The position numbers and the translations under genes are program-made. 64,000 nt of DNA from Arthrobacter sp. SDTb3-6 (lineage in GTDB: Bacteria; Actinomycetota; Actinomycetes; Actinomycetales; Micrococcaceae): contig NZ_JAAMFN010000006.1 in NCBI RefSeq assembly GCF_013376095.1, positions 62,001-126,000 on the forward strand, read 5' to 3'. Below are positions 1-64,000 of the stretch, piece after piece. The stretch's first letter is position 1; each line of letters begins with the position of its first letter. The notes under the pieces were generated by a model. The model was not told the DNA's origin. It saw nothing but the letters and a program-made list of their open reading frames with translations, and did no database searches.

Positions 1-411
1 TGGCTGGCGTACAAGCAGCACTTCGACGGCGAGCCCGACGGGGCAACCAAGCTGGGCGTGTTCTCCACGGGCCCGGCGAAGCGCAGCTACGGCTGGAACG
101 TCGTCACGGAAATCATTGGCACCTTTGTGCTGGTGTTTGTCATCCTGCACTTCGGCGGCGGCGTGACGGGCCTGGGCCCGCTGCCGGTGGCCCTGCTCGT
201 GGTGGCCATTGGCGCGTCCCTCGGTGGACCCACCGGTTACGCCATCAACCCCGCCCGCGACCTGGGACCGCGCATTGCCCATGCGCTGCTGCCCATCAAG
301 GGCAAGGGCTCCAGTGACTGGAGCTACTCGTGGGTACCGGTCGTGGGACCGCTCATCGGCGGCGCCCTGGGCGGGCTGATGTCCCAGTGGCTGCCGCTCG
401 TCGTGAAGTAA
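1..411 (+). CDS. glpF: Glycerol facilitator / aquaglyceroporin (MIP family), 3' part
   Basis: C-terminal 136 residues of a major intrinsic protein family channel; the start lies before the window. The reading frame is open from base 1 and stops with TAA at 409-411. The second channel-lining NPA box is present in the form NPARD, preceded by a hydrophobic helix ([18 protein letters not shown]) and followed by a last membrane helix near the C terminus. NPARD, with Asp after the box, is the glycerol-permeating type. The protein is expected in the cytoplasmic membrane, importing glycerol by facilitated diffusion. glpK follows 91 bases downstream on the same strand, which fits a glycerol-uptake operon. 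The specificity call is family knowledge plus context. Confidence 0.9.
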
Positions 412-502
412 ATCTTGTTGTTAACTGCCTGATGAAGTAGACCATGTAGTACTTGAAGAGTGGGCCGCAGCTTGCTGGCAGGCTGCACAAACAAAGGAAA
501 CA

Positions 503-2020
503 ATGATGTCCCAGTACGTAATTGCCATTGACCAGGGAACCACCAGCAGCCGTGCCATCGTGTTTGACCACGACGGCAACATCGTTTCCACGGGGCAGCT
601 TGAACACGAGCAGATCTTCCCCAAGGCCGGCTGGGTGGAGCACGATGCGGCGGAAATTTGGAACAACACCCGCGAGGTCATCGGCACCGCCCTGGCACAG
701 GCCAACCTCACCCGGCACGACATCGTCGGCGTCGGCATCACCAACCAGCGCGAGACCGCCGTCGTCTGGGACAAGACGACCGGCGTCCCGGTGTACAACG
801 CCATCGTCTGGCAGGACACCCGCACCCAGCCCATCGTTGATGAACTGGCCGCTGACGGCGGCGTCGAACGGTTCAAGGCGAAGGTGGGGCTGCCGCTGGC
901 CACCTACTTCTCCGGCACCAAGATCAAGTGGATACTGGACAACGTCGAGGGCGCCCGTGAAAAGGCGGAGGCCGGGGACCTGCTGTTCGGCAACACCGAT
1001 TCCTGGGTGACCTGGAACCTGACCGGCGGCACCGACGGCGGCGTGCACATCACCGACGTCACCAACGCCTCCCGCACCATGTTCATGGACCTGGAAACGC
1101 TCTCGTGGGATGAGGGGATCCTGGCCGCCTTCGGTGTGCCGAAGTCCATGATGCCCGAGATCAAGTCCTCCTCCGAGGTGTACGGCACCGTGCACGGCAG
1201 CCAGCTGCTGCGCGAGGTCCCGGTGGCCGGCATCCTCGGCGACCAGCAGGCGGCGACGTTCGGCCAGGCCGCGTTCGCCACCGGCGAGGCCAAGAACACC
1301 TACGGCACCGGCTGCTTCCTGATCTTCAACACGGGCGAGGAAATCGTCCACTCGAAGAACGGGCTGTTGACCACCGTGGGCTACAAGCTCGGCGACGCCA
1401 AGCCGCACTACGCCCTGGAAGGCTCCATCGCCGTCACCGGTTCCCTGATCCAGTGGCTGCGCGACAACATCGGGATGATCAAGACGGCACCCGAGGTGGA
1501 GGAGCTGGCCGCGGCGGTGGAGGACAACGGCGGCGTGTACATCGTCCCGGCGTTCTCCGGCCTGTTTGCCCCGTACTGGCGCTCCGACGCACGCGGCGCC
1601 ATCGTGGGGCTGACCCGCTTTGTGAACAAGAACCACATTGCCCGGGCAGCCCTGGAGGCCACCGCCTTCCAGACCCGCGAGGTGCTTGACGCGGTCAACG
1701 CCGACTCCGGTGTCGACCTGAGCGAACTGAAGGTCGACGGCGGCATGGTCGCCAACGACGCGCTCATGCAGTTCCAGGCAGACATCCTCGGCGTCCCGGT
1801 CATCCGCCCGAAGGTCGTTGAAACCACGGCCCTCGGCGCGGCCTACGCGGCCGGGCTGGCCGTCGGCTTCTGGAAGGACCTGGGCGAACTGTCCAGCAAC
1901 TGGTCCGAGGACAAGCGCTGGGAACCGCAGATGGACGCCGCCGAGCGCGACCGCCAGATGCGCCTGTGGAAGAAGGCCGTCACCAAGTCCATGGACTGGG
2001 TTGACGCCGACGTGAAGTAG
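503..2020 (+). CDS. glpK: Glycerol kinase
   Basis: FGGY-family carbohydrate kinase of 505 residues, the usual length for glycerol kinase, phosphorylating glycerol to sn-glycerol 3-phosphate with ATP. The N terminus has the nucleotide-binding signature ([16 protein letters not shown]), and GDQQAA near residue 250 and the C-terminal [19 protein letters not shown] segment are typical. Two ATG codons stand in tandem at 503 and 506 behind an AAGGAAA ribosome site at 494-500. The second ATG has the better spacing, so the true protein may be one residue shorter. It follows glpF on the same strand, so glycerol entry and trapping are probably co-expressed. No regulator gene of the pathway is in the window. 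Confidence 0.97.
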
Positions 2021-2037
2021 CGCCCGCAGCCTGCGTC

Positions 2038-2147
2038 GAGAAGGGGCCCCGCCCGTCCCTGGATGCTCCCAACCCTCGCAAGCTCGGGTCGGGGCCCTCG
2101 CATCCAGGGGTCCACCGCGGTGCCCGACCACACCCTGGCCCCTTCTC
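2038..2147. repeat. Nested extragenic palindrome downstream of glpK
   Basis: An imperfect long inverted repeat lies just after the glpK stop. The outer arms GAGAAGGGGCC (2038-2048) and GGCCCCTTCTC (2137-2147) are perfect complements, and the inner arms CCCTGGATGC (2057-2066) and GCATCCAGGG (2100-2109) are also perfect. The transcript could form a large hairpin and may serve as the glpK terminator or as a repetitive extragenic palindrome. No run of T follows, so a simple intrinsic terminator is not well supported. Confidence 0.6.
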
Positions 2148-2183
2148 GGCTCCGGCCGCGCAGAATGCCGCGCCGCAACGGCC

Positions 2184-2214
2184 TTGGTATTTATTTTTAT
2201 GTGTGCGCTAAAGT
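2184..2214 (+). promoter_or_regulatory. Predicted promoter of the leuS leader transcript
   Basis: A -10 hexamer TAAAGT at 2209-2214 fits the actinobacterial TANNNT pattern. A -35-like TTGGTA lies at 2184-2189 with a 19-base spacer. Seven bases after the last T of the -10 box is G2221, the first base of the leader-peptide GTG codon, so the transcript would be leaderless for that peptide. Prediction from sequence only. Confidence 0.5.
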
Positions 2215-2220
2215 AATAAG

Positions 2221-2247
2221 GTGCATACAGTCCTCCTCCTTATATAG
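2221..2247 (+). CDS. Leucine-rich leader peptide upstream of leuS
   Basis: An eight-codon reading frame starts with GTG at the predicted transcription start and reads M-H-T-V-L-L-L-I then TAG. Three consecutive leucine codons (CTC CTC CTT, 2233-2241) stand just before the stop; CTT is rare in the high-GC genes around it. No Shine-Dalgarno sequence precedes it, consistent with leaderless translation. A hairpin starts at the base after the stop codon and a terminator-like hairpin follows. The layout is that of a ribosome-mediated attenuator that senses charged leucyl-tRNA and controls leuS. Leucine leaders are known for actinobacterial leuA; one at leuS is my inference. Confidence 0.6.
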
Positions 2248-2265
2248 CCGCAATGTCCATTGCGG
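2248..2265 (+). promoter_or_regulatory. First hairpin of the leuS leader
   Basis: Perfect 7-bp stem CCGCAAT (2248-2254) / ATTGCGG (2259-2265) with a four-base loop, starting directly after the leader-peptide stop codon. A ribosome stalled on the leucine codons at 2233-2241 would cover the left arm. The CGCAA of the left arm (2249-2253) can alternatively pair with TTGCG at 2274-2278 inside the next hairpin, so the two structures may be mutually exclusive. Confidence 0.55.
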
Positions 2266-2268
2266 TGC

Positions 2269-2298
2269 GCCCCTTGCGTCTGTCGAGGGGCTTTTGTG
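2269..2298 (+). terminator. Terminator-like hairpin of the leuS attenuator
   Basis: Stem GCCCCT (2269-2274) / AGGGGC (2286-2291) followed at once by TTTTGTG (2292-2298). It lies between the leader peptide and the leuS start, so it would stop transcription before the gene. The stem is short and the T tract is interrupted by G, so terminator strength is uncertain. Confidence 0.5.
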
Positions 2299-2353
2299 TG
2301 TGTGGGGGCAGGGGTGCAACGAAGACATGAATGAACCAATAGAGGCAGGGTAT

Positions 2354-4858
<2,505 letters not shown>

Positions 4859-4931
4859 CACGGACGGTGCACCGCGGCAGGGCGCCGCACCCGGCGGCAA
4901 GGTAGGGACGGCAGGGGAAAGGGGCGGTCGG

Positions 4932-5915
4932 ATGGACAAACCCGGAGCACGCGACTGGCTGCGCCACCAGGCCGTCCGGCTGCGGCTCCGCCCGCCGGCC
5001 GCCGGCGAAACAGCCGGGGCGCTGCCGCGGATCGCCGTCGTCACCGACTCGGCGGCAGCCCTGCCGCCGGAGTGGGTGCGGGAACAGTCGGCCGGGGGAC
5101 GCCTGACCGTGGTGCCGATGCCGGTCATCATCGGCGGGGAGGTCTTCTCCGACGACGACGCCGGACTCGAGGCCCAGATGTCCCTGGCCCTCGCCTCGGG
5201 CCGGCAGGTGCGCACCTCGCGCCCCTCGCCCGGGCAGTTCCAACGCGCCTACCAGGCTGCCGCCGGGGCGGGCTATGACGCAGTGGTCTCCCTCCACATT
5301 TCCGCCAAGCTCTCCGGCACATTCGACTCGGCAGCCCTGGCAGCCGGAGAGGCCGGGATCCCCGTGCACGTGCTGGACTCCGGCACCGTCGGCATGGCCC
5401 AGGGTGCGGCCGTCCAGGCCGCCGTGCGGGCCGCCGCTTCCGGCGCGGAGGCCGGGGAGGTCCTGGCTGCAGCACGGACCGCCGCCGAACACGCCACGGT
5501 CTTTTTCTACGTCCCGAGCCTGGAACAGCTGCGCCGGGGCGGACGGATCAGCCTGGCCTCCTCGTGGCTGGGCGCGGTGCTGGACATCAAGCCGTTGCTG
5601 GGCATTGTCGACGGTGCCGTGGTGCCCCTGGAAAAGGTGCGCACGGCTGGCAAGGCCATCGCACGGCTGGAGCGGCTCGCGGCCGATGAGGTTGCTGCCC
5701 GGCCGCCCGGCAGCGCCCGCATCAGCGTGCACCACTTTGGGAACTCCGAACAGGCCCTGGCACTGGGCGAGTCGCTGAGGGCAGACTGTCCGGGACTGGC
5801 AGCGGCGGGGCTCACCCGCCTCCCGTCCGTACTGGCCGCCCATGCGGGCCTGGGCGTGCTGGTGGTGGTCATCTCGGACGCGGTGGCTCCTCCACAAGGG
5901 GAGCCGGCTGCCTGA
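4932..5915 (+). CDS. DegV family protein (fatty-acid binding)
   Basis: A 327-residue DegV family protein. After a 30-residue N-terminal extension the family start is seen as IAVVTDSAAALP, then the strand with VPMPVIIGGEVFSDD, the SRPSPGQF segment and HISAKLSGTFDSA, all characteristic of DegV/FakB proteins. FakB relatives bind a fatty acid and present it to a fatty-acid kinase for entry into phospholipid synthesis. No kinase gene is nearby, so the partner is unknown. The ATG at 4932 is preceded by a purine-rich GGAAAGGGG. It sits 73 bases after leuS and just before comEA on the same strand. Confidence 0.88.
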   Translation: MDKPGARDWLRHQAVRLRLRPPAAGETAGALPRIAVVTDSAAALPPEWVREQSAGGRLTVVPMPVIIGGEVFSDDDAGLEAQMSLALASGRQVRTSRPSPGQFQRAYQAAAGAGYDAVVSLHISAKLSGTFDSAALAAGEAGIPVHVLDSGTVGMAQGAAVQAAVRAAASGAEAGEVLAAARTAAEHATVFFYVPSLEQLRRGGRISLASSWLGAVLDIKPLLGIVDGAVVPLEKVRTAGKAIARLERLAADEVAARPPGSARISVHHFGNSEQALALGESLRADCPGLAAAGLTRLPSVLAAHAGLGVLVVVISDAVAPPQGEPAA

Positions 5916-5975
5916 GGGCCCACATTGGGGCTGGCGGCCCGTGCGCCGTCCCCCTGCCGTGCCTACCGTAGGGAC

Positions 5976-6821
5976 ATGGAAGGCGAGCGCCATCAGGCTG
6001 CATGGACGCCCGGGACGGGCGGCACCGGCCGCGGCACCCCGGAAGGCAGGGGTCCGCGCTGGATCACGTCCCTGCGTGCACTCGTCGTGCTCCTGGCGAT
6101 GGCCGTGGCGGTCACGGGCGTGCTCTGGCTGGAACAGGCCGGGACATCGGCGGCGGCCGGCAGGCAGGCGGCGGCAGGCACCGCCGGGGTGGCGGTTCCG
6201 CCGCTGGGCCGGGAAGCCGCTCCCGCAACTGCCCCGGCGGCGGGGGCTTCCCCGCCCGCAGCGCAACAATCCGTCCCCACACCGATGCCGCCGGAACCGC
6301 CGGGGAAAGGCGCCGTCATCGTGCACGTGGCCGGCGCCGTCCAGCACCCCGGCGTGTACGCGCTTCCAGCCGGCAGCCGGGTCCTGCAGGCAGTGCAGGC
6401 GGCCGGCGGGGCGTTGCCCGGGGCCGTGCTGGACGCGCTTAACCTGGCCGCCCCCGCCGTCGACGGCACGCAGGTCCGGGTTCCCACCCGGGCCGAAGCC
6501 GGCCCGGCCGGCGGCGTGGGAGCAGTTGGCGGGGGAGTGGGCGGCGCACCGGGAGGCAGCGATGCCGGAACTGCCGGTGGCCCCGGCACCGGTTCGTACG
6601 GAACCGGCTCCGGCGGGCCGCACGGCGGCCTGGTGGACCTGAACACGGCCACGGCCGCGCAATTGGACGCCTTGCCGGGGGTCGGGCCGGTGCTGGCCGG
6701 GCGCATCGTGGCCTGGCGCACCGACCACGGCCCCTTCACCTCGGTGGACGCGCTGGATGCGGTGTCCGGGATCGGCGCCAAGCTGCTGGCGAACATCCGT
6801 CCGCTGGTGACAGCACGATGA
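5976..6821 (+). CDS. comEA: ComEA-like helix-hairpin-helix DNA-binding protein
   Basis: A 281-residue membrane-anchored DNA receptor of the competence type. A transmembrane helix covers about residues 32-52, an SLBB domain residues 111-171 (GAVIVHVAGAVQHPGVYAL), a glycine-rich linker about 175-217, and a ComEA helix-hairpin-helix domain the last 60 residues (VDLNTATAAQLDALPGVGP, then VSGIGAKLLANIRPL). The stop overlaps the comEC start as ATGA, so the two are translationally coupled. ATG 5976 is taken as the start because it directly precedes the basic region and membrane helix; an in-frame TTG at 5925 would add 17 unlikely residues. The usual role is binding DNA outside the membrane and passing it to ComEC. 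Confidence 0.9.
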   Translation: MEGERHQAAWTPGTGGTGRGTPEGRGPRWITSLRALVVLLAMAVAVTGVLWLEQAGTSAAAGRQAAAGTAGVAVPPLGREAAPATAPAAGASPPAAQQSVPTPMPPEPPGKGAVIVHVAGAVQHPGVYALPAGSRVLQAVQAAGGALPGAVLDALNLAAPAVDGTQVRVPTRAEAGPAGGVGAVGGGVGGAPGGSDAGTAGGPGTGSYGTGSGGPHGGLVDLNTATAAQLDALPGVGPVLAGRIVAWRTDHGPFTSVDALDAVSGIGAKLLANIRPLVTAR

Positions 6822-8893
6822 GGCGGCCGGACGCACGCTGGCGGCACTATGCGCGGGCCGCCGTCGATGGCCCGCGCAGCGCTTCCCCAGCCCGCGCCGA
6901 CGGGGCCATGGTCGACGACGCAGCATCAGCGCAGGCACCGGCCAGCGCGAGTGGCCGCAGCAGGGCCTGCAGCAGGGCTGGCCGCGGCGGGGCAGCCAGC
7001 ATGGCCGCGATCCGGGTCCGCCTACAGACCCGCCTCCACGCCCTGGCCACGGAGCGCGGCACCGCCACGGATCCGGGCCTGCGGCCGCGTCCCGACGTCC
7101 GCCTCCTGCCCGCCGTTGCCGCCACCTGGGCCGGGGCCGCGGTGGCCATTGGACAACCGTGGGGGTCTTCCGCCGTCGCGGCCGCCTGCTGCCCGGTCCT
7201 GTGCGCCGCCGCGGCCGCGGTGGCGTTGCGTGGCCTTCCCGCCAACCCTGGGCCCGCCCCGGGCCCTGACAGTGTCAAGGACGGCGGCCCTGGCCGCGAC
7301 GGTTCCGGCCGGCCCGCCCGTGACGGTTCCGGCCGGCCCGGCCGTGATGAGGCGGTTCGCGGTGGCCTGCCGTCCCGGGGCGAGGCGGCAAGGACGGACG
7401 CCCGTGGGCCGTCGCGTACACGGACCCGGGGGAGCGTCCTGCCAGGTGTGGCGGCCACGGTCGCAGTGGCGGCGCTGTGCCTCGGCGTGGTGCTCCTGGC
7501 TGTGGCCCTGCGCCAACAGGACCGGCAGAACACCCCGCTGGCTGCTGCCGTTGCCTCCGGCTGGCAGCTGTCCCTCACGCTGGAAGTGATGGAAAGCCCG
7601 CGGCCGCTGGCCGCCGGGCCGGGGCCGCCGCAGGTCACGTTCGCCGCCGTGGTCCGTCAGGCCACGGCACATGGCCGGCGGCTGGACGGGCCCTTGCCCA
7701 TCCGCGTCGTGGCGGGTATGGACTGGCTGGACGTTCCGGAGGGCGCCACCGTGGGCACGGCCGGCACCGTCCCACCCGCCGGACTTGCCGAACGGGACGC
7801 CGGCATCCTGCACCCTTCCACGGCACCCCTTGAGGTCCGGACGCAGCAGGCGGGCAGCCCGGCTCTGGCGTTCCGGTCGGGATGGCTCCGGGCGGCCCGG
7901 CGGGTCTGGGCCGGGACGGCCCCGGACGTCGCCGGCCTGCTGCCGGGCATGGTCATGGGTGACCGCAGTGCCAGTCCGCCCGGCCTGGCCGGGGCGATGA
8001 AGGCTGTCGGCCTGACCCACCTGACGGCGGTCAGCGGCGCCAATTGCACGTTGGTGCTCTCGGCCCTGATGGCTGGGTTGCGTTCGTTGCATGCGCCCCG
8101 GTGGGCGGCCGGGGCGGCGGCGGTGCTGGGACTGGCCGGATTCGTTGCCGTGGTCGGGCCGGACCCCAGCGTGCTGCGGGCGGCGGTGATGGGGGGAATC
8201 GGCTGTGCTGCCATGCTCAGCGGCCGGCCGCGACGGGTGGGTGCGCTGCTCTCGGCCAGCATTGTGGTGCTTCTCGTGGCCGATCCCTGGCTCGCCCGTG
8301 ACTTTGCCTTCATCCTGTCCGTGCTGGCGACCCTCGGCCTGCACCTGATGGGCCGGCGCTGTGCCCGGTGGCTGGGTACCTGGCTGCCGGCGTGGGCGGC
8401 GCAGGCCGTGGCCATTCCGTTGGCCGCCCAGTTGTTCTGCGCCCCGGCGATTGTATTGTTGCAGCCCAGGCTGGCGATCTACACGGTGCCGGCGAACATG
8501 GCCGCGGCGCCGGTCGTGGCACTGGTGACCACGGTGGGCACGCTGGGCCTGGTGGCAGCCCCGCTGGTTCCCCTGGCCGCGGACCTCTGTGCGTGGGTGT
8601 CGGGCTGGGGAGCCTGGTGGGTTGCCGCCGTGGCCCGGTGGATGGCCGCGTTGCCCGCGGCGGGCCTGCCCTGGCCCGGGGGTGTCCGGGGCGTGGTGCT
8701 GATGGCACTGATGGACGCGGCGGTACTGGGCGCCTTGGCGGCGCTGGTCGAACGGCAGCAGCTGGCCGGCAGGCTCGCCGCGCTGCGCGCGGGGCTGCCG
8801 GAGCAGTGGCGTTTCCTGCTCGGATTCAGCACCCTGTCGGTGTCGGCCGCCGTGGCTGCCGGGCTCTGGACCATGGCGGTGCTGGGCGCGTGA
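6818..8893 (+). CDS. comEC: ComEC/Rec2 family competence channel protein
   Basis: A 691-residue polytopic membrane protein. The N-terminal 150 residues are low-complexity and basic. The competence domain carries the family signature from about residue 370 (PGMVMGDRSASPPGL, then VGLTHLTAVSGANCTLV), followed by many hydrophobic helices. The protein ends about 25 residues after the last helices, so the C-terminal metallo-beta-lactamase-like nuclease domain of full-length ComEC proteins is absent. The ATG at 6818 overlaps the comEA stop. Its expected role is conducting single-stranded DNA across the membrane during natural transformation. Whether this strain is competent cannot be judged from the sequence. 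Confidence 0.88.
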   Translation: MRRPDARWRHYARAAVDGPRSASPARADGAMVDDAASAQAPASASGRSRACSRAGRGGAASMAAIRVRLQTRLHALATERGTATDPGLRPRPDVRLLPAVAATWAGAAVAIGQPWGSSAVAAACCPVLCAAAAAVALRGLPANPGPAPGPDSVKDGGPGRDGSGRPARDGSGRPGRDEAVRGGLPSRGEAARTDARGPSRTRTRGSVLPGVAATVAVAALCLGVVLLAVALRQQDRQNTPLAAAVASGWQLSLTLEVMESPRPLAAGPGPPQVTFAAVVRQATAHGRRLDGPLPIRVVAGMDWLDVPEGATVGTAGTVPPAGLAERDAGILHPSTAPLEVRTQQAGSPALAFRSGWLRAARRVWAGTAPDVAGLLPGMVMGDRSASPPGLAGAMKAVGLTHLTAVSGANCTLVLSALMAGLRSLHAPRWAAGAAAVLGLAGFVAVVGPDPSVLRAAVMGGIGCAAMLSGRPRRVGALLSASIVVLLVADPWLARDFAFILSVLATLGLHLMGRRCARWLGTWLPAWAAQAVAIPLAAQLFCAPAIVLLQPRLAIYTVPANMAAAPVVALVTTVGTLGLVAAPLVPLAADLCAWVSGWGAWWVAAVARWMAALPAAGLPWPGGVRGVVLMALMDAAVLGALAALVERQQLAGRLAALRAGLPEQWRFLLGFSTLSVSAAVAAGLWTMAVLGA

Positions 8894-8963
8894 GCGGCTT
8901 GGGAAACGCAGGACTTGGTGGCAGAGTGGATGCAGTGCACACACCACTGATAGGAACAGCGCC

Positions 8964-9959
8964 ATGAGCCCCGCAGCACGGCCGTCGGCAGGCGCCGACT
9001 GGCGGGACGTCCCGCTGGCCCCGGTGGTGTTGATTTACGGGCCGGAGGACTTCATCGCCAGCCGCGCGCGGGACGGGCTGCGCAGCAAACTGCGCGCCCA
9101 GGACCCGGACCTGGAGCTCACCACCCTCGACGCAGCCGCGTACACGGCGGGCACCCTGGCCATGGTCGCCAGCCCCTCGCTCTTCAGCGAACCCAAGCTC
9201 ATTGAAGCCTCAGGGCTCGCCTCCATGAGTGACGACTTCCTGGCCGACGCCCTCGCCTACCTCAAGGATCCGGCGCCGGACGTGACGCTCATGCTGGTGC
9301 ACGGCGGCGGCACCCGCGGCAAGAAGCTGCTGGACGCACTCAAGGCGGCAGGCATGCCGCGCGTTGAATGCCTGGCCTTGAAAAAGGACCAGGAAAAGGC
9401 CGCATTCGTCACCTCCGAATTCCAGCTGGCCAAGCGGCGCATCGACGCGCAGGCCGTCCGTGCCCTGGTGGCGGCGGTGGGGGCGAATCTCGCCGAACTG
9501 GCCGCCGCCTGCCAGCAGCTCGTCTCCGACACCACCGGAATGGTGGACTCCGATGCGGTGGACAAGTACTACGGCGGCCGTGTCGAGGCAACGGCCTTCC
9601 GGGTGGCCGACGCCGCCCTGGCCGGAAACGCGCCGGCAGCCCTGGCCAACCTGCGTCACGCCCTGGCCACCGGGGTTGATCCCGTGCCGCTGGTGGCAGC
9701 CCTGGCCATGAAGGTCCGCCAGGTCGCCAAGGTGTATTCGCTCCGGGGCAGCTCCGCCCAGCTGGCCCGTGACCTGGGCATGGCACCCTGGCAGGTGGAC
9801 ACGGCCCGCCGCGACGCCGGCCACTGGAATGCCGGTGGGCTGGCGGCCGCCGTCCAGGCGCTGGCCGAGGCCGACGCCCAGGTGAAGGGTGCGGCACGCG
9901 ACCCGGTGTACGCCGTCGAACGCGCCGTGACGCTCATTGCCACCAGCGCGCGGCGCTAG
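8964..9959 (+). CDS. holA: DNA polymerase III delta subunit
   Basis: A 331-residue protein with the delta-subunit opening PVVLIYGPEDFIASRARDGL and the later core (FFxxP-like LFSEPKLIEA, AVRALVAAVGANLAELAAACQQL). It belongs to the clamp-loader complex that opens the beta sliding clamp at primed DNA. The delta family has an AAA+ fold without a functional Walker A motif, and none is seen here. ATG 8964 follows comEC by 70 bases. The comEA-comEC-holA-rpsT neighbourhood is common in actinobacteria; rpsT stands opposite, beyond a shared bidirectional terminator. Confidence 0.93.
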   Translation: MSPAARPSAGADWRDVPLAPVVLIYGPEDFIASRARDGLRSKLRAQDPDLELTTLDAAAYTAGTLAMVASPSLFSEPKLIEASGLASMSDDFLADALAYLKDPAPDVTLMLVHGGGTRGKKLLDALKAAGMPRVECLALKKDQEKAAFVTSEFQLAKRRIDAQAVRALVAAVGANLAELAAACQQLVSDTTGMVDSDAVDKYYGGRVEATAFRVADAALAGNAPAALANLRHALATGVDPVPLVAALAMKVRQVAKVYSLRGSSAQLARDLGMAPWQVDTARRDAGHWNAGGLAAAVQALAEADAQVKGAARDPVYAVERAVTLIATSARR

Positions 9960-10012
9960 CCCGCCGGCCCAAGGACCAACCCGGGGCCGGCCCGGGGGTG
10001 GACGCGGACAAC

Positions 10013-10045
10013 AAAAGGCCCCCGCCACAATGGCGGGGGCCTTTT
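10013..10045. terminator. Bidirectional terminator between holA and rpsT
   Basis: Perfect 15-bp stem AAAAGGCCCCCGCCA (10013-10027) / TGGCGGGGGCCTTTT (10031-10045) with a three-base loop. Both strands end in four T, so it can serve the converging holA and rpsT transcripts. Confidence 0.9.
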
Positions 10046-10073
10046 GCCTGAGTCGCGAAGCGGGTCGGCTTCC

Positions 10074-10334
10074 CTAGAGGGCGTTGACCTTCTTGGAGAT
10101 GGCCGACTTGCGGTTGGCAGCGTTGTTGGCGTGGATGACGCCCTTGCTGACAGCCTTGTCCAGCTTGCGGCCTGCGTTCACCAAAGCAGCCGCAGCTGCA
10201 TCCTTGTCAGCCTTGGCAACGGCCGTGTTTACTGCACGGATCGCGGTCTTCAGCTCGGACTTCACCGAGAGGTTGCGCTGGCGCGCCTTCTCGTTGGTGA
10301 GGATGCGCTTCTTCTGGGACTTGATATTAGCCAC
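10074..10334 (-). CDS. rpsT: 30S ribosomal protein S20
   Basis: An 86-residue, lysine- and arginine-rich protein starting [20 protein letters not shown] after the initiator, the S20 signature; it binds 16S rRNA early in small-subunit assembly. The start codon is GTG (10332-10334 read on the minus strand) behind a purine-rich AAAAGAGAG. It converges with holA across the terminator at 10013-10045. It is a stand-alone gene, as is usual for rpsT. Confidence 0.97.
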
Positions 10335-10509
10335 GTTTTATAACTCTCTTTTGATACGAAAATACGGTCGTAGAGGGCGTAGCCTGGCCGTCGACAGCGG
10401 CGTGGGGATGCTCGAATTATGGTGAACGTCTGGCCAGGCTGTTGTGTCCGCCGACCTGCACGGACACACACGCATGAAATTCTAGCAGAAAGGCGGCGTG
10501 CCCTGCCGC

Positions 10510-11076
10510 CTAAGTCCAGCCGTGCCGGGTCCGCAGGCCCTCGGCCACCTGGCCAAAGCGCCTGGCGTCGAGCACGGCTCCCTCGCGGCGGATGTCCGCC
10601 TCGCTGATCTGCAGGATCCGGTCCAGCTTGGCCTCGCTCGGGCGCCCCTGCCGGTCCCAGGCACCGGGGCCCAGGTCAACGTAGTCGTTGTCGCCGCGGT
10701 GGTCGCCGGCATGGTCCTTGCTGGTGAGCATGACGGCCAGCAGGTGCCTGCCGGCGCGCCCCACCACCAGCACGGGCCGGTCCTTGCCCTGGCTGAAGTC
10801 CTCCTCGAACGGCACCCAGGTCCACACGATCTCCCCTGGGTCCGGGGCGCCGTCGGGTTTGGGGGAGTACAGGGTGCGGGACGTGCCGCGGAAATCCCCC
10901 GGGTAGGGGCGGGCAAGGCCCTGCGCGGTCCCGGACGACGCCGGACGTCCGTCCGGGCGGGCCGTGCCCCGTGCGCCGGGCCTGCGTGCGGGCGGCGCCT
11001 TCGTGCCGGCTGACTTGAGGAACGAGCCGGCTAGGCTGCGCAGGAGGCAAAGGATGCGGTCGGTATTTGATGGCAT
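10510..11076 (-). CDS. PemK/MazF-like growth inhibitor family protein
   Basis: A protein of 188 residues. The first 60 are basic and low-complexity; the C-terminal 120 resemble the PemK/MazF fold: GEIVWTWVPFEED, then DRPVLVVGRAGRHLLAVMLTSKDH, and DYVDLGPGAWDRQGRPSEAKLDRILQI. Canonical PemK/MazF toxins are sequence-specific mRNA endonucleases, but no antitoxin gene lies beside it. Long-tailed chromosomal members like this may not act as toxins. ATG 11076 is chosen because a GGTGGGGG ribosome site precedes it; an in-frame GTG at 11085 falls inside that site. It is transcribed away from lepA. Confidence 0.7.
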   Translation of the reverse strand: MPSNTDRILCLLRSLAGSFLKSAGTKAPPARRPGARGTARPDGRPASSGTAQGLARPYPGDFRGTSRTLYSPKPDGAPDPGEIVWTWVPFEEDFSQGKDRPVLVVGRAGRHLLAVMLTSKDHAGDHRGDNDYVDLGPGAWDRQGRPSEAKLDRILQISEADIRREGAVLDARRFGQVAEGLRTRHGWT

Positions 11077-11284
11077 GGCCCCCACCTTATCGAACCCGAA
11101 CCCGGGCCCGACGGACCCGGGCTGCAGGCGGCGGGCCCGTTCCCTAACCCCGGCCCAAACGTGGGAGACTTGACCCTAATGAGTGTCCGGCGCCTGCCGT
11201 GCGGACACGCCCAGCACGCTCCGGCGCCCCAGCCGGCAGCCGTGCCGGCTTGCAAGAGTGCCCACGCAACAGTAAGGAACCCCA

Positions 11285-13141
11285 GTGTCACCCATGGCCC
11301 GCACTGCCCCGGTGCCCGCCGCCACCGATCCGGCGATCATCAGGAACTTCTGCATCATCGCCCACATCGACCACGGGAAGTCGACCCTGGCGGACAGGAT
11401 GCTCCAGCTCACCGGAGTGGTCCAACAGCGTGACATGAAGGCCCAGTACCTTGACCGCATGGACATTGAGCGCGAACGCGGCATCACGATCAAGTCCCAG
11501 GCGGTCCGCATCCCCTGGGAGCTGGACGGCACCTCCTACTGCCTGAACATGATTGACACCCCCGGGCACGTGGACTTCACCTATGAAGTCTCACGGTCCC
11601 TCGCCGCCTGTGAGGGCGCCATTCTCCTGGTCGATGCCGCCCAGGGCATCGAGGCCCAGACCCTGGCCAACCTGTACCTGGCCATGGAAAACAACCTGAC
11701 CATCATCCCGGTGCTGAACAAGATCGACCTGCCGGCCGCCCAGCCGGAAAAGTACGCCGCCGAGCTGGCCAACCTCATTGGCGGCAGGCCCGAGGACGTG
11801 CTGCAGGTCTCGGGCAAGACCGGCATGGGCGTCGAGGCGCTGCTGGACCAGATCGTCCGGGAACTGCCGGCACCGGTGGGCGACCCCCAGGCCCCGGCCC
11901 GCGCCATGATCTTCGACTCCGTCTACGACACCTACCGCGGCGTGGTGACGTACGTCCGGGTCATCGACGGCAAGCTGACGCCGCGCGAGAAAATCCAGAT
12001 GATGTCCACGCGCGCCACGCACGAACTGCTGGAAATCGGCGTCAGCTCGCCAGAGCCGCAGCCGTCCAAGGGGCTGGGCGTGGGCGAGGTGGGCTACCTG
12101 ATCACGGGCGTGAAGGACGTGCGCCAGTCCAAGGTGGGGGACACCGTCACCACCTTCGTCAAGCCCGCCGCCGAGGCCTTGCCCGGCTACCACGACGCCA
12201 AGCCCATGGTCTTCTCCGGCCTGTACCCGATGGACGGCACGGACTATCCGGTGCTGCGCGATGCGCTCGAGAAGCTCATGCTCAATGACGCGGCACTCAT
12301 TTATGAACCGGAAACCTCCGCCGCCCTGGGCTTCGGGTTCCGCGTGGGCTTCCTGGGCCTGCTGCACCTGGAAATCACCCGTGAGCGCCTCGAGCGCGAG
12401 CACAACCTGGACCTGATCTCCACCGCCCCGAACGTGGAGTATCAAGTCACCCTTGAGGACAAGCGGGTCATCAAGGTGACCAACCCCAGCGAATACCCCT
12501 CCGGGAAGATCGCCGAAGTCCGCGAGCCCATGGTGGCCGCCACCATCCTGGCCCCCACCGAATTTGTCGGCGCCATCATGGAACTGTGCCAAACCCGCCG
12601 CGGCATCCTCGGCGGAATGGACTACCTCTCCGAGGACCGGGTCGAAATCCGCTACCGCCTGCCCCTGGCGGAAATCGTCTTTGACTTCTTCGACATCCTC
12701 AAGTCCAAGACCCGCGGCTACGGTTCACTGGACTGGAAGGCAGACGGCGACCAGGTCGCCGACCTGGTCAAGGTCGACATCCTGCTCCAGGGCGAGCAGG
12801 TTGACGCGTTCAGCGCCATCACCCACCGCGACAAGGCGTATGCCTACGGGGTCATGATGACGGGCAAGCTGCGGGAACTGATTCCGCGCCAGCAGTTTGA
12901 GGTTCCCATCCAGGCAGCCATCGGCGCCCGGATCATCGCCCGTGAAAGCATCCGCGCCATCCGCAAGGACGTTTTGGCCAAGTGCTACGGCGGCGACATC
13001 TCCCGCAAGCGCAAGCTGCTCGAAAAACAAAAGGAAGGCAAGAAGCGCATGAAGATGGTGGGCAGGGTCGAGGTCCCGCAGGAAGCTTTCATCGCCGCCC
13101 TGACCACCGGGGAATCCCCCAAGGACAAGTCCAAGAAGTGA
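11285..13141 (+). CDS. lepA: Elongation factor 4 (back-translocating GTPase)
   Basis: A 618-residue translation GTPase. The G1 motif is AHIDHGKST, the switch region [15 protein letters not shown]3 is DTPGHVD, and G4 is NKID. The LepA-specific C-terminal domain ([48 protein letters not shown]) is complete. LepA acts on ribosomes and its loss mainly affects initiation or stress growth in other bacteria. GTG 11285 is used since AAGGAA stands six bases before it; an ATG at 11294 is an alternative. The last codons overlap the hemW start (GTGA), so lepA-hemW form an operon. Confidence 0.97.
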
Positions 13142-14367
13142 CCCCCAGCGCACTTCCCCTCGGCGATCCGGCCCCGGCCGACGGCGTCCTGCCCGCCCAG
13201 GCCGCCCTTGGCGCGGCGGAGCGGAAGTTCAGCCTGTACGCGCACATCCCCTTTTGCGCCGTGCGCTGCGGCTATTGCGACTTCAACACCTACACGGCCA
13301 CGGAACTGGGCGGGGGAGCGTCCCAGGACGCCTACGCCGCCACGGCCGTGCGCGAGGTGGGGTTCGCGGCCGGGGCCATGGAGGCCTCCGGCCTGCCGCC
13401 GCGCAAGCTCAACACCGTATTCTTTGGCGGGGGCACCCCCACGCTGCTGCCGGCAGGCGAGCTGACCCGCATCCTGGGTGCCGCCGTCGGGCAGTGGGGG
13501 CTGGAAGACGGCGCCGAGGTCACCACGGAGGCCAACCCGGATTCGGTCACGCGGGACTCCCTGCAGGAACTGGCCGACGGCGGTTTCACCCGGGTGTCCT
13601 TTGGCATGCAGTCCGCCGTCCCGCACGTTTTGAAGGTCCTGGACCGCACGCACAGCCCGGAGCGGGTGCCGCAGGCGGTCGCGTGGGCGCGCGAGGCCGG
13701 GCTGAACGTCAGCCTCGACCTGATCTACGGCACACCGGGGGAGTCGCTGGCCGACTGGGAAACCTCGGTGCGCACCGCGCTGGGCTACGGGCCGGACCAC
13801 ATCTCCGCCTACTCGCTCATCGTCGAGGAAGGCACCAAGCTCGCCGCCCAGATCCGCCGCGGCCAGGTGCCCGGCATTGACGACGACGACCACGCCTTGA
13901 AGTACGAGCTCGCCGACGCCCTGTTCGGGGAAGCCGGCCTGTCCTGGTACGAGGTCAGCAACTGGTCCCGCACGCCGGAGGACGCCTGCCGGCACAACCT
14001 GGCGTACTGGCGCGGGGACGACTGGTGGGGCGTCGGCCCGGGCGCGCACTCGCACATGGGCGGCGTGCGCTGGTGGAACGTCAAGCACCCCACCGCCTAC
14101 GCCAACCGCCTTGAGGCGGGCCAGTCCCCGGCGGCCGGGCGGGAAACCCTGGACGCGGACACCCGGGAACTGGAGCGAATCATGCTGACCTCCCGGCTGT
14201 CCGACGGGCTGGCGATTGACACGCTCAACCCGTCCGGCCGGCACGCCGTGGCCGGCCTCATCGCCGGCGGCCTGATCGATCCGGTCAAGGCCTTCCACGG
14301 CACCCTGGTGCTGACCCTGAAGGGCCGCCTCCTCGGCGACGCCGTCACCCGGGCCCTCCTGGACTGA
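13138..14367 (+). CDS. hemW: Radical SAM haem chaperone HemW (coproporphyrinogen III oxidase-like)
   Basis: A 409-residue radical SAM protein of the HemN/HemW group. The 4Fe-4S cluster motif CxxxCxxC is CAVRCGYC, followed by [10 protein letters not shown], the SAM-binding glycine motif, and FGMQS further on. HemW proteins have this CxxxCxxC form without the additional cysteine of true HemN, and act in haem trafficking to respiratory enzymes rather than haem synthesis. GTG 13138 overlaps the lepA stop codon by four bases, the common lepA-hemW arrangement. Assignment as HemW rather than HemN rests on context and length. No ribosome site of its own is needed if translation is coupled. Confidence 0.92.
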
Positions 14368-14400
14368 CCCCCGGAAACGGGCGGCGGGGCCGGCGGAGAG

Positions 14401-14793
14401 CTACTGGATGCGGCGCAGGTTCCAGGGGTAGCGGTAGGGGTTGCCACGGCTGACCTGGATGGCGGCGATGACGGACCAGACGGTCAGGAACACCCAGACG
14501 ATGAGGGCGAGCATCGAGAAGACGGTCCCCACGGAGGGGCTGAAGATCCCCACCACCAGGGCGATGATGTTCAGCGCCAGCGCCAGGATGGTGGGCGGCA
14601 GCGTGAAGTTCAGTGCCTCCAGGGATTCCTGCGCCGTGAACGGGCCGCGGCCGGCCATGAACTTGTAGATGAGGGCGGACGGGATGCAGCCCAGGACGCC
14701 GCCGCAATGGGCCAGGAACGCCCACTGCTTGTCCTCTGCGGGCGTGAGTGGGGGTTTCGCCGGATTCGTCATGGGGTTCGACGGATTGCTCAC
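14401..14793 (-). CDS. DUF4870 (Tic20-like) membrane protein
   Basis: A small membrane protein of 130 residues. A proline-rich N terminus ends in PAEDKQWAFLAHCGGVLG, the typical opening of DUF4870 proteins, followed by two or three hydrophobic helices and a short polar tail. The function of the family is unknown. GTG 14793 is taken as the start, with GAGAGG upstream; an in-frame TTG at 14814 would extend it. It is converging with hemW and lies upstream of no obvious operon partner. Confidence 0.75.
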   Translation of the reverse strand: MSNPSNPMTNPAKPPLTPAEDKQWAFLAHCGGVLGCIPSALIYKFMAGRGPFTAQESLEALNFTLPPTILALALNIIALVVGIFSPSVGTVFSMLALIVWVFLTVWSVIAAIQVSRGNPYRYPWNLRRIQ

Positions 14794-14853
14794 GTGTAAC
14801 TTGCCTCTCAACAATGTGGTCGCCGCCTGGCCGATGCTGCGCAGGTCGTCCTA

Positions 14854-15765
14854 CTAGGATACGGGTGCTGTGAGGAAGTCGATGACTTCCTCCACGCGTC
14901 CCAGCAGTGAAGGCTCGAGGTCGGAATAGCTGTTGACGCGTGAGAGCAGCCGCTGCCAGCCCAGCCCGATGTCCTCGGCGGTGCTGTGGGGCCAGCCGAA
15001 GGCCTGCAGGATGCCCAGCTTCCACTCCACGGTGCGCGGAATCGCGGGCCAGGCCGGGATGCCCAGCGTGGCGGGCTTGATGGCCTGCCACACATCCACG
15101 TACGGATGCCCCACCACCAGGACGTTCTTTTTCGCTGCCGGCGATTTCATGAGATCCGCCACAATGCGCGATTCCTTGGAGTGCGGCACCAGGTGGTCCA
15201 CCAGCACGCCCAGCCGGCGGTCCGGCCCGGGACCGAACGCCTTGACGGCCGCCGTGAGGTCGTCAACGCCGCGGAGGGGTTCGACGACGATCCCCTCCAC
15301 CCGCAGGTCGTCGCCCCACACCTTTTCCACCAGTTCGGCGTCGTGCTTGCCTTCCACCCAGATGCGGCTGGCCTTGGCGACCTGCGCCCGCAGCCCTTCC
15401 ACCCTGACCGATCCGGAGGCGGTCCTGGTGGCCTTTTGGGGCGCCGCGGCGGCCACGGGGGCCACTATCTCAACGGGTTCGCCGTCAACGAGGAAGCCGA
15501 ATCCCAGGGGAAAGGCCCGGACCTTCTCGCGCCGGTCGGCCAGTTCCATGATGTGCATGCCGCCGGACTTTTCGATCCGGACCACGGCGCCGACCCATCC
15601 GCTCTGGACGTCCTCGACCACGAGTCCGCGGGCGGCCGGGACCTGGCGGAGGGTGCGTGCCTTCGGTGCGCTGATGTCCTGGTAGCCCCAGTTGTTGGCC
15701 TGCACTGTACGGTTGCCCCTTGCCTGTTCGGGCCCGGCCTGCACGGCCGTGGCGGAAAATTCCAT
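14854..15765 (-). CDS. DUF3097 family protein
   Basis: A 303-residue protein of an actinobacteria-specific family. The middle contains SRIWVEGKHDAELVEKVWGDDL and later GPGPDRRLGVLVDHLVPHSKESRIV, which resembles a Toprim-like fold with acidic catalytic-type residues. The N-terminal 100 residues look like a separate beta domain (WVGAVVRIEKSGGMHIMELADR). The biochemical role is unknown. It is transcribed away from hrcA, and its start lies about 80 bases from the CIRCE element, so heat control of it is possible but not shown. Confidence 0.8.
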   Translation of the reverse strand: MEFSATAVQAGPEQARGNRTVQANNWGYQDISAPKARTLRQVPAARGLVVEDVQSGWVGAVVRIEKSGGMHIMELADRREKVRAFPLGFGFLVDGEPVEIVAPVAAAAPQKATRTASGSVRVEGLRAQVAKASRIWVEGKHDAELVEKVWGDDLRVEGIVVEPLRGVDDLTAAVKAFGPGPDRRLGVLVDHLVPHSKESRIVADLMKSPAAKKNVLVVGHPYVDVWQAIKPATLGIPAWPAIPRTVEWKLGILQAFGWPHSTAEDIGLGWQRLLSRVNSYSDLEPSLLGRVEEVIDFLTAPVS

Positions 15766-15843
15766 GCTAGCGCCCCTTCCGGTGCCGCGTGCGGGGACCT
15801 GCCGGGCGGCGTGCCGAAAACCCGTGCCGGGAAAGTATTAGAC

Positions 15844-15870
15844 TTGGCACTTGAATAGGTAGAGTGCTAA
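15844..15870. promoter_or_regulatory. CIRCE operator (HrcA binding site)
   Basis: Inverted repeat TTGGCACTT (15844-15852), nine-base spacer, GAGTGCTAA (15862-15870). The right arm is the exact CIRCE half-site and the left arm differs at two positions from TTAGCACTC. It lies 17 bases before the hrcA start codon, so HrcA probably represses its own operon and heat shock relieves it. Confidence 0.92.
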
Positions 15871-15887
15871 TCAAGGAGGTGCAAGGC

Positions 15888-16901
15888 ATGAGTGAACCAC
15901 GGAAGCTGGAAGTCCTCCGGGCCATCGTCGAAGACTATGTCCATTCCCGCGAACCGGTCGGCTCCAAGGCGCTTGTGGAACGGCACCGCCTGGGCGTCTC
16001 GAGCGCCACCATCCGCAATGACATGGCGGCGTTGGAGGAGGAGGGGCTGATCACTGCGCCCCACACCAGCTCGGGGCGCATTCCCACAGACAAGGGCTAC
16101 CGGCTCTTCGTGGACCAGATCTCCTCCGTCAAGCCGCTCTCGGCCGCGGAACGGCGCGCCATTGCGATCCTGCTGGACGGGTCGACCGACCTGGACGACG
16201 TGCTTGAGCGCACAGTGCGTGCGCTGGCGCAACTGACGAACCAGGTTGCCGTGGTGCAGTATCCGCGCTCGGCCAAGGCCACTGTGCGGCACATCGAATT
16301 TGTGTCCCTGGGCCCCATGCAGGTGTTGGTGGTGCTCATCCTGGCCTCGGGCAAGGTGGAGCAGTCGGTGATCGACGTCGGCATCCCCCTGGACGACGTC
16401 CGGCTGGCTGCGCTGCGCCAGGAGTTCCTGTCCATCCTGCACGGCTGCACGGTCGCCAACTTGCCCGCAGCACTGGAACTGCTGCCCACAGCCCTTCCGG
16501 CGTCCGAGCAGGAGACGGCCCGCAAGCTGGCCCACGGCCTGGAGCAGCTCGCCCGGGCCGCGCGGGAGGACCGCATCGTGCTGGCCGGCACGGCCAACCT
16601 GGCCCGGTCCAACAATGACTTCCCGCTGAGCATTGGCCCGGTCCTGGATGCGCTGGAGGAGCAGGTGGTGCTGCTGCGCCTCCTGGAGCAGATGGCCCAG
16701 GACTCGCTGGGCATGGCCGTGAGCATCGGCCGCGAAAACCCGCACGACTCCCTGTCGGAGGCGTCGGTGGTGGCAACCGGCTACGGGCCCGATGCCAGCG
16801 CCAAACTGGGGGTGGTGGGCCCCACCCGGATGGATTACCCCAACACCATGTCCAGCGTCCGGGCCGTGGCCCGGTACCTGTCACGAATTTTGGCCGGCTG
16901 A
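15888..16901 (+). CDS. hrcA: Heat-inducible transcription repressor HrcA
   Basis: A 337-residue repressor of class I heat-shock genes. The winged-helix N terminus is typical: [20 protein letters not shown], then [20 protein letters not shown] and [12 protein letters not shown]. The C-terminal GAF-like part ends with [22 protein letters not shown] 15888 is preceded by AAGGAGGT at 15873-15880; an upstream in-frame codon at 15864 falls inside the CIRCE site and was not used. HrcA needs GroEL for activity in characterised systems; groE is not in the window. dnaJ and rsmE follow on the same strand, forming hrcA-dnaJ-rsmE. Confidence 0.97.
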
Positions 16902-16953
16902 CCGGCCGGCACGGCAACCCTACGAACACGTTCCACTGGAGAGAGTAAGAATT

Positions 16954-18093
16954 TTGAGCAACCACTACGACGCATTGGGTGTCTCCCGCGACGCGACCGC
17001 GGAGGAAATCAAGAAGGCGTACCGCAAGCTCGCGCGGAAACTTCACCCGGACGTCAACGACGCCCCGGACGCCCAGGAGCGGTTCAAGGCCGTCACGCAC
17101 GCCTACGAGATCCTTTCCGACCCGCAAAAACGCCGCGTCTACGACACCACCGGCAACGAAAACGGCAGCAGCGCCGGCGGCGGCAACTTCGACGGCCAGG
17201 GCTTCGCCTTCCAGGACATCTTCGAGACATTCTTTGGTGGCGGTGGCGGTGGCGGTGGCGGACAGGGCCGGGGCCCGGAACCGCGCATGCGCCGCGGCCA
17301 GGACGCCCTCATCACCGTCCGCATCGACCTGCGCGAAGCCGTTTTTGGCGTCAACAAGAAGCTTGAAATCGACACCGCCATCACCTGCCCCACATGTGAG
17401 GGCAGCTGCTGCCGTCCCGGCACGCACCCGGTCACCTGCGACGTCTGCCACGGCAGCGGCCAGATCCAGCGCCCCATGCGCTCCATCCTGGGCAACGTCA
17501 TGACCCTGGCCACCTGCAACTCGTGCCAGGGCTACGGGACCCGCATCGAGGACCCCTGCAACGAGTGCATGGGCGAGGGCCGCATCCGCGACCGCCGCAC
17601 CCTGACCATCAAGGTCCCGGCCGGCGTGAACACCGGCACCCGCATCCAGCTGGCCGCCCAGGGCGAGGCCGGCCCCGCGGGCGGACCGTCCGGGGACCTG
17701 TACGTGGAAATGAAGGTCAACAACGACCCCGCCTTCCTGCGTGAGGGCGACGACCTGCACGCCACCCTGAGCGTGCCCATGACGGCGGCCGCGCTCGGCA
17801 CCGAACTGACCCTGGAGACGTTCGACGGCGAGCAGCCCATCACCATCAAGCCCGGCACCCAGGCCGGTGAGGTCATCAACATGCGCAGCCTTGGCGTGAC
17901 GCACCTGCGCGGCTATGGCCGCGGCGACCTCAAGGTCCACGTCCACGTCGAAACCCCCACCAAGCCCGATGCCGCCCAGGAGGAACTGCTCAAGCAGCTC
18001 GCCGCCCTGCGCGGGGAAACCTTCAGCGAGGGGAAGCTGGTCAGCAGCGGCGGCATGTTTGCCAGGCTCCGCGACAAGCTCGGCAACCTCTAG
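16954..18093 (+). CDS. dnaJ: Chaperone protein DnaJ (HrcA-linked paralogue)
   Basis: A 379-residue DnaJ. The J domain occupies residues 1-70 with the HPD motif in KLHPDVND. A glycine-rich stretch follows, encoded by a run of GGTGGC-like codons around 17240. The zinc-finger region has four cysteine repeats (CPTC, CDVC, CNSC, CNEC), and the first is followed by EGSCCRPGT with an extra Cys instead of the usual Gly-x-Gly. The C-terminal substrate-binding domain is complete. Translation starts at TTG 16954 behind GGAGAGAG. It stimulates the DnaK ATPase and delivers unfolded clients. Being downstream of hrcA it should be under CIRCE control. Confidence 0.94.
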
Positions 18094-18099
18094 GGTGCC

Positions 18100-18870
18100 G
18101 TGAGCAACCCCGTCTTTTACGCCACGCCCCAACAGCTGGCGCCCTTGAAACCCGGTGACGCCTTCCGCCTCGACGGGGCCGAGGGACGCCATGCGGCCAC
18201 GGTTAAAAGGCTCACGCCGGGCGAACCCGTGGACGTGTGCGACGGCGGCGGGTTGCGCCTGGTGTGCACCGTCACCGCAGCGTCGGCCGGGGTCCTGGAC
18301 GTCCGGGTCGAACAGGTGGCCGCCGAGGATGCGGCCGCCTTTGGGCTGGTGCTGGTCCAGGCCCTCGCCAAGGGCGACCGTGACGAACTGGCGATTGAAA
18401 CAGCCACGGAGCTTGGCGTGGACACGGTGGTGCCGTGGCAGGCCGAGCGCTCCATCGTCCGCTGGAAGGCGGACAAGGCCGCCAAGGGCCGGGCGAAGTG
18501 GCAGGGTGCAGTGGCAGCCGCCGCCAAGCAGGCCCGCCGGGCCCGCATCCCCGGCGTCGGCGAACTCGTTGGCACCGCGGGCCTGGTGGACCTGATCCGG
18601 GGCGCCGGACTGGCCCTGGTCCTGCACGAGGACGCCGTGGACACCCTGCCCGCCGTGGTGCGCTCCTGGCGCGGTTCGCCCGCGGGGCAGGACACGGGTG
18701 CCAGCATCGTGATGGTGGTGGGGCCCGAAGGCGGGATGAGCTCCCGGGAGGTGGATGCCTTCCTGGCGGCAGGGGCGCGCACCGCCAGGTTGGGACGGCA
18801 CGTGCTGCGCTCGTCCACGGCCGGGCCGGCCGCCGTCGTGCTTCTCAGCGAAGAACTGGGCCGCTGGTAG
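18100..18870 (+). CDS. rsmE: 16S rRNA (uracil-1498-N3)-methyltransferase
   Basis: A 256-residue SPOUT-class methyltransferase that makes m3U1498 in 16S rRNA. The N-terminal PUA-like domain has RLDGAEGRHAATVKRL. The C-terminal knotted domain has QALAKGDRDELAIETATELGV, the SAM site VVGPEGGMSSREVDAF, and the closing LGRHVLRSSTA motif (usually LGxRILRxETA, here slightly changed). The start is GTG 18100, six bases after the dnaJ stop, so it belongs to the hrcA-dnaJ-rsmE operon. It converges with the lipoprotein gene at 18904. Confidence 0.93.
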   Translation: MSNPVFYATPQQLAPLKPGDAFRLDGAEGRHAATVKRLTPGEPVDVCDGGGLRLVCTVTAASAGVLDVRVEQVAAEDAAAFGLVLVQALAKGDRDELAIETATELGVDTVVPWQAERSIVRWKADKAAKGRAKWQGAVAAAAKQARRARIPGVGELVGTAGLVDLIRGAGLALVLHEDAVDTLPAVVRSWRGSPAGQDTGASIVMVVGPEGGMSSREVDAFLAAGARTARLGRHVLRSSTAGPAAVVLLSEELGRW

Positions 18871-18903
18871 CGGCAGGCAGCCGCACCACCGGCTGCGGCA
18901 GGC

Positions 18904-19914
18904 TTATTTTGCTGCCGGGCTGGCGGTGGGCCCAGACAGCGTGACGACCTTGCTGTCCACGCCGACCTGCCCCCCGGGGACGCTCGGGTCGGCGATGAAA
19001 ACCGAAACCTGGTAGGTGCCCAGCGGGGGCACCACGGTGAAGCTGAAGGCGCCGAGCTGGCCCGGCCCCTTGGGAATCCTGACCGTCCCGGACTGGTAGA
19101 CGCCCCCGGCCTTGCCGCCGGTCACCGCGGACAGGCTCCAGGACAGCGAACCGCTGGGCGAAATGCCCTGCCCGTCCACCTTCAGCGGCAGCCCGTGGCT
19201 GGTGGCGCCGTTGCCGGGGTCAATGATCCACACCGGGGCCACCAGGGCGGGGTCGCGCGTTTGCGGCTTGTCGAGGACGACGTGGCCAAAGGCGTTGAAG
19301 CCGGTGTGCCCGTCTACCAATATGGACACCTGGACGGCGGCATCGGGGTTGATCAGCCCGGCCATGGCGGCGGAGGCGGTGGCGGTGTACACCAGCTGGG
19401 ACACCGACCGCCTGGCAATGCCGGCGTCCACCGCCTGCCCAAAGGCGTCGGCAGAGACATCAACCGTAATGACATTCTTGGCCGAGATGGACGCGGCCAG
19501 GCGCGACGGCTTCTTCCAGACCGAAAAATAATCCGGGTCCTTCGGGGAACGGGTCATCATCGCCTGCAGGGCGGCGACGATCGGTTCATCGGTGGTGGGT
19601 GAGGGCAGGAATTCACGGTACAGGTAGACGGAATTGTTGCTGTGCCCCAGCCAGTACACGGGAATCGTCTGGGTGGCGGCAGGGGTTTCCAGCGGGGCGC
19701 TGGTCACCTGGCTGGTGGACCGGGTTCCGGCCGTCGTCGGCATCACGGTGTCATTGGCGTTCCGCACTCCGGCAGCGCAGCCGCTTGCCATCAGGGTCGC
19801 GGCCACGACGGCGGCGGCCAGCCCGGCCCGCCTGCCTGCCCCGGCCGGGACCCGGCGCACCGGCCGGTCCGGCACGGGTGCGTGCGGACGGGGGGTGCGC
19901 GGATGTTCAGGCAT
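18904..19914 (-). CDS. GerMN/Gmad2-domain lipoprotein
   Basis: A 336-residue predicted lipoprotein. The signal peptide runs from ATG 19914 with arginines (RRVPAGAGRRAG), a hydrophobic core and the lipobox ASGC, placing the lipidated Cys at residue 46. The mature part holds a GerMN-like domain (TIPVYWLGHSNNSVYLYREF, then MTRSPKDPDYFSVW) and an immunoglobulin-like Gmad2 type domain at the C terminus (WIIDPGNGATSHGLPLKV to SVFIADPSVPGGQV). In actinobacteria such proteins are not sporulation factors; their role at the cell surface is unknown. It stands divergent from phoH. Confidence 0.8.
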   Translation of the reverse strand: MPEHPRTPRPHAPVPDRPVRRVPAGAGRRAGLAAAVVAATLMASGCAAGVRNANDTVMPTTAGTRSTSQVTSAPLETPAATQTIPVYWLGHSNNSVYLYREFLPSPTTDEPIVAALQAMMTRSPKDPDYFSVWKKPSRLAASISAKNVITVDVSADAFGQAVDAGIARRSVSQLVYTATASAAMAGLINPDAAVQVSILVDGHTGFNAFGHVVLDKPQTRDPALVAPVWIIDPGNGATSHGLPLKVDGQGISPSGSLSWSLSAVTGGKAGGVYQSGTVRIPKGPGQLGAFSFTVVPPLGTYQVSVFIADPSVPGGQVGVDSKVVTLSGPTASPAAK

Positions 19915-20279
19915 GCCGATGCTTAGCTCGCTTTTCAGGCTGGTTGGTGGCAGGCCGCCATGCGGCCGATGCGGTGCTCCAAGTGCCCCCACAGACTTCG
20001 AACCTTCAATAGCTTGGCACACGGAACCCGGAGCCCGCCCGGATCTGGGGGCAAATCCGCGAACTGAAACCGTATCGAAACACTAAAGTGACCCCATGTA
20101 TATCAATCCGGTGCCCAAACCGGCCCTGCGGCCGGTTGCGCCGCTGCAGGCAATCCCCACACCGCAGGGCCTGTGTGCACTAGGATTGAAGTTGAGCAGA
20201 AACGTTTATCAGCAAGGGAAAACAACCGGGGCAGCCCGGTTCCACCAAGGAGAGATCACAGGCCCGCAGGGCCGAACTT

Positions 20280-21425
20280 ATGCCAGAGACAACAGCCAGC
20301 CGACACGAACAGTTTCCGGACCTTGGATCCGGGCGGCAATTCCCGCACTCCGTGGACGGCACACGCACTGAAGTGGTCCAGTTTTCCTCCACCGAACAAA
20401 TGGTTGCCACCCTCGGTGCGGAGGACGAGGGTCTCAGGATTGTCGAGGGACTCTACCCGGCGGTCAGCTTCCTCGCCCGCGGCAACGTGCTCTCGATCTC
20501 GGGGCCCGAGGCCGTGGTTCCGCGCATCATGCACCTCATGGAGGAAGCACGCGGCATGGTGGCCCGGCACACCACCATGAACGCCGGCGTCTGGGAGCAG
20601 CTGGCCACCATGCTCAAGGCCCGGCCGGAGTCCTCCGTCGTGGACATCCTCACCCAGGACATCCTGTCCTCGCGCGGGCGCACCATCCGCCCCAAGACGC
20701 TGAACCAGAAAACGTACGTGGATGCAATCGACCGCAACACCATCGTGTTCGGGATCGGCCCCGCGGGCACGGGCAAGACCTACCTGGCCATGGCCAAGGC
20801 GGTCCAGGCCCTCCAGCGCAAGGATGTCAGCCGCATCATCCTCACCCGGCCCGCCGTCGAGGCGGGGGAGCGGCTGGGCTTCCTGCCCGGCACCCTTAAC
20901 GACAAGATCGACCCGTACCTGCGCCCGCTCTACGACGCGCTGCACGACATGATGGACCCGGAAACCATTCCGCGCCTCATGGCGGCGGGCACGATTGAGG
21001 TGGCACCGCTGGCCTACATGCGCGGACGGACGCTCAACGACGCCTTCATCATCCTGGACGAGGCCCAGAACACCACCCCCGAACAAATGAAGATGTTCCT
21101 CACCCGCCTGGGCTTTGGCTCGAAGATTGTCGTCACCGGCGACATCACCCAGGTGGACCTGCCCACCGGCACGCGGTCCGGCCTGCGCGTCGTGGAAGAG
21201 ATCCTGCACGACGTCGAGGACATCAACTTCTCCATCCTCGATGCCACCGACGTGGTCCGCCACCGGCTGGTGGGGGCCATCGTGCGTGCCTACAACGAAT
21301 GGGACGAGGAGCACCACACGCTCGTCAGCCCGCAACCCGCCACCGAAGACGCCGGGACCCGCAGGGCCACCGCCGGCCACGGGACCCGGGCACACACCAA
21401 TTCCAAGGACCAACACAAGCGATGA
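20280..21425 (+). CDS. phoH: PhoH-like ATPase
   Basis: A 381-residue PhoH family protein. An N-terminal KH-like region of about 110 residues ([22 protein letters not shown]) precedes the P-loop ATPase core: Walker [27 protein letters not shown], Walker [20 protein letters not shown] and [12 protein letters not shown] polar low-complexity tail ends the protein. PhoH is a phosphate-starvation gene name, but the stable linkage to ybeY and era suggests a role in RNA metabolism or ribosome maturation. The stop overlaps the ybeY ATG as ATGA. About 257 bases separate it from the divergent lipoprotein gene. Confidence 0.94.
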
Positions 21426-21895
21426 GCATTGAAATCAACAACGAGTCCGGCGTCGTCGTCCGCGAAGAGGAACTGGTCAAGCTGGTCCGGCACATCCTGA
21501 CCCGGATGCACGTCCACCCCGAAACGGAAGTGTCCATCATCATGGCGGACGTGGAGAACATGGAAAAGCTCCACATTGAATGGATGGACGAGCCCGGTCC
21601 CACGGACGTCCTGTCATTCCCCATGGACGAGCTGCGCCCCGGCACGCCGGAGCAGCCGACGCCGGCCGGCCTGCTCGGGGACATTGTGCTGTGCCCGGTG
21701 GTGGCGCAGGAACAGGCTGTGGCGGCAGGACACTCCATGGAGGAGGAGCTGCTGCTGTTGACCACCCACGGCGTCCTCCACCTCCTGGGCTATGACCATG
21801 CCGAGCCGGAGGAGAAGGAAGAGATGTTTGGCCTGCAACGCGAACTGCTCGCCAGCTACCTGGGCCGGGAGGCCCCCCGGGAGACAATGCAGTGA
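21422..21895 (+). CDS. ybeY: Endoribonuclease YbeY (rRNA maturation factor)
   Basis: A 157-residue protein with the zinc-binding signature [11 protein letters not shown], where the three histidines ligate the metal. YbeY is a single-strand endoribonuclease that takes part in 16S rRNA 3'-end processing and ribosome quality control. The ATG at 21422 overlaps the phoH stop, and the gene stop overlaps the next GTG (GTGA), so phoH-ybeY-CBS protein-era appear as one tightly coupled operon. Confidence 0.96.
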
Positions 21896-23265
21896 CCCTG
21901 GTCGCCCTGCCGGCCATGCTGGTGGTCTTCACCGCCATCGCGGCCCTGCTGACCGCTGTCGAGTCGGCGCTGAACTTTTTTCCCCGGCACGACGCCGAGG
22001 CCGTGGCCGCCCACAGCCGCGGCACCGCGCTGCTGCGCATCCTTGAGGACCCCATGGCGCACCTGAACGCGTTGCGGTTTTGGCGTGTCTGGTTTGAAAT
22101 GGCCGCCGCCGTGGCCGTCTCGCTTCTGCTGGTGGACCTGCTGCGCAACGAATGGGTTGCCGGGCTGATTGCCACGGTCATCATGGCCGGGGTCAGCTTC
22201 ATATTGGTGGGCACCTCCCCCCGGCGCCTGGGCCGGATGTACTCCGCTGCGCTGGTGGGGCGCACGGCGTGGCTGGTGCGTTTGCTGTACCGCATCCTCG
22301 GCCCCATGCCCGGATGGTTTCTCAAGCTCGGCGGCGCCGTCACAAAGGACGTCTCCGGCACCGAGGAGGCCTTCGTCACGGAAGAGGAATTCCGCGAATT
22401 CGTGGACCGGGCCAGCGATTCGGACATGATTGAGGACAACGAGGCCGAACTCATCCAAAGCGTGTTCGACCTCGGCGAAACCATGGTCCGGGCCGTCATG
22501 GTCCCGCGCACCGACATCCGCAGCATTGAACAGGGCGCCACGCTGGAAGGCGCCATGGACGTGTTCCTGGCCTCCGGCTTTTCCCGGGTGCCCGTCATCG
22601 GGGACGACACCGACCACATCCTGGGCATCCTGTACCTGAAGGACCTGGTGGCCACCATGCACCGGCTCGCCGAGGGCGACCCCCGCCCGGCCGTTGAAAG
22701 CCTGGCCCGCAACGTCCGGTATGTGCCCGAGTCCAAGCCGGTCGATGACCTGCTGAAGGAACTGCAGGGAGAATCCACCCATGTGGCCATTGTGGTGGAC
22801 GAATACGGCGGCACAGCCGGGCTGGTGACCCTGGAGGACCTGATCGAGGAAATCGTCGGGGAAATCTCGGACGAATATGATTCCGTGTCCCCGGACGTGC
22901 AGGGGCTGGGCCACGGCCGCTACCGCATCCGCGCCCGCATGGGCGTGGAGGATTTTGGCGAACTCTTCGGCAAGGAACTGGACGACGACGAGGTGGACAC
23001 CGTGGGCGGGCTGCTGGCCAAGCACCTCGGTCGGATTCCCGCACCGGGCAGCAGTGTTGTGGTCTCCGGCATCCGCCTGGTGGCCGACCGCATGGAGCCG
23101 GGCCGCAACCGCGTCAGCCACGTCATTGCCAGCCTGGCCCCCGGGTCCGGGAATGGCACCACCGGCAGTGCCGGACACGAACCCCCTACGCCACTTGCCC
23201 ACGACCCCGGCAACCCGGGGCATGGCACGACGGGCGATCAACACCACAGGAGCAACCATGAGTAA
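21892..23265 (+). CDS. CBS-domain membrane protein (CNNM/CorC, hemolysin-like)
   Basis: A 457-residue protein with an N-terminal DUF21 membrane domain of about 150 residues containing three hydrophobic helices. Two CBS domains follow ([20 protein letters not shown], then [19 protein letters not shown] and [21 protein letters not shown]), then a CorC_HlyC domain ([20 protein letters not shown]). The C-terminal 40 residues are a low-complexity tail rich in His and Gly. The family is linked to Mg/Co or Na-dependent Mg transport. GTG 21892 overlaps the ybeY stop, and the end overlaps the start of era by eight bases. Confidence 0.92.
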
Positions 23266-24223
23266 GAAAAAGGGATCGCTGGCCATGCCCTCGCCCAAGA
23301 ACGAGGGCTTCCGTGCCGGATTTGCGGTCCTCGCCGGCCGGCCGAACGCTGGTAAATCGACGCTGACGAATGCGCTGGTGGGCCAGAAAGTCGCCATCAC
23401 CTCCGCCAAGCCACAGACCACCCGCCACACCATTCGTGGGATCGTCCACCGCGACACCTACCAGCTGGTGCTCGTGGACACGCCAGGGCTGCACCGCCCC
23501 CGCACACTGCTGGGCAAGCGCCTGAACGAACTGGTGGCCGAAACCCTCTCAGAGGTCGACGCCATCGGCTTCTGCCTGCCCGCGAATGAAAAGATCGGCC
23601 CCGGCGACCGTTACATCGCCCAGCAGCTCGGACAGGTGGGCCGCAAGCCCGTCATCGCAATCGTCACCAAGACCGACACCGTGGACCGGCAGGCGGTCAC
23701 CGACCAGCTCATCGCCGTCGAGGCGCTGGGACGGGAGGTCATGGGACCGGACGGTTTCGCCGACGTCGTGCCCGTCTCCGCCGTGGAGGACTTCCAGGTG
23801 GAAACCCTCGCCGGGGTCCTCGCCGGCTACATGCCGGAATCCCCGGCCCTCTACCCCGACGGAGAGCTGACGGATGAGCCCGAGGCCGTCATGGTCGCCG
23901 AGCTGGTCCGCGAGGCAGCCCTGGAAGGGGTGCGCGACGAGCTCCCGCACTCGCTGGCCGTGGTGGTGGAGGAGATTGTCCCCCGTGAAGGCCGCACCGA
24001 GGGCCACGAGCTGCTGGACGTCCGGGTGAACCTGTATGTGGAACGGCCCTCGCAAAAGGCCATCATCATCGGCAAGGGCGGTGCCCGCCTGCGCGAGGTG
24101 GGGACCACGGCGAGGCACGGGATCGAGGCGCTGCTCGGCACCAGGATCTACCTTGACCTGCACGTCAAGGTCGCCAAGGACTGGCAGCGGGACCCGAAGC
24201 AGCTGGTCAAGCTCGGTTTTTAG
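23258..24223 (+). CDS. era: GTPase Era
   Basis: A 321-residue GTPase that binds 16S rRNA and assists 30S assembly. The G domain has G1 GRPNAGKST, G2 around TTRHTIRG, G3 DTPGLHRP and G4 TKTD. The C-terminal KH domain is complete, with QKAIIIGKGGARLREVG. ATG 23258 is preceded by CAGGAG at six bases; the reading frame is open far upstream but that part lies inside the CBS-protein gene. It is the last member of the phoH-ybeY-CBS protein-era cluster, a set devoted mainly to ribosome biogenesis. Confidence 0.96.
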   Translation: MSKKKGSLAMPSPKNEGFRAGFAVLAGRPNAGKSTLTNALVGQKVAITSAKPQTTRHTIRGIVHRDTYQLVLVDTPGLHRPRTLLGKRLNELVAETLSEVDAIGFCLPANEKIGPGDRYIAQQLGQVGRKPVIAIVTKTDTVDRQAVTDQLIAVEALGREVMGPDGFADVVPVSAVEDFQVETLAGVLAGYMPESPALYPDGELTDEPEAVMVAELVREAALEGVRDELPHSLAVVVEEIVPREGRTEGHELLDVRVNLYVERPSQKAIIIGKGGARLREVGTTARHGIEALLGTRIYLDLHVKVAKDWQRDPKQLVKLGF

Positions 24224-24330
24224 CCGCCGCGGGCGCGGGCCCGGGAGGGCACCGGGACTTCTTTGCGATTGTTCCCAGTCTTGCCCGGTAAACTCGATCG
24301 AGTTCCCCATCCGCAGTGAAAGGTTCATCA

Positions 24331-25932
24331 ATGGCGAGACGCCGCGCCAATTCACCGGCAGCCAAGGCTGCCGGCGCGACCCCCCGGGGGGCCGTGGCCG
24401 ACGGATCACCCATCGGCCGGCACTTCACGCCGCGGCACAAGGCCCCGCTGTGGCTGAAGATTGCTGCCGTGTGCGTTTCGGGCGTGCTGGTGCTGGTGCT
24501 GGGCACGGCCGGCGTGCTGGTCATGAAGCTGCAGCAAAACGTCACCACCTCCCCGCTCAATGCCGGGCTGGAAAACGGCGGCAAGAAGCCCGCGGAGGAT
24601 TCCGGCTCGCTGCAGGTGTTGATCCTGGGCACCGACACCCGTGCCGGGAAGAACAGCGAATACGGCACCGCCGCGGACTCCAGCGGCCCGGGCCACTCCG
24701 ACGTCATGCTCCTGATGAACATTTCCGCGGACAATTCCCAGGTGTCGGTCACCAGCTTCCCCCGCGACCTCATGGTCCCCATTCCGGACTGCAAGTCGCC
24801 CACAACCGGCCAGATCGTGCCGGGCCAGGCGATGGGCCAGCTGAACGCGGCCCTGGCCGAAGGCCCCGGCTGCACCGTGGCAGCCATCAATCAGCTGACC
24901 GGGTTGACCATTGACCACTTCATGCTCGCCGACTTCACGGCCGTCAAGGAGCTCTCCAACGCGCTGGGCGGCGTTGAGGTCTGTGTCAACCACGCCATGT
25001 ACGACGTCAACGGCTCCTTCCTGAAGCTGCCGGCCGGCAAGAGCCTGGTCAAGGGCGAACAGGCCCTGGCCTTCCTGCGCACGCGCCACGCCTTCGGCGA
25101 CTCCAGCGACCTGGCCCGGATCAAGGCCCAGCAGTACTTCCTCGGTTCCATGGTGCGCAAGGTCAAGGAGGAAGGCACCCTGACCAACCTGCCCAAGCTG
25201 TACCAGCTGGCAGACGTCGTCACCAAGAACCTGACCATCGACGAGGGACTGGCCAACATCCCTGCCATGGTGGGGATCGCCACGAGGCTCTCCAAGATCA
25301 ATCTCGCCAACGTGTCGTTCGTCACCGTGCCCAACGAGCCTTACGTCTCGGACCCCAACCGGGTGCAGCTCAAGGAGCCAGCCGCCGGGCAGTTCTTCGC
25401 CGCCCTGCGGCATGACACCGCACTGACCCGGGCGCCGGCGAAGGCCACCCCGAGTTCCGCCGCCCCCTCCGCCAAACCGTCGACGCCGGCCGCGGCGGGG
25501 ACGGCCGGTGCTGCGCCCACCACTACCACGCAGACGCCCACGAAGGCGGCCTACGACAAGGCGTTGCAGCCCATCAGCGTGGCCAACGCCTCAGCGATCG
25601 TCGGACGGGCCACGGAAGTGCTGGCCAGCCTTGCTTCCAGCGGATTCACGAATTCCTGGTCCGCGGGGGACGTCGCGCCCGAGAACGAGACCAAGGTCCT
25701 CTACGGACCCGACATGTCCGACGTGGCCGCCGATGTTGCCAAGCTGTTCCACATTCCTGCCACCGCAGTGCAGTCCGACCCCTCCATTTCCGGCGTGCAG
25801 CTGGTCATCGGAACCGACTGGACCAGTGGGACGGACTTTGGCAGGATCGTGGTCCCGAAGGACATTGTCGCCAGCACCGCAGATCAAAGCGGCGGCTGCC
25901 TGACGGTCAACCCGCTCTACTACACCAAGTAG
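24331..25932 (+). CDS. LytR-CpsA-Psr (LCP) family cell-wall ligase
   Basis: A 533-residue membrane-anchored protein. One transmembrane helix covers about residues 41-65, followed by an extracytoplasmic LCP domain (QVLILGTDTRAG, SVTSFPRDLMVPIPDC, and RTRHAFGDSSDLARIKAQQYF) holding the conserved arginines that bind the polyprenyl-pyrophosphate substrate. An Ala/Thr/Pro linker near residue 375-405 leads to a C-terminal LytR_C domain ending GGCLTVNPLYYTK. LCP enzymes transfer glycopolymers from lipid carriers to peptidoglycan. ATG 24331 is preferred over GTG 24316 because GAAAGG precedes it at the right distance. Confidence 0.92.
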   Translation: MARRRANSPAAKAAGATPRGAVADGSPIGRHFTPRHKAPLWLKIAAVCVSGVLVLVLGTAGVLVMKLQQNVTTSPLNAGLENGGKKPAEDSGSLQVLILGTDTRAGKNSEYGTAADSSGPGHSDVMLLMNISADNSQVSVTSFPRDLMVPIPDCKSPTTGQIVPGQAMGQLNAALAEGPGCTVAAINQLTGLTIDHFMLADFTAVKELSNALGGVEVCVNHAMYDVNGSFLKLPAGKSLVKGEQALAFLRTRHAFGDSSDLARIKAQQYFLGSMVRKVKEEGTLTNLPKLYQLADVVTKNLTIDEGLANIPAMVGIATRLSKINLANVSFVTVPNEPYVSDPNRVQLKEPAAGQFFAALRHDTALTRAPAKATPSSAAPSAKPSTPAAAGTAGAAPTTTTQTPTKAAYDKALQPISVANASAIVGRATEVLASLASSGFTNSWSAGDVAPENETKVLYGPDMSDVAADVAKLFHIPATAVQSDPSISGVQLVIGTDWTSGTDFGRIVVPKDIVASTADQSGGCLTVNPLYYTK

Positions 25933-25950
25933 CGCAGGCGCCCTGGCGGT

Positions 25951-26087
25951 GGCGTTGGCTGTGGCAGGGACGGCTTTCCCTCGGCTGCTATCCGACGCGT
26001 CGGCCGCGGGCGGCCTTTGGCGTCTCCTTTACGCGGCCTACGGAAACGCCGTCCCGGCCACCCCGTCGGCGTTGGCTGTGGCAGGGA
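25951..26087 (+). repeat. 20-bp direct repeat between LCP and M13 genes
   Basis: The sequence GGCGTTGGCTGTGGCAGGGA occurs twice without a mismatch, at 25951-25970 and 26068-26087, in the space between two converging genes. The copies are 117 bases apart and both are followed at some distance by CGGCTGCTA. No coding role is apparent. Confidence 0.7.
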
Positions 26088-26109
26088 TTGCCGCCACCGC
26101 CGGCGGCTG

Positions 26110-28068
26110 CTACCAGATGCTGACGCGCTCTTCGGGCTCCAGCCACAGTCCGTCGCCGGCGGACGTGGCGAAGGCTTCGTGGAAGGCGTCGAGGTTGCGC
26201 ACCACGGCGTTGCACCGCCACTCGGCGGGGGAGTGGGGGTCGACGGCGAGGCGGCGCACCGCCTCCTCGGGGCGGATCTTCGTGCGCCAGCACCCGGCCC
26301 AGGAGAAGAAGAACCGTTGGGCGGCGCTGAGCCCGTCAATGCCGGGCGGCACCGCCCCGTCAAGGCTGAGGTGGTAGGCCTTGTAGCCGATGGCGAGCCC
26401 GCCCAGGTCGCCGATGTTCTCGCCGAGGGTCAGCTCGCCGTTGACGTGACGGTCCGGGGCGGCCGACGGCGAGAGCGCGTTGTACTGCTTGACGAGTTTC
26501 GCCGTCAGTGCCTCGAAGGCGCTGCGGTCCGTGTCGGTCCACCAGTTCCGCAAGGCGCCGGTGCCGTCGAACTGGGAACCCTGGTCGTCGAAGCCGTGGC
26601 CGATCTCGTGCCCGATCACCGCACCGATGCCGCCGTAGTTGGCGGCATCGTCGGCGTCCGCGTCAAAGAACGGCGGCTGCAGGATGGCGGCCGGGAACAC
26701 CACCTCGTTCATGGTGGGGTTGTAGTAGGCGTTCACGGTCTGGGGCGTCATGAACCACTCCTCGCGGTCAACCGGCGCCCCGATCTTGGCCAGCTGGCGG
26801 GCCAGCTCAAAGGCATTGCTCCGCTCGATGTTGCCGATCAGGTCTCCCGGCACAATCTTCAGGGTGGAGTAGTCGCGCCACTTGGACGGGTAGCCGATCT
26901 TGGGCACGAACGCGTCCAACTTCGCAAGTGCCTTTTCGATTGTCTCCCGGCTCATCCAGCCCAGTGCGGAGATGCTTTGGCGGTAGGCCTCGATGAGGTT
27001 TGCCACCAGCACCTCCATGCGCGCCTTGTGGGCTTCGGGGAAGTGTTCGGCCACATACAGCTGGCCCACCGCCTCGCCCAGGGCCCCCTCGACCAGGGCC
27101 ACCCCGCGCTTCCAGCGGTCCCGGATGGCGGGCGTCCCGGTCAGGGTGGTGCCGTGGAAGGCAAAGTTTTCATCCACAAAGGCCTTCGACAAATAAGGGG
27201 CTGCCCCGGCGATCGTGCGCATCGCCAGCCATGCCTTCCAGTCCTCGAGCCGATCCTCGACCAGGAGCGGGGCCTGGCCGCGGAAAAATTCCGGCGTGGC
27301 AACGACGAGTTCGGCGCTTTGGGCGGCCGTGACGCCGAGGGCCTCGAGCCACAGTTCCAGGGCCGGCAGCAACTCCAGGGCGTCGCGCTTGTCCATGAGG
27401 TTATATGTTTTCTGGGGGTCCCGCAGCGTCACCTTGTCCCAGTGCGTGGCGGCAATCTCGGTCTCCAGCGCCATGACCCGTGTGGCCTTGGCTGCGGGCT
27501 CGGCGATTCCGGCAAGGGCCAGCATGGCCTGGACGTGCGCCACGTAGGCGGTGCGGACGTCGGCAAACTTTTCGTCGCGGTAATAGGACTCGTCCGGCAG
27601 GCCCAGCCCCGACTGGAACAGGTGGAGCAGCGAGCGCTCGGGATTGCCGGCGTCGTTGTTGACGTAGGCGCCGAACAGGCCGTCCCCGCCCCGGCGGTCC
27701 AGCTCACCCATCAAGGTCACGACGGCGGCAATCGAATCTGCGCCGTCCACCGCCTTGAGCCTGGGGGCGAGCGGTGCGGCCCCCGCCGCCTCCACGGCCT
27801 CCTCGTCCATGAAGTCCGAGTAGAGGTCGCCGATCCTGGCCTCGTTGCCCCCGGCCGTGGCGCCCGGCTGCGCCGCGGCGGCCCGTTCAATGATGGCCCG
27901 GACAGCGGCCTCGGACTCGTCGTGCAGGGCGTTGAAGGTGCCGCTGAGGGCGCGGTCCGCCGGAATGACCTCGGCAGCCAGCCACTTGCCGTTGACATGG
28001 GCATACAGGTCGTCCTGCGGCCGGATGCCGAGGTCCATGTCGTCCTGGTTGACGCCGGAATGTGTCAC
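26110..28068 (-). CDS. M13 family metallopeptidase (neprilysin-like)
   Basis: A 652-residue zinc endopeptidase. The HExxH motif is seen as GHEIGHGFDDQGSQFDG, the second zinc ligand as GENIGDLGG, and the upstream substrate-binding NAYYNPTMNEVVFPAAILQPPF is characteristic of M13. The C terminus has RLAVDPHSPAEWRCNAVVRNLDAFHEAF. No signal peptide is visible, so it is probably cytoplasmic, as for many actinobacterial M13 enzymes. GTG 28068 is the start, with GGGGAGAG upstream; an in-frame extension to 28176 lacks a ribosome site and overlaps the leuA promoter region. It is divergent from leuA. Confidence 0.93.
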   Translation of the reverse strand: MTHSGVNQDDMDLGIRPQDDLYAHVNGKWLAAEVIPADRALSGTFNALHDESEAAVRAIIERAAAAQPGATAGGNEARIGDLYSDFMDEEAVEAAGAAPLAPRLKAVDGADSIAAVVTLMGELDRRGGDGLFGAYVNNDAGNPERSLLHLFQSGLGLPDESYYRDEKFADVRTAYVAHVQAMLALAGIAEPAAKATRVMALETEIAATHWDKVTLRDPQKTYNLMDKRDALELLPALELWLEALGVTAAQSAELVVATPEFFRGQAPLLVEDRLEDWKAWLAMRTIAGAAPYLSKAFVDENFAFHGTTLTGTPAIRDRWKRGVALVEGALGEAVGQLYVAEHFPEAHKARMEVLVANLIEAYRQSISALGWMSRETIEKALAKLDAFVPKIGYPSKWRDYSTLKIVPGDLIGNIERSNAFELARQLAKIGAPVDREEWFMTPQTVNAYYNPTMNEVVFPAAILQPPFFDADADDAANYGGIGAVIGHEIGHGFDDQGSQFDGTGALRNWWTDTDRSAFEALTAKLVKQYNALSPSAAPDRHVNGELTLGENIGDLGGLAIGYKAYHLSLDGAVPPGIDGLSAAQRFFFSWAGCWRTKIRPEEAVRRLAVDPHSPAEWRCNAVVRNLDAFHEAFATSAGDGLWLEPEERVSIW

Positions 28069-28164
28069 AGTAATCTCTCCCCTTGGAATGGTGGGTGCGA
28101 TTCCCGCCCGGGCGGGCCGCGCGGATGGCACGTTACTGGCCCCAAATGCACAATTGGTGGGCCC

Positions 28165-28195
28165 TTTCACCATCATCCTACTGGCGTGCTAACCT
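28165..28195 (+). promoter_or_regulatory. Predicted promoter of the leuA leader transcript
   Basis: The -10 box TAACCT (28190-28195) fits TANNNT and stands six bases before the GTG of the leader peptide, so transcription should begin at that codon. A weak -35-like TTTCAC is at 28165-28170 with a 19-base spacer, the same geometry as the leuS leader promoter. Confidence 0.5.
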
Positions 28196-28201
28196 AAAAA
28201 T

Positions 28202-28261
28202 GTGCGCACTGGAATGCTCCTTCTTAGCTGCCGCGGCGAGGCCCAAACCACGTTGACCTGA
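28202..28261 (+). CDS. Leucine leader peptide of leuA
   Basis: A 19-residue reading frame starting with GTG at the predicted transcription start: M-R-T-G-M-L-L-L-S-C-R-G-E-A-Q-T-T-L-T, then TGA. Leucine codons CTC CTT CTT lie at 28217-28225. The peptide followed by a conserved-looking CRGEA segment agrees with the LEU-type leader known upstream of leuA in actinobacteria. Codons for CRGEA form one arm of an 11-bp helix with sequence 40 bases downstream. The expected effect is higher leuA expression when charged leucyl-tRNA is scarce. Confidence 0.7.
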   Translation: MRTGMLLLSCRGEAQTTLT

Positions 28262-28291
28262 TCAACTTGGCAGTGGCCGCCCTCGCTGCGG
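28231..28291 (+). promoter_or_regulatory. Long-range helix of the leuA leader
   Basis: CCGCGGCGAGG (28231-28241) can pair with CCTCGCTGCGG (28281-28291), giving 11 bp with one G-U pair. The left arm lies within the leader peptide, six bases after the leucine codons, so a ribosome stalled there would block it. This is the kind of structure that links leader translation to leuA expression. Confidence 0.6.
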
Positions 28292-28326
28292 TGTTTGTGG
28301 TGCCCGGCCCAGCCTCCAAAAGTTGA

Positions 28327-30087
<1,761 letters not shown>

Positions 30088-30171
30088 GGACGGCTGACGA
30101 CGCCCGGCGCCTTGTGCAGGCGCCGGGCGTGGGAGGGCGGCAGGCGCCCCGGCAGGTGGAAGAATGTAGGG

Positions 30172-30924
30172 GTGTCCAATCAATCGTTCGCCACGCGCAC
30201 CTACCGGGATGACGCCGTGATCCTGCGCACCCACAAACTGGGCGAGGCAGACAGGATCATCACCCTGCTGACCCACCGGCACGGCCAGCTGCGCGCCGTG
30301 GCACGCGGGGTGCGCCGCACCAGCAGCAAGTTCGGGGCGCGGCTGGAACCGTTCATGGTGGCCGACCTCCAGCTGGTCAAGGGCCGCACTTTGGACATCG
30401 TCACCCAGGCCGTGGCGAAGGCCAGCTACGGGGACGCCATCGCAGCCAACTATGACCGCTATGTGGTGGCCGCCGCCATGGCGGAAACGGCGGAGCGGCT
30501 CACCGACGTCGACGGTGAAACCTCCAGCGCACACTACCTGCTGTTGGTGGGGGCCCTGGCCGCACTGAGCCGTGGCGCCCATGCACCGGAACTGATCCTG
30601 GATTCCTACCTGCTGCGGGCCGTGTCGATTGCCGGCTGGGCGCCGAGCTTCGGTGACTGCGCCCGGTGCGGGGAGCCCGGCCCCCACGGTTCATTCAACG
30701 CGTCGCTGGGCGGGGCCGTGTGCCCCGATTGCCGGCCGCCGGGCTCACCGGCGCCGGCACCGCAGACCATGTCGCTGCTCGCGAGCCTGCTCAGCGGCGA
30801 CTGGGCCGGGGCGGACGCCTCAGCAATCATTCACCGCCGCGAGGCAGCCGGCCTGGTCGCCGCCTATGTCCAGTGGCACCTGGAGCGCACCGTGCGCTCC
30901 CTTAAACTTGTGGAGCGTGTGTAG
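30172..30924 (+). CDS. recO: DNA repair protein RecO
   Basis: A 250-residue recombination mediator that with RecR loads RecA onto SSB-coated DNA. The N-terminal OB fold starts [23 protein letters not shown], and the C-terminal part has a zinc finger with CARCG and CPDC cysteine pairs. GTG 30172 is used; GGTGGAAG lies about ten bases upstream. An extension to 30112 is possible but reads as low-complexity arginine-rich sequence. The stop TAG is directly followed by the uppS ATG with no gap, so the two genes are coupled. Confidence 0.94.
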
Positions 30925-31746
30925 ATGCCCAGGGCAGGACAACCCGGCAGGAACGGCAACGGAAGCCCTGCCGTGAAGGCACCCTGGCCGCACCCCTCCG
31001 GCGCCGTCATGCCGGACATCCCGGCAGCGCTCATTCCCCGCCATGTGGCCATTGTCATGGACGGCAACGGCCGCTGGGCCAACCTGCGCGGGCTGCCGAG
31101 AATCGAAGGGCACAAGGCCGGCGAACCTGCACTGCTGGACGTCATGGCCGGGGCCATTGAAATGGGCATCAAATACGTCAGCGTGTACGCCTTCTCGACG
31201 GAAAACTGGAAACGGTCCCCGGAAGAGGTCCGCTTCCTGATGGGTTTTAACAAGGACGTATTAAGGCGCCAGCGGGACCAGCTGGACGAATGGGGCGTGC
31301 GGATCCGCTGGGCCGGCCGCAAGCCCCGGCTCTGGGGCTCGGTCATCAAGGAACTGCAGGTGGCCGAGGAACGTACCAGGCACAACAGCACCATTACGTT
31401 GACCATGTGTGTTAATTACGGCGGGCGCGCGGAGATCGCCGACGCGGTGGCTGCCCTTGCCGCGGATGTCGCCGCCGGAAAGGTCAGCCCGAAGTCCATC
31501 ACGGAACGCAGCATCCACAAGTACCTCTACGTGCCGGACATGCCGGACGTGGACCTTTTCCTGCGTTCCAGCGGCGAGCAGAGGCTCTCCAACTTCCTGC
31601 TGTGGCAGAGCGCCTATGCCGAATTTGTCTTCATGGACACCTTGTGGCCGGACGTCGACCGACGCACCCTCTGGGCCGCAGTGGACGAGTATGCCCGGCG
31701 CGACCGGCGGTACGGCGGCGCCGTGGATGCCGCGGCGAAGGCCTAG
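30925..31746 (+). CDS. uppS: Isoprenyl transferase (cis-prenyl diphosphate synthase)
   Basis: A 273-residue cis-prenyltransferase. The catalytic Asp lies in [10 protein letters not shown]; other signatures are [29 protein letters not shown] and the C-terminal [20 protein letters not shown]. These enzymes elongate farnesyl or geranyl diphosphate to the long carrier lipid used for peptidoglycan and other surface polymers. The N-terminal 28 residues are a non-conserved extension. It starts at the base after recO stops. Product chain length cannot be read from sequence. Confidence 0.95.
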
Positions 31747-31770
31747 CACGGCGGTTATGGCACGCTTGTG

Positions 31771-32787
31771 CTATGCGTGTCCAGGCGGCCCGTAGCCGCG
31801 CAGCCAGCGGTCCAACCGGTGGTAGGCGTCCCGGCGCACCTCCCCGCCGGAGAGAAACACTTCATGCAGCGCGCCGTCGACCCGTTCGACGCTGACGCTG
31901 GTGCCAAGCGATACGGCGCGCAGGGCGAGCGCACGGACATCCAGCACCACGTCGGCACGCAGCATGGCCCCGTTCCACACCGGACCGAGCATGCTGCGCG
32001 AGGAGAGCATCACCAGCACGGGCATGGGCAGGCCCAACCCGGCGGCAACCCTCCGCTGGGCAGCGAGGATGGCCCGCATCCAGCCGGCCCGGACGGGGAA
32101 GGCCTGGGGCGGGCGCAGCGTCCTGTCCACGGGCCAGTCGCCGTACGCTTCGTCGCTGATGCCGCGCCAGTAAAACGTCCGTTCCGGCACGCGCATGCGG
32201 GTCAGCGGGCGCAGGTCCGCCACCGGCCGCACCAGGGGGGTGGCGGCGCGCCGGATGGCCGCCCCGCCCTGGATTTCCAGCCACGGGCTGTTCAGGACCA
32301 GCTGCCCGACGTTCGCTGGAAACTTCTGCGCCCACAGGGCCGCGACCAGTCCGCCGGTGGAATGGCCCATGAGCAGGAGTGGGAAGGCACCGCCGGCAAC
32401 CCCGGCTGCGGACCGGATGGTGCTGTGCGCAAGCGTGATCTCGTCGTCATAGTCCGCCAGGTCGTCAACGTAGCCGCCCAGGTCGTGGCTGACCAGGCTG
32501 CGGCCGTGGTTGTGCAGGTCCAGGGCGTAGAAGTCATAGCCGCGGGTGGTGAAGAATTCCGCCAGGCCGGTGTTGTAAAAGTAGTCGCTCCAGCCGTGGA
32601 TGTACAGGACGGAAGGGCGGGGAGTGCGCGTCGCGGTCCGGGCTGCCGCACCCGCCGGTACCACGGGGCGGTGCCGCACCAGGGTGGCCTGGCGCGGCGT
32701 GCCGTCGGGTCGTGGCACGTCCAGCGGCAGGGCGGCGTAGTCCGGCCCCAGGATGTCCGGCATCCAGCCGTCTGCAGTGGCGCTCAC
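31771..32787 (-). CDS. Alpha/beta hydrolase (serine aminopeptidase S33 / lysophospholipase-like)
   Basis: A 338-residue hydrolase. The oxyanion region is VLYIHGWSDYFYN, the nucleophile elbow is MGHSTGG with the catalytic Ser, and late in the protein D in RADVVLDVRAL and H in DGALHEVF are fitting acid and base. The conserved DLHNHGRS motif is typical of the monoacylglycerol lipase/lysophospholipase branch. No signal peptide is seen, so it is cytoplasmic. The GTG start at 32787 overlaps the stop of the flavoprotein gene (GTGA), forming a two-gene operon. The substrate is unknown. Confidence 0.87.
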   Translation of the reverse strand: MSATADGWMPDILGPDYAALPLDVPRPDGTPRQATLVRHRPVVPAGAAARTATRTPRPSVLYIHGWSDYFYNTGLAEFFTTRGYDFYALDLHNHGRSLVSHDLGGYVDDLADYDDEITLAHSTIRSAAGVAGGAFPLLLMGHSTGGLVAALWAQKFPANVGQLVLNSPWLEIQGGAAIRRAATPLVRPVADLRPLTRMRVPERTFYWRGISDEAYGDWPVDRTLRPPQAFPVRAGWMRAILAAQRRVAAGLGLPMPVLVMLSSRSMLGPVWNGAMLRADVVLDVRALALRAVSLGTSVSVERVDGALHEVFLSGGEVRRDAYHRLDRWLRGYGPPGHA

Positions 32788-34457
32788 GACGACGTGGCCG
32801 CCGCGGCGCCGCGTCCGGCGCTCCGCCCCGAGAACAGGCAGCCGCCCAGAAAGGTCCCTTCCAGGGCCCGGTAGCCGTGGAGGCCGCCGCCGCCGAACCC
32901 GGCCGCCTCGCCCGCGGCGAAGAGCCCGGCGATGGGCCGGCCGTCGTCGTCCAGCACCTGGGAAGCCAGGTCCGTCTGGAGCCCGCCCAGGCTTTTGCGG
33001 GTCAGGGTGGAAAGACGCACCGCAATCAAGGGTCCGTGTTCGGGGGCCAGCAGCGGATGCGGCGGCACCACACGCATGAGCCGGTCCGTGGCGAAGCGGC
33101 GTGCCTCCCGGATGGCATTGAGCTGGGAGTCCTTGCCCAGGCCGCTGGTGACCTGCCGGTCCCGTGCCGCCAGCGTTTCGTAAAGGCCCTGCGGGTCAAC
33201 CAGGTCCTCACCGATGAGGCCGTTCATCCCCGCCGCCAACTCCTGGGCGGTTGTTGCCTGGAGGAAGTCGATCCCTGCGTCAAGGAACCGTTGCACCGGC
33301 CCGGCGGCACCGGGGAGGGCCCGCTTGGCCAGCAGTTTGACGTCCCGGCCGGTCAGGTCCGGGTTGTCCGCTGAACCGGACAGCGCAAACTCCTTGCCGA
33401 GGATGGTCTTGTTCAGCACAAACCAGGAATGGTCCCAACCGGTCGTGCCCAGGTGACGGAGCGTGCCCAGGGTGTCAAAGCCGGGAAACAAGGGGACGGG
33501 AAGCCTCCGGCCGGTTGCGTCGAGCCACAGCGGCGACGGTCCGGACAGGATGCGGACGCCGTGGTTGGGCCAGACCGGGTCAGGGTCGTGGATGCCTTCA
33601 GGGTAATGCCACATCCGGTCCGTATTGACCAGGCGGCCGCCTGCCGCGGCCACGGCCTGCTGGAACCGGCCGTCCACCGAGGCCGGGACGCCGGAGAGCA
33701 TGTGGCGGGGACTTGCCGTGCCGGGCCATTGGCGGCGCACCATGGCGTGGTTGCCGCCGATGCCCCCGCTGGTGGCCACGACGGCCCCGGCGGTGGCCGT
33801 GAAGGATCCCGCCACCTCCCGGCTGCTCGCCCCGCCCCGCCCGGCGGGGGAGGGCACCAGGACGTCGCCGCGCACCCCGGTGACGCGCCCGGCGTCGACC
33901 GTCAACGCCACGGCCCGGTGGCGGAAGGCCAGCTGGACGCGGCCTGCGGCGACCCCCTCGGCCACCTTGGCCAGGAAGGGCTCCAGGATGCCCGGCCCGG
34001 TGCCCCAGACCACGTGGAAGCGGGGGACGGAGTTGCCGTGGCCCTGGGCGTCGTAGCCGCCGCGCTCGGCCCATTGGACGAGCGGAAAGAAGCGCACGCC
34101 CAGCGAGTGCAGCCAGGCACGCTTTTCCCCGGCCGCAAAGTTGACGTAGGCCTGCGCCCACTGGCGGGCCCAATGGTCCTCGGGGCGGTCAAAGGCGGCG
34201 GAGCCCAGCCAGTCGGACAGGGCCAGTTCCGCCGTGTCCTTCACGCCCAGCCGGCGCTGCTCGGGTGAGTCCACCAGGAACAGCCCGCCCAGGGCCCAGT
34301 GCGCCTGCCCGCCCAGGGACGCTTCCGGTTCCTGGTCCAGCACCAGCACCCGGCGTCCGGCGTTGTAGGCCTCGGCCGCGCAGACCAGCCCGGACAGCCC
34401 GGCACCCACCACCACAACATCGGCGTGGAACGTGGACTCAACGCCATTGCTTTCCAT
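32784..34457 (-). CDS. FAD-binding dehydrogenase (fumarate reductase/KstD-like flavoprotein)
   Basis: A 557-residue flavoprotein. The FAD-binding dinucleotide motif is [21 protein letters not shown] with the acidic residue at LDQEP, and a second FAD-contact motif occurs near the C terminus ([26 protein letters not shown]). [20 protein letters not shown] and the [19 protein letters not shown] region match the actinobacterial FAD-binding dehydrogenase family related to 3-ketosteroid dehydrogenases and fumarate reductases. The substrate is unknown. It is followed by the hydrolase gene in a translationally coupled pair and is divergent from pyrD (86 bases apart). Confidence 0.88.
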
Positions 34458-34543
34458 CCCGCCATGCTAGCGCCTGGCGCGCCGGCATGACGCGCAGGGC
34501 CGGACGTTTTGCAGATGCGCCCGCGAGACGGAAAACTGGTGGC

Positions 34544-35611
34544 ATGCGCATATACCCCACTTTTTTTCGGCTCTGCTTTTCCTGGATGGACGCCGAACGG
34601 GCGCACAAGATCGGTTTCACGCTGATCAAGGCCGCGCACCGCGTTGGCGCAGGCGCCGTGCTGCGGCGCATGTTCGCCCCGCCCCCGTCGCTGCAGACCA
34701 CCGCCTTCGGGCTCACCTTTCCCACCCCGTTCGGCCTGGCCGCCGGCTTCGACAAGGAAGGCAAGGGCATCAACGCCCTGGCCAACCTCGGGTTCGGCCA
34801 CATCGAGGTCGGCACCATCACCGGCCGCCCGCAGCCCGGGAACCCGCAGCCGCGCCTGTTCCGGCTCGTGGAGGACCGGGCCGTCATCAACCGCATGGGC
34901 TTCAACAACGACGGCGCCGCGGCCGTGGCGCCGCGCCTCGCCAGGGCGCTGGCCGAGCTGGGCGGCAGCTATCCGGCGGTGCGCCCCGTGGTGGGGGTGA
35001 ACATTGGCAAGACCAAGGCCGTGGAGCTGGACGACGCGGTGGCCGACTACCTCGTCAGTGCCCGCACCCTGGCGCCGTCCGCCGACTACCTGGTGGTCAA
35101 TGTCAGTTCCCCAAACACGCCAGGGCTGCGCCTGCTGCAAAACGTCGAAACGCTGCGTCCGTTGTTGTCCGGCGTACGTGAGGCGGCGGACTCCGCGGCG
35201 GGACGGCACGTGCCCTTGCTGGTCAAGATTGCCCCCGACCTTTCCGATGCGGACGTGGCCGAGGTTGCGGCGCTGGCACTGGACCTGGGCCTCGACGGGA
35301 TCATCTGCACCAACACCACCATCAGCCGCGATGGCCTGGCCAGCCCGGCGGCCCTGGTGGAGGCAAAGGGCGCCGGCGGGCTGTCCGGCGCGCCGCTGAA
35401 GGCGCGGTCCTTGGACGTTCTCCGCCAGCTGAAGGCCGCCGTGGGGGACCGGCTGGTCCTGGTCTCGGTGGGCGGGGTGGAAACCGGCACCGAAGTGCAG
35501 GAGCGCCTCGATGCCGGTGCCACGCTGGTCCAGGGCTACACGGCATTCCTGTACGAGGGCCCGTTCTGGGCGGCCCGCATCAACAAGGAACTCGCGGCGC
35601 TGCGGCGGTAG
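34544..35611 (+). CDS. pyrD: Dihydroorotate dehydrogenase (quinone), class 2
   Basis: A 355-residue flavoenzyme converting dihydroorotate to orotate with reduction of membrane quinone, in pyrimidine synthesis. The N-terminal about 40 residues form the amphipathic membrane-association helices ([18 protein letters not shown]). FMN and substrate motifs are [24 protein letters not shown], and the catalytic Ser in [14 protein letters not shown]. The C terminus has [20 protein letters not shown] and [15 protein letters not shown] 34544 is the start, with only a weak TGGTGG ribosome site. The gene stands alone, not in a pyr operon. Confidence 0.96.
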
Positions 35612-35628
35612 CGGCGCCGAAAAGCGAA

Positions 35629-35742
35629 GGCCTGGCCCGGAGCTGGGAATCCCGGAGCGAGGATGGATTTTGCACGCGAGGCACGAGCGGCAAAATCCTA
35701 CCGCGAGCGAGGGATTCCCAGCTCCGGGGCCGGGCCGTTTTT
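35629..35742. repeat. Large extragenic palindrome between pyrD and the aldo-keto reductase gene
   Basis: Inverted repeat with arms of about 45 bases (35629-35673 and 35690-35736). The core GGAGCTGGGAATCCC is perfectly repeated on the other strand, as are GGATTTTGC/GCAAAATCC at the loop ends, with a few mismatches between. TTTTT follows at 35738-35742. It lies between converging genes and can act as a terminator; the arms are far longer than a normal terminator needs. Confidence 0.75.
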
Positions 35743-35758
35743 GGCATCAGGCTTGGCG

Positions 35759-36763
35759 TCAGGCCGGGCGCGAGGCCGGGCTGACCGTCTGGGCGGGGTC
35801 GTTGATGATGCTGGGGGCCAGTGCCGCATCAATGGCGGCCATGAGCTCCGCCGGGATCTTCACGCCGGAGGCCTTCACGTTCTCCGCCACCTGTTCGGGC
35901 CGTGAGGCACCCACGAGCGCCGTGGCCACGTTGTCGTTCTGCAGCACCCAGGCGATGGCCAGCTGCGCCATTGACAGTCCCAGTTCCTCGGCAACCGGAC
36001 GCAGTTTCTGCACGTTCTCCAGGATGGCGTCGTCCAGGTAACGGCTGATCGTGGACTTGCCGCCGTGCTCGTCCGTGGCGCGGGAACCGGCGGGCGCGGG
36101 CTGCCCCGGGAGGTACTTGCCGGAGAGCATGCCCTGGGCCATCGGCGACCACACCACCTGGGACATGCCCAGTTCCCTGGCCGCGGGGATGACCTCGGGC
36201 TCAATCACGCGCCACAGCGCGTTGTACTGCGGCTGGTTGGACACCAGTGAAAAGCCTGCCTCACGGGCCAGGGCCTGGCCGCGGCGCATCTGGTCCGCCG
36301 TCCACTCGCTGACGCCGATGTAGAGTGCCTTGCCCTGGCGCACGACGTCGGCAAAGGCGGCAATGGTCTCCTCCAACGGCGTCTCATGATCAAAGCGGTG
36401 CGCCTGGTACAGGTCCACATAGTCCATGCCCAGGCGGCGCAGCGAGCCGTTGATGCCCTCCATGATGTGCTTGCGGGAGAGCCCGGCGTCGTTGGGCCCC
36501 TTCGGCCCCACCGGCCAGTACACCTTGGTGAAGACTTCCAGGGACTCGCGGCGTTCGTTGGCCAGCGCTGCGCCAAGCACCTCTTCGGCCTTGCCGTTCG
36601 CGTAGGCGTCTGCCGTGTCGAAGGTGGTGATGCCGGCGTCGAGCGCCGCGCGCACGCAGGAGGCGGCGACGTCATTCTCCACCTGGGATCCGTGGGTCAG
36701 CCAGTTGCCGTAGGTGATTTCAGTGATTTTCAGGCCCGAACGGCCCAGGTAGCGGTATTCCAT
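35759..36763 (-). CDS. Aldo-keto reductase (voltage-gated K-channel beta / YghZ-like)
   Basis: A 334-residue NAD(P)H-dependent reductase with the catalytic tetrad visible: Asp and Tyr in DTADAYANGKAEEVLG, Lys in VFTKVYWP, and His in YQAHRFD. The cofactor part near the end has ATALVGASRPEQVAENV. The N-terminal EYRYLGRSGLKITEITYGNW groups it with the K-channel beta-subunit branch of aldo-keto reductases. These act on various aldehydes; the true substrate is unknown. ATG 36763 follows GGGGTGC. Open frame further upstream has no ribosome site and was not used. Confidence 0.93.
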   Translation of the reverse strand: MEYRYLGRSGLKITEITYGNWLTHGSQVENDVAASCVRAALDAGITTFDTADAYANGKAEEVLGAALANERRESLEVFTKVYWPVGPKGPNDAGLSRKHIMEGINGSLRRLGMDYVDLYQAHRFDHETPLEETIAAFADVVRQGKALYIGVSEWTADQMRRGQALAREAGFSLVSNQPQYNALWRVIEPEVIPAARELGMSQVVWSPMAQGMLSGKYLPGQPAPAGSRATDEHGGKSTISRYLDDAILENVQKLRPVAEELGLSMAQLAIAWVLQNDNVATALVGASRPEQVAENVKASGVKIPAELMAAIDAALAPSIINDPAQTVSPASRPA

Positions 36764-36903
36764 GCACCCCAGCCTAGCGGCCGAAGGGCCCCGCCAAGCG
36801 AAGCGGGCGCTGGCGGCGCTTAAAGCACGACGCCGGACCCTTCCGTGGGGAAGCGTCCGGCGCGTAGCGTGCCTGGCTGGCAGTGGCGAAGGCGGGGCAG
36901 GGG

Positions 36904-37506
36904 TCAGCTGGGCCATTCCCCGCGCTTGACCATGGGCTTGGGCAGGCGCAGGCGGCGGAACTGCAGCGAGCGCATCGTGCCGTACCAGACCACGCCGGAG
37001 TCGACCGTCTTGAACTTTGCCACGAGCTGGCGCTTGAGCTTGCGGGACATGAACCAGGCGTCGATGGCCACGCCGGCCACCATGACCCAGAACAGCAGGA
37101 AGATGTAGACTTGCGAACCGTTCGTGGAGGGAATGACCACCGTGAGAATGACGATCGCCAGTGCCAGGAACATGACGTATTCACCGAGGCTGAAGCGGGC
37201 GTCGACAAAGTCGCGGGCAAAGCGCTTTTGCGGTCCCTTGTCGCGGATCGGCAGGAAGCGTTCCTCGCCGGTGTCGAGGGCGCGGCGCATGCGGGCCTGC
37301 TCTTCGCGGCGGGCGTCGCGGGCAGCCTCCTTGGCTGCGGCACGGTCGTTCGGGACCAGGGGCCGCTTGCGGGCGGCCTCCCGTTCCTTACGCGAAGGCG
37401 TGGGTACGCCCTTGGCCGACTGCGGGTCCCGGGACCTGTCAATCGGCGCGGAGGGGGCAGGCGTGGCCTGCGGGTCGGGGGCTTGATCTTTCTTACGTCC
37501 AAACAC
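36904..37506 (-). CDS. DUF3043 membrane protein
   Basis: A 200-residue protein beginning FGRKKDQAPDPQ after the initiator, the usual start of DUF3043. The first 110 residues are charged (SRKEREAARKRPLVPNDRAAAKEAARDARREEQ). Two transmembrane helices (EYVMFLALAIVILTVVIP and VYIFLLFWVMVAGVAIDAWF) and a basic cytoplasmic tail with RKLKRQLVAKFK follow. The function is unknown; the family is nearly universal in actinobacteria. The start is GTG 37506. It is divergent from the M20 dipeptidase gene, 72 bases away. Confidence 0.85.
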   Translation of the reverse strand: MFGRKKDQAPDPQATPAPSAPIDRSRDPQSAKGVPTPSRKEREAARKRPLVPNDRAAAKEAARDARREEQARMRRALDTGEERFLPIRDKGPQKRFARDFVDARFSLGEYVMFLALAIVILTVVIPSTNGSQVYIFLLFWVMVAGVAIDAWFMSRKLKRQLVAKFKTVDSGVVWYGTMRSLQFRRLRLPKPMVKRGEWPS

Positions 37507-37565
37507 CCGTAAAGGATACCCCGGAAGCGGGCCGCCCCTTGACGAAGTGCCTGCGTCCGCGGCGG

Positions 37566-37571
37566 TAGGCT
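37566..37571 (+). promoter_or_regulatory. -10 box of a leaderless promoter (M20 dipeptidase)
   Basis: TAGGCT fits TANNNT and ends seven bases before the ATG at 37579; no Shine-Dalgarno sequence is present between. The mRNA probably begins at or next to the start codon. Confidence 0.45.
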
Positions 37572-37578
37572 GGCCATC

Positions 37579-39003
37579 ATGACTGATCAAACCCTTTCCC
37601 CTTCCCATGCCGGTCCCGGCGCCGGGGTCCCCGTCGACGGGCTGCGGGCCAGCGTTGGCCGCAACTTTGCCGCCACCGTCGCCGAGCTGAAGGACCTTGT
37701 CGCCATCCCGGGCATCGCCTGGGACGCCTTTGACCCCGCCGCGCTGGACCGCAGCGCGGCGGCGGTGGCGGACCTGGTCCGCGGACTGGGCCTGGAGGAC
37801 GTGCAGGTCCTGCGCGTCAACAAGGACGACGGTACGCCCGGCGGGCCCGCCGTCGTCGCCCGCAAGCGGGCCCGTCCCGGCCACCCGACCGTGGTCCTCT
37901 ACGCCCACCACGACGTCCAGCCACCCGGCGACCCGGCGTTGTGGGAGACCGAGCCGTTCACGGCCGTCGAGAAGGGCGGGCGCCTCTTCGGGCGCGGTGC
38001 CGCGGACGACAAGGCCGGGATCATGGCCCACATCGGTGCCATGCGCGCGGTCCAGGAGGTGCTGGGCGCCGACTTCGGGCTCGGCGTCACCCTGTTCATT
38101 GAAGGCGAGGAGGAGGCGGGTTCGCCAACGTTCCGCACCTTCCTGCAGACCCATCGCGAGCTCCTGGCCGGCGATGTCATAGTCGTCGCCGACTCCGCCA
38201 ACTGGAAGGTTGGCGTTCCGGCCCTCACCACGAGCCTCCGCGGCCTGGCCGATGGCACCGTGGAGGTCCGCGTGCTGGACCACGCCGTGCACTCCGGCAT
38301 GTTTGGCGGTCCCATCCTGGATGCGCCGACGCTGCTGGCCCGCTTGATTGCCACCTTCCACGACGACGCCGGTTCCGTCGCCATCGAGGGCCTGGCCACG
38401 GGGGAGCACGCAGTCCTGGACTACCCGGAGGCGGCCTTCCGGGCCGACGCCGCCGTCGTGGACGGCGCCACCCTGGCCGGCACCGGCAGCATCACGTCCC
38501 GCCTCTGGGACAAGCCGGCCCTGTCCATCATCGGTATGGACATCCCGTCCGTGGCCATGAGTTCGAACACGCTGCTGCCGGCGGCCCGCGCGAAGGTCAG
38601 CCTGCGCCTGGCACCGGGACAGGACCCGCAGGCCGCCATGGCGGCGCTGGCCGCACATGTCCACAAGCACGCACCGTTCGGTGCCCGTGTCACCTTCACC
38701 CCGGGGGAGGCCGGCCAGCCCTTCGCCACCGACACCAGGGCCCCGGCCGCGCGGACCGCCTTGTGGGCGCTGGGAGAGTCCTGGGGCGTCCCTGCCGTGG
38801 AGAGCGGCATGGGCGGCTCCATCCCCTTCATTGCAGACCTGAACGAGGTGTTCCCGTCGGCACAGATTCTGGTCACAGGTGTGGAGGACCCCGATTCCCG
38901 GGCGCACAGCGCCAACGAATCGCTCCACCTGGGTGACTTTGAAAAGGCCATCACCGCCGAGGCGCTCCTGCTGGCCGCCATGAACAGGCCCGCTGCGGGA
39001 TAG
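37579..39003 (+). CDS. M20 family dipeptidase
   Basis: A 474-residue zinc peptidase of the M20/CNDP-like type. Metal-site residues are seen in VLYAHHDVQPPGDPALW, FGRGAADDKAGIMAHIGA and FIEGEEEAGSPTF; the dimerisation domain contains VRVLDHAVHSGMFGG. The C-terminal His ligand is in RAHSANESLHLGDFEK. The enzyme is expected to be cytoplasmic, as there is no signal peptide. Its ATG lies seven bases after a -10-like TAGGCT with no ribosome site, so translation from a leaderless message is likely. Confidence 0.93.
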   Translation: MTDQTLSPSHAGPGAGVPVDGLRASVGRNFAATVAELKDLVAIPGIAWDAFDPAALDRSAAAVADLVRGLGLEDVQVLRVNKDDGTPGGPAVVARKRARPGHPTVVLYAHHDVQPPGDPALWETEPFTAVEKGGRLFGRGAADDKAGIMAHIGAMRAVQEVLGADFGLGVTLFIEGEEEAGSPTFRTFLQTHRELLAGDVIVVADSANWKVGVPALTTSLRGLADGTVEVRVLDHAVHSGMFGGPILDAPTLLARLIATFHDDAGSVAIEGLATGEHAVLDYPEAAFRADAAVVDGATLAGTGSITSRLWDKPALSIIGMDIPSVAMSSNTLLPAARAKVSLRLAPGQDPQAAMAALAAHVHKHAPFGARVTFTPGEAGQPFATDTRAPAARTALWALGESWGVPAVESGMGGSIPFIADLNEVFPSAQILVTGVEDPDSRAHSANESLHLGDFEKAITAEALLLAAMNRPAAG

Positions 39004-39125
39004 CCGCCGTTCCCGCCCGCCGTGACAGTGCGCGGGAACACAACCGGCAGGCGCTTGGTTGAAATGGTTAGCGCCCGTGCCGGGCCCGACGTAGCATGTA
39101 TTTGTACCCCACGTAAGGAAATGCC

Positions 39126-39509
39126 ATGACCGCAAATGCCCACGAAGACACCACCACTGCCGTTGATGTGGCTGAACTGCCCAGCCACGGCGTGCAGATC
39201 AGCGACGTTGCCGCCGGAAAGGTGCGCAGCCTGCTTGAACAGGAAGGCCGCACCGACCTGCGCCTGCGTGTTGCCGTGCAGCCCGGCGGTTGCTCCGGAC
39301 TGATCTACCAGCTCTACTTTGACGAGCGCCTCCTGGATGGCGACGCAGTCCGTGAGTTTGACGGCGTCGAGGTGGTCATCGACAAGATGAGCGTGCCTTA
39401 CCTGGATGGTGCCAGCATCGACTTTGAAGACACCATTTCCAAACAGGGCTTCACCATTGACAACCCGAACGCCGGAGGCTCCTGTGCCTGTGGCGACTCG
39501 TTCCACTAA
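39126..39509 (+). CDS. erpA: Iron-sulfur cluster insertion protein (HesB/IscA/ErpA family)
   Basis: A 127-residue A-type carrier. The three conserved cysteines are seen in PGGCSGLIYQL and the C-terminal GGSCACGDSFH. ErpA-type proteins transfer Fe-S clusters to apo-enzymes. An N-terminal extension of about 20 residues precedes the domain. ATG 39126 follows AAGGAAATGCC. It lies just upstream of the cytochrome oxidase genes, which suits a role in maturing respiratory proteins such as the Rieske subunit encoded at 45847; that link is inference. Confidence 0.9.
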   Translation: MTANAHEDTTTAVDVAELPSHGVQISDVAAGKVRSLLEQEGRTDLRLRVAVQPGGCSGLIYQLYFDERLLDGDAVREFDGVEVVIDKMSVPYLDGASIDFEDTISKQGFTIDNPNAGGSCACGDSFH

Positions 39510-39691
39510 CCAAGCACTCGTACCCGATGGGGGGCCCGCCGGCGGTTTTTCGTTTTTGCTGCCGACGCACGGTGGGTTTGGTGCGCATTTGGCGCGCCAT
39601 GGCGGTAAGCTCTACATCGAGTAGTAAAACCCGTTTCGCACCGCAGGTCCCAAGCCTGCCCGGTGCGCAGTAACAAGAGGAAGGGCCGTCT

Positions 39692-40561
39692 GTGAGTTCG
39701 CAGGACCGAACCGGCAGCCGACGCGCAAAAGTCATCCCCATAGCCGGGCTGGCCATTGCCGGAGCGTTAGCTTTGTCTGGATGTACGGCAGAGAATAAGA
39801 ATGGCTGGTTGCCATCCACCCGTGAAACGACCAACCACACGGCAGGGATCATTGACCTGTGGGTCAACACCTGGATCACGGTTTTGATTATTGGCCTTAT
39901 TACGTGGGGCCTGATCATCTGGTGCATCATCGCCTACCGCCGCCGCAAGGGGGCCACCGGCTTCCCCCGCCAAACCAGCTACAACCTCCCCCTGGAGGTG
40001 TTCTACGTGCTGGTGCCGCTTTTCATGGTGCTCGTGTTCTTCCACTTCACCGACGTCCAGCAGCAGTCCATCAATGCACGGGTATCCCATCCGGACCTCA
40101 CCGTAGACGTCCGGGCCAAGCAATGGTCCTGGGACTTCAACTACCTGCAGGGCAGCAACGTTGCCGAGCCCGTTTACGACGTAGGCGTCCAGGCGCAGTT
40201 GGACGGCAAGACGTTCGACAAGTCGACACTTCCCACCCTGTACCTGCCGATCAACAAGAGCGTTGAACTGCAGCTCAACTCCCGTGACGTCATCCACTCC
40301 TTCTGGGTGCCGGCGTTCCTGGACAAGAAGGACGTCCTCCCCGGCGTCACCAACTACATGACACTGACGCCCACCGCCCTCGGCGAGTACGACGGCAAGT
40401 GCGCGGAGCTGTGTGGCGAGTACCACTCGGAGATGCTCTTCAACGTCAAGGTGGTTACGGAGGCTGAGTTTGAAGCCCACATGGCCTCCCTGCAGGCCAA
40501 AGGCCAGGTTGGCCATCTTGGCGGCAAGTATGACCGCAATCCGAACCAGAACCAGAAGTAG
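39692..40561 (+). CDS. ctaC: Cytochrome c oxidase subunit II
   Basis: A 289-residue lipoprotein subunit of the aa3 oxidase. A signal peptide ends in the lipobox LALSGC. Two transmembrane helices ([20 protein letters not shown] and [19 protein letters not shown]) are followed by the periplasm-facing cupredoxin domain with the CuA site: His in [10 protein letters not shown], then [12 protein letters not shown] with two Cys, His and Met. It takes electrons from cytochrome c and passes them to subunit I. GTG 39692 follows AAGAGGAAGGG. ctaD starts 14 bases after its stop. Confidence 0.96.
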
Positions 40562-40575
40562 GGGGGAAGAGGAAA

Positions 40576-42282
40576 GTGTCTACACTCGAGTACTCGGCAG
40601 CTGAAGTCAGTTCAGCTGCTCCTAGGGTGGTCCCCGTGTCCAAGGGACGCATTGTCGTCAACTGGATTACGTCCACCGACCACAAGACGATCGGTTACAT
40701 GTACCTGATCGCCTCATTTATCTTCTTCTGTCTTGGTGGCGTCATGGCGCTCATCATCCGGGCGGAGCTGTTTGAGCCCGGCATGCAGATCCTGCAGACC
40801 AAGGATCAGTACAACCAGCTGTTCACCATGCACGGCACCATCATGCTGCTCATGTTTGCCACCCCGCTCTTTGCCGGCTTCGCAAATGTGATCATGCCGC
40901 TGCAAATCGGTGCGCCTGACGTCGCATTCCCACGCCTGAACGCACTGGCCTTCTGGTTCTTCCTGTTTGGCAGCACCATTGCAGTCTCCGGCTTCATCAC
41001 CCCGCAGGGTGCTGCCGCCTTCGGCTGGTTTGCCTACGCGCCGCTGTCCAACACGACGTTCAGCCCCGGTGTCGGTGGCGACTTGTGGGTGTTTGGCCTA
41101 GCCCTGTCGGGCTTTGGCACGATTCTTGGTTCGGTCAACTTCATCACCACGATCATCACCCTGCGTGCCCCCGGCATGACCATGTGGCGGATGCCCATCT
41201 TCACATGGAACACGCTCATCACGGCCATCCTGGTCCTCATGGCGTTCCCGCCGCTGGCCGCCGCCCTGTTCGCCCTGGGTGCCGACCGCCGCTTCGGGGC
41301 GCACATCTTTGATCCGGAAAATGGCGGTGCCATGCTGTGGCAGCACCTGTTCTGGTTCTTCGGCCACCCCGAGGTGTACATCATTGCCCTGCCGTTCTTC
41401 GGCATCGTGTCCGAAATTTTCCCGGTCTTCAGCCGGAAACCCGTCTTCGGCTACAAGGGCCTGGTCTTCGCCACCATTTCCATTGCGGCCCTGTCCGTGA
41501 CGGTGTGGGCCCACCACATGTACGTCACCGGCCAGGTCATGCTGCCGTTCTTCTCCTTCATGACGATGCTGATCGCCGTTCCAACCGGCGTGAAGTTCTT
41601 CAACTGGATCGGCACCATGTGGCGCGGTTCGCTGACCTTTGAGACGCCCATGCTGTGGAGCCTCGGCTTCATCGTCACGTTCCTCTTCGGCGGCCTGACC
41701 GGCATCATCCTGGCCTCCCCGCCGCTGGACTTCCACGTTTCGGACACCTACTTCGTGGTGGCGCACTTCCACTACGTGGTCTTCGGCACGGTGGTGTTCG
41801 CCATGTTCGCCGGCTTCTACTTCTGGTGGCCCAAGTGGACCGGCAAGATGCTCAACGAGCGCCTGGGCAAGATCCACTTCTGGATGCTGTTCCTCGGCTT
41901 CCACGGAACGTTCCTGATCCAGCACTGGCTCGGCGTGCTGGGCATGCCCCGCCGCTACGCGGACTACATGCCGCAGGATGGCTTCACCTGGATGAACCAG
42001 TTCTCCACAATCTCCTCGTTCGTGCTTGGCGCGTCCATGATCCCATGGTTCTGGAACGTGTACATCACCTGGCGCAGTGCCAAGAAGGTTGAAGTTGACG
42101 ACCCCTGGGGCTTTGGTGCCTCGCTGGAGTGGGCCACGTCCTGCCCGCCGCCGCGCCACAACTTCACGTCCCTGCCGCGCATCCGTTCCGAGCGTCCCGC
42201 ACTTGACCTGCACCACCCGGAATTGGCACCGCACTACCAGCCGGCACCCGTGGCCGCGTCATCGAAGGGAGACGCCCAGTGA
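40576..42282 (+). CDS. ctaD: Cytochrome c oxidase subunit I
   Basis: A 568-residue haem-copper oxidase with 12 membrane helices. Haem a ligand His is in [11 protein letters not shown]; CuB and cross-linked His-Tyr are in [11 protein letters not shown]; two further CuB His are in [10 protein letters not shown]; haem a and a3 ligands are in [10 protein letters not shown]. The active site reduces O2 to water while pumping protons. The start is GTG 40576 behind GGGGGAAGAGGAAA. The end overlaps the ctaF start as GTGA. Confidence 0.98.
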
Positions 42283-42680
42283 AGGTAGAATCCTGGCTCT
42301 TTATCCTTATCGGTCTTTTCTTCATCCCCGTCGGAACGGTGTACGGCTTCATGGTCGGCTGGCACGAACACGTCGGCTACCTGGCGCTTTACCTGCTGGC
42401 TGGCATGTGCCTGATGATCGGTGCGTATTCGTACTACACCGGCAACCGCGTCGGTCCCCGTCCTGAGGACAGGGTGGACGCTGAAGTGCACGAGGGATCC
42501 GGTGAACAGGGCCACTTCAGCCCCTGGAGCTGGTGGCCGCTGGTATTGGGGCTGGCTGCCGCGTCCGGTTTCATGGGCCTGGCAGTGGGCTGGTGGATCG
42601 TCTTTTTCGGCGCCGGCCTGGCAGTGATCGCACTGGTTGGCTGGGTGTACGAATACAGCCGCGGAGACCACGCACACTAG
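42279..42680 (+). CDS. ctaF: Cytochrome c oxidase subunit IV (actinobacterial)
   Basis: A 133-residue membrane protein with four hydrophobic helices, starting [23 protein letters not shown] after the initiator, as in actinobacterial CtaF. It is an accessory subunit of the aa3 oxidase in the bcc-aa3 supercomplex. GTG 42279 overlaps the ctaD stop codon, so synthesis is coupled. A strong terminator at 42724-42765 closes the ctaCDF operon. Confidence 0.93.
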
Positions 42681-42723
42681 CCCGGGAAACAACGTCCCGC
42701 GGTGTGTGAACCCGCACAGCGAC

Positions 42724-42765
42724 AAAGGGCCCGTCCCCCACTTGAAAGTGGGGGACGGGCCCTTT
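42724..42765. terminator. Strong terminator after ctaF
   Basis: Perfect 19-bp stem AAAGGGCCCGTCCCCCACT (42724-42742) / AGTGGGGGACGGGCCCTTT (42747-42765) with loop TGAA. T-rich ends on both strands fit bidirectional use by the converging ctaF and HPr genes. Confidence 0.92.
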
Positions 42766-42857
42766 GCCTTTAATCCTGACTTTAATCCACGAACCACACC
42801 GGGGATCGGTTCCGGCGCGGGATGCTGCGGGCGGCCAGGCACCCCGGGAGGGCCTGT

Positions 42858-43160
42858 TCAGCGCGGATGGTTCAGGGTGGGGTCCTTGAGGTCGGTTGCC
42901 AGAAGCTCGGCGAGTCCGTCCACGGCCGCCCGGGTGGCGCCGTCGTCCTGCACCGATGCGGCGACGGAGACCACCACTTCGGTGCCGCACGCGAAGTCTG
43001 CCGTCATGACCTCCAGGAGCGAACGGCCGTCCACGGGCTCCAGGCCCTCCCTGGCAAGGGTGATTGGCAGTCCCGTTGCGTTGACGGCACGGACAAAGAC
43101 CGCAGCCGGCCGTGCGTGGAGGCCCACACTGGCCGCTATGGTGGCTTTCCGGGTGTACAT
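42858..43160 (-). CDS. ptsH: HPr family phosphocarrier protein
   Basis: A 100-residue HPr. The phosphorylated histidine is His15 in GLHARPAAVFVRAV, followed by the usual helix; the regulatory serine region is DGRSLLEVM. HPr passes phosphate from Enzyme I to sugar-specific PTS enzymes. No Enzyme I or permease gene is in the window, so this copy is separate from a PTS operon. It is divergent from a HutC-type GntR regulator, 80 bases away, which might control it. The C terminus is about ten residues longer than the minimum. Confidence 0.92.
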   Translation of the reverse strand: MYTRKATIAASVGLHARPAAVFVRAVNATGLPITLAREGLEPVDGRSLLEVMTADFACGTEVVVSVAASVQDDGATRAAVDGLAELLATDLKDPTLNHPR

Positions 43161-43240
43161 TGCTCGCTCCTTGGCGGTAGTTGCTTTACATATTGAGAGT
43201 AGTCGTGTTTTAGGCTGGAAATGGCCAATAAAGGAGTTTC

Positions 43241-44020
43241 ATGGGTTACCCAGTACCGCCGGCAGCAAGCGTCCCAGGGCACCTGGAACGCGACTCGGGT
43301 GTCTCCGTGCACATCCAGCTCCGGGAGCTCTTCCGTGCCTATGTGACGGGCCTGGCGAAGGCGGGCAGCCAGCTGCCCTCCGAACGGGATCTTGCCGAGC
43401 ATTTCGGCGTGGCGCGGATGACTGTCCGGCATGCCATCGAGGCATTGGTGGACGAGGAACTGCTGGACCGGGTGGTGGGGGTGGGCACGTTCGTCTCCCA
43501 CGAAAAACTCGATGTCCAGGTCAAGCTGACCTCCTACTCCGAGGAGATGCAGCGCCGCGGCATGCGTCCGGCGGCGCGGACGTTGTCCTTCGAGCAGATT
43601 CCGGCCACGGCCCGTCTGGCCCGTGAGCTCCAAATGGAGGAAGGCCAGCCGGTCATCCGCTTCCGGCGGCTCCTGCTGGCCGATGAGGAGCCCATGAGCG
43701 TCGATGAGAACTTCATCCCTGCCTGGCGCGTTCCCGGAATCCTGGAGCAGGGCCCGCCCACTTCGCTGTACAACCTTTTGAGTGAGCGCTACGGGCTCGT
43801 GATCGAGTGGGGGGAGGACATTGTTGAGGCCAATGCCGCGACCCCTTCCATCGCGCGGCTGTTGAAGGTCGACGTCGGGGCTCCGGTCCTGCGCATGGAG
43901 CGCCATGCCTTCGTTTCGCAGTCGTCCGTGGACTATTCCATCTCCTTTTACCGCGCCGACCGCTACAAGCTGCGGGTGCCCCTGCAGCGCCCCGGGGTGC
44001 GCATCCGCCGCGGCTACTAG
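43241..44020 (+). CDS. GntR family regulator, HutC subfamily
   Basis: A 259-residue transcription factor. The winged-helix domain is at about residues 24-90 (HIQLRELFRAYVTGLAKAG, SQLPSERDLAEHFGVARMTVRHAI, VGVGTFVS). The C-terminal UTRA ligand-binding domain covers about residues 100-250 (LTSYSEEMQRRGMRPAARTLS). HutC/UTRA members sense sugar phosphates or amino-acid derivatives. ATG 43241 follows AAAGGAG. Its position opposite the HPr gene suggests it senses a PTS-related sugar phosphate, like DasR or NagR; this is inference. No clear palindromic operator was found in the 80-base spacer. Confidence 0.9.
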   Translation: MGYPVPPAASVPGHLERDSGVSVHIQLRELFRAYVTGLAKAGSQLPSERDLAEHFGVARMTVRHAIEALVDEELLDRVVGVGTFVSHEKLDVQVKLTSYSEEMQRRGMRPAARTLSFEQIPATARLARELQMEEGQPVIRFRRLLLADEEPMSVDENFIPAWRVPGILEQGPPTSLYNLLSERYGLVIEWGEDIVEANAATPSIARLLKVDVGAPVLRMERHAFVSQSSVDYSISFYRADRYKLRVPLQRPGVRIRRGY

Positions 44021-44107
44021 CGGGGGAGGCGGCGGGGCGTTCCAGGGGCCCTTGCGGGCCTGCGGCGCCATGTTTTCCATGGCGGCCGGCCATGCTTAAA
44101 CGCGAGA

Positions 44108-44133
44108 GGGCGGCTCCCCTGGGGGAGCCGCCC
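44108..44133. terminator. Terminator between gntR and qcrB
   Basis: Perfect 12-bp stem GGGCGGCTCCCC (44108-44119) / GGGGAGCCGCCC (44122-44133) with a two-base loop, placed between the converging GntR gene and the end of the qcr operon. T tracts are short on both sides. Confidence 0.75.
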
Positions 44134-44167
44134 TTCCGGACAGTCAGGCAGTGAAAGCCGTTGGTGC

Positions 44168-45844
44168 CTAGTAGCGGGACACCGGCTTGTGCTCTTCGGC
44201 GGACTCGATGGCCTCGTGGTGGCCGTGTCCGGCTTCCAGTTCCGCCGGGGTTGCCGGGGCAACCCGGTCCTCGAAGAAGAAACGGCTCAGTGCTGCACGC
44301 CGCTTTTCCGTCTTGGTCACAATCCCGTTTTCGTTGGGGATGCCTTCCTCGGCAACGGGTGACTCGTAGCTGACCAGCCGGTAGCGCTTGTAGTCGTCCA
44401 GCTGGGCGTGCATCTCCTGGAACTCGCCGTGCGGCAGGCGCACAATGCGGCCCGTCTCGCGGCCATGCAGGGCAATCTCACGATCCTTGCGCTGCAGCGC
44501 CAGGGCCACACGCTTGGTCACGATGAAGCCCAGGATGGGACCGGCGAAGAACAGTGCACGCAGCCAGTACGTGACGTCGTTCAGCGAGACCTGGAAGTGG
44601 GTGGCGATCAGGTCGGAGCTTGCAGCCGCCCACATGACGCAGTAGAAGATGAACCCTGACACGCCGATGGCCGTACGGGTCGGCGCGTTGCGCGGGCGGT
44701 CCAGCACGTGGTGCTCGCGGTCGTCGCGGGTGACCCAGCGTTCGATCCAGGGGTAGGTGAACAGGAGGATGAACACGATGCCGGCAGGCACCAGGGCTGG
44801 CAGCAGGATGTTGAGGCTCAGCGTGTTGACGCCCCAGGGGAGTGGGATGTTCCATTCCATCGGGATGTTGAACAACCAGCCCGGCATGAGGCGCAGGGCA
44901 CCGTCGACCCAGCCGATGTACCAGTCAGGCTGGGTGCCGGCGGAGATGGGGGACGGGTCGTATGGACCGTAGTTCCAGATCGGGTTGATCGTGAACAGGG
45001 CGGCGACGAAGGCGATGATGCCGAAGATGATGAAGAAGAATCCACCGGCCTTGGCGGCGTATACCGGTCCGAGCGGGTAGCCGACCACATTGCGGTCGCT
45101 GCGTCCCGGGCCGGGGTACTGGGTGTGCTTGTGCACAACCACCATGAACAGGTGTACCGCCACAAGCAACAGGATGATGGCCGGGATCAGCATGATGTGG
45201 AACATGTAGAGCCTGCTGATGATGACGGTTCCGGGGAACTCGCCACCAAAGAGGAAGAAGGAAATGTAGGTTCCGACCACCGGGATGGCCATGATCACGC
45301 CGTCGATGATGCGCAGGCCGTTGCCGGACAGCAGGTCATCGGGAAGCGAGTAGCCGGTGAAGCCTTCAGCCATGGACATGATCAGCAGGATGCCGCCGAC
45401 CACCCAGTTCAGTTCGCGCGGCTTGCGGAAGGCGCCGGTGAAGAACACGCGCAGCATGTGCACCGAGACGGCGGCCACGAAGAGCAGCGCCGACCAGTGG
45501 TGCACCTGGCGCATGAACAGCCCGCCGCGGACGTCAAAGGAGATGTTCAGGGTGGAGTCATACGCCACCGACATCTGCAGCCCCTTGAGCGGGACGTAGC
45601 TGCCGTTGTAATGCGTCTCCGCCATGGACGGGTCAAAGAAGAGCGTCAGGAAGGTGCCGGAGAGCAGCAGGATGACGAAGGTGTACAGTGCCACCTCGCC
45701 GAACATGAAGGACCAGTGGTCGGGGAAAACCTTCCGGCCAAACTCGCGAAGGATGCCGGAGCCCCCCACGCGCTGGTCAACAAAGTCGGTGATGCGGCCC
45801 GTCGAGGTCTTGGCCTTGTACGGTGATTGCGTTGCAGAACTCAT
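44168..45844 (-). CDS. qcrB: Cytochrome bc1 complex cytochrome b subunit
   Basis: A 558-residue membrane protein of the bcc complex. The haem-ligating histidines are in helices with RQVHHWSALLFVAAVSVHML and MFHIMLIPAIILLLVAVHLF. The quinol-oxidation site motif is PDWYIGW, the actinobacterial form of PEWY. The C-terminal 120 residues are a charged cytoplasmic extension (HGEFQEMHAQLDDYKRYRLV) typical of actinobacterial QcrB. It oxidises menaquinol and passes electrons to QcrA and QcrC. ATG 45844 lies two bases after the qcrA stop. It is the last gene of the ctaE-qcrCAB operon. Confidence 0.97.
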   Translation of the reverse strand: MSSATQSPYKAKTSTGRITDFVDQRVGGSGILREFGRKVFPDHWSFMFGEVALYTFVILLLSGTFLTLFFDPSMAETHYNGSYVPLKGLQMSVAYDSTLNISFDVRGGLFMRQVHHWSALLFVAAVSVHMLRVFFTGAFRKPRELNWVVGGILLIMSMAEGFTGYSLPDDLLSGNGLRIIDGVIMAIPVVGTYISFFLFGGEFPGTVIISRLYMFHIMLIPAIILLLVAVHLFMVVVHKHTQYPGPGRSDRNVVGYPLGPVYAAKAGGFFFIIFGIIAFVAALFTINPIWNYGPYDPSPISAGTQPDWYIGWVDGALRLMPGWLFNIPMEWNIPLPWGVNTLSLNILLPALVPAGIVFILLFTYPWIERWVTRDDREHHVLDRPRNAPTRTAIGVSGFIFYCVMWAAASSDLIATHFQVSLNDVTYWLRALFFAGPILGFIVTKRVALALQRKDREIALHGRETGRIVRLPHGEFQEMHAQLDDYKRYRLVSYESPVAEEGIPNENGIVTKTEKRRAALSRFFFEDRVAPATPAELEAGHGHHEAIESAEEHKPVSRY

Positions 45845-45846
45845 GA

Positions 45847-46875
45847 TTAGCCACGCTCCCAGAAGCTCGGTCCGACAGGTTCGTGGAAGTCGCTCTGTGC
45901 GACCAGGTAGCCTTCACTGTCCACCGTGATGGGCAGCTGGGGCAAGGGGCGGACGGCCGGGCCGAAGATCACCTTGCACTCCTGCGTCAGGTCGAACGTC
46001 GACTGGTGGCAGGGGCACAGCAGGTGGTGTGTCTGCTGCTCGTAGAGGGCCACGGGGCAACCGACGTGCGTGCAGATCTTGGAGTGGGCAACGATGCCGT
46101 TGTAGGACCAGTCCTCGCGGCCGGGAGACGGGTGCAGTTCGCTGGGATCCAGGCGGACCAGCAGCACAGCGGCCTTGGCCTTCTCTTCCAGCTTGCCCTC
46201 AGTCAGGTTGTTCAGCGACTCGGGGATGACGTGGAAAACGGAACCGTTGGTCACGTCGGCAGCCTTGATCGGCGTGCCGTCAGGGTCGCGGGCCAGGCGT
46301 TCGCCGGCCTTCCACAGGGTGTGGTGCAGGTCGTTGCCGGGCAGCGGGCCGAGATCGCGAAGGATGGCGATGGCCGGCAGCGGTGCCAGCGCCATGGCGC
46401 CGATCAGGGTGTTGCGGATCAGGGGACGGCGCTTGATGCCGGTTTCTTCAATGATGTCGTCAACGATTTGCACGGCCGCGACGCGGTCGTCTTCGGTGCG
46501 CAGGGCGTGGCGTTCCTCGGAAACTTCATGGTCGGGCATGAGGGCCCTGGCCCAATGCACGATGCCCGTTCCAATGCCCAGCATGGCGAAACCGACGCCC
46601 AGGCCCAGGAACATGTTCTGGAGTTGCAGGGTGGTCAGTGTCTGGTCCAGGCGAATGCCAAAGTAGGCAAAGAAGAAGAGCAGGGTGCCGATGACGGAAA
46701 TCCCAAACAGGATTGCCACCTGGCGCTCGGCCCGCTTTGCTGCCTTGGGGTCCGTGTCAGCCAGTCGCAAACGATGTGGCGGAAGTCCCGGGTCCTGGAA
46801 CTTCTCCACCTCTTCGTGACCAGCCTTAGCTACGGCGCCCGAACTGGCCGGCGTGCCGTCACTATGGTTGCCCAT
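45847..46875 (-). CDS. qcrA: Cytochrome bc1 complex Rieske iron-sulfur subunit
   Basis: A 342-residue Rieske protein. The 2Fe-2S ligands are in CTHVGCPVALYEQ and CPCHQSTFDL (two Cys and two His). Unlike the one-helix mitochondrial form it has three membrane helices before the domain (ILFGISVIGTLLFFFAYFGI, LGLGVGFAMLGIGTGIVHW, and TLIGAMALAPLPAIAIL), the actinobacterial pattern. The cluster receives electrons from quinol. ATG 46875 follows GAGGGGATT. The gene is between qcrC and qcrB on the minus strand. Confidence 0.97.
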   Translation of the reverse strand: MGNHSDGTPASSGAVAKAGHEEVEKFQDPGLPPHRLRLADTDPKAAKRAERQVAILFGISVIGTLLFFFAYFGIRLDQTLTTLQLQNMFLGLGVGFAMLGIGTGIVHWARALMPDHEVSEERHALRTEDDRVAAVQIVDDIIEETGIKRRPLIRNTLIGAMALAPLPAIAILRDLGPLPGNDLHHTLWKAGERLARDPDGTPIKAADVTNGSVFHVIPESLNNLTEGKLEEKAKAAVLLVRLDPSELHPSPGREDWSYNGIVAHSKICTHVGCPVALYEQQTHHLLCPCHQSTFDLTQECKVIFGPAVRPLPQLPITVDSEGYLVAQSDFHEPVGPSFWERG

Positions 46876-46971
46876 AATCCCCTCATCCTTCTCTTATCCC
46901 GGTACTTTCCCGGGGTCGTAATGTATGTTTCGCGCGGCTGCCTGGGGCAGCCAAAATCTTGTGGAGGCCGG

Positions 46972-47760
46972 TCAGGAAGTCCTGGACGTCAGCCAGACCG
47001 TGAAGCCGATGACCACGCCGAGGACGGCGGTCCACAGGAACAGGCCTTCGGAGACCGGGCCAAGGGAGCCGAGAGCGGCTCCACCGGGGGAGCCCTGGTG
47101 CTCGATGGTGTTCAGGAACGTGATGATGTCCCGCTTGCCTTCCGGGGTGATGTTTGCGTCGTTGAAGACCGGCATGTTCTGCGGACCGGTGACCATCGCT
47201 TCGTAAATGTGGTCGTTGGACACGCCGGCCAGGGCCGGTGCAAACTTGCCGCGGGTCAGGGCGCCGCCGGCAGCTGCAGCGTTGTGGCACATGGCGCAGT
47301 TGACGCGGAACAGCTCGCCACCCTTGGTGGCGTCTCCCTTGCCGTCAAGGTACTGCGCTTCGGGGATGCCCGGGCCGTTGCCGAGGGTGGCGACGTAGGC
47401 TGCGAGTTCGTTGGTCTGGTCGGCGTTGAACTGGGCCGGCTTCTGGAGGGCCTGCGGGCCCTGCATCTGCATGGGCATGCGGCCCGTGCCGACCTGGAAG
47501 CTGACTGCCGCAGCGCCGACGCCTGCCAGGGAGGGGCCGTTTTCCGTGCCCTTGGCACCGAGGCCGTGGCAGGTGGCGCAGTTGGCCACAAACAGCTTCT
47601 CGCCCTCGTGGGCCTGGCCGGCGGTAAACGTGGTGGTGTCAGCCTTGGCCTGGTTCACTGTTGTGACAACGGCGTACAGCCCGCCGGTAAGCATGAGCCC
47701 CAGCACCAGCAGCGCTATTGCTGCCAGCGGATGACGTCGCTTCTGCGAAAGTGCCTTCAC
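46972..47760 (-). CDS. qcrC: Di-haem cytochrome c of the bc1 complex
   Basis: A 262-residue membrane-anchored cytochrome with two haem-binding motifs, CATCH and CAMCH, the hallmark of actinobacterial QcrC. Hydrophobic helices at both ends (LAAIALLVLGLMLTGGLYAV and EGLFLWTAVLGVVIGFTVWL) hold it in the membrane. It replaces a soluble cytochrome c by passing electrons directly to CtaC. GTG 47760 follows AAAGGA at eight bases. It stands between ctaE and qcrA. Confidence 0.97.
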   Translation of the reverse strand: MKALSQKRRHPLAAIALLVLGLMLTGGLYAVVTTVNQAKADTTTFTAGQAHEGEKLFVANCATCHGLGAKGTENGPSLAGVGAAAVSFQVGTGRMPMQMQGPQALQKPAQFNADQTNELAAYVATLGNGPGIPEAQYLDGKGDATKGGELFRVNCAMCHNAAAAGGALTRGKFAPALAGVSNDHIYEAMVTGPQNMPVFNDANITPEGKRDIITFLNTIEHQGSPGGAALGSLGPVSEGLFLWTAVLGVVIGFTVWLTSRTS

Positions 47761-47850
47761 TTGGTGGTTCCTTTGATCTATATCCAGCAGCCTCTGGTGA
47801 GAGCCGCAAATGCTAATTCTGCGTCGTGTAGAAGAAAACTGTTTGCCAGC

Positions 47851-48489
47851 CTACTTCAGGATGTAGATGACCAAGAACAGGCCGATCCACACAACGTCGA
47901 CGAAGTGCCAGTAGTACGAGGTAACGATGGCGCTGGTTGCCTCGAAGTGTCCAAACTTCTTCGCGGCGTAGGCGCGCCCAATGATAAGGAGGAAGGCGAT
48001 GAGCCCGCCGATCACGTGCAGGCCGTGGAAGCCGGTGGTGATGTAGAAGGCGGAGCCATAGGCGTTTGAACTGAGGGTGATGTGCTCGGAGGTCAGCGTC
48101 GCGTATTCGGTTGACTGGCCGGCCACGAAGATGGCACCGAGGATGAAGGTCAGCAGGAACCATTCAGTCATTCCCCAACGGGTGAACTGGAGGCGGCTGC
48201 CGATGCGGCGGGGCTGGAGGTTCTCCGCGGCGAACACACCCATCTGGCAAGTAAAGGAGCTTGAGACCAGGACGAGGGTGTTGACCAGGGCGAAGGGAAC
48301 TTCCAGCTTGGCCGTTTCTTCCGCCCACAGCCCACCGGTGGTGGAGCGGAGCGTGAAGTACATGGCAAAAAGGCCGGCGAAGAACATCAACTCGCTGGAC
48401 AGCCAAACCACGGTTCCTACAGAAACCATGTTGGGGCGGTTCAGCGTCGGATGCGCCGGGATACTGGGGGCATGGGTCGCGGTTGTCAC
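47851..48489 (-). CDS. ctaE: Cytochrome c oxidase subunit III
   Basis: A 212-residue protein with five membrane helices ([20 protein letters not shown] and [20 protein letters not shown] among them) and the subunit III signature [19 protein letters not shown] with a conserved His. It stabilises subunit I. The start is GTG 48489; a -10-like CATAAT (48496-48501 on the minus strand) is six bases upstream with no ribosome site, so ctaE probably heads a leaderless ctaE-qcrCAB message. It is divergent from trpD. Confidence 0.95.
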
Positions 48490-48495
48490 ATAGAC

Positions 48496-48501
48496 ATTAT
48501 G
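48496..48501 (-). promoter_or_regulatory. -10 box of a leaderless promoter (ctaE-qcrCAB)
   Basis: CATAAT on the minus strand, six bases before the ctaE GTG. Transcription would start at or next to the GTG. Prediction only. Confidence 0.4.
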
Positions 48502-48599
48502 TCTGTAAATCGCCTGAGTTCCCAATGCGAAATGCCGAATCGGCGATCTTTTTCTACAAACCTGCGAAATTCCGGCTGATTCCCAGGCTTAATCCAGAT

Positions 48600-48618
48600 G
48601 GCCATGCATAGCATGGCC
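48600..48618. repeat. Inverted repeat in the ctaE/trpD intergenic region
   Basis: Perfect 8-bp arms GGCCATGC (48600-48607) and GCATGGCC (48611-48618) around ATA. It lies 111 bases upstream of the predicted ctaE start and 58 bases before trpD. It could be a regulator binding site; it lacks features of a terminator. Confidence 0.5.
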
Positions 48619-48662
48619 GTGGTGTCAATGGTCACAATCGCATGGACTGCCGCTGTTTCGTC

Positions 48663-48668
48663 TAACAT
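48663..48668 (+). promoter_or_regulatory. -10 box of a leaderless promoter (trpD)
   Basis: TAACAT fits TANNNT and ends seven bases before the GTG at 48676. AGAGG just before the GTG is too close to act as an efficient ribosome site, which favours leaderless initiation. Confidence 0.45.
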
Positions 48669-48675
48669 CGAGAGG

Positions 48676-49740
48676 GTGAACCCTCAAGATGGCCCCCTGG
48701 CCGCAGCCCCGACCTGGCCGGATCTCATCGCCTCATTGATCAGGGGCAACAATCTTTCCTCCGCGCAGACGGAGTGGGCCATGAACACCATCATGGCAGG
48801 AAACGCCTCTGACGTGCAGATCGCCGGCTTCCTTGTGGCGTTGCACGCCAAGGGGGAGACCGTCGAGGAAGTGAACGGCCTGGTCGAGGCCATGCTGTTC
48901 AATGCCCGGCCGCTGGCGATCACCGGCGAGGCGCTGGACATCGTGGGCACCGGGGGAGACCGGCTCAACACCGTCAACATCTCGACCATGGCGGCGATGG
49001 TCTGTGCCGGCGCCGGGGCCACCGTGGTCAAGCATGGCAACCGCGCGTCGTCCTCGGCCGCAGGGTCCGCGGACGTCCTGGAGTCGCTCGGCGTCCGCCT
49101 GGACCAGTCGGTGGAACTGGTGGAACGGGCCGCCGTGGAGGTGGGCATCACGTTCTGCTTCGCGAACCTCTTCCACCCCTCGATGCGCCACGCGGCCCCG
49201 GCGCGGGCCCAGCTGGGCGTGCCCACCGCCTTCAACCTGCTCGGCCCGCTCACCAACCCCGCCCACGTGGCTGCCTCGGCCATCGGTGTCGCGGACACGC
49301 GGCTGGCGCCGCTGGTGGCTGGCGTGCTGGCGGCCCGCGGCGTGCGTGCCCTGGTGTTCCGCGGCAGCGACGGCCTGGATGAACTGACGACGACGGGACC
49401 CTCCCGCGTGTGGGAGGTCCGGGACGGCGCCGTGGTGGAGTCCGGGTTTGACCCCCTCGACGTCGGCATCCCGCGGGCCACCATCGATGACCTGCGTGGC
49501 AAGAACGCCGACTACAACGCCGGGGTGGTGCGCCGTGTCCTGGACGGGGAGCGCGGTCCCGTGCGTGACGCCGTCGTACTTAATGCGGCCGCGGGCCTCG
49601 TGGCCTACGACCAGGATGCCAAGGGCACGCTCGAGGAGCGGATCAGGTTTGCCGTGGCCCGTGCCGAAGCGTCGATTGACGGGGGAGCGGCGGCCGGCGT
49701 GCTCAAGCGCTGGGTGGCACTGAGCACCGGACAGGCTTAA
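48676..49740 (+). CDS. trpD: Anthranilate phosphoribosyltransferase
   Basis: A 354-residue enzyme of tryptophan synthesis, joining anthranilate and PRPP. The PRPP-binding motif is [14 protein letters not shown], followed by [21 protein letters not shown], and [32 protein letters not shown] is also typical. GTG 48676 is taken from a -10 box seven bases upstream. It is not linked to other trp genes here, a common actinobacterial situation, and has no tryptophan-rich leader peptide. A perfect palindrome at 49751-49784 follows the stop. Confidence 0.95.
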
Positions 49741-49750
49741 ACGCAGAAAG

Positions 49751-49784
49751 TGCCGGGAACGCCGCCGCGGCGGCGTTCCCGGCA
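49751..49784. terminator. Palindrome after trpD, possible terminator
   Basis: Arms TGCCGGGAACGCCGCC (49751-49766) and GGCGGCGTTCCCGGCA (49769-49784) are perfect complements around GC. It lies between converging trpD and the RAM-domain gene. No T run follows, so termination may rely on the GC-rich stem alone. Confidence 0.65.
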
Positions 49785-49795
49785 CAGGCTGCCTG

Positions 49796-50077
49796 CTAGC
49801 CGTCGAAGCCGAGTGCGAAGGCCGCGTCGAGGTCATGCTGGGAATAGGCCCGGAAGGAGATCTGTGTTGTCGTGGACATCACGGAGTCGACCTTGGAGAG
49901 TTTGTCGGCGATGACGTCGGCCAGGTCCTCGTGCTTCTGCACGCGGGCAATGGCGATCAGGTCCCATTCGCCGGTGACCGAGTAAACCTCGCTGATGCCG
50001 GCAAGTTCGGAAATTTCCTGGGCGGCCTCGGGGATGCGGGAGGCGTTGGTCTTGATCAGGACGAAGGCGGTGATCAC
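49796..50077 (-). CDS. Stand-alone Lrp/AsnC ligand-binding (RAM) domain protein
   Basis: A 93-residue protein made only of the RAM domain of Lrp/AsnC regulators (ITAFVLIKTNASRIPEAAQEI, VYSVTGEWDLIAIARV, STTTQISFRAYS). No helix-turn-helix is encoded, so it cannot bind DNA by itself. Such proteins form oligomers that bind amino acids and may modulate full-length Lrp proteins. GTG 50077 is used, with AAAGGA upstream. Its place beside trpD hints at an amino-acid sensing role; this is inference. Confidence 0.88.
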   Translation of the reverse strand: MITAFVLIKTNASRIPEAAQEISELAGISEVYSVTGEWDLIAIARVQKHEDLADVIADKLSKVDSVMSTTTQISFRAYSQHDLDAAFALGFDG

Positions 50078-50150
50078 GGGAGGGGTCCTTTGCGTCAGGG
50101 GCACGGTGGCGGGGTGTTCGACTTTGATGGTAGCCCACTTGGGGCCCGGT

Positions 50151-50543
50151 TCAACGCTTAGGGCCGTACCTTCGTGCCAGCCGGGCCAGGAGCCGCTGGC
50201 CCAGGAGAAACACGCCCAGCACGATCGTGGCCACGATGACAAAGGGCGTTTCGGCGGTGGCACCCGAGAGGATGCGCAGCGCCATGCCGCCGGCCACCGT
50301 AATCAGCCAGATGCAGACGCCCGCCGGCCACAGGGAGACGGGACGCTGCCAGTTGCGGGTCAGCAGCCAGCCGAGGACCAGTGCGGCCAGGAACGGCCAG
50401 GCAGTGGTGAAGACGCCGCCCACGGACAGCGACTCATGGTGGGAGCTGCGGCCGGACAGGGCAAAGACGACGACCAGCAGGACGTCCATGACGGCTGAAT
50501 AGGCAAGGAGCTTGGGGGTGCGTTGGGTGGGAGCGTGTATCAC
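50151..50543 (-). CDS. DUF3054 membrane protein
   Basis: A 130-residue protein with four hydrophobic helices (LLAYSAVMDVLLVVVFAL, AWPFLAALVLGWLLT, WPAGVCIWLITVAGGMAL, FVIVATIVLGVFLLGQRLL) and a basic C terminus. The SGRSSHHES loop after the first helix is typical of DUF3054. Function unknown. The start is GTG 50543; a -10-like TAAGCT (50550-50555 on the minus strand) lies six bases upstream, so the mRNA is probably leaderless. Confidence 0.75.
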   Translation of the reverse strand: MIHAPTQRTPKLLAYSAVMDVLLVVVFALSGRSSHHESLSVGGVFTTAWPFLAALVLGWLLTRNWQRPVSLWPAGVCIWLITVAGGMALRILSGATAETPFVIVATIVLGVFLLGQRLLARLARRYGPKR

Positions 50544-50709
50544 CCAGCCAGCTTAGCCGCAATGGTGCGCCGGCCCGGCACCGGGCGGCACCGGGCGGCA
50601 CCGGGCGGTTGGCCCCGGTGGTGTCCGGCATCCTGGGCCGGGCCCTTGTTGCCCGGCCCGGCCGCCGCTAAAGTGTCCAGCACATGCAATGGCAAGGGGA
50701 GTGGTGGGC

Positions 50710-51183
50710 GTGGGACAGATCGGCACGTGCCTGTGGTTTGACGGGCGGGCAGAGGAAGCGGCGGAGTTTTACGTCGGCCTCTTCGAGAACTCCAGCATCA
50801 AGGACGTGGCCCGGTGGGGCGACGGCGGCCCCTACCGGGCAGGCACGGCGCTGACTGTCCAGTTCGAACTGGAAGGACGCAGCTTCCGGGGGCTGAACGG
50901 CGGGCCGGAGTTCACGTTCAACGAGGCCATCTCCTTTGAACTGTACTTTGACACGCAGGAGGAGCTCGACGCCAAATGGGCCGCCCTGACGGCCGACGGC
51001 GGCCAGGAAAGCCAGTGCGGCTGGCTGAAGGACAAATTCGGGGTCTCCTGGCAGCTGATTCCCACCATGCTGCCCACGGTGCTCAACGGACCCGACCCGG
51101 CCGGTGCCGGACGTGCCATGCAGGCCATGCTGGGCATGGGGAAGCTGGACATTGCCGCGTTGCAGGCCGCGTACGACGGCTAA
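50710..51183 (+). CDS. VOC family protein (PhnB / 3-dmu-9 methyltransferase-like)
   Basis: A 157-residue protein of the vicinal-oxygen-chelate superfamily with the PhnB-like pattern IGTCLWFDGRAEEAAEFYVGLF, then ISFELYFDTQEELDAKWAAL and WLKDKFGVSWQLIPTMLP, ending in the tail GRAMQAMLGMGKLDIAALQAAY. Enzymatic activity of this group is mostly unknown. GTG 50710 is chosen because AGGGGAG stands eight bases before it, and a -10-like TAAAGT at 50669-50674 would give a short leader; an in-frame ATG at 50689 precedes the ribosome site. Confidence 0.82.
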   Translation: MGQIGTCLWFDGRAEEAAEFYVGLFENSSIKDVARWGDGGPYRAGTALTVQFELEGRSFRGLNGGPEFTFNEAISFELYFDTQEELDAKWAALTADGGQESQCGWLKDKFGVSWQLIPTMLPTVLNGPDPAGAGRAMQAMLGMGKLDIAALQAAYDG

Positions 51184-51902
51184 AGGTGGCGCAGGAAGCG
51201 CTGCGGGGCGTCCAGGAAGGAGCGCCAGTTGCGCACCAGGTCCAGCCCGTCCCAGGTCGCCGGGCGCAGCCCCCAGCCGCCCACCTCGTAAATGTCCGCA
51301 CCCGGCAGTGCCGCCAACAGCGGCGAGTGGGTCGAGAGGATGATTTGGGAACCGCCGTCGGCCAAGAGCTCCCGGAGAACGGCCAGCAGGGACAGGCAGC
51401 CGGTGAAGGACAGGGCGGACTCCGGCTCGTCCAGGATCCACAGGCCGCCGCCCCGGAACCTGTCCTCGGCGAGGGACAGGAACGACTCCCCGTGCGACAT
51501 GCGGTGGAACGGCGCGTCCGCCCTGGTGGTGGACGGGTTGTCCTCGAGGTAGCTGAAGAAGCCGTGCATGGTTTCCGCGCGCAGGAAGTAGCCGTACCTG
51601 CCGGCCCCGGGGTTGCGGGCCAGCAGCAGGCTGTTGGCAAGGGCGGACTCGGTGGCCCGGCTGCGGTGCATCGCGCCCGTGGAGCCGCCCTCCGGGTTGA
51701 GCCCGTAGGCCATGGCGATCGCCTCGACAAGTGTTGACTTGCCGGCGCCGTTCTCCCCGACAAGGACCGTGGCGGGGCCCAGGTCCAGCCCCGCGTCCAG
51801 GAGCTGGCGCACGGCTGCCAGCGTGGCCGGCCATTCGTTCCGGGGCAGGGGTTCGTGGGGATCCTCGCCGATGTGGCGCACGGGCGTCTTGGCAAACCTC
51901 AT
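51180..51902 (-). CDS. AAA family ATPase (ABC-type P-loop)
   Basis: A 240-residue P-loop ATPase. Walker A is GENGAGKST, the ABC-like signature is MSHGESFLSL, Walker B is LWILDEPESALS, and the switch His is in ILSTHSPLLAALPG. It lacks a membrane domain and a partner gene, so it resembles the chromosomal single-domain ATPases related to RecF/SMC heads. The role is unknown. ATG 51902 is the start. Its last four bases overlap the end of the VOC gene on the other strand. Confidence 0.85.
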   Translation of the reverse strand: MRFAKTPVRHIGEDPHEPLPRNEWPATLAAVRQLLDAGLDLGPATVLVGENGAGKSTLVEAIAMAYGLNPEGGSTGAMHRSRATESALANSLLLARNPGAGRYGYFLRAETMHGFFSYLEDNPSTTRADAPFHRMSHGESFLSLAEDRFRGGGLWILDEPESALSFTGCLSLLAVLRELLADGGSQIILSTHSPLLAALPGADIYEVGGWGLRPATWDGLDLVRNWRSFLDAPQRFLRHL

Positions 51903-51937
51903 GGGGCCATTCTCACAGACGGCGCGGGATTGGCGCC

Positions 51938-52459
51938 TCAGCCGGCCTCCGGCCCCTTCGCCAGCCCCTCGACCACCACGACGCCGGGCAGTCGGGTCAG
52001 CCCGTCCGGGGCCAGCCGCAGCTTGCTGGTGCGGTTGCCGCCGCCCATGATGACCTCGGGCTGTTCCAGGACCGCGCTGTCGACGTAGATGGGCATGCCC
52101 GAGATGCCAAAAGGCGTGACGCCGCCAATGGCCATGCCGGTGCATTCCACCGTCAGCTCCGCGTCGGCGAAGGACGCCCGCTTCACCCCGAGCAGCTCCT
52201 TGACCTTCCTGTTCACGTCCAGGCGCGTGGTGCCCAGGACCACGCACACGGCCTGCACGGACGGCTCCACCTTGCGCGAGGTCACGACGATGGTGTTCGC
52301 GGCCTGCCCGAGCGCGACGTTGTAGTGGGCACAGAAGACGGCAGTGTCGGACAGCTCGTCGGCGCACGGGAGTACCTCGTGGGCAATGCCGTGGACTGCG
52401 AGTGCGTCCCGGACTGAAGGCATGAGGATGTCCGCGGAAACGGCGTCGTGCTTGGCCAT
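51938..52459 (-). CDS. YbaK/EbsC family (aminoacyl-tRNA deacylase-like) protein
   Basis: A 173-residue protein of the YbaK/ProX editing-domain family. Typical are VVTSRKVEPSVQAVCVVLGT, the lysine-bearing DVNRKVKELLGVKRASFADA, and TGMAIGGVTPFGI. Members hydrolyse mischarged aminoacyl-tRNAs such as Cys-tRNA-Pro. Specificity cannot be judged here. ATG 52459 begins AKHDAVSADILMPSV after the initiator. It is 35 bases upstream of the ATPase gene on the same strand, with its own separate start. Confidence 0.88.
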   Translation of the reverse strand: MAKHDAVSADILMPSVRDALAVHGIAHEVLPCADELSDTAVFCAHYNVALGQAANTIVVTSRKVEPSVQAVCVVLGTTRLDVNRKVKELLGVKRASFADAELTVECTGMAIGGVTPFGISGMPIYVDSAVLEQPEVIMGGGNRTSKLRLAPDGLTRLPGVVVVEGLAKGPEAG

Positions 52460-52502
52460 GCATCCAGAGTACCGGTGCGGGCCCCGGCGGCTGGCGCACC
52501 GG

Positions 52503-53342
52503 CTACTGCCTGCGTGCCGCCCATGCGATGCGGCTGCCGCGGACCTCCAGGTCCGGGCTGCGCAGGGGCGAACCGGGGCCGTCGTCGGTGAGCAGGTGCT
52601 GCAGGGCCTCGAGGTCCGACGGGGGTGCGATGCCTTCAAGTGCCGGGCCCATCCGCCCCAGGAAGGTGCGGGCATAGCGGGAGGCAAGCTCCGGCGTCGG
52701 CCGTCCCACTGAGGGGAACAGGCGTTGTTCGACGGCGGTGAATCCGGCCCGTTCCAACCCGGGCCGCCAGTCGGGGAAGGAATTCCAGCCCCGTTGGGCC
52801 AGGGCGGCGTGCAGCCGGGATTCCAGGCCGTCGTGGAAGGCGTCAGGGAGGAAGCGCGGCAGCCCGTCCATTTCGATGACCACCAGCAGCCCGCCGGGCC
52901 TGAGCGCGGCATGGATGTCCCGCATGGTGCGGTCCGGGTCGGTGAGCTCATGCAGGAAGGACGACGCCCAGACCAGGTCGGCGTGCAGTTCCGGCGGCCA
53001 GCTTTCGTTGACATCCGACCGGACGGCACGCACGCGCCCGTCCAGGCCCTGAGCGCGGGCGGCCGCCACCGTGCGGCTGAGCATGGCGTCCGACCTGTCC
53101 ACGGCCACGACCTCCGCTTGCGGGAAGCGGCGCGCCAGCGCCAGGGTGCCCACGCCGGATCCGGCGCCCACGTCCACAATGCCGGCGGACGCGGGCGCCA
53201 GCCCGGCAGCCCACTGCGTGGCATCGTCAAGGTAGGAGCCGAGGACCTGCGCGTCCAAGTCAAGGAGGTCCGCCAGTTCGGCCTCGTGGGGGTGGGCGTG
53301 TCCGTGTGCGGCGGCCAGGTGGTGATGGGCGTGATCAGTCAT
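52503..53342 (-). CDS. Class I SAM-dependent methyltransferase
   Basis: A 279-residue methyltransferase. A His-rich N terminus (MTDHAHHHLAAAHGHAHPHEAE) precedes motif I IVDVGAGSGVGTLAL, motif II AEVVAVDRSDAML, and motif IV DLVWASSFLHEL, then LRPGGLLVVIEMDGLP. The substrate is unknown. The histidines at the start might bind metal. ATG 53342 is 48 bases from the divergent XRE regulator gene, and both promoters overlap an inverted repeat, so that regulator probably controls it. Confidence 0.87.
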   Translation of the reverse strand: MTDHAHHHLAAAHGHAHPHEAELADLLDLDAQVLGSYLDDATQWAAGLAPASAGIVDVGAGSGVGTLALARRFPQAEVVAVDRSDAMLSRTVAAARAQGLDGRVRAVRSDVNESWPPELHADLVWASSFLHELTDPDRTMRDIHAALRPGGLLVVIEMDGLPRFLPDAFHDGLESRLHAALAQRGWNSFPDWRPGLERAGFTAVEQRLFPSVGRPTPELASRYARTFLGRMGPALEGIAPPSDLEALQHLLTDDGPGSPLRSPDLEVRGSRIAWAARRQ

Positions 53343-53363
53343 GGTTTCCACGGTAGCTGTCCG

Positions 53364-53399
53364 ATGCGCAGATGGCATATACTTTTGCGCATGACGCAA
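53364..53399. promoter_or_regulatory. Inverted-repeat operator in the methyltransferase/XRE spacer
   Basis: ATGCGCA at 53364-53370 and TGCGCAT at 53386-53392 are complementary arms about two helical turns apart, framing the -10 box TATACT (53378-53383) of the XRE gene. A second small repeat TTGCG/CGCAA spans 53385-53399 over the start codon. The arrangement suits autoregulation by the XRE protein. Confidence 0.5.
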
Positions 53400-53966
53400 G
53401 AATTCGCCATGGACATGGTCATCCGCCAGCGCCTGCGCGGCCTGAGGCTCGCCCGCGGGTGGTCGCTGGAAAACCTTGCCGCGCGCTGCAACCTCAGCCC
53501 GTCAACGCTGAGCCGCCTGGAAACCGGCCACCGCCGGATCGCGCTGGACCAGCTGGTGCCCATTGCCCGGGCCCTGGACACCACCCTGGATGCGCTGGTT
53601 GAGCCGGTGGGGGAGGAGGACGTCGTCATCCGGCCCGAGGCCGGGCACACCCCGGGGCTGACCACGTGGATCCTGTCCGATGAACGCGCCCTGCACGGCA
53701 AGGTCGTCGCCAAAATGCGCATCACTGCCGAACGGACAGGGGGGCTGGGTGTCCATCCGGGACGCGACTGGTTTACCGTCCTCTCCGGCACGGCGCGGCT
53801 GGAGCTGGGGGAGCGGACCATCCTGGTGCACGCCGGTGAGGTGGCCGAGTTTTCCACCATGGTGCCGCACTGGATCGGCGCCCATGGCGGGCCCGTGGAA
53901 ATCGTGAGCATCCTCAACCACGACGGCGGACTGGCCCACCTTCACGGCCCGGACACCGCCGCGTAA
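53391..53966 (+). CDS. XRE family transcriptional regulator with cupin domain
   Basis: A 191-residue regulator. The helix-turn-helix is at about residues 10-66 (IRQRLRGLRLARGWSLENLA, ARCNLSPSTLSRLETGHRRI), and a C-terminal cupin covers about residues 105-180 (DWFTVLSGTARLELGERTIL, HAGEVAEFSTMVPHWIGAHG). Cupin-XRE proteins bind small effectors. ATG 53391 lies seven bases after TATACT with no ribosome site, so translation is probably leaderless. It is divergent from the methyltransferase gene, the likely target. Confidence 0.9.
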   Translation: MTQEFAMDMVIRQRLRGLRLARGWSLENLAARCNLSPSTLSRLETGHRRIALDQLVPIARALDTTLDALVEPVGEEDVVIRPEAGHTPGLTTWILSDERALHGKVVAKMRITAERTGGLGVHPGRDWFTVLSGTARLELGERTILVHAGEVAEFSTMVPHWIGAHGGPVEIVSILNHDGGLAHLHGPDTAA

Positions 53967-53985
53967 AGCGCCCGGGCCCGGAATC

Positions 53986-54450
53986 CTATGCGGTCCGGGC
54001 ATGGGCTATGACCAGCCCGATGGGGGCGCTGACCAAAAGGACGACCACCATGATGCGGAACGCCCAGAGGAGCAGCGGCAGGTGCCTGCCGGCTCCCCGG
54101 ACGGCCCAGATGAACATCGCCAGGGCAATGACGAGCAGTGCCGCACCCAAATATGTCAGGGCGGGTGTGGCGAGGAGGGTGCCGAGGAGGACGGCGATGG
54201 TTGAAAGGTTCAGCACCACGGCCTCGCCGGACAGGAACGTCGGGGAGAGTTCCCTGGACGCCAGCCCGGCCTGTCCAAGGCCCAGCACCAGTTGGGCGAC
54301 GCCGGCCACCAGCACCAGGTAGGCCACGGCCCACGATGAGTTGTAGCTGGGGGAGCCGGCACTGGCGGCGGAGAGGACGCCGCCAAGGACCAGGCTGATG
54401 CCGCCGATGACGAGGAAGGGGATAGCGGATTTGTTCACAACTCCCAGCAT
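53986..54450 (-). CDS. Membrane protein of unknown function
   Basis: A 154-residue protein with four or five hydrophobic helices (IPFLVIGGISLVLGGVLSA, WAVAYLVLVAGVAQLVLGLG, VVLNLSTIAVLLGTLLA, YLGAALLVIALAMFIWAVRG, WAFRIMVVVLLVSAPIGLVI). I do not recognise the family. ATG 54450 is preferred since AGGAAG precedes it; an in-frame GTG at 54471 would add seven residues. It converges with the XRE gene. Confidence 0.75.
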   Translation of the reverse strand: MLGVVNKSAIPFLVIGGISLVLGGVLSAASAGSPSYNSSWAVAYLVLVAGVAQLVLGLGQAGLASRELSPTFLSGEAVVLNLSTIAVLLGTLLATPALTYLGAALLVIALAMFIWAVRGAGRHLPLLLWAFRIMVVVLLVSAPIGLVIAHARTA

Positions 54451-54517
54451 ATTTGTCTTCCTGTGCGCCACCTGAAAGCCGGGGCGCCGTCACACTGCGG
54501 CCGTGGCCTGTCTCCGG

Positions 54518-54922
54518 CTACGTGGCCGGGTAAAGCGCAGCGAGGGGTGCGACGGCGACGATCCCTTCGGCCTGGCGGGCCAGTGCGGGGTCGAGGGTGA
54601 CGAACGCATCCGCCTGCAGCTGGGCGACGGCAATGTACTCGGCATTGGCCGTGTCGTCCAGGTGGAGCCGCTCCGCCACCTGCCAGGCGACGGCCCGTGA
54701 GACCCTGTCGCCGAGCAAGCGGATATGCATCGAGGTGATGCGGTCCAGGAGCGCCATGGCCTCCTTGCCACTCAGCTCACCCCGCCGTGACGCCTGGTAC
54801 AGCGATGAGAGGCATTGTGAGCGCAGGATTGTCGGTGCCACGAGCTGGTCGCCGTCGGCAATCGCCACCCCGTCCCGTGCCAGCTGGATGGCGGCAGGGG
54901 CATCGATCACATATCTCGTCAT
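54518..54922 (-). CDS. PIN domain protein (VapC-like), no antitoxin seen
   Basis: A 134-residue PIN-domain protein. The first acidic residue is in TRYVIDAPAAIQLARDG, others in AEYIAVAQLQADAFVTLDPA, fitting the metal-binding acids of PIN nucleases; the family would be RNA-cleaving. The conserved QLVAPTILRSQCLSSLY and LLGDRVSRAVAWQVAERL match a common actinobacterial PIN group. No antitoxin gene of 60-90 codons stands directly upstream. A -10-like AATAAT (54929-54934 on the minus strand) is six bases before the ATG, so the mRNA may be leaderless. Confidence 0.75.
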   Translation of the reverse strand: MTRYVIDAPAAIQLARDGVAIADGDQLVAPTILRSQCLSSLYQASRRGELSGKEAMALLDRITSMHIRLLGDRVSRAVAWQVAERLHLDDTANAEYIAVAQLQADAFVTLDPALARQAEGIVAVAPLAALYPAT

Positions 54923-55044
54923 GCCCCCATTATTGGTGCCGCGCCCGCGGGTGTCCATGGCAGCGGCCGGGAGCTTCCAGACAGGGGCAAAGTGGGAGGA
55001 CCTGCGTTGGCAAGCGGACAGGGGGTCGGAGGGTTGTCGCCCGG

Positions 55045-55658
55045 GTGGCCGGCAGCGGCCGGCTGTTCGCAGAGGCTTTGGCCATTGCCGGTTTCGCCTC
55101 GATCCGCTATGACAAGCGCGTGTCGGGTCCGTATGCGATGCAGAACATTCCCAGGCCCACCGGCAGGTTGAGCATGCAGTCGCACCTGGATGAGCGGAGC
55201 TGATGCCCAAAGGTGCCGAGGCTGCTGCGCCCTACTATGCCGGCTTGCCGATGGACCCGGACCCCGCCCTGCCAGACAGTGTGAAGATGGTGCTCGCCAG
55301 CTTCGAGGCACCGGCAAACCTTCCCTTGGCCAGGGAACTGTGGCTCGAATCGGCCCGCGACCCGCTGCAGCAGGTCCGAATTCCCACGCTGGTGTTGATC
55401 GGGGGGCAGGGACGTCCAGATTGACGTCCCTGCCGATGGGGCCCGCTTCAGGAAGCCGGTGCCGGGATGCCAAATGTGGACTTCGCCTTCCCGCCCAACG
55501 CCAACCATGTTTTCAAGGAAGACCGTCGCAGCCCCGCCGAGGTGGCCGCGACACCGGGCAACAAATACAACGAACCGGGCACGCATCCCGATCCGGAAAG
55601 CCTTGAAGTGATTCTCGGCTGGCTCGGACGGACCGGGGAATCCATCACACGCGGCTAG
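55045..55658 (+). pseudogene. Decayed alpha/beta hydrolase gene
   Basis: Fragments of one hydrolase in different frames. Bases 55045-55203 encode LFAEALAIAGFASIRYDKR and RLSMQSHLDERS, then a stop. Bases 55203-55424 in another frame give DPALPDSVKMVLASFEAPAN and IPTLVLIGGQ, then a stop at 55422-55424. The family continuation DVQIDVPADGARF is present in the +1 frame, so an extra G in the run at 55402-55411 caused the shift. MPNVDFAFPPNANHVFKED and the C terminus follow in the earlier frame from 55467 to 55658. The middle with the catalytic Ser elbow is missing, while the likely acid and His regions survive. It cannot make an active enzyme. Confidence 0.75.
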
Positions 55659-56243
55659 GAAAAACTGCAGCGTGAAAATCCCGGGGCCGTTGGAGCCAGC
55701 CGCAGTCGTGGGGAGGGCCGTTTCGCTTTAGTTTACATAATGTAGATTATCGGCGTTAAACCCACTGGAGTGGAAGTAGCTTCGAGAACACCCGGTCCGC
55801 CGAAGAATTCGAGGGTTTCGCAGGTCAACCAGTGTCCGCCGTAATTGAACGGGCCCGTGGGACGAATCAGGGTTTACCGTCGGATCCGTCGCGCCTGTAG
55901 GTTTCCTGCCTCCAGTGCATGTTTCCAGGGTTGAAGGGTCGTCGTGGGTGGTGCCGTTCCTGGTTTCGTCCCTCGAATGCTGATGAACCCGGCCGAAAAC
56001 ATCGCACGGGAAACCTGGAACCGTGTAGCGGTCACCAAGGAACAGGTCACCATGGGGACCGCCCGGATCGCATTGCCGGGCCGGATCCGCTGGCCGTGCG
56101 ATGGAGCGCACCCCACGAACTCGCCAGCCTTGCACCCGTGGCCATCACCGCCGGCACTCTCGGCTGCTCCCCCGCCGCCATCGACCGCCTCGCCACGGAC
56201 TCGGCCGTCGCCCACGCCCAATATGTCGCCGCGACGGGAACGG
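55659..56243. other. Gene-poor stretch containing the dif-like site
   Basis: No convincing gene is seen in this 585-base stretch. Open frames on both strands lack ribosome sites and family resemblance. The first 100 bases are AT-richer than the surroundings and hold the dif-like sequence. The rest may be remnants of lost genes. Confidence 0.6.
55730..55757 (-). other. dif: dif-like XerC/XerD recombination site
   Basis: Read on the minus strand: an XerC-side arm AACGCCGATAA, a six-base centre TCTACA, and an XerD-side arm TTATGTAAACT. The actinobacterial dif consensus that I recall has CCGATAAT, a two-base variable position, then ACATTATGT and an outer CAAGT. The central 17 positions agree completely and four or five outer bases differ. 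The site stands in non-coding DNA in an accessory-looking region. dif is where XerCD resolves chromosome dimers at the terminus. A GGGGAGGG octamer (55710-55717) resembling a KOPS sequence points toward it, but such octamers are common in GC-rich DNA. Confidence 0.7.
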
Positions 56244-56657
56244 TCAGGAAAAGCCCCTGAACACGCCGTCGTCATCGGTGCGCCCCGCGAACTCTTCCCA
56301 GTCCATATTGGAGATGTTCAGGTTGTTCTCGACTCCCCAGAGTTCGCTGGCGATGCAACGAAACGGTTGGCGCGCATCATCGTCCAGATCAATAACCTGA
56401 ATTGGATATCCACGTTCCATTGCAGCGCGATCCACTATGAACAGGACCGACACCTGGTCATTGGCCTTAATGGCAGCTTGTCGGACTTGCTCCCAACTGA
56501 CGCCATCCCAAACGCTGTCATCGACCACATCCACGTAAGCGCGGAATCCGTCCCCGTTTTCCGCAAGAACAACGGACAATGCATCTTCCCAACGCTCTTC
56601 GTCGCTCAATGTCGTGCAGACCAGGAGTGATTTACTTGTCTTTGGGAGCGTCAACAT
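56244..56657 (-). CDS. DUF6924-like protein
   Basis: A 137-residue acidic protein starting LTLPKTSKSLLVCTTLSDEE after the initiator, with VSVLFIVDRAAMERGYPIQV in the middle and the ending ELWGVENNLNISNMDWEEFA plus DGVFRGF. This C-terminal motif is typical of a small actinobacterial family that I remember as DUF6924; function unknown. Relatives often lie near polymorphic toxins, which suggests an immunity role, but no toxin gene is adjacent. Its codon use is less GC-rich than that of the housekeeping genes, suggesting acquisition. Confidence 0.6.
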   Translation of the reverse strand: MLTLPKTSKSLLVCTTLSDEERWEDALSVVLAENGDGFRAYVDVVDDSVWDGVSWEQVRQAAIKANDQVSVLFIVDRAAMERGYPIQVIDLDDDARQPFRCIASELWGVENNLNISNMDWEEFAGRTDDDGVFRGFS

Positions 56658-56829
56658 GAGGCTATCGAACCACGGTTACCGCCCTTCACATTTGAACGCG
56701 CCCAGTCGGCATCTTTTTCGCCAGGACGGGTGCCCACTCCCCTTCCACCAATGACCGGCCGTGGTCGAGTTGAAGGCCGATGGACCACCCGGAATGTGGG
56801 CACGTGCCGGATGGTTGGTGAGGAGCGTC

Positions 56830-57165
56830 CTACTGCAGCTTGCCGGGTTCGTGCTGGGCGCCGGCAGCGCCTGCGGTGGCGACGATGTCTTGCAGTGCCG
56901 TCACATGCGCGGCGAGTGCGGCGCGTCCGGCCCCGGACAGGTTGACCCAGGTACGGGGCCGTTTGCCGACGTATCCCTTCTCCAGTTCGACATAGCCCAG
57001 TTTTTGGAGATTCGTCAGCTGCTTGGACAACGCCGAGTCCGAAAGCCCGAGCTCGGTGCGGACGAAACCGAACTCCGCCCATTGGGTGCCCGCCAGCAGG
57101 GACACGATGTGCAGCCGGGTGGGGTCCAACAACATCTGATCCAAGGACCTTTCTCGCGGCGTCAC
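56830..57165 (-). CDS. Winged-helix transcriptional regulator (ArsR/MarR-like)
   Basis: A 111-residue one-domain regulator: SLDQMLLDPTRLHIVSLLAG, then FVRTELGLSDSALSKQLTNL as the recognition region, and LEKGYVGKRPRTWVNLSGAG as the wing. It belongs to the small winged-helix group that often pairs with a membrane protein. GTG 57165 overlaps the stop of the upstream membrane-protein gene (GTGA), so the two are co-translated. It probably binds the palindromes at 57697-57740 in front of the operon. Confidence 0.85.
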   Translation of the reverse strand: MTPRERSLDQMLLDPTRLHIVSLLAGTQWAEFGFVRTELGLSDSALSKQLTNLQKLGYVELEKGYVGKRPRTWVNLSGAGRAALAAHVTALQDIVATAGAAGAQHEPGKLQ

Positions 57166-57662
57166 GGGTGCCGTCTTTTCCTCTCGTCCGGGGCCATGTG
57201 CAGCAGCGAATGGGATACCGGTCGGAGCACCAGCACCACCACCGCGGCGATGGCCACGGACCAGACCGTGTGCGTGAGCGGCACATGCCAGGTGCTCGAT
57301 CCCACGGCAATGAGGAGGCACAGCGCCAGGAAAGCGATGGCCAGCAGGTACTTCCCGCTGACTGCTTTCCGTGGCACGGATTGCCGGTCCGGCACCGCCC
57401 TGTAGCCCATTGCGGCGGCGACCCGCTTGGACCGGCTACCCAGGACCAGGAGCATGGCGAGTCCGGCGATGGCCAGTCCGGGCAACGACCCCAACGGCGA
57501 CCACAGATCAGCGGCCAGCCCGGCCAGGATCGTTCCTGCGGCCATCGCCCACCAGAGCCACTCCGGCTTTCTCGCAGCCTTCGCCGCCGCCCGCTGCTGC
57601 CGAGTGCGGATCCCGCCGAGCTCCGATGCCGCCTGCTCCGGCGACGGTGTCTCATGCTTCAT
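57162..57662 (-). CDS. Membrane protein of unknown function, in operon with the regulator
   Basis: A 166-residue protein with a charged N terminus (RTRQQRAAAKAARKPEW) and four hydrophobic helices (WLWWAMAAGTILAGLAADLW, LPGLAIAGLAMLLVLG, YLLAIAFLALCLLIAVGS, VWSVAIAAVVVLVLRPVS). I do not recognise the family. ATG 57662 follows AGGGGTTAAGCG. It is translated together with the winged-helix regulator downstream, a pattern seen for membrane sensor or anti-regulator pairs. Confidence 0.8.
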   Translation of the reverse strand: MKHETPSPEQAASELGGIRTRQQRAAAKAARKPEWLWWAMAAGTILAGLAADLWSPLGSLPGLAIAGLAMLLVLGSRSKRVAAAMGYRAVPDRQSVPRKAVSGKYLLAIAFLALCLLIAVGSSTWHVPLTHTVWSVAIAAVVVLVLRPVSHSLLHMAPDERKRRHP

Positions 57663-58160
57663 CGCTTAACCCCTGCATTTCTCTCCAAGGAGGCTACTTT
57701 CCTGGAAAGAAAATAACATTAACTTTCCATCCAGGCAAGTACTTTCTTTGCCTCCTTGGCACTAGAAAATGTGTCGGAAACCCGCAAAGCCCATCACGGG
57801 GGTCGCCGTCGTGCGGGTCAAGGGTCGCGCGGATGCCACGGCAGCCCCCGGACCGCGGACGCGTGGGAGTTGACTGGCTGGCTGACGGTATGTCCTTGCC
57901 CGGGTTGGACCGGGCAGACCCATGGGTCCGCGGCACGCCGAGCGTGCGTACGCGACCAAAACCCACAAGGTACGTGGGCTGCAGTGACAGGGCGTCGAGA
58001 ACTGACCAACCGGGGACGTAACCACCAAGACGTGGAAAAACCAACGTTGTGAGGAACAGCACTCCCTGCGCGGCAATTCGATGTCGAGAACGTACGATCA
58101 GTTCCGTCCCAGTATTGATCGCGGCCACAATGGGCCATACCGCAATATAAGGAGAATACG
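57663..58160. other. Intergenic region with operators and the YCII promoter side
   Basis: A 498-base gap between the divergent membrane-protein and YCII genes. The first 90 bases are AT-rich with palindromes (see 57697-57740 and 57685-57694). A ten-base CCAAGGAGGC at 57685-57694 is matched by its complement GCCTCCTTGG near 57760. The remainder holds no gene I can support. Confidence 0.55.
57697..57740. promoter_or_regulatory. Twin palindromic operators for the winged-helix regulator
   Basis: First site CTTTCC-T-GGAAAG (57697-57709), perfect. Second site ACTTTCC (57722-57728), five bases, GGCAAGT (57734-57740), nearly perfect. They share the ACTTTCC half-site and lie 35-80 bases before the membrane-protein start, over its promoter region. 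Likely autoregulatory sites. Confidence 0.5.
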
Positions 58161-58565
58161 ATGAAGTACCTGCTGCTCAAGCACTACCGCGGAGCACCGG
58201 CGCCCGTCAACGACGTCCCCATGGACCAGTGGGCGCCCGAAGAAATATCCGGGCACATGAAGTACATGGGTGACCTGGCCGCCAGCCTGGTGGGCAGCGG
58301 CGAGTTCGTGGACGGCCAGGCACTTGCCCCCGAGGGGACCTTCGTCCGTTATGACGGCGAGGGACGGCCGCCAGTCACCGACGGCCCCTTCGCCGAGACC
58401 AAGGAGCTCATCGCAGGCTGGATGATCGTCGATGTCGACAGCCATGAGCGTGCCCTCGAACTGGCCGGGGAGCTCTCGGCGGCCCCGGGCGCCGGTGGCA
58501 GGCCGCTGCAGGAATGGATTGAGGTGCGCCCGTTCCTGGAGGCGCCACCGACGGTCACGGAGTGA
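58161..58565 (+). CDS. YCII-related (DGPF) domain protein
   Basis: A 134-residue protein of the YCII/DGPF family. MKYLLLKHYRG opens the domain and VTDGPFAETKELIAGWMIVD is the signature segment. Such proteins are commonly encoded directly before an ECF sigma factor in actinobacteria and may act as a partner or enzyme linked to it. ATG 58161 follows AAGGAGAATACG. The sigma gene starts eight bases after the stop, but it carries a nonsense codon. Confidence 0.9.
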   Translation: MKYLLLKHYRGAPAPVNDVPMDQWAPEEISGHMKYMGDLAASLVGSGEFVDGQALAPEGTFVRYDGEGRPPVTDGPFAETKELIAGWMIVDVDSHERALELAGELSAAPGAGGRPLQEWIEVRPFLEAPPTVTE

Positions 58566-58572
58566 CACCGAC

Positions 58573-59718
58573 GTGGACGAAGCACTCCTTCGCACTCTCC
58601 CACCTGCAGTAATCGGCGTCCTCGTCCGCCGCGGAGCAAACTTCGCCGCGGCCGAGGACGCAGTCTAGGACGCATTGGTGGAAGCGCTGCGAACCTGGCC
58701 CGCTGATCCGCCCCGGGATGCGAAAGGCTGGCTGGTCAGCGTCGCTTGGCGGAAATTCCTCGACGCAACCAGGTCGGACGCCTCGCGCCGGCAGCGCGAG
58801 GAACGCGTTGATGACGAGCCGGTGCCGGGGCCCGCCAACGCGGTTGATGACACCCTCCAGCTCTACTTCCTGTGCGCCCACCCGGCATTGACGCCTGCCT
58901 CCTCGGTTGCCCTCACCTTGCGTGCCGTCGGCGGGCTGACCACGCGGCAGATCGCCGCGGCGTACCTGGTGCCGGAGGCGACCATGGCGCAGCGCATCAG
59001 CCGCGCGAAGCGGACCGTCTCCGGCGTCCGGTTTGGCCAGCCCGGCGACGTGGCCACGGTGCTTCGCGTCCTCTACCTGGTGTTCAACGAAGGGTATTCC
59101 GGCGACGTCGATCTCGCCGCCGAAGCCATCCGGCTGACCCGCCAGCTTGCCGGCATGATCGACCATGAAGAGGTGGCGGGGCTGCTCGCCCTGATGCTGC
59201 TCCACCATGCCCGGCGCCCCGCCCGCACAACGCGCGACGGCCTCCTGGTGCCGCTCGCCGAACAGGACCGCGGACTGTGGGACCGGGGCCTCATCGGCGA
59301 GGGCGTCGGGATCCTGCAGGCGGCCCTGGCCCGCGACAGGCTCGGTGAATACCAGGCCCAGGCTGCGATCGCCGCCCTGCACGCCGACGCTCGCAGCGCC
59401 GGGGAAACCGACTGGGCGCAGATCACGGAGTGGTTTGACGAACTGGTGCGGCTGACGGGCAGCCCGATCGCCCGGCTCAACCGGGCCGTGGCCGTGGGCG
59501 AGGCCTACGGTGCCCCTGCCGGGCTGGAGGCGCTGTCCGCGTTGGCGGCCTCGCTCCCCCGCCATGCCGCGGTGGCCGCGTACCTGCACGAGCGCAACGG
59601 CGAGCCGGCTGCAGCGGCAGAACTCTACGCGGAGGCGGCCCGGAAGGCGCCCAACCTGCCCGAACGCGAACACCTGCTGCGGCAGGCCGCGCGGCTCAAC
59701 GCCCGCCCCCGGCCGTGA
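58573..59718 (+). pseudogene. ECF sigma factor (YCII-linked), interrupted by an amber codon
   Basis: A 381-codon sigma-70 ECF gene with a long C-terminal extension, frame open except for TAG at 58666-58668 (codon 32). Region 2 starts MDEALLRTLPPAVIGVLVRR and FAAAEDAV, then the stop, then DALVEALRTWPADPPRDAKG; relatives have Gln at the stop position, so one C-to-T change from CAG explains it. Region 4 has LRAVGGLTTRQIAAAYLVPE and ATMAQRISRAK. The C-terminal tail (WAQITEWFDELVRLTGSPIA) is intact. Restart inside the gene would omit part of region 2. It may be a recent pseudogene or a sequencing error. Confidence 0.8.
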
Positions 59719-59755
59719 ACGAACATCCGGGACGCGGCCGGTGCCCGGTGCGGCG

Positions 59756-62146
<2,391 letters not shown>

Positions 62147-62214
62147 CCTGGCTCGTTTCTTTGGGGCTGGTGCTTGCGGTCCACTTTATCGGCGTGGCCG
62201 GACGACGGCGGTGC

Positions 62215-62571
62215 TCACCGGTCCTCCACGACGCCCAGGACATTTCCGTCCAGGTCGGTGACGCTGGCCACCCAGCGGGTGCCCCCGACGTTGTGGGCCG
62301 GCTCCGTGACCGTGGCTCCGGCGGCGGTCAGCTCGGCCAGCTTGGCGTCGATGTCCGCCACCTGCCAGTAGGCCACTGGCGAGGCCATCGCCTGCGGTCC
62401 GCCGTTGGGCACCAGCCCGATGTGCTGGCCGGCGGCGTCGAAGCCGACATAGTAGGGCGAATCGGCCTGCGGTTCCGTGCCGAGCAGGGCGGCGTAAACC
62501 TTCTTGGCGGCCTCGAGGTCCTTGACCGGGTGCAGCACGATCTTGATTCCTTCAGTGGGTGAAGCGGCCAT
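62215..62571 (-). CDS. VOC family protein (glyoxalase/bleomycin-resistance-like)
   Basis: A 118-residue protein of the vicinal-oxygen-chelate superfamily: KIVLHPVKDLEAAKKVYAAL, PYYVGFDAAGQHIGLVPNGG, and WVASVTDLDGNVLGVVE. Metal-binding His and Glu are plausible at both halves. ATG 62571 follows AAGGAGCCGT. It is 68 bases upstream of the UvrA-like gene on the same strand and probably co-transcribed; together they suggest a drug-tolerance pair. Ligand unknown. Confidence 0.9.
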   Translation of the reverse strand: MAASPTEGIKIVLHPVKDLEAAKKVYAALLGTEPQADSPYYVGFDAAGQHIGLVPNGGPQAMASPVAYWQVADIDAKLAELTAAGATVTEPAHNVGGTRWVASVTDLDGNVLGVVEDR

Positions 62572-62670
62572 GACGGCTCCTTGGTCTGGGGGCCTTGCAG
62601 CCCTGGTTTTCCCGATGGGTCCAACTCTAGGTGCAGGGTGCCCGCGGCGCTTCTTGGATCCTGCCCGGTC

Positions 62671-63198
62671 CTAGCGTGCCGGGCGCCGGGCCCGCATCAG
62701 CAGGCCTGTTCCGCCCGTGAAGGTCGTCGTGTGGAACCGGGATGCCCGCGCGGCCTCCGAAAAGCCCCACTGGCGGTGAAGTTCGATGGAAGGCAGGTTG
62801 CCGGCGTTGACCACATACCAGGCGGTCCCGCTTCGCTCCCAGATCCAGTCCAGCCGTGCGTTCGTCAACGAGGTGGCCACGCCGCGCCGCCGCAGGGCCT
62901 GCAGCACTGTCACCCCTCCCAGGTAGTGCCCGGCGGGGGCGGCACCGTCCGCGTGGTCCCAATAATGCGTCTTGGCCCAGCCGGCCAGGCGGCCGTCGAC
63001 GGTTGCGGCGACCACCAGCCGGCCGGGGTCCGATATGGCGGCGGCCAGGGACTCCATGGTGTTGGCGGGCCGCCCAGCCAGGTCGTTCACCTCCAGAATG
63101 GCGGGGATGTCCAGGTCCGACGCCGGCCGGACAGCCACGCGAAGGGGCTCCCCTCCCCCGTCCCCCGGGGAAAACCCGGCAAAGCCGCTGCTATTCAT
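62671..63198 (-). CDS. GNAT family N-acetyltransferase
   Basis: A 175-residue acetyltransferase. AVRPASDLDIPAILEVNDL opens the domain, GHYLGGVTVLQALRRRGVAT holds the acetyl-CoA pyrophosphate-binding motif (Q/R-x-x-G-x-G/A form, RRRGVA), and NAGNLPSIELHRQWGFSEA is the C-terminal motif. The substrate is unknown. ATG 63198 follows GGAAGGG and overlaps the end of the upstream kinase gene by eight bases, so it belongs to the same operon as the kinase and phosphotransferase genes. Confidence 0.9.
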   Translation of the reverse strand: MNSSGFAGFSPGDGGGEPLRVAVRPASDLDIPAILEVNDLAGRPANTMESLAAAISDPGRLVVAATVDGRLAGWAKTHYWDHADGAAPAGHYLGGVTVLQALRRRGVATSLTNARLDWIWERSGTAWYVVNAGNLPSIELHRQWGFSEAARASRFHTTTFTGGTGLLMRARRPAR

Positions 63199-63628
63199 GG
63201 TCCCTTCCGCCCCGCCCTTTGGCCTTGTCCGCAAGCCGATCCCCGAGCACCGCAGCCAGGGCGGAAACGTCCACCCCTGAATCCGTCGGCACGCTGACCA
63301 CCGTGCCGAGCCCGAGTGGCTGCGGGTTGTCCATCCACTCGGCCCAAGGCCCGAAGGACGACTGGCCGGCCGGATGGATGGGGTGCCGTTCGCGGGGAGC
63401 GAACCACCACGACTTGACGATGGCACTCCCGGGGACAAGGCCGGCCAGCTGCCACATGGTTTCGGATGCCAGGGCCCCCAGTGCACCGCTGCCCACCGTC
63501 GTGCCGCAGATGTCCGCCAGCAGCTCCTTGATGGCGTCCTTGGATATGACGGGCACGGGCAGGGCTGCGCCCAGGGAACTGGCCAGGGTGGTCTTTCCGG
63601 AGCCCGGTAGTCGATTGACCAGGATCAG
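63191..63628 (-). CDS. Small P-loop kinase-like protein with apparent CTG start
   Basis: A 145-residue P-loop protein. The frame reads LILVNRLPGSGKTTLASSLG (Walker A GSGKTT), then VPVISKDAIKELLADICGTT and IVKSWWFAPRERH, and ends GTVVSVPTDSGVDVSALAAV. No ATG, GTG or TTG occurs upstream of the Walker motif in this frame before a stop. The best start is CTG (63626-63628 read on the minus strand), which overlaps the TGA stop of the phosphotransferase gene, as CTGA. Relatives of this fold are usually longer between the WFAPRERH and C-terminal parts, so an internal deletion is possible. The substrate is unknown. Confidence 0.65.
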   Translation of the reverse strand: MILVNRLPGSGKTTLASSLGAALPVPVISKDAIKELLADICGTTVGSGALGALASETMWQLAGLVPGSAIVKSWWFAPRERHPIHPAGQSSFGPWAEWMDNPQPLGLGTVVSVPTDSGVDVSALAAVLGDRLADKAKGRGGRDHE

Positions 63629-64000
63629 CTGCCGGGCGATGGTTCCAGCCCTTTCGGCAAGGCGGCCAGGAACCGGGCGTCGCGCTCATACATAAGGGCG
63701 TCGTCGTTCAGGTCCGGCTTGTCCAGCTCAATTGCCTTGCCCCGGGACATGTCGGCCAGGTCCCACAGCCTGATCATGGCCACCCGGAGCACGTCGTCCC
63801 ACGTGGCCTCGGATCCGTAGGCATCCAGGATCACCTGGACCCGCCGCCGGGCCTGGTCCATGCCCGGGGCGTTCGACGGCGGCTTGTGCGTCAGCGGGAC
63901 GGCCCGCGTGGCGAAGTAGGCCAGGTCCCAGAGCCGCGGGCCGGGCGAACACATGTCAAAGTCAATCGCGCCCACCAGCCGGCCGCCGTCAAAGGCCAGG
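63625..64000 (-). CDS. Aminoglycoside/choline phosphotransferase-like protein, C-terminal part
   Basis: The C-terminal 125 residues of a phosphotransferase of the APH/choline-kinase fold; the start is beyond the window end. FDGGRLVGAIDFDMCSPGPR matches the DFG-like metal-binding segment, followed by LWDLAYFATRAVPLTH, a common family motif. The stop TGA at 63625-63627 overlaps the CTG start of the kinase gene. Substrate unknown; not necessarily an antibiotic-resistance enzyme. Confidence 0.85.
   Translation of the reverse strand, partial: LAFDGGRLVGAIDFDMCSPGPRLWDLAYFATRAVPLTHKPPSNAPGMDQARRRVQVILDAYGSEATWDDVLRVAMIRLWDLADMSRGKAIELDKPDLNDDALMYERDARFLAALPKGLEPSPGS

Follow-up and report, generated by a model that had tools for sequence, protein, structure and literature searches.

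The question raised by this locus is how the leucyl-tRNA synthetase gene (leuS) of Arthrobacter sp. SDTb3-6 might be controlled by a short ORF with a run of leucine codons and by two hairpins that lie directly upstream of it. Many synthetase genes are controlled by the T-box riboswitch; unlike these, leuS is accompanied by no recognizable T-box, as an Rfam scan of the window (i.e., the entire 64,000-nucleotide stretch of DNA analyzed here) returned no family at threshold, T-box included, in line with the initial annotation, which had seen none either. The upstream elements very probably constitute a ribosome-mediated transcription attenuator, in which leucine codons would sense the supply of charged leucyl-tRNA and thereby control leuS.

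Parts of the leader in the window

The -10-like box, the GTG, the leucine codons, the stop codon and both hairpins named in the initial annotation are all present where it had placed them (Table 1). Its reading of these parts as a leucine leader peptide and terminator before leuS is upheld, with the transcript probably leaderless and the element both kept in the genus and covarying. The 6-nt gap between TAAAGT and the GTG agrees with its further claim that the box is placed for a start at the peptide GTG. Because a pattern scan of positions 2020-2420 revealed no sigma-70-type promoter, the promoter call is founded on the -10 box and on its distance from the GTG, from which we infer a transcription start at 2221 and a leaderless transcript. 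The same interval contains one terminator-like site, against 0.3 expected, and the fold of positions 2221-2299 has a z-score of -2.43, with 4 of 200 shuffled sequences being as stable. Farther upstream, between glpK and the leuS promoter, lies a long imperfect inverted repeat, GAGAAGGGGCC...GGCCCCTTCTC, at about 2039-2150. It is perhaps the glpK terminator; as a part of the leader system it was set aside, there being no second full copy in the genome.

Table 1. Features of the leuS leader and of related leaders in the same genome
Feature	Position	Strand	Remarks
-10-like box TAAAGT	2209..2214	+	6 nt 5' of the GTG start; leaderless start at 2221 predicted
Leader peptide ORF M-H-T-V-L-L-L-I	2221..2247	+	GTG-CAT-ACA-GTC-CTC-CTC-CTT-ATA-TAG; stop TAG 2245-2247; related peptides in other leaders
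Control codons	2233..2241	+	CTC 2233, CTC 2236, CTT 2239; last is CTT 2239-2241
Spacer	2242..2246	+	5 nt from last Leu codon to hairpin 1
Hairpin 1	2247..2266	+	Perfect 7-bp stem CCGCAAT 2248-2254 / ATTGCGG 2259-2265, loop GTCC; stem begins at the first base past TAG; the G of TAG (G2247) can form a wobble pair with T2266, which lengthens the hairpin
Terminator hairpin	2269..2291	+	GCCCCT/AGGGGC; 2 nt 3' of hairpin 1; followed by TTTTGTGTGT
Terminator T-rich tail	2292..2300	+	TTTTGTGTG
leuS, leucyl-tRNA synthetase	2354..4858	+	GTG start; TIGR00396, 956.8 bits, cut-off 548.4
leuA leader (LEU element)	28202-28300		GTG start, MRTGMLLLSCRGEAQTTLT; long stem 4-5 nt past the last CTT; R1 E 0.006; leuA starts at 28348
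ilvB leader MNMLLVVVIS (L085, by eye)	C24:59406-59565	minus	Same design of stem and terminator; ilvB follows immediately

Conservation, covariation and downstream genes

Of 80 leuS loci fetched by means of the protein, many show recognizably the same leader, and 24 leaders were aligned. In this alignment 96.0% of the pair cells are standard pairs, and double changes are seen in 9 of the 15 pairs and in both hairpins, amounting to 34 double-change cells as opposed to 10.7 in shuffled alignments. The covariation score of 0.276 compares with 0.134 +/- 0.013 for shuffles, none of 500 of which reach it, and with at most 0.102 for slid versions of the alignment. The weakest of the five covariation measures, further pair types, is reached by 35 of the 500 shuffles.

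A covariance model (R1) built from these 24 rows, the window leader among them, finds the element in every one of the 23 genus genomes at E <= 1e-4. Conservation among relatives had been proposed as a check in the initial annotation, and this retention throughout the genus, along with the covariation of both hairpins, bears it out. At E <= 1e-5 the model matches 61 of 120 genomes of the family, 178 of 394 genomes of the class (76 of 138 genera) and 26 of 396 of a phylum sample, 9 of the latter lying outside the class; at this threshold 59 of the family genomes and 216 of the class genomes yield no match. The tallies rise to 66/120 and 269/394 at E <= 0.1, where they also contain leuA and ilvB leaders and chance matches. 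Among the 80 protein-fetched loci, some of which carry little upstream DNA, 31 match at E < 0.001, and 23 of these are rows of the model; no locus of Microbacterium, Curtobacterium, Herbiconiux, Agromyces, Leifsonia, Rathayibacter or Subtercola in that set does so. Judging from these comparisons, the arrangement of the leuS leader is not a product of chance. Upstream of leuS in Glutamicibacter (L011), inspection by eye reveals what seems to be a remnant: a peptide MNSQHNLA, whose ORF has a single Leu codon, together with a hairpin and a terminator.

The genes behind the matches point the same way. In 116 of 116 checked matches the next gene belongs to branched-chain amino acid metabolism: 110 leuS, 3 leuA-type (one of which, L162, has merely 24% identity to LeuA), 2 ilvB and 1 citramalate synthase. 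The checked set comprises all 56 loci fetched from the family and class searches and 18 new genus loci, each followed by leuS; 22 new loci from the phylum sample (18 leuS, 3 leuA-type, 1 ilvB); and 20 hand-picked class matches with E values from 9e-12 to 5e-9 (18 leuS, 1 ilvB, 1 citramalate synthase). Weaker matches reach related leaders, as 20 hand-picked family matches with E values from 4e-5 to 0.06 precede 12 ilvB, 4 leuA and 4 other genes. Within the genome of the window R1 ranks the leuS leader first (E 5e-14), followed by leuA (0.006), a site without a recognized gene of this kind (0.03), ilvB (0.7) and a further two sites near E 6. The LeuS proteins encoded behind the leaders L138 and L147-L157, several of which carry the Streptomyces peptide, are only about 40% identical to the window LeuS, and those of loci such as the ones of Thermoactinospora and Nonomuraea are about 70% identical. 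The two kinds of LeuS share one leader, as if the enzyme had been swapped and the leader retained.

Leader geometry and its mechanistic interpretation

We collected 138 unique leuS leaders, of which 134 were parsed (L068, L196, L219 and L222 were left out). At least three consecutive Leu codons, in runs of three or four, are found in 118 of the 134, where for 20 matches the picking pattern itself required two adjacent Leu codons. The remaining 16 have shorter runs, such as L109 with three separated Leu codons, L111 and L114 with two, and L158 with one. The codons vary among CTC, CTG, CTT and TTG (the last in L100, L104 and L200), and such synonymous variation would be expected under conservation of leucine and not of the bases. 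In the genus, the run is looser than the initial annotation had implied, for the middle Leu codon has given way to Pro, Phe or Arg in 5 of 23 members; the last Leu codon is nevertheless kept in all 23 (22 CTT, 1 CTC). Across the wider set, 125 of 134 leaders have CTT in that place, although in the window's glpK, leuS and leuA genes CTT accounts for only 6 of 155 Leu codons. A rare codon in last place would make a sensitive stall site, the underlying idea being that rare isoacceptors lose their charge first.

The distances within the leaders are similarly constrained. The start codon lies 6 nt past TANNNT in 108 of the 138 unique leaders and 7 nt past it in another 28 (136 in all); most of the 138 were chosen by a pattern permitting gaps of 4-9 nt. 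From the last Leu codon to hairpin 1 there are 5 unpaired nucleotides in 98 and 4 in 24 of the 134 parsed leaders (122 in all), with 0-3 or 6 nt in the other 12, and from hairpin 1 to the terminator there are 0-2 nt in 130 and 3 nt in 4. The length of hairpin 1, by contrast, is free (20-101 nt). In most of the 134 leaders the stop codon falls either two codons past the last Leu codon and ahead of the stem (70) or five codons past it and within the stem (56); as its position varies, the fixed distance must be counted from the control codon and not from the stop codon. Most of these rows come from R1, which is itself biased to such spacing, and leaders found without it therefore offer a fairer check: among 30 such parsed leaders, 28 (all except L008 and L043) have the 4-5 nt and 29 have the 0-2 nt. 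Related leaders in the same genome conform as well. The ilvB leader MNMLLVVVIS, by eye, has ATT, 5 nt and then the stem, and the leuA leader MRTGMLLLSCRGEAQTTLT has CTT, 4-5 nt and a long stem, with a short helix that may occupy the gap in the fold. In 16 of 16 R1-selected ilvB and leuA loci of the family, with frames assigned by eye, a branched-chain codon stands 5 nt before the stem-opening motif, two of them (L182 and L184) having a further Ile codon nearer the stem. The geometry thus starts with a last control codon, nearly always the rare CTT, which is set 4-5 nt from a hairpin whose length is free; the terminator comes 0-2 nt after that hairpin. Of 125 tails past the terminator (e.g., those of the window, at 2292-2300, and of L072 and L040), 102 have their first TG after the stem at position 3, 5 or 7, often within CATG or GTG.

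We propose the following course of events. Transcription would begin at the first base of the start codon, such that a ribosome loads at the 5' end and translates the eight codons. With ample leucine the ribosome would clear the Leu codons and leave at the stop codon, the terminator (2269-2300) would close and the transcript would end. When charged leucyl-tRNA is short, it would stall at the Leu codons, chiefly at the last one, the rare CTT. As hairpin 1 loops out the spacer, the stalled ribosome, hairpin 1, the terminator and RNA polymerase would then be almost contiguous, with just ~4-5 plus 0-2 nt of free RNA between them. This crowding would prevent the terminator from closing, and the polymerase would read into leuS without an antiterminator of the trp type. 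A ribosome that had reached the stop codon would instead melt hairpin 1 and thereby gain slack. The helicase position of the ribosome lies ~5 nt beyond its A site. That the crowding, or ruler, step is what decides termination is a proposal to which we accord somewhat less than even confidence. Its precedent is the repression of an intrinsic terminator by a ribosome that lies shortly before it: passages in Li and colleagues (PMC4824070) report that moving a stop codon to 5 bp before the terminator lowered termination from ~90% to <10%, and they put at an estimated 10-15 nt the free mRNA needed between A site and hairpin for full folding. The same source quotes ~10 nt beyond the A site as ribosome protected; with such protection, the lowest pairs of hairpin 1 may be disrupted on stalling, in which case another step would be required. 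A bolder generalization, which is less likely than not, is that the leuS, ilvB and leuA leaders of Actinomycetota share a single ruler-like attenuator design free of antiterminators, in which the hairpin would draw in the spacer such that only a ribosome halted on the control codons is pressed against the terminator and blocks it. Findings on other leaders tell against the proposed course of events: replacement of the control codons of Streptomyces coelicolor ilvB left regulation unchanged, as cited in PMC1262725, and a 2025 study supports an overlapping antiterminator in ilvBNC of Corynebacterium glutamicum (PMC11857589).

The foremost rival is the classical trp-type scheme, which we regard as fairly unlikely: the stalled ribosome would cover the first arm of hairpin 1, setting its 3' arm free to pair with the 5' arm of the terminator. 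Antiterminator hairpins of this kind have been reported for Streptomyces leuS in passages of Seliverstov 2005 (PMC1262725), and some Arthrobacter leaders have a 3' arm, GAGCGGC, that is similar to their terminator arm, GAGGGGC. We examined this 2:3 pairing by matching the RNA that begins 10 nt beyond the last Leu codon, downstream of a stalled ribosome, against the terminator 5' arm and loop, and expressed it as ranks in which 0.5 is chance and lower is better. Over the 134 leaders it does worse than chance against shuffles (0.65 +/- 0.02), the rank against foreign terminators is 0.56, and the gain is zero in 12 of 134. The 30 leaders found without R1 give 0.71 and 0.62, respectively. Since the native loops were self-folded, which flatters the shuffles, we take such ranks to mean only that there is no conserved antiterminator. 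In the 21 genus leaders the rank is 0.53 against shuffles, and their own pairing slightly beats foreign terminators (0.38), with the window itself at 0.42; lineage-specific antiterminators may exist in single leaders. Hairpin 1 hardly extends into the terminator, the overlap being 1 nt in 13 of 123 leaders and nil in 110. An intrinsic terminator does follow the leader ORF as in trp-type attenuators, but a conserved antiterminator sharing an arm with it was not found among the 134 leaders. The pairing of CGCAA with TTGCG, offered in the initial annotation as a possible switch, fares similarly: as a feature of the family this 1:3 pairing lacks support over 134 leaders, where its rank is 0.46 with foreign terminators and 0.59 with shuffles as the reference, as well as in a test of 84 leaders, but a slight lean to it survives in the 21 genus leaders (ranks 0.33 and 0.38), where it may have a local role, and by eye GCAA can meet TTGC in six inspected genus members. 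Taken together, the leaders lend no support to a conserved antiterminator, with a weak 1:3 lean within the genus.

It is also conceivable, albeit unlikely, that hairpin 1 is a helper that aids termination through pausing or stacking and that a stalled ribosome weakens the terminator by opening it. The abutment of the hairpins at 0-2 nt would suit coaxial stacking, the window tail TTTTGTGTG is short and interrupted, and an upstream hairpin is reported to be needed for S10 attenuation, as cited in the reference list of PMC8269248. However, hairpin 1 would be opened less far by a ribosome waiting at the Leu codons than by one that has moved on to the stop codon, and this arrangement hence predicts little dependence on leucine unless release is fast. 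Far less probable is an added translational control, in which the Leu run would pair with the segment before leuS in the manner of the LEU element of leuA. In L072, L003 and L017 the Leu run is perfectly complementary (10 of 10, 9 and 8 nt, respectively) to a segment between the terminator and leuS, and this may represent a second, translational layer in some lineages. On the whole, though, the longest match averages 5.84 versus 5.18 in shuffles, only 7 of 82 leaders attain p <= 0.05, and in a set of 85 leaders the own pairing has a rank of 0.43 when foreign Leu runs are the reference and of 0.46 when shuffles are; the longest match in the window is 4 nt (p 0.98). Finally, it is hardly credible that the short ORF arose by chance and stands in front of an ordinary terminator or a processing site, for, common as short ORFs containing Leu codons are and many as are the related genomes without the element, the conservation in the genus, the covariation, the CTT bias and the association with particular genes all stand against a nonregulatory origin.

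Relationship to known leaders

The initial annotation knew of no described leuS leader, a claim that does not stand, given that passages of Seliverstov et al. 2005 (PMC1262725) predict classical attenuators before leuS of Streptomyces avermitilis and S. coelicolor and that a 2021 reannotation of Streptomyces lividans (PMC8079986) describes a leaderless LeuL2 leader, MRAVRLLLSEPR, with a hairpin and U stretch. In the titles, abstract openings and passages surveyed, leader control of leuS is reported only for Streptomyces, although PMID 20198868 may list more. Thus, this kind of leader is already known; its wide spread and ruler geometry are, as far as our searches of that literature go, not stated there. 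The element is spread over much of Actinomycetota, and that breadth, along with the lack of an Rfam match in the window, implies that it could become an RNA family. More generally, the combination of fixed geometry, near-invariant rare CTT and no conserved antiterminator poses the question of whether a stalled ribosome can switch a terminator by position alone.

The closest relative is the Streptomyces attenuator itself, with which the window leader shares a Leu-rich leader peptide, hairpins and a terminator before leuS. In both, an ORF with consecutive Leu codons ends near a hairpin upstream of leuS, and one model finds all copies: the published S. lividans peptide MRAVRLLLSEPR is present in the R1 loci L138 and L159 and in 8 of the 11 loci L147-L157. 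They differ in the stop codon, which lies before hairpin 1 in the window (LLLI-TAG), whereas the Streptomyces ORF enters that hairpin (LLLSEPR-TGA), and in that the antiterminator proposed in 2005 for Streptomyces lacks support as a conserved feature here. The LEU element of leuA in Actinobacteria likewise has a Leu leader, but in the passages of PMC1262725 describing it a pseudoknot is combined with pairing of the Leu codons to the Shine-Dalgarno box, and such pairing of the Leu codons with downstream sequence is absent from the window leuS leader. The ilvBNC leader of C. glutamicum (PMC11857589) and the ilvB-II motif (PMC10272879, 2023), as far as the excerpts of these sources go, are also branched-chain leaders with a hairpin adjoining a GCCC/GGGC terminator; in the former, however, antiterminator and terminator overlap by GCC, in contrast to the near absence of overlap noted above for the leuS leaders. 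Lastly, the ruler-like action proposed here resembles repression of the pyrBI type, as outlined in passages of PMC4824070, in that the nearness of a ribosome would stop a terminator from folding. The two nevertheless diverge in their layout, for the pyrBI-type terminator lies inside the leader ORF, whereas that of the leuS leader lies outside it, and it would be the starved ribosome that acts.
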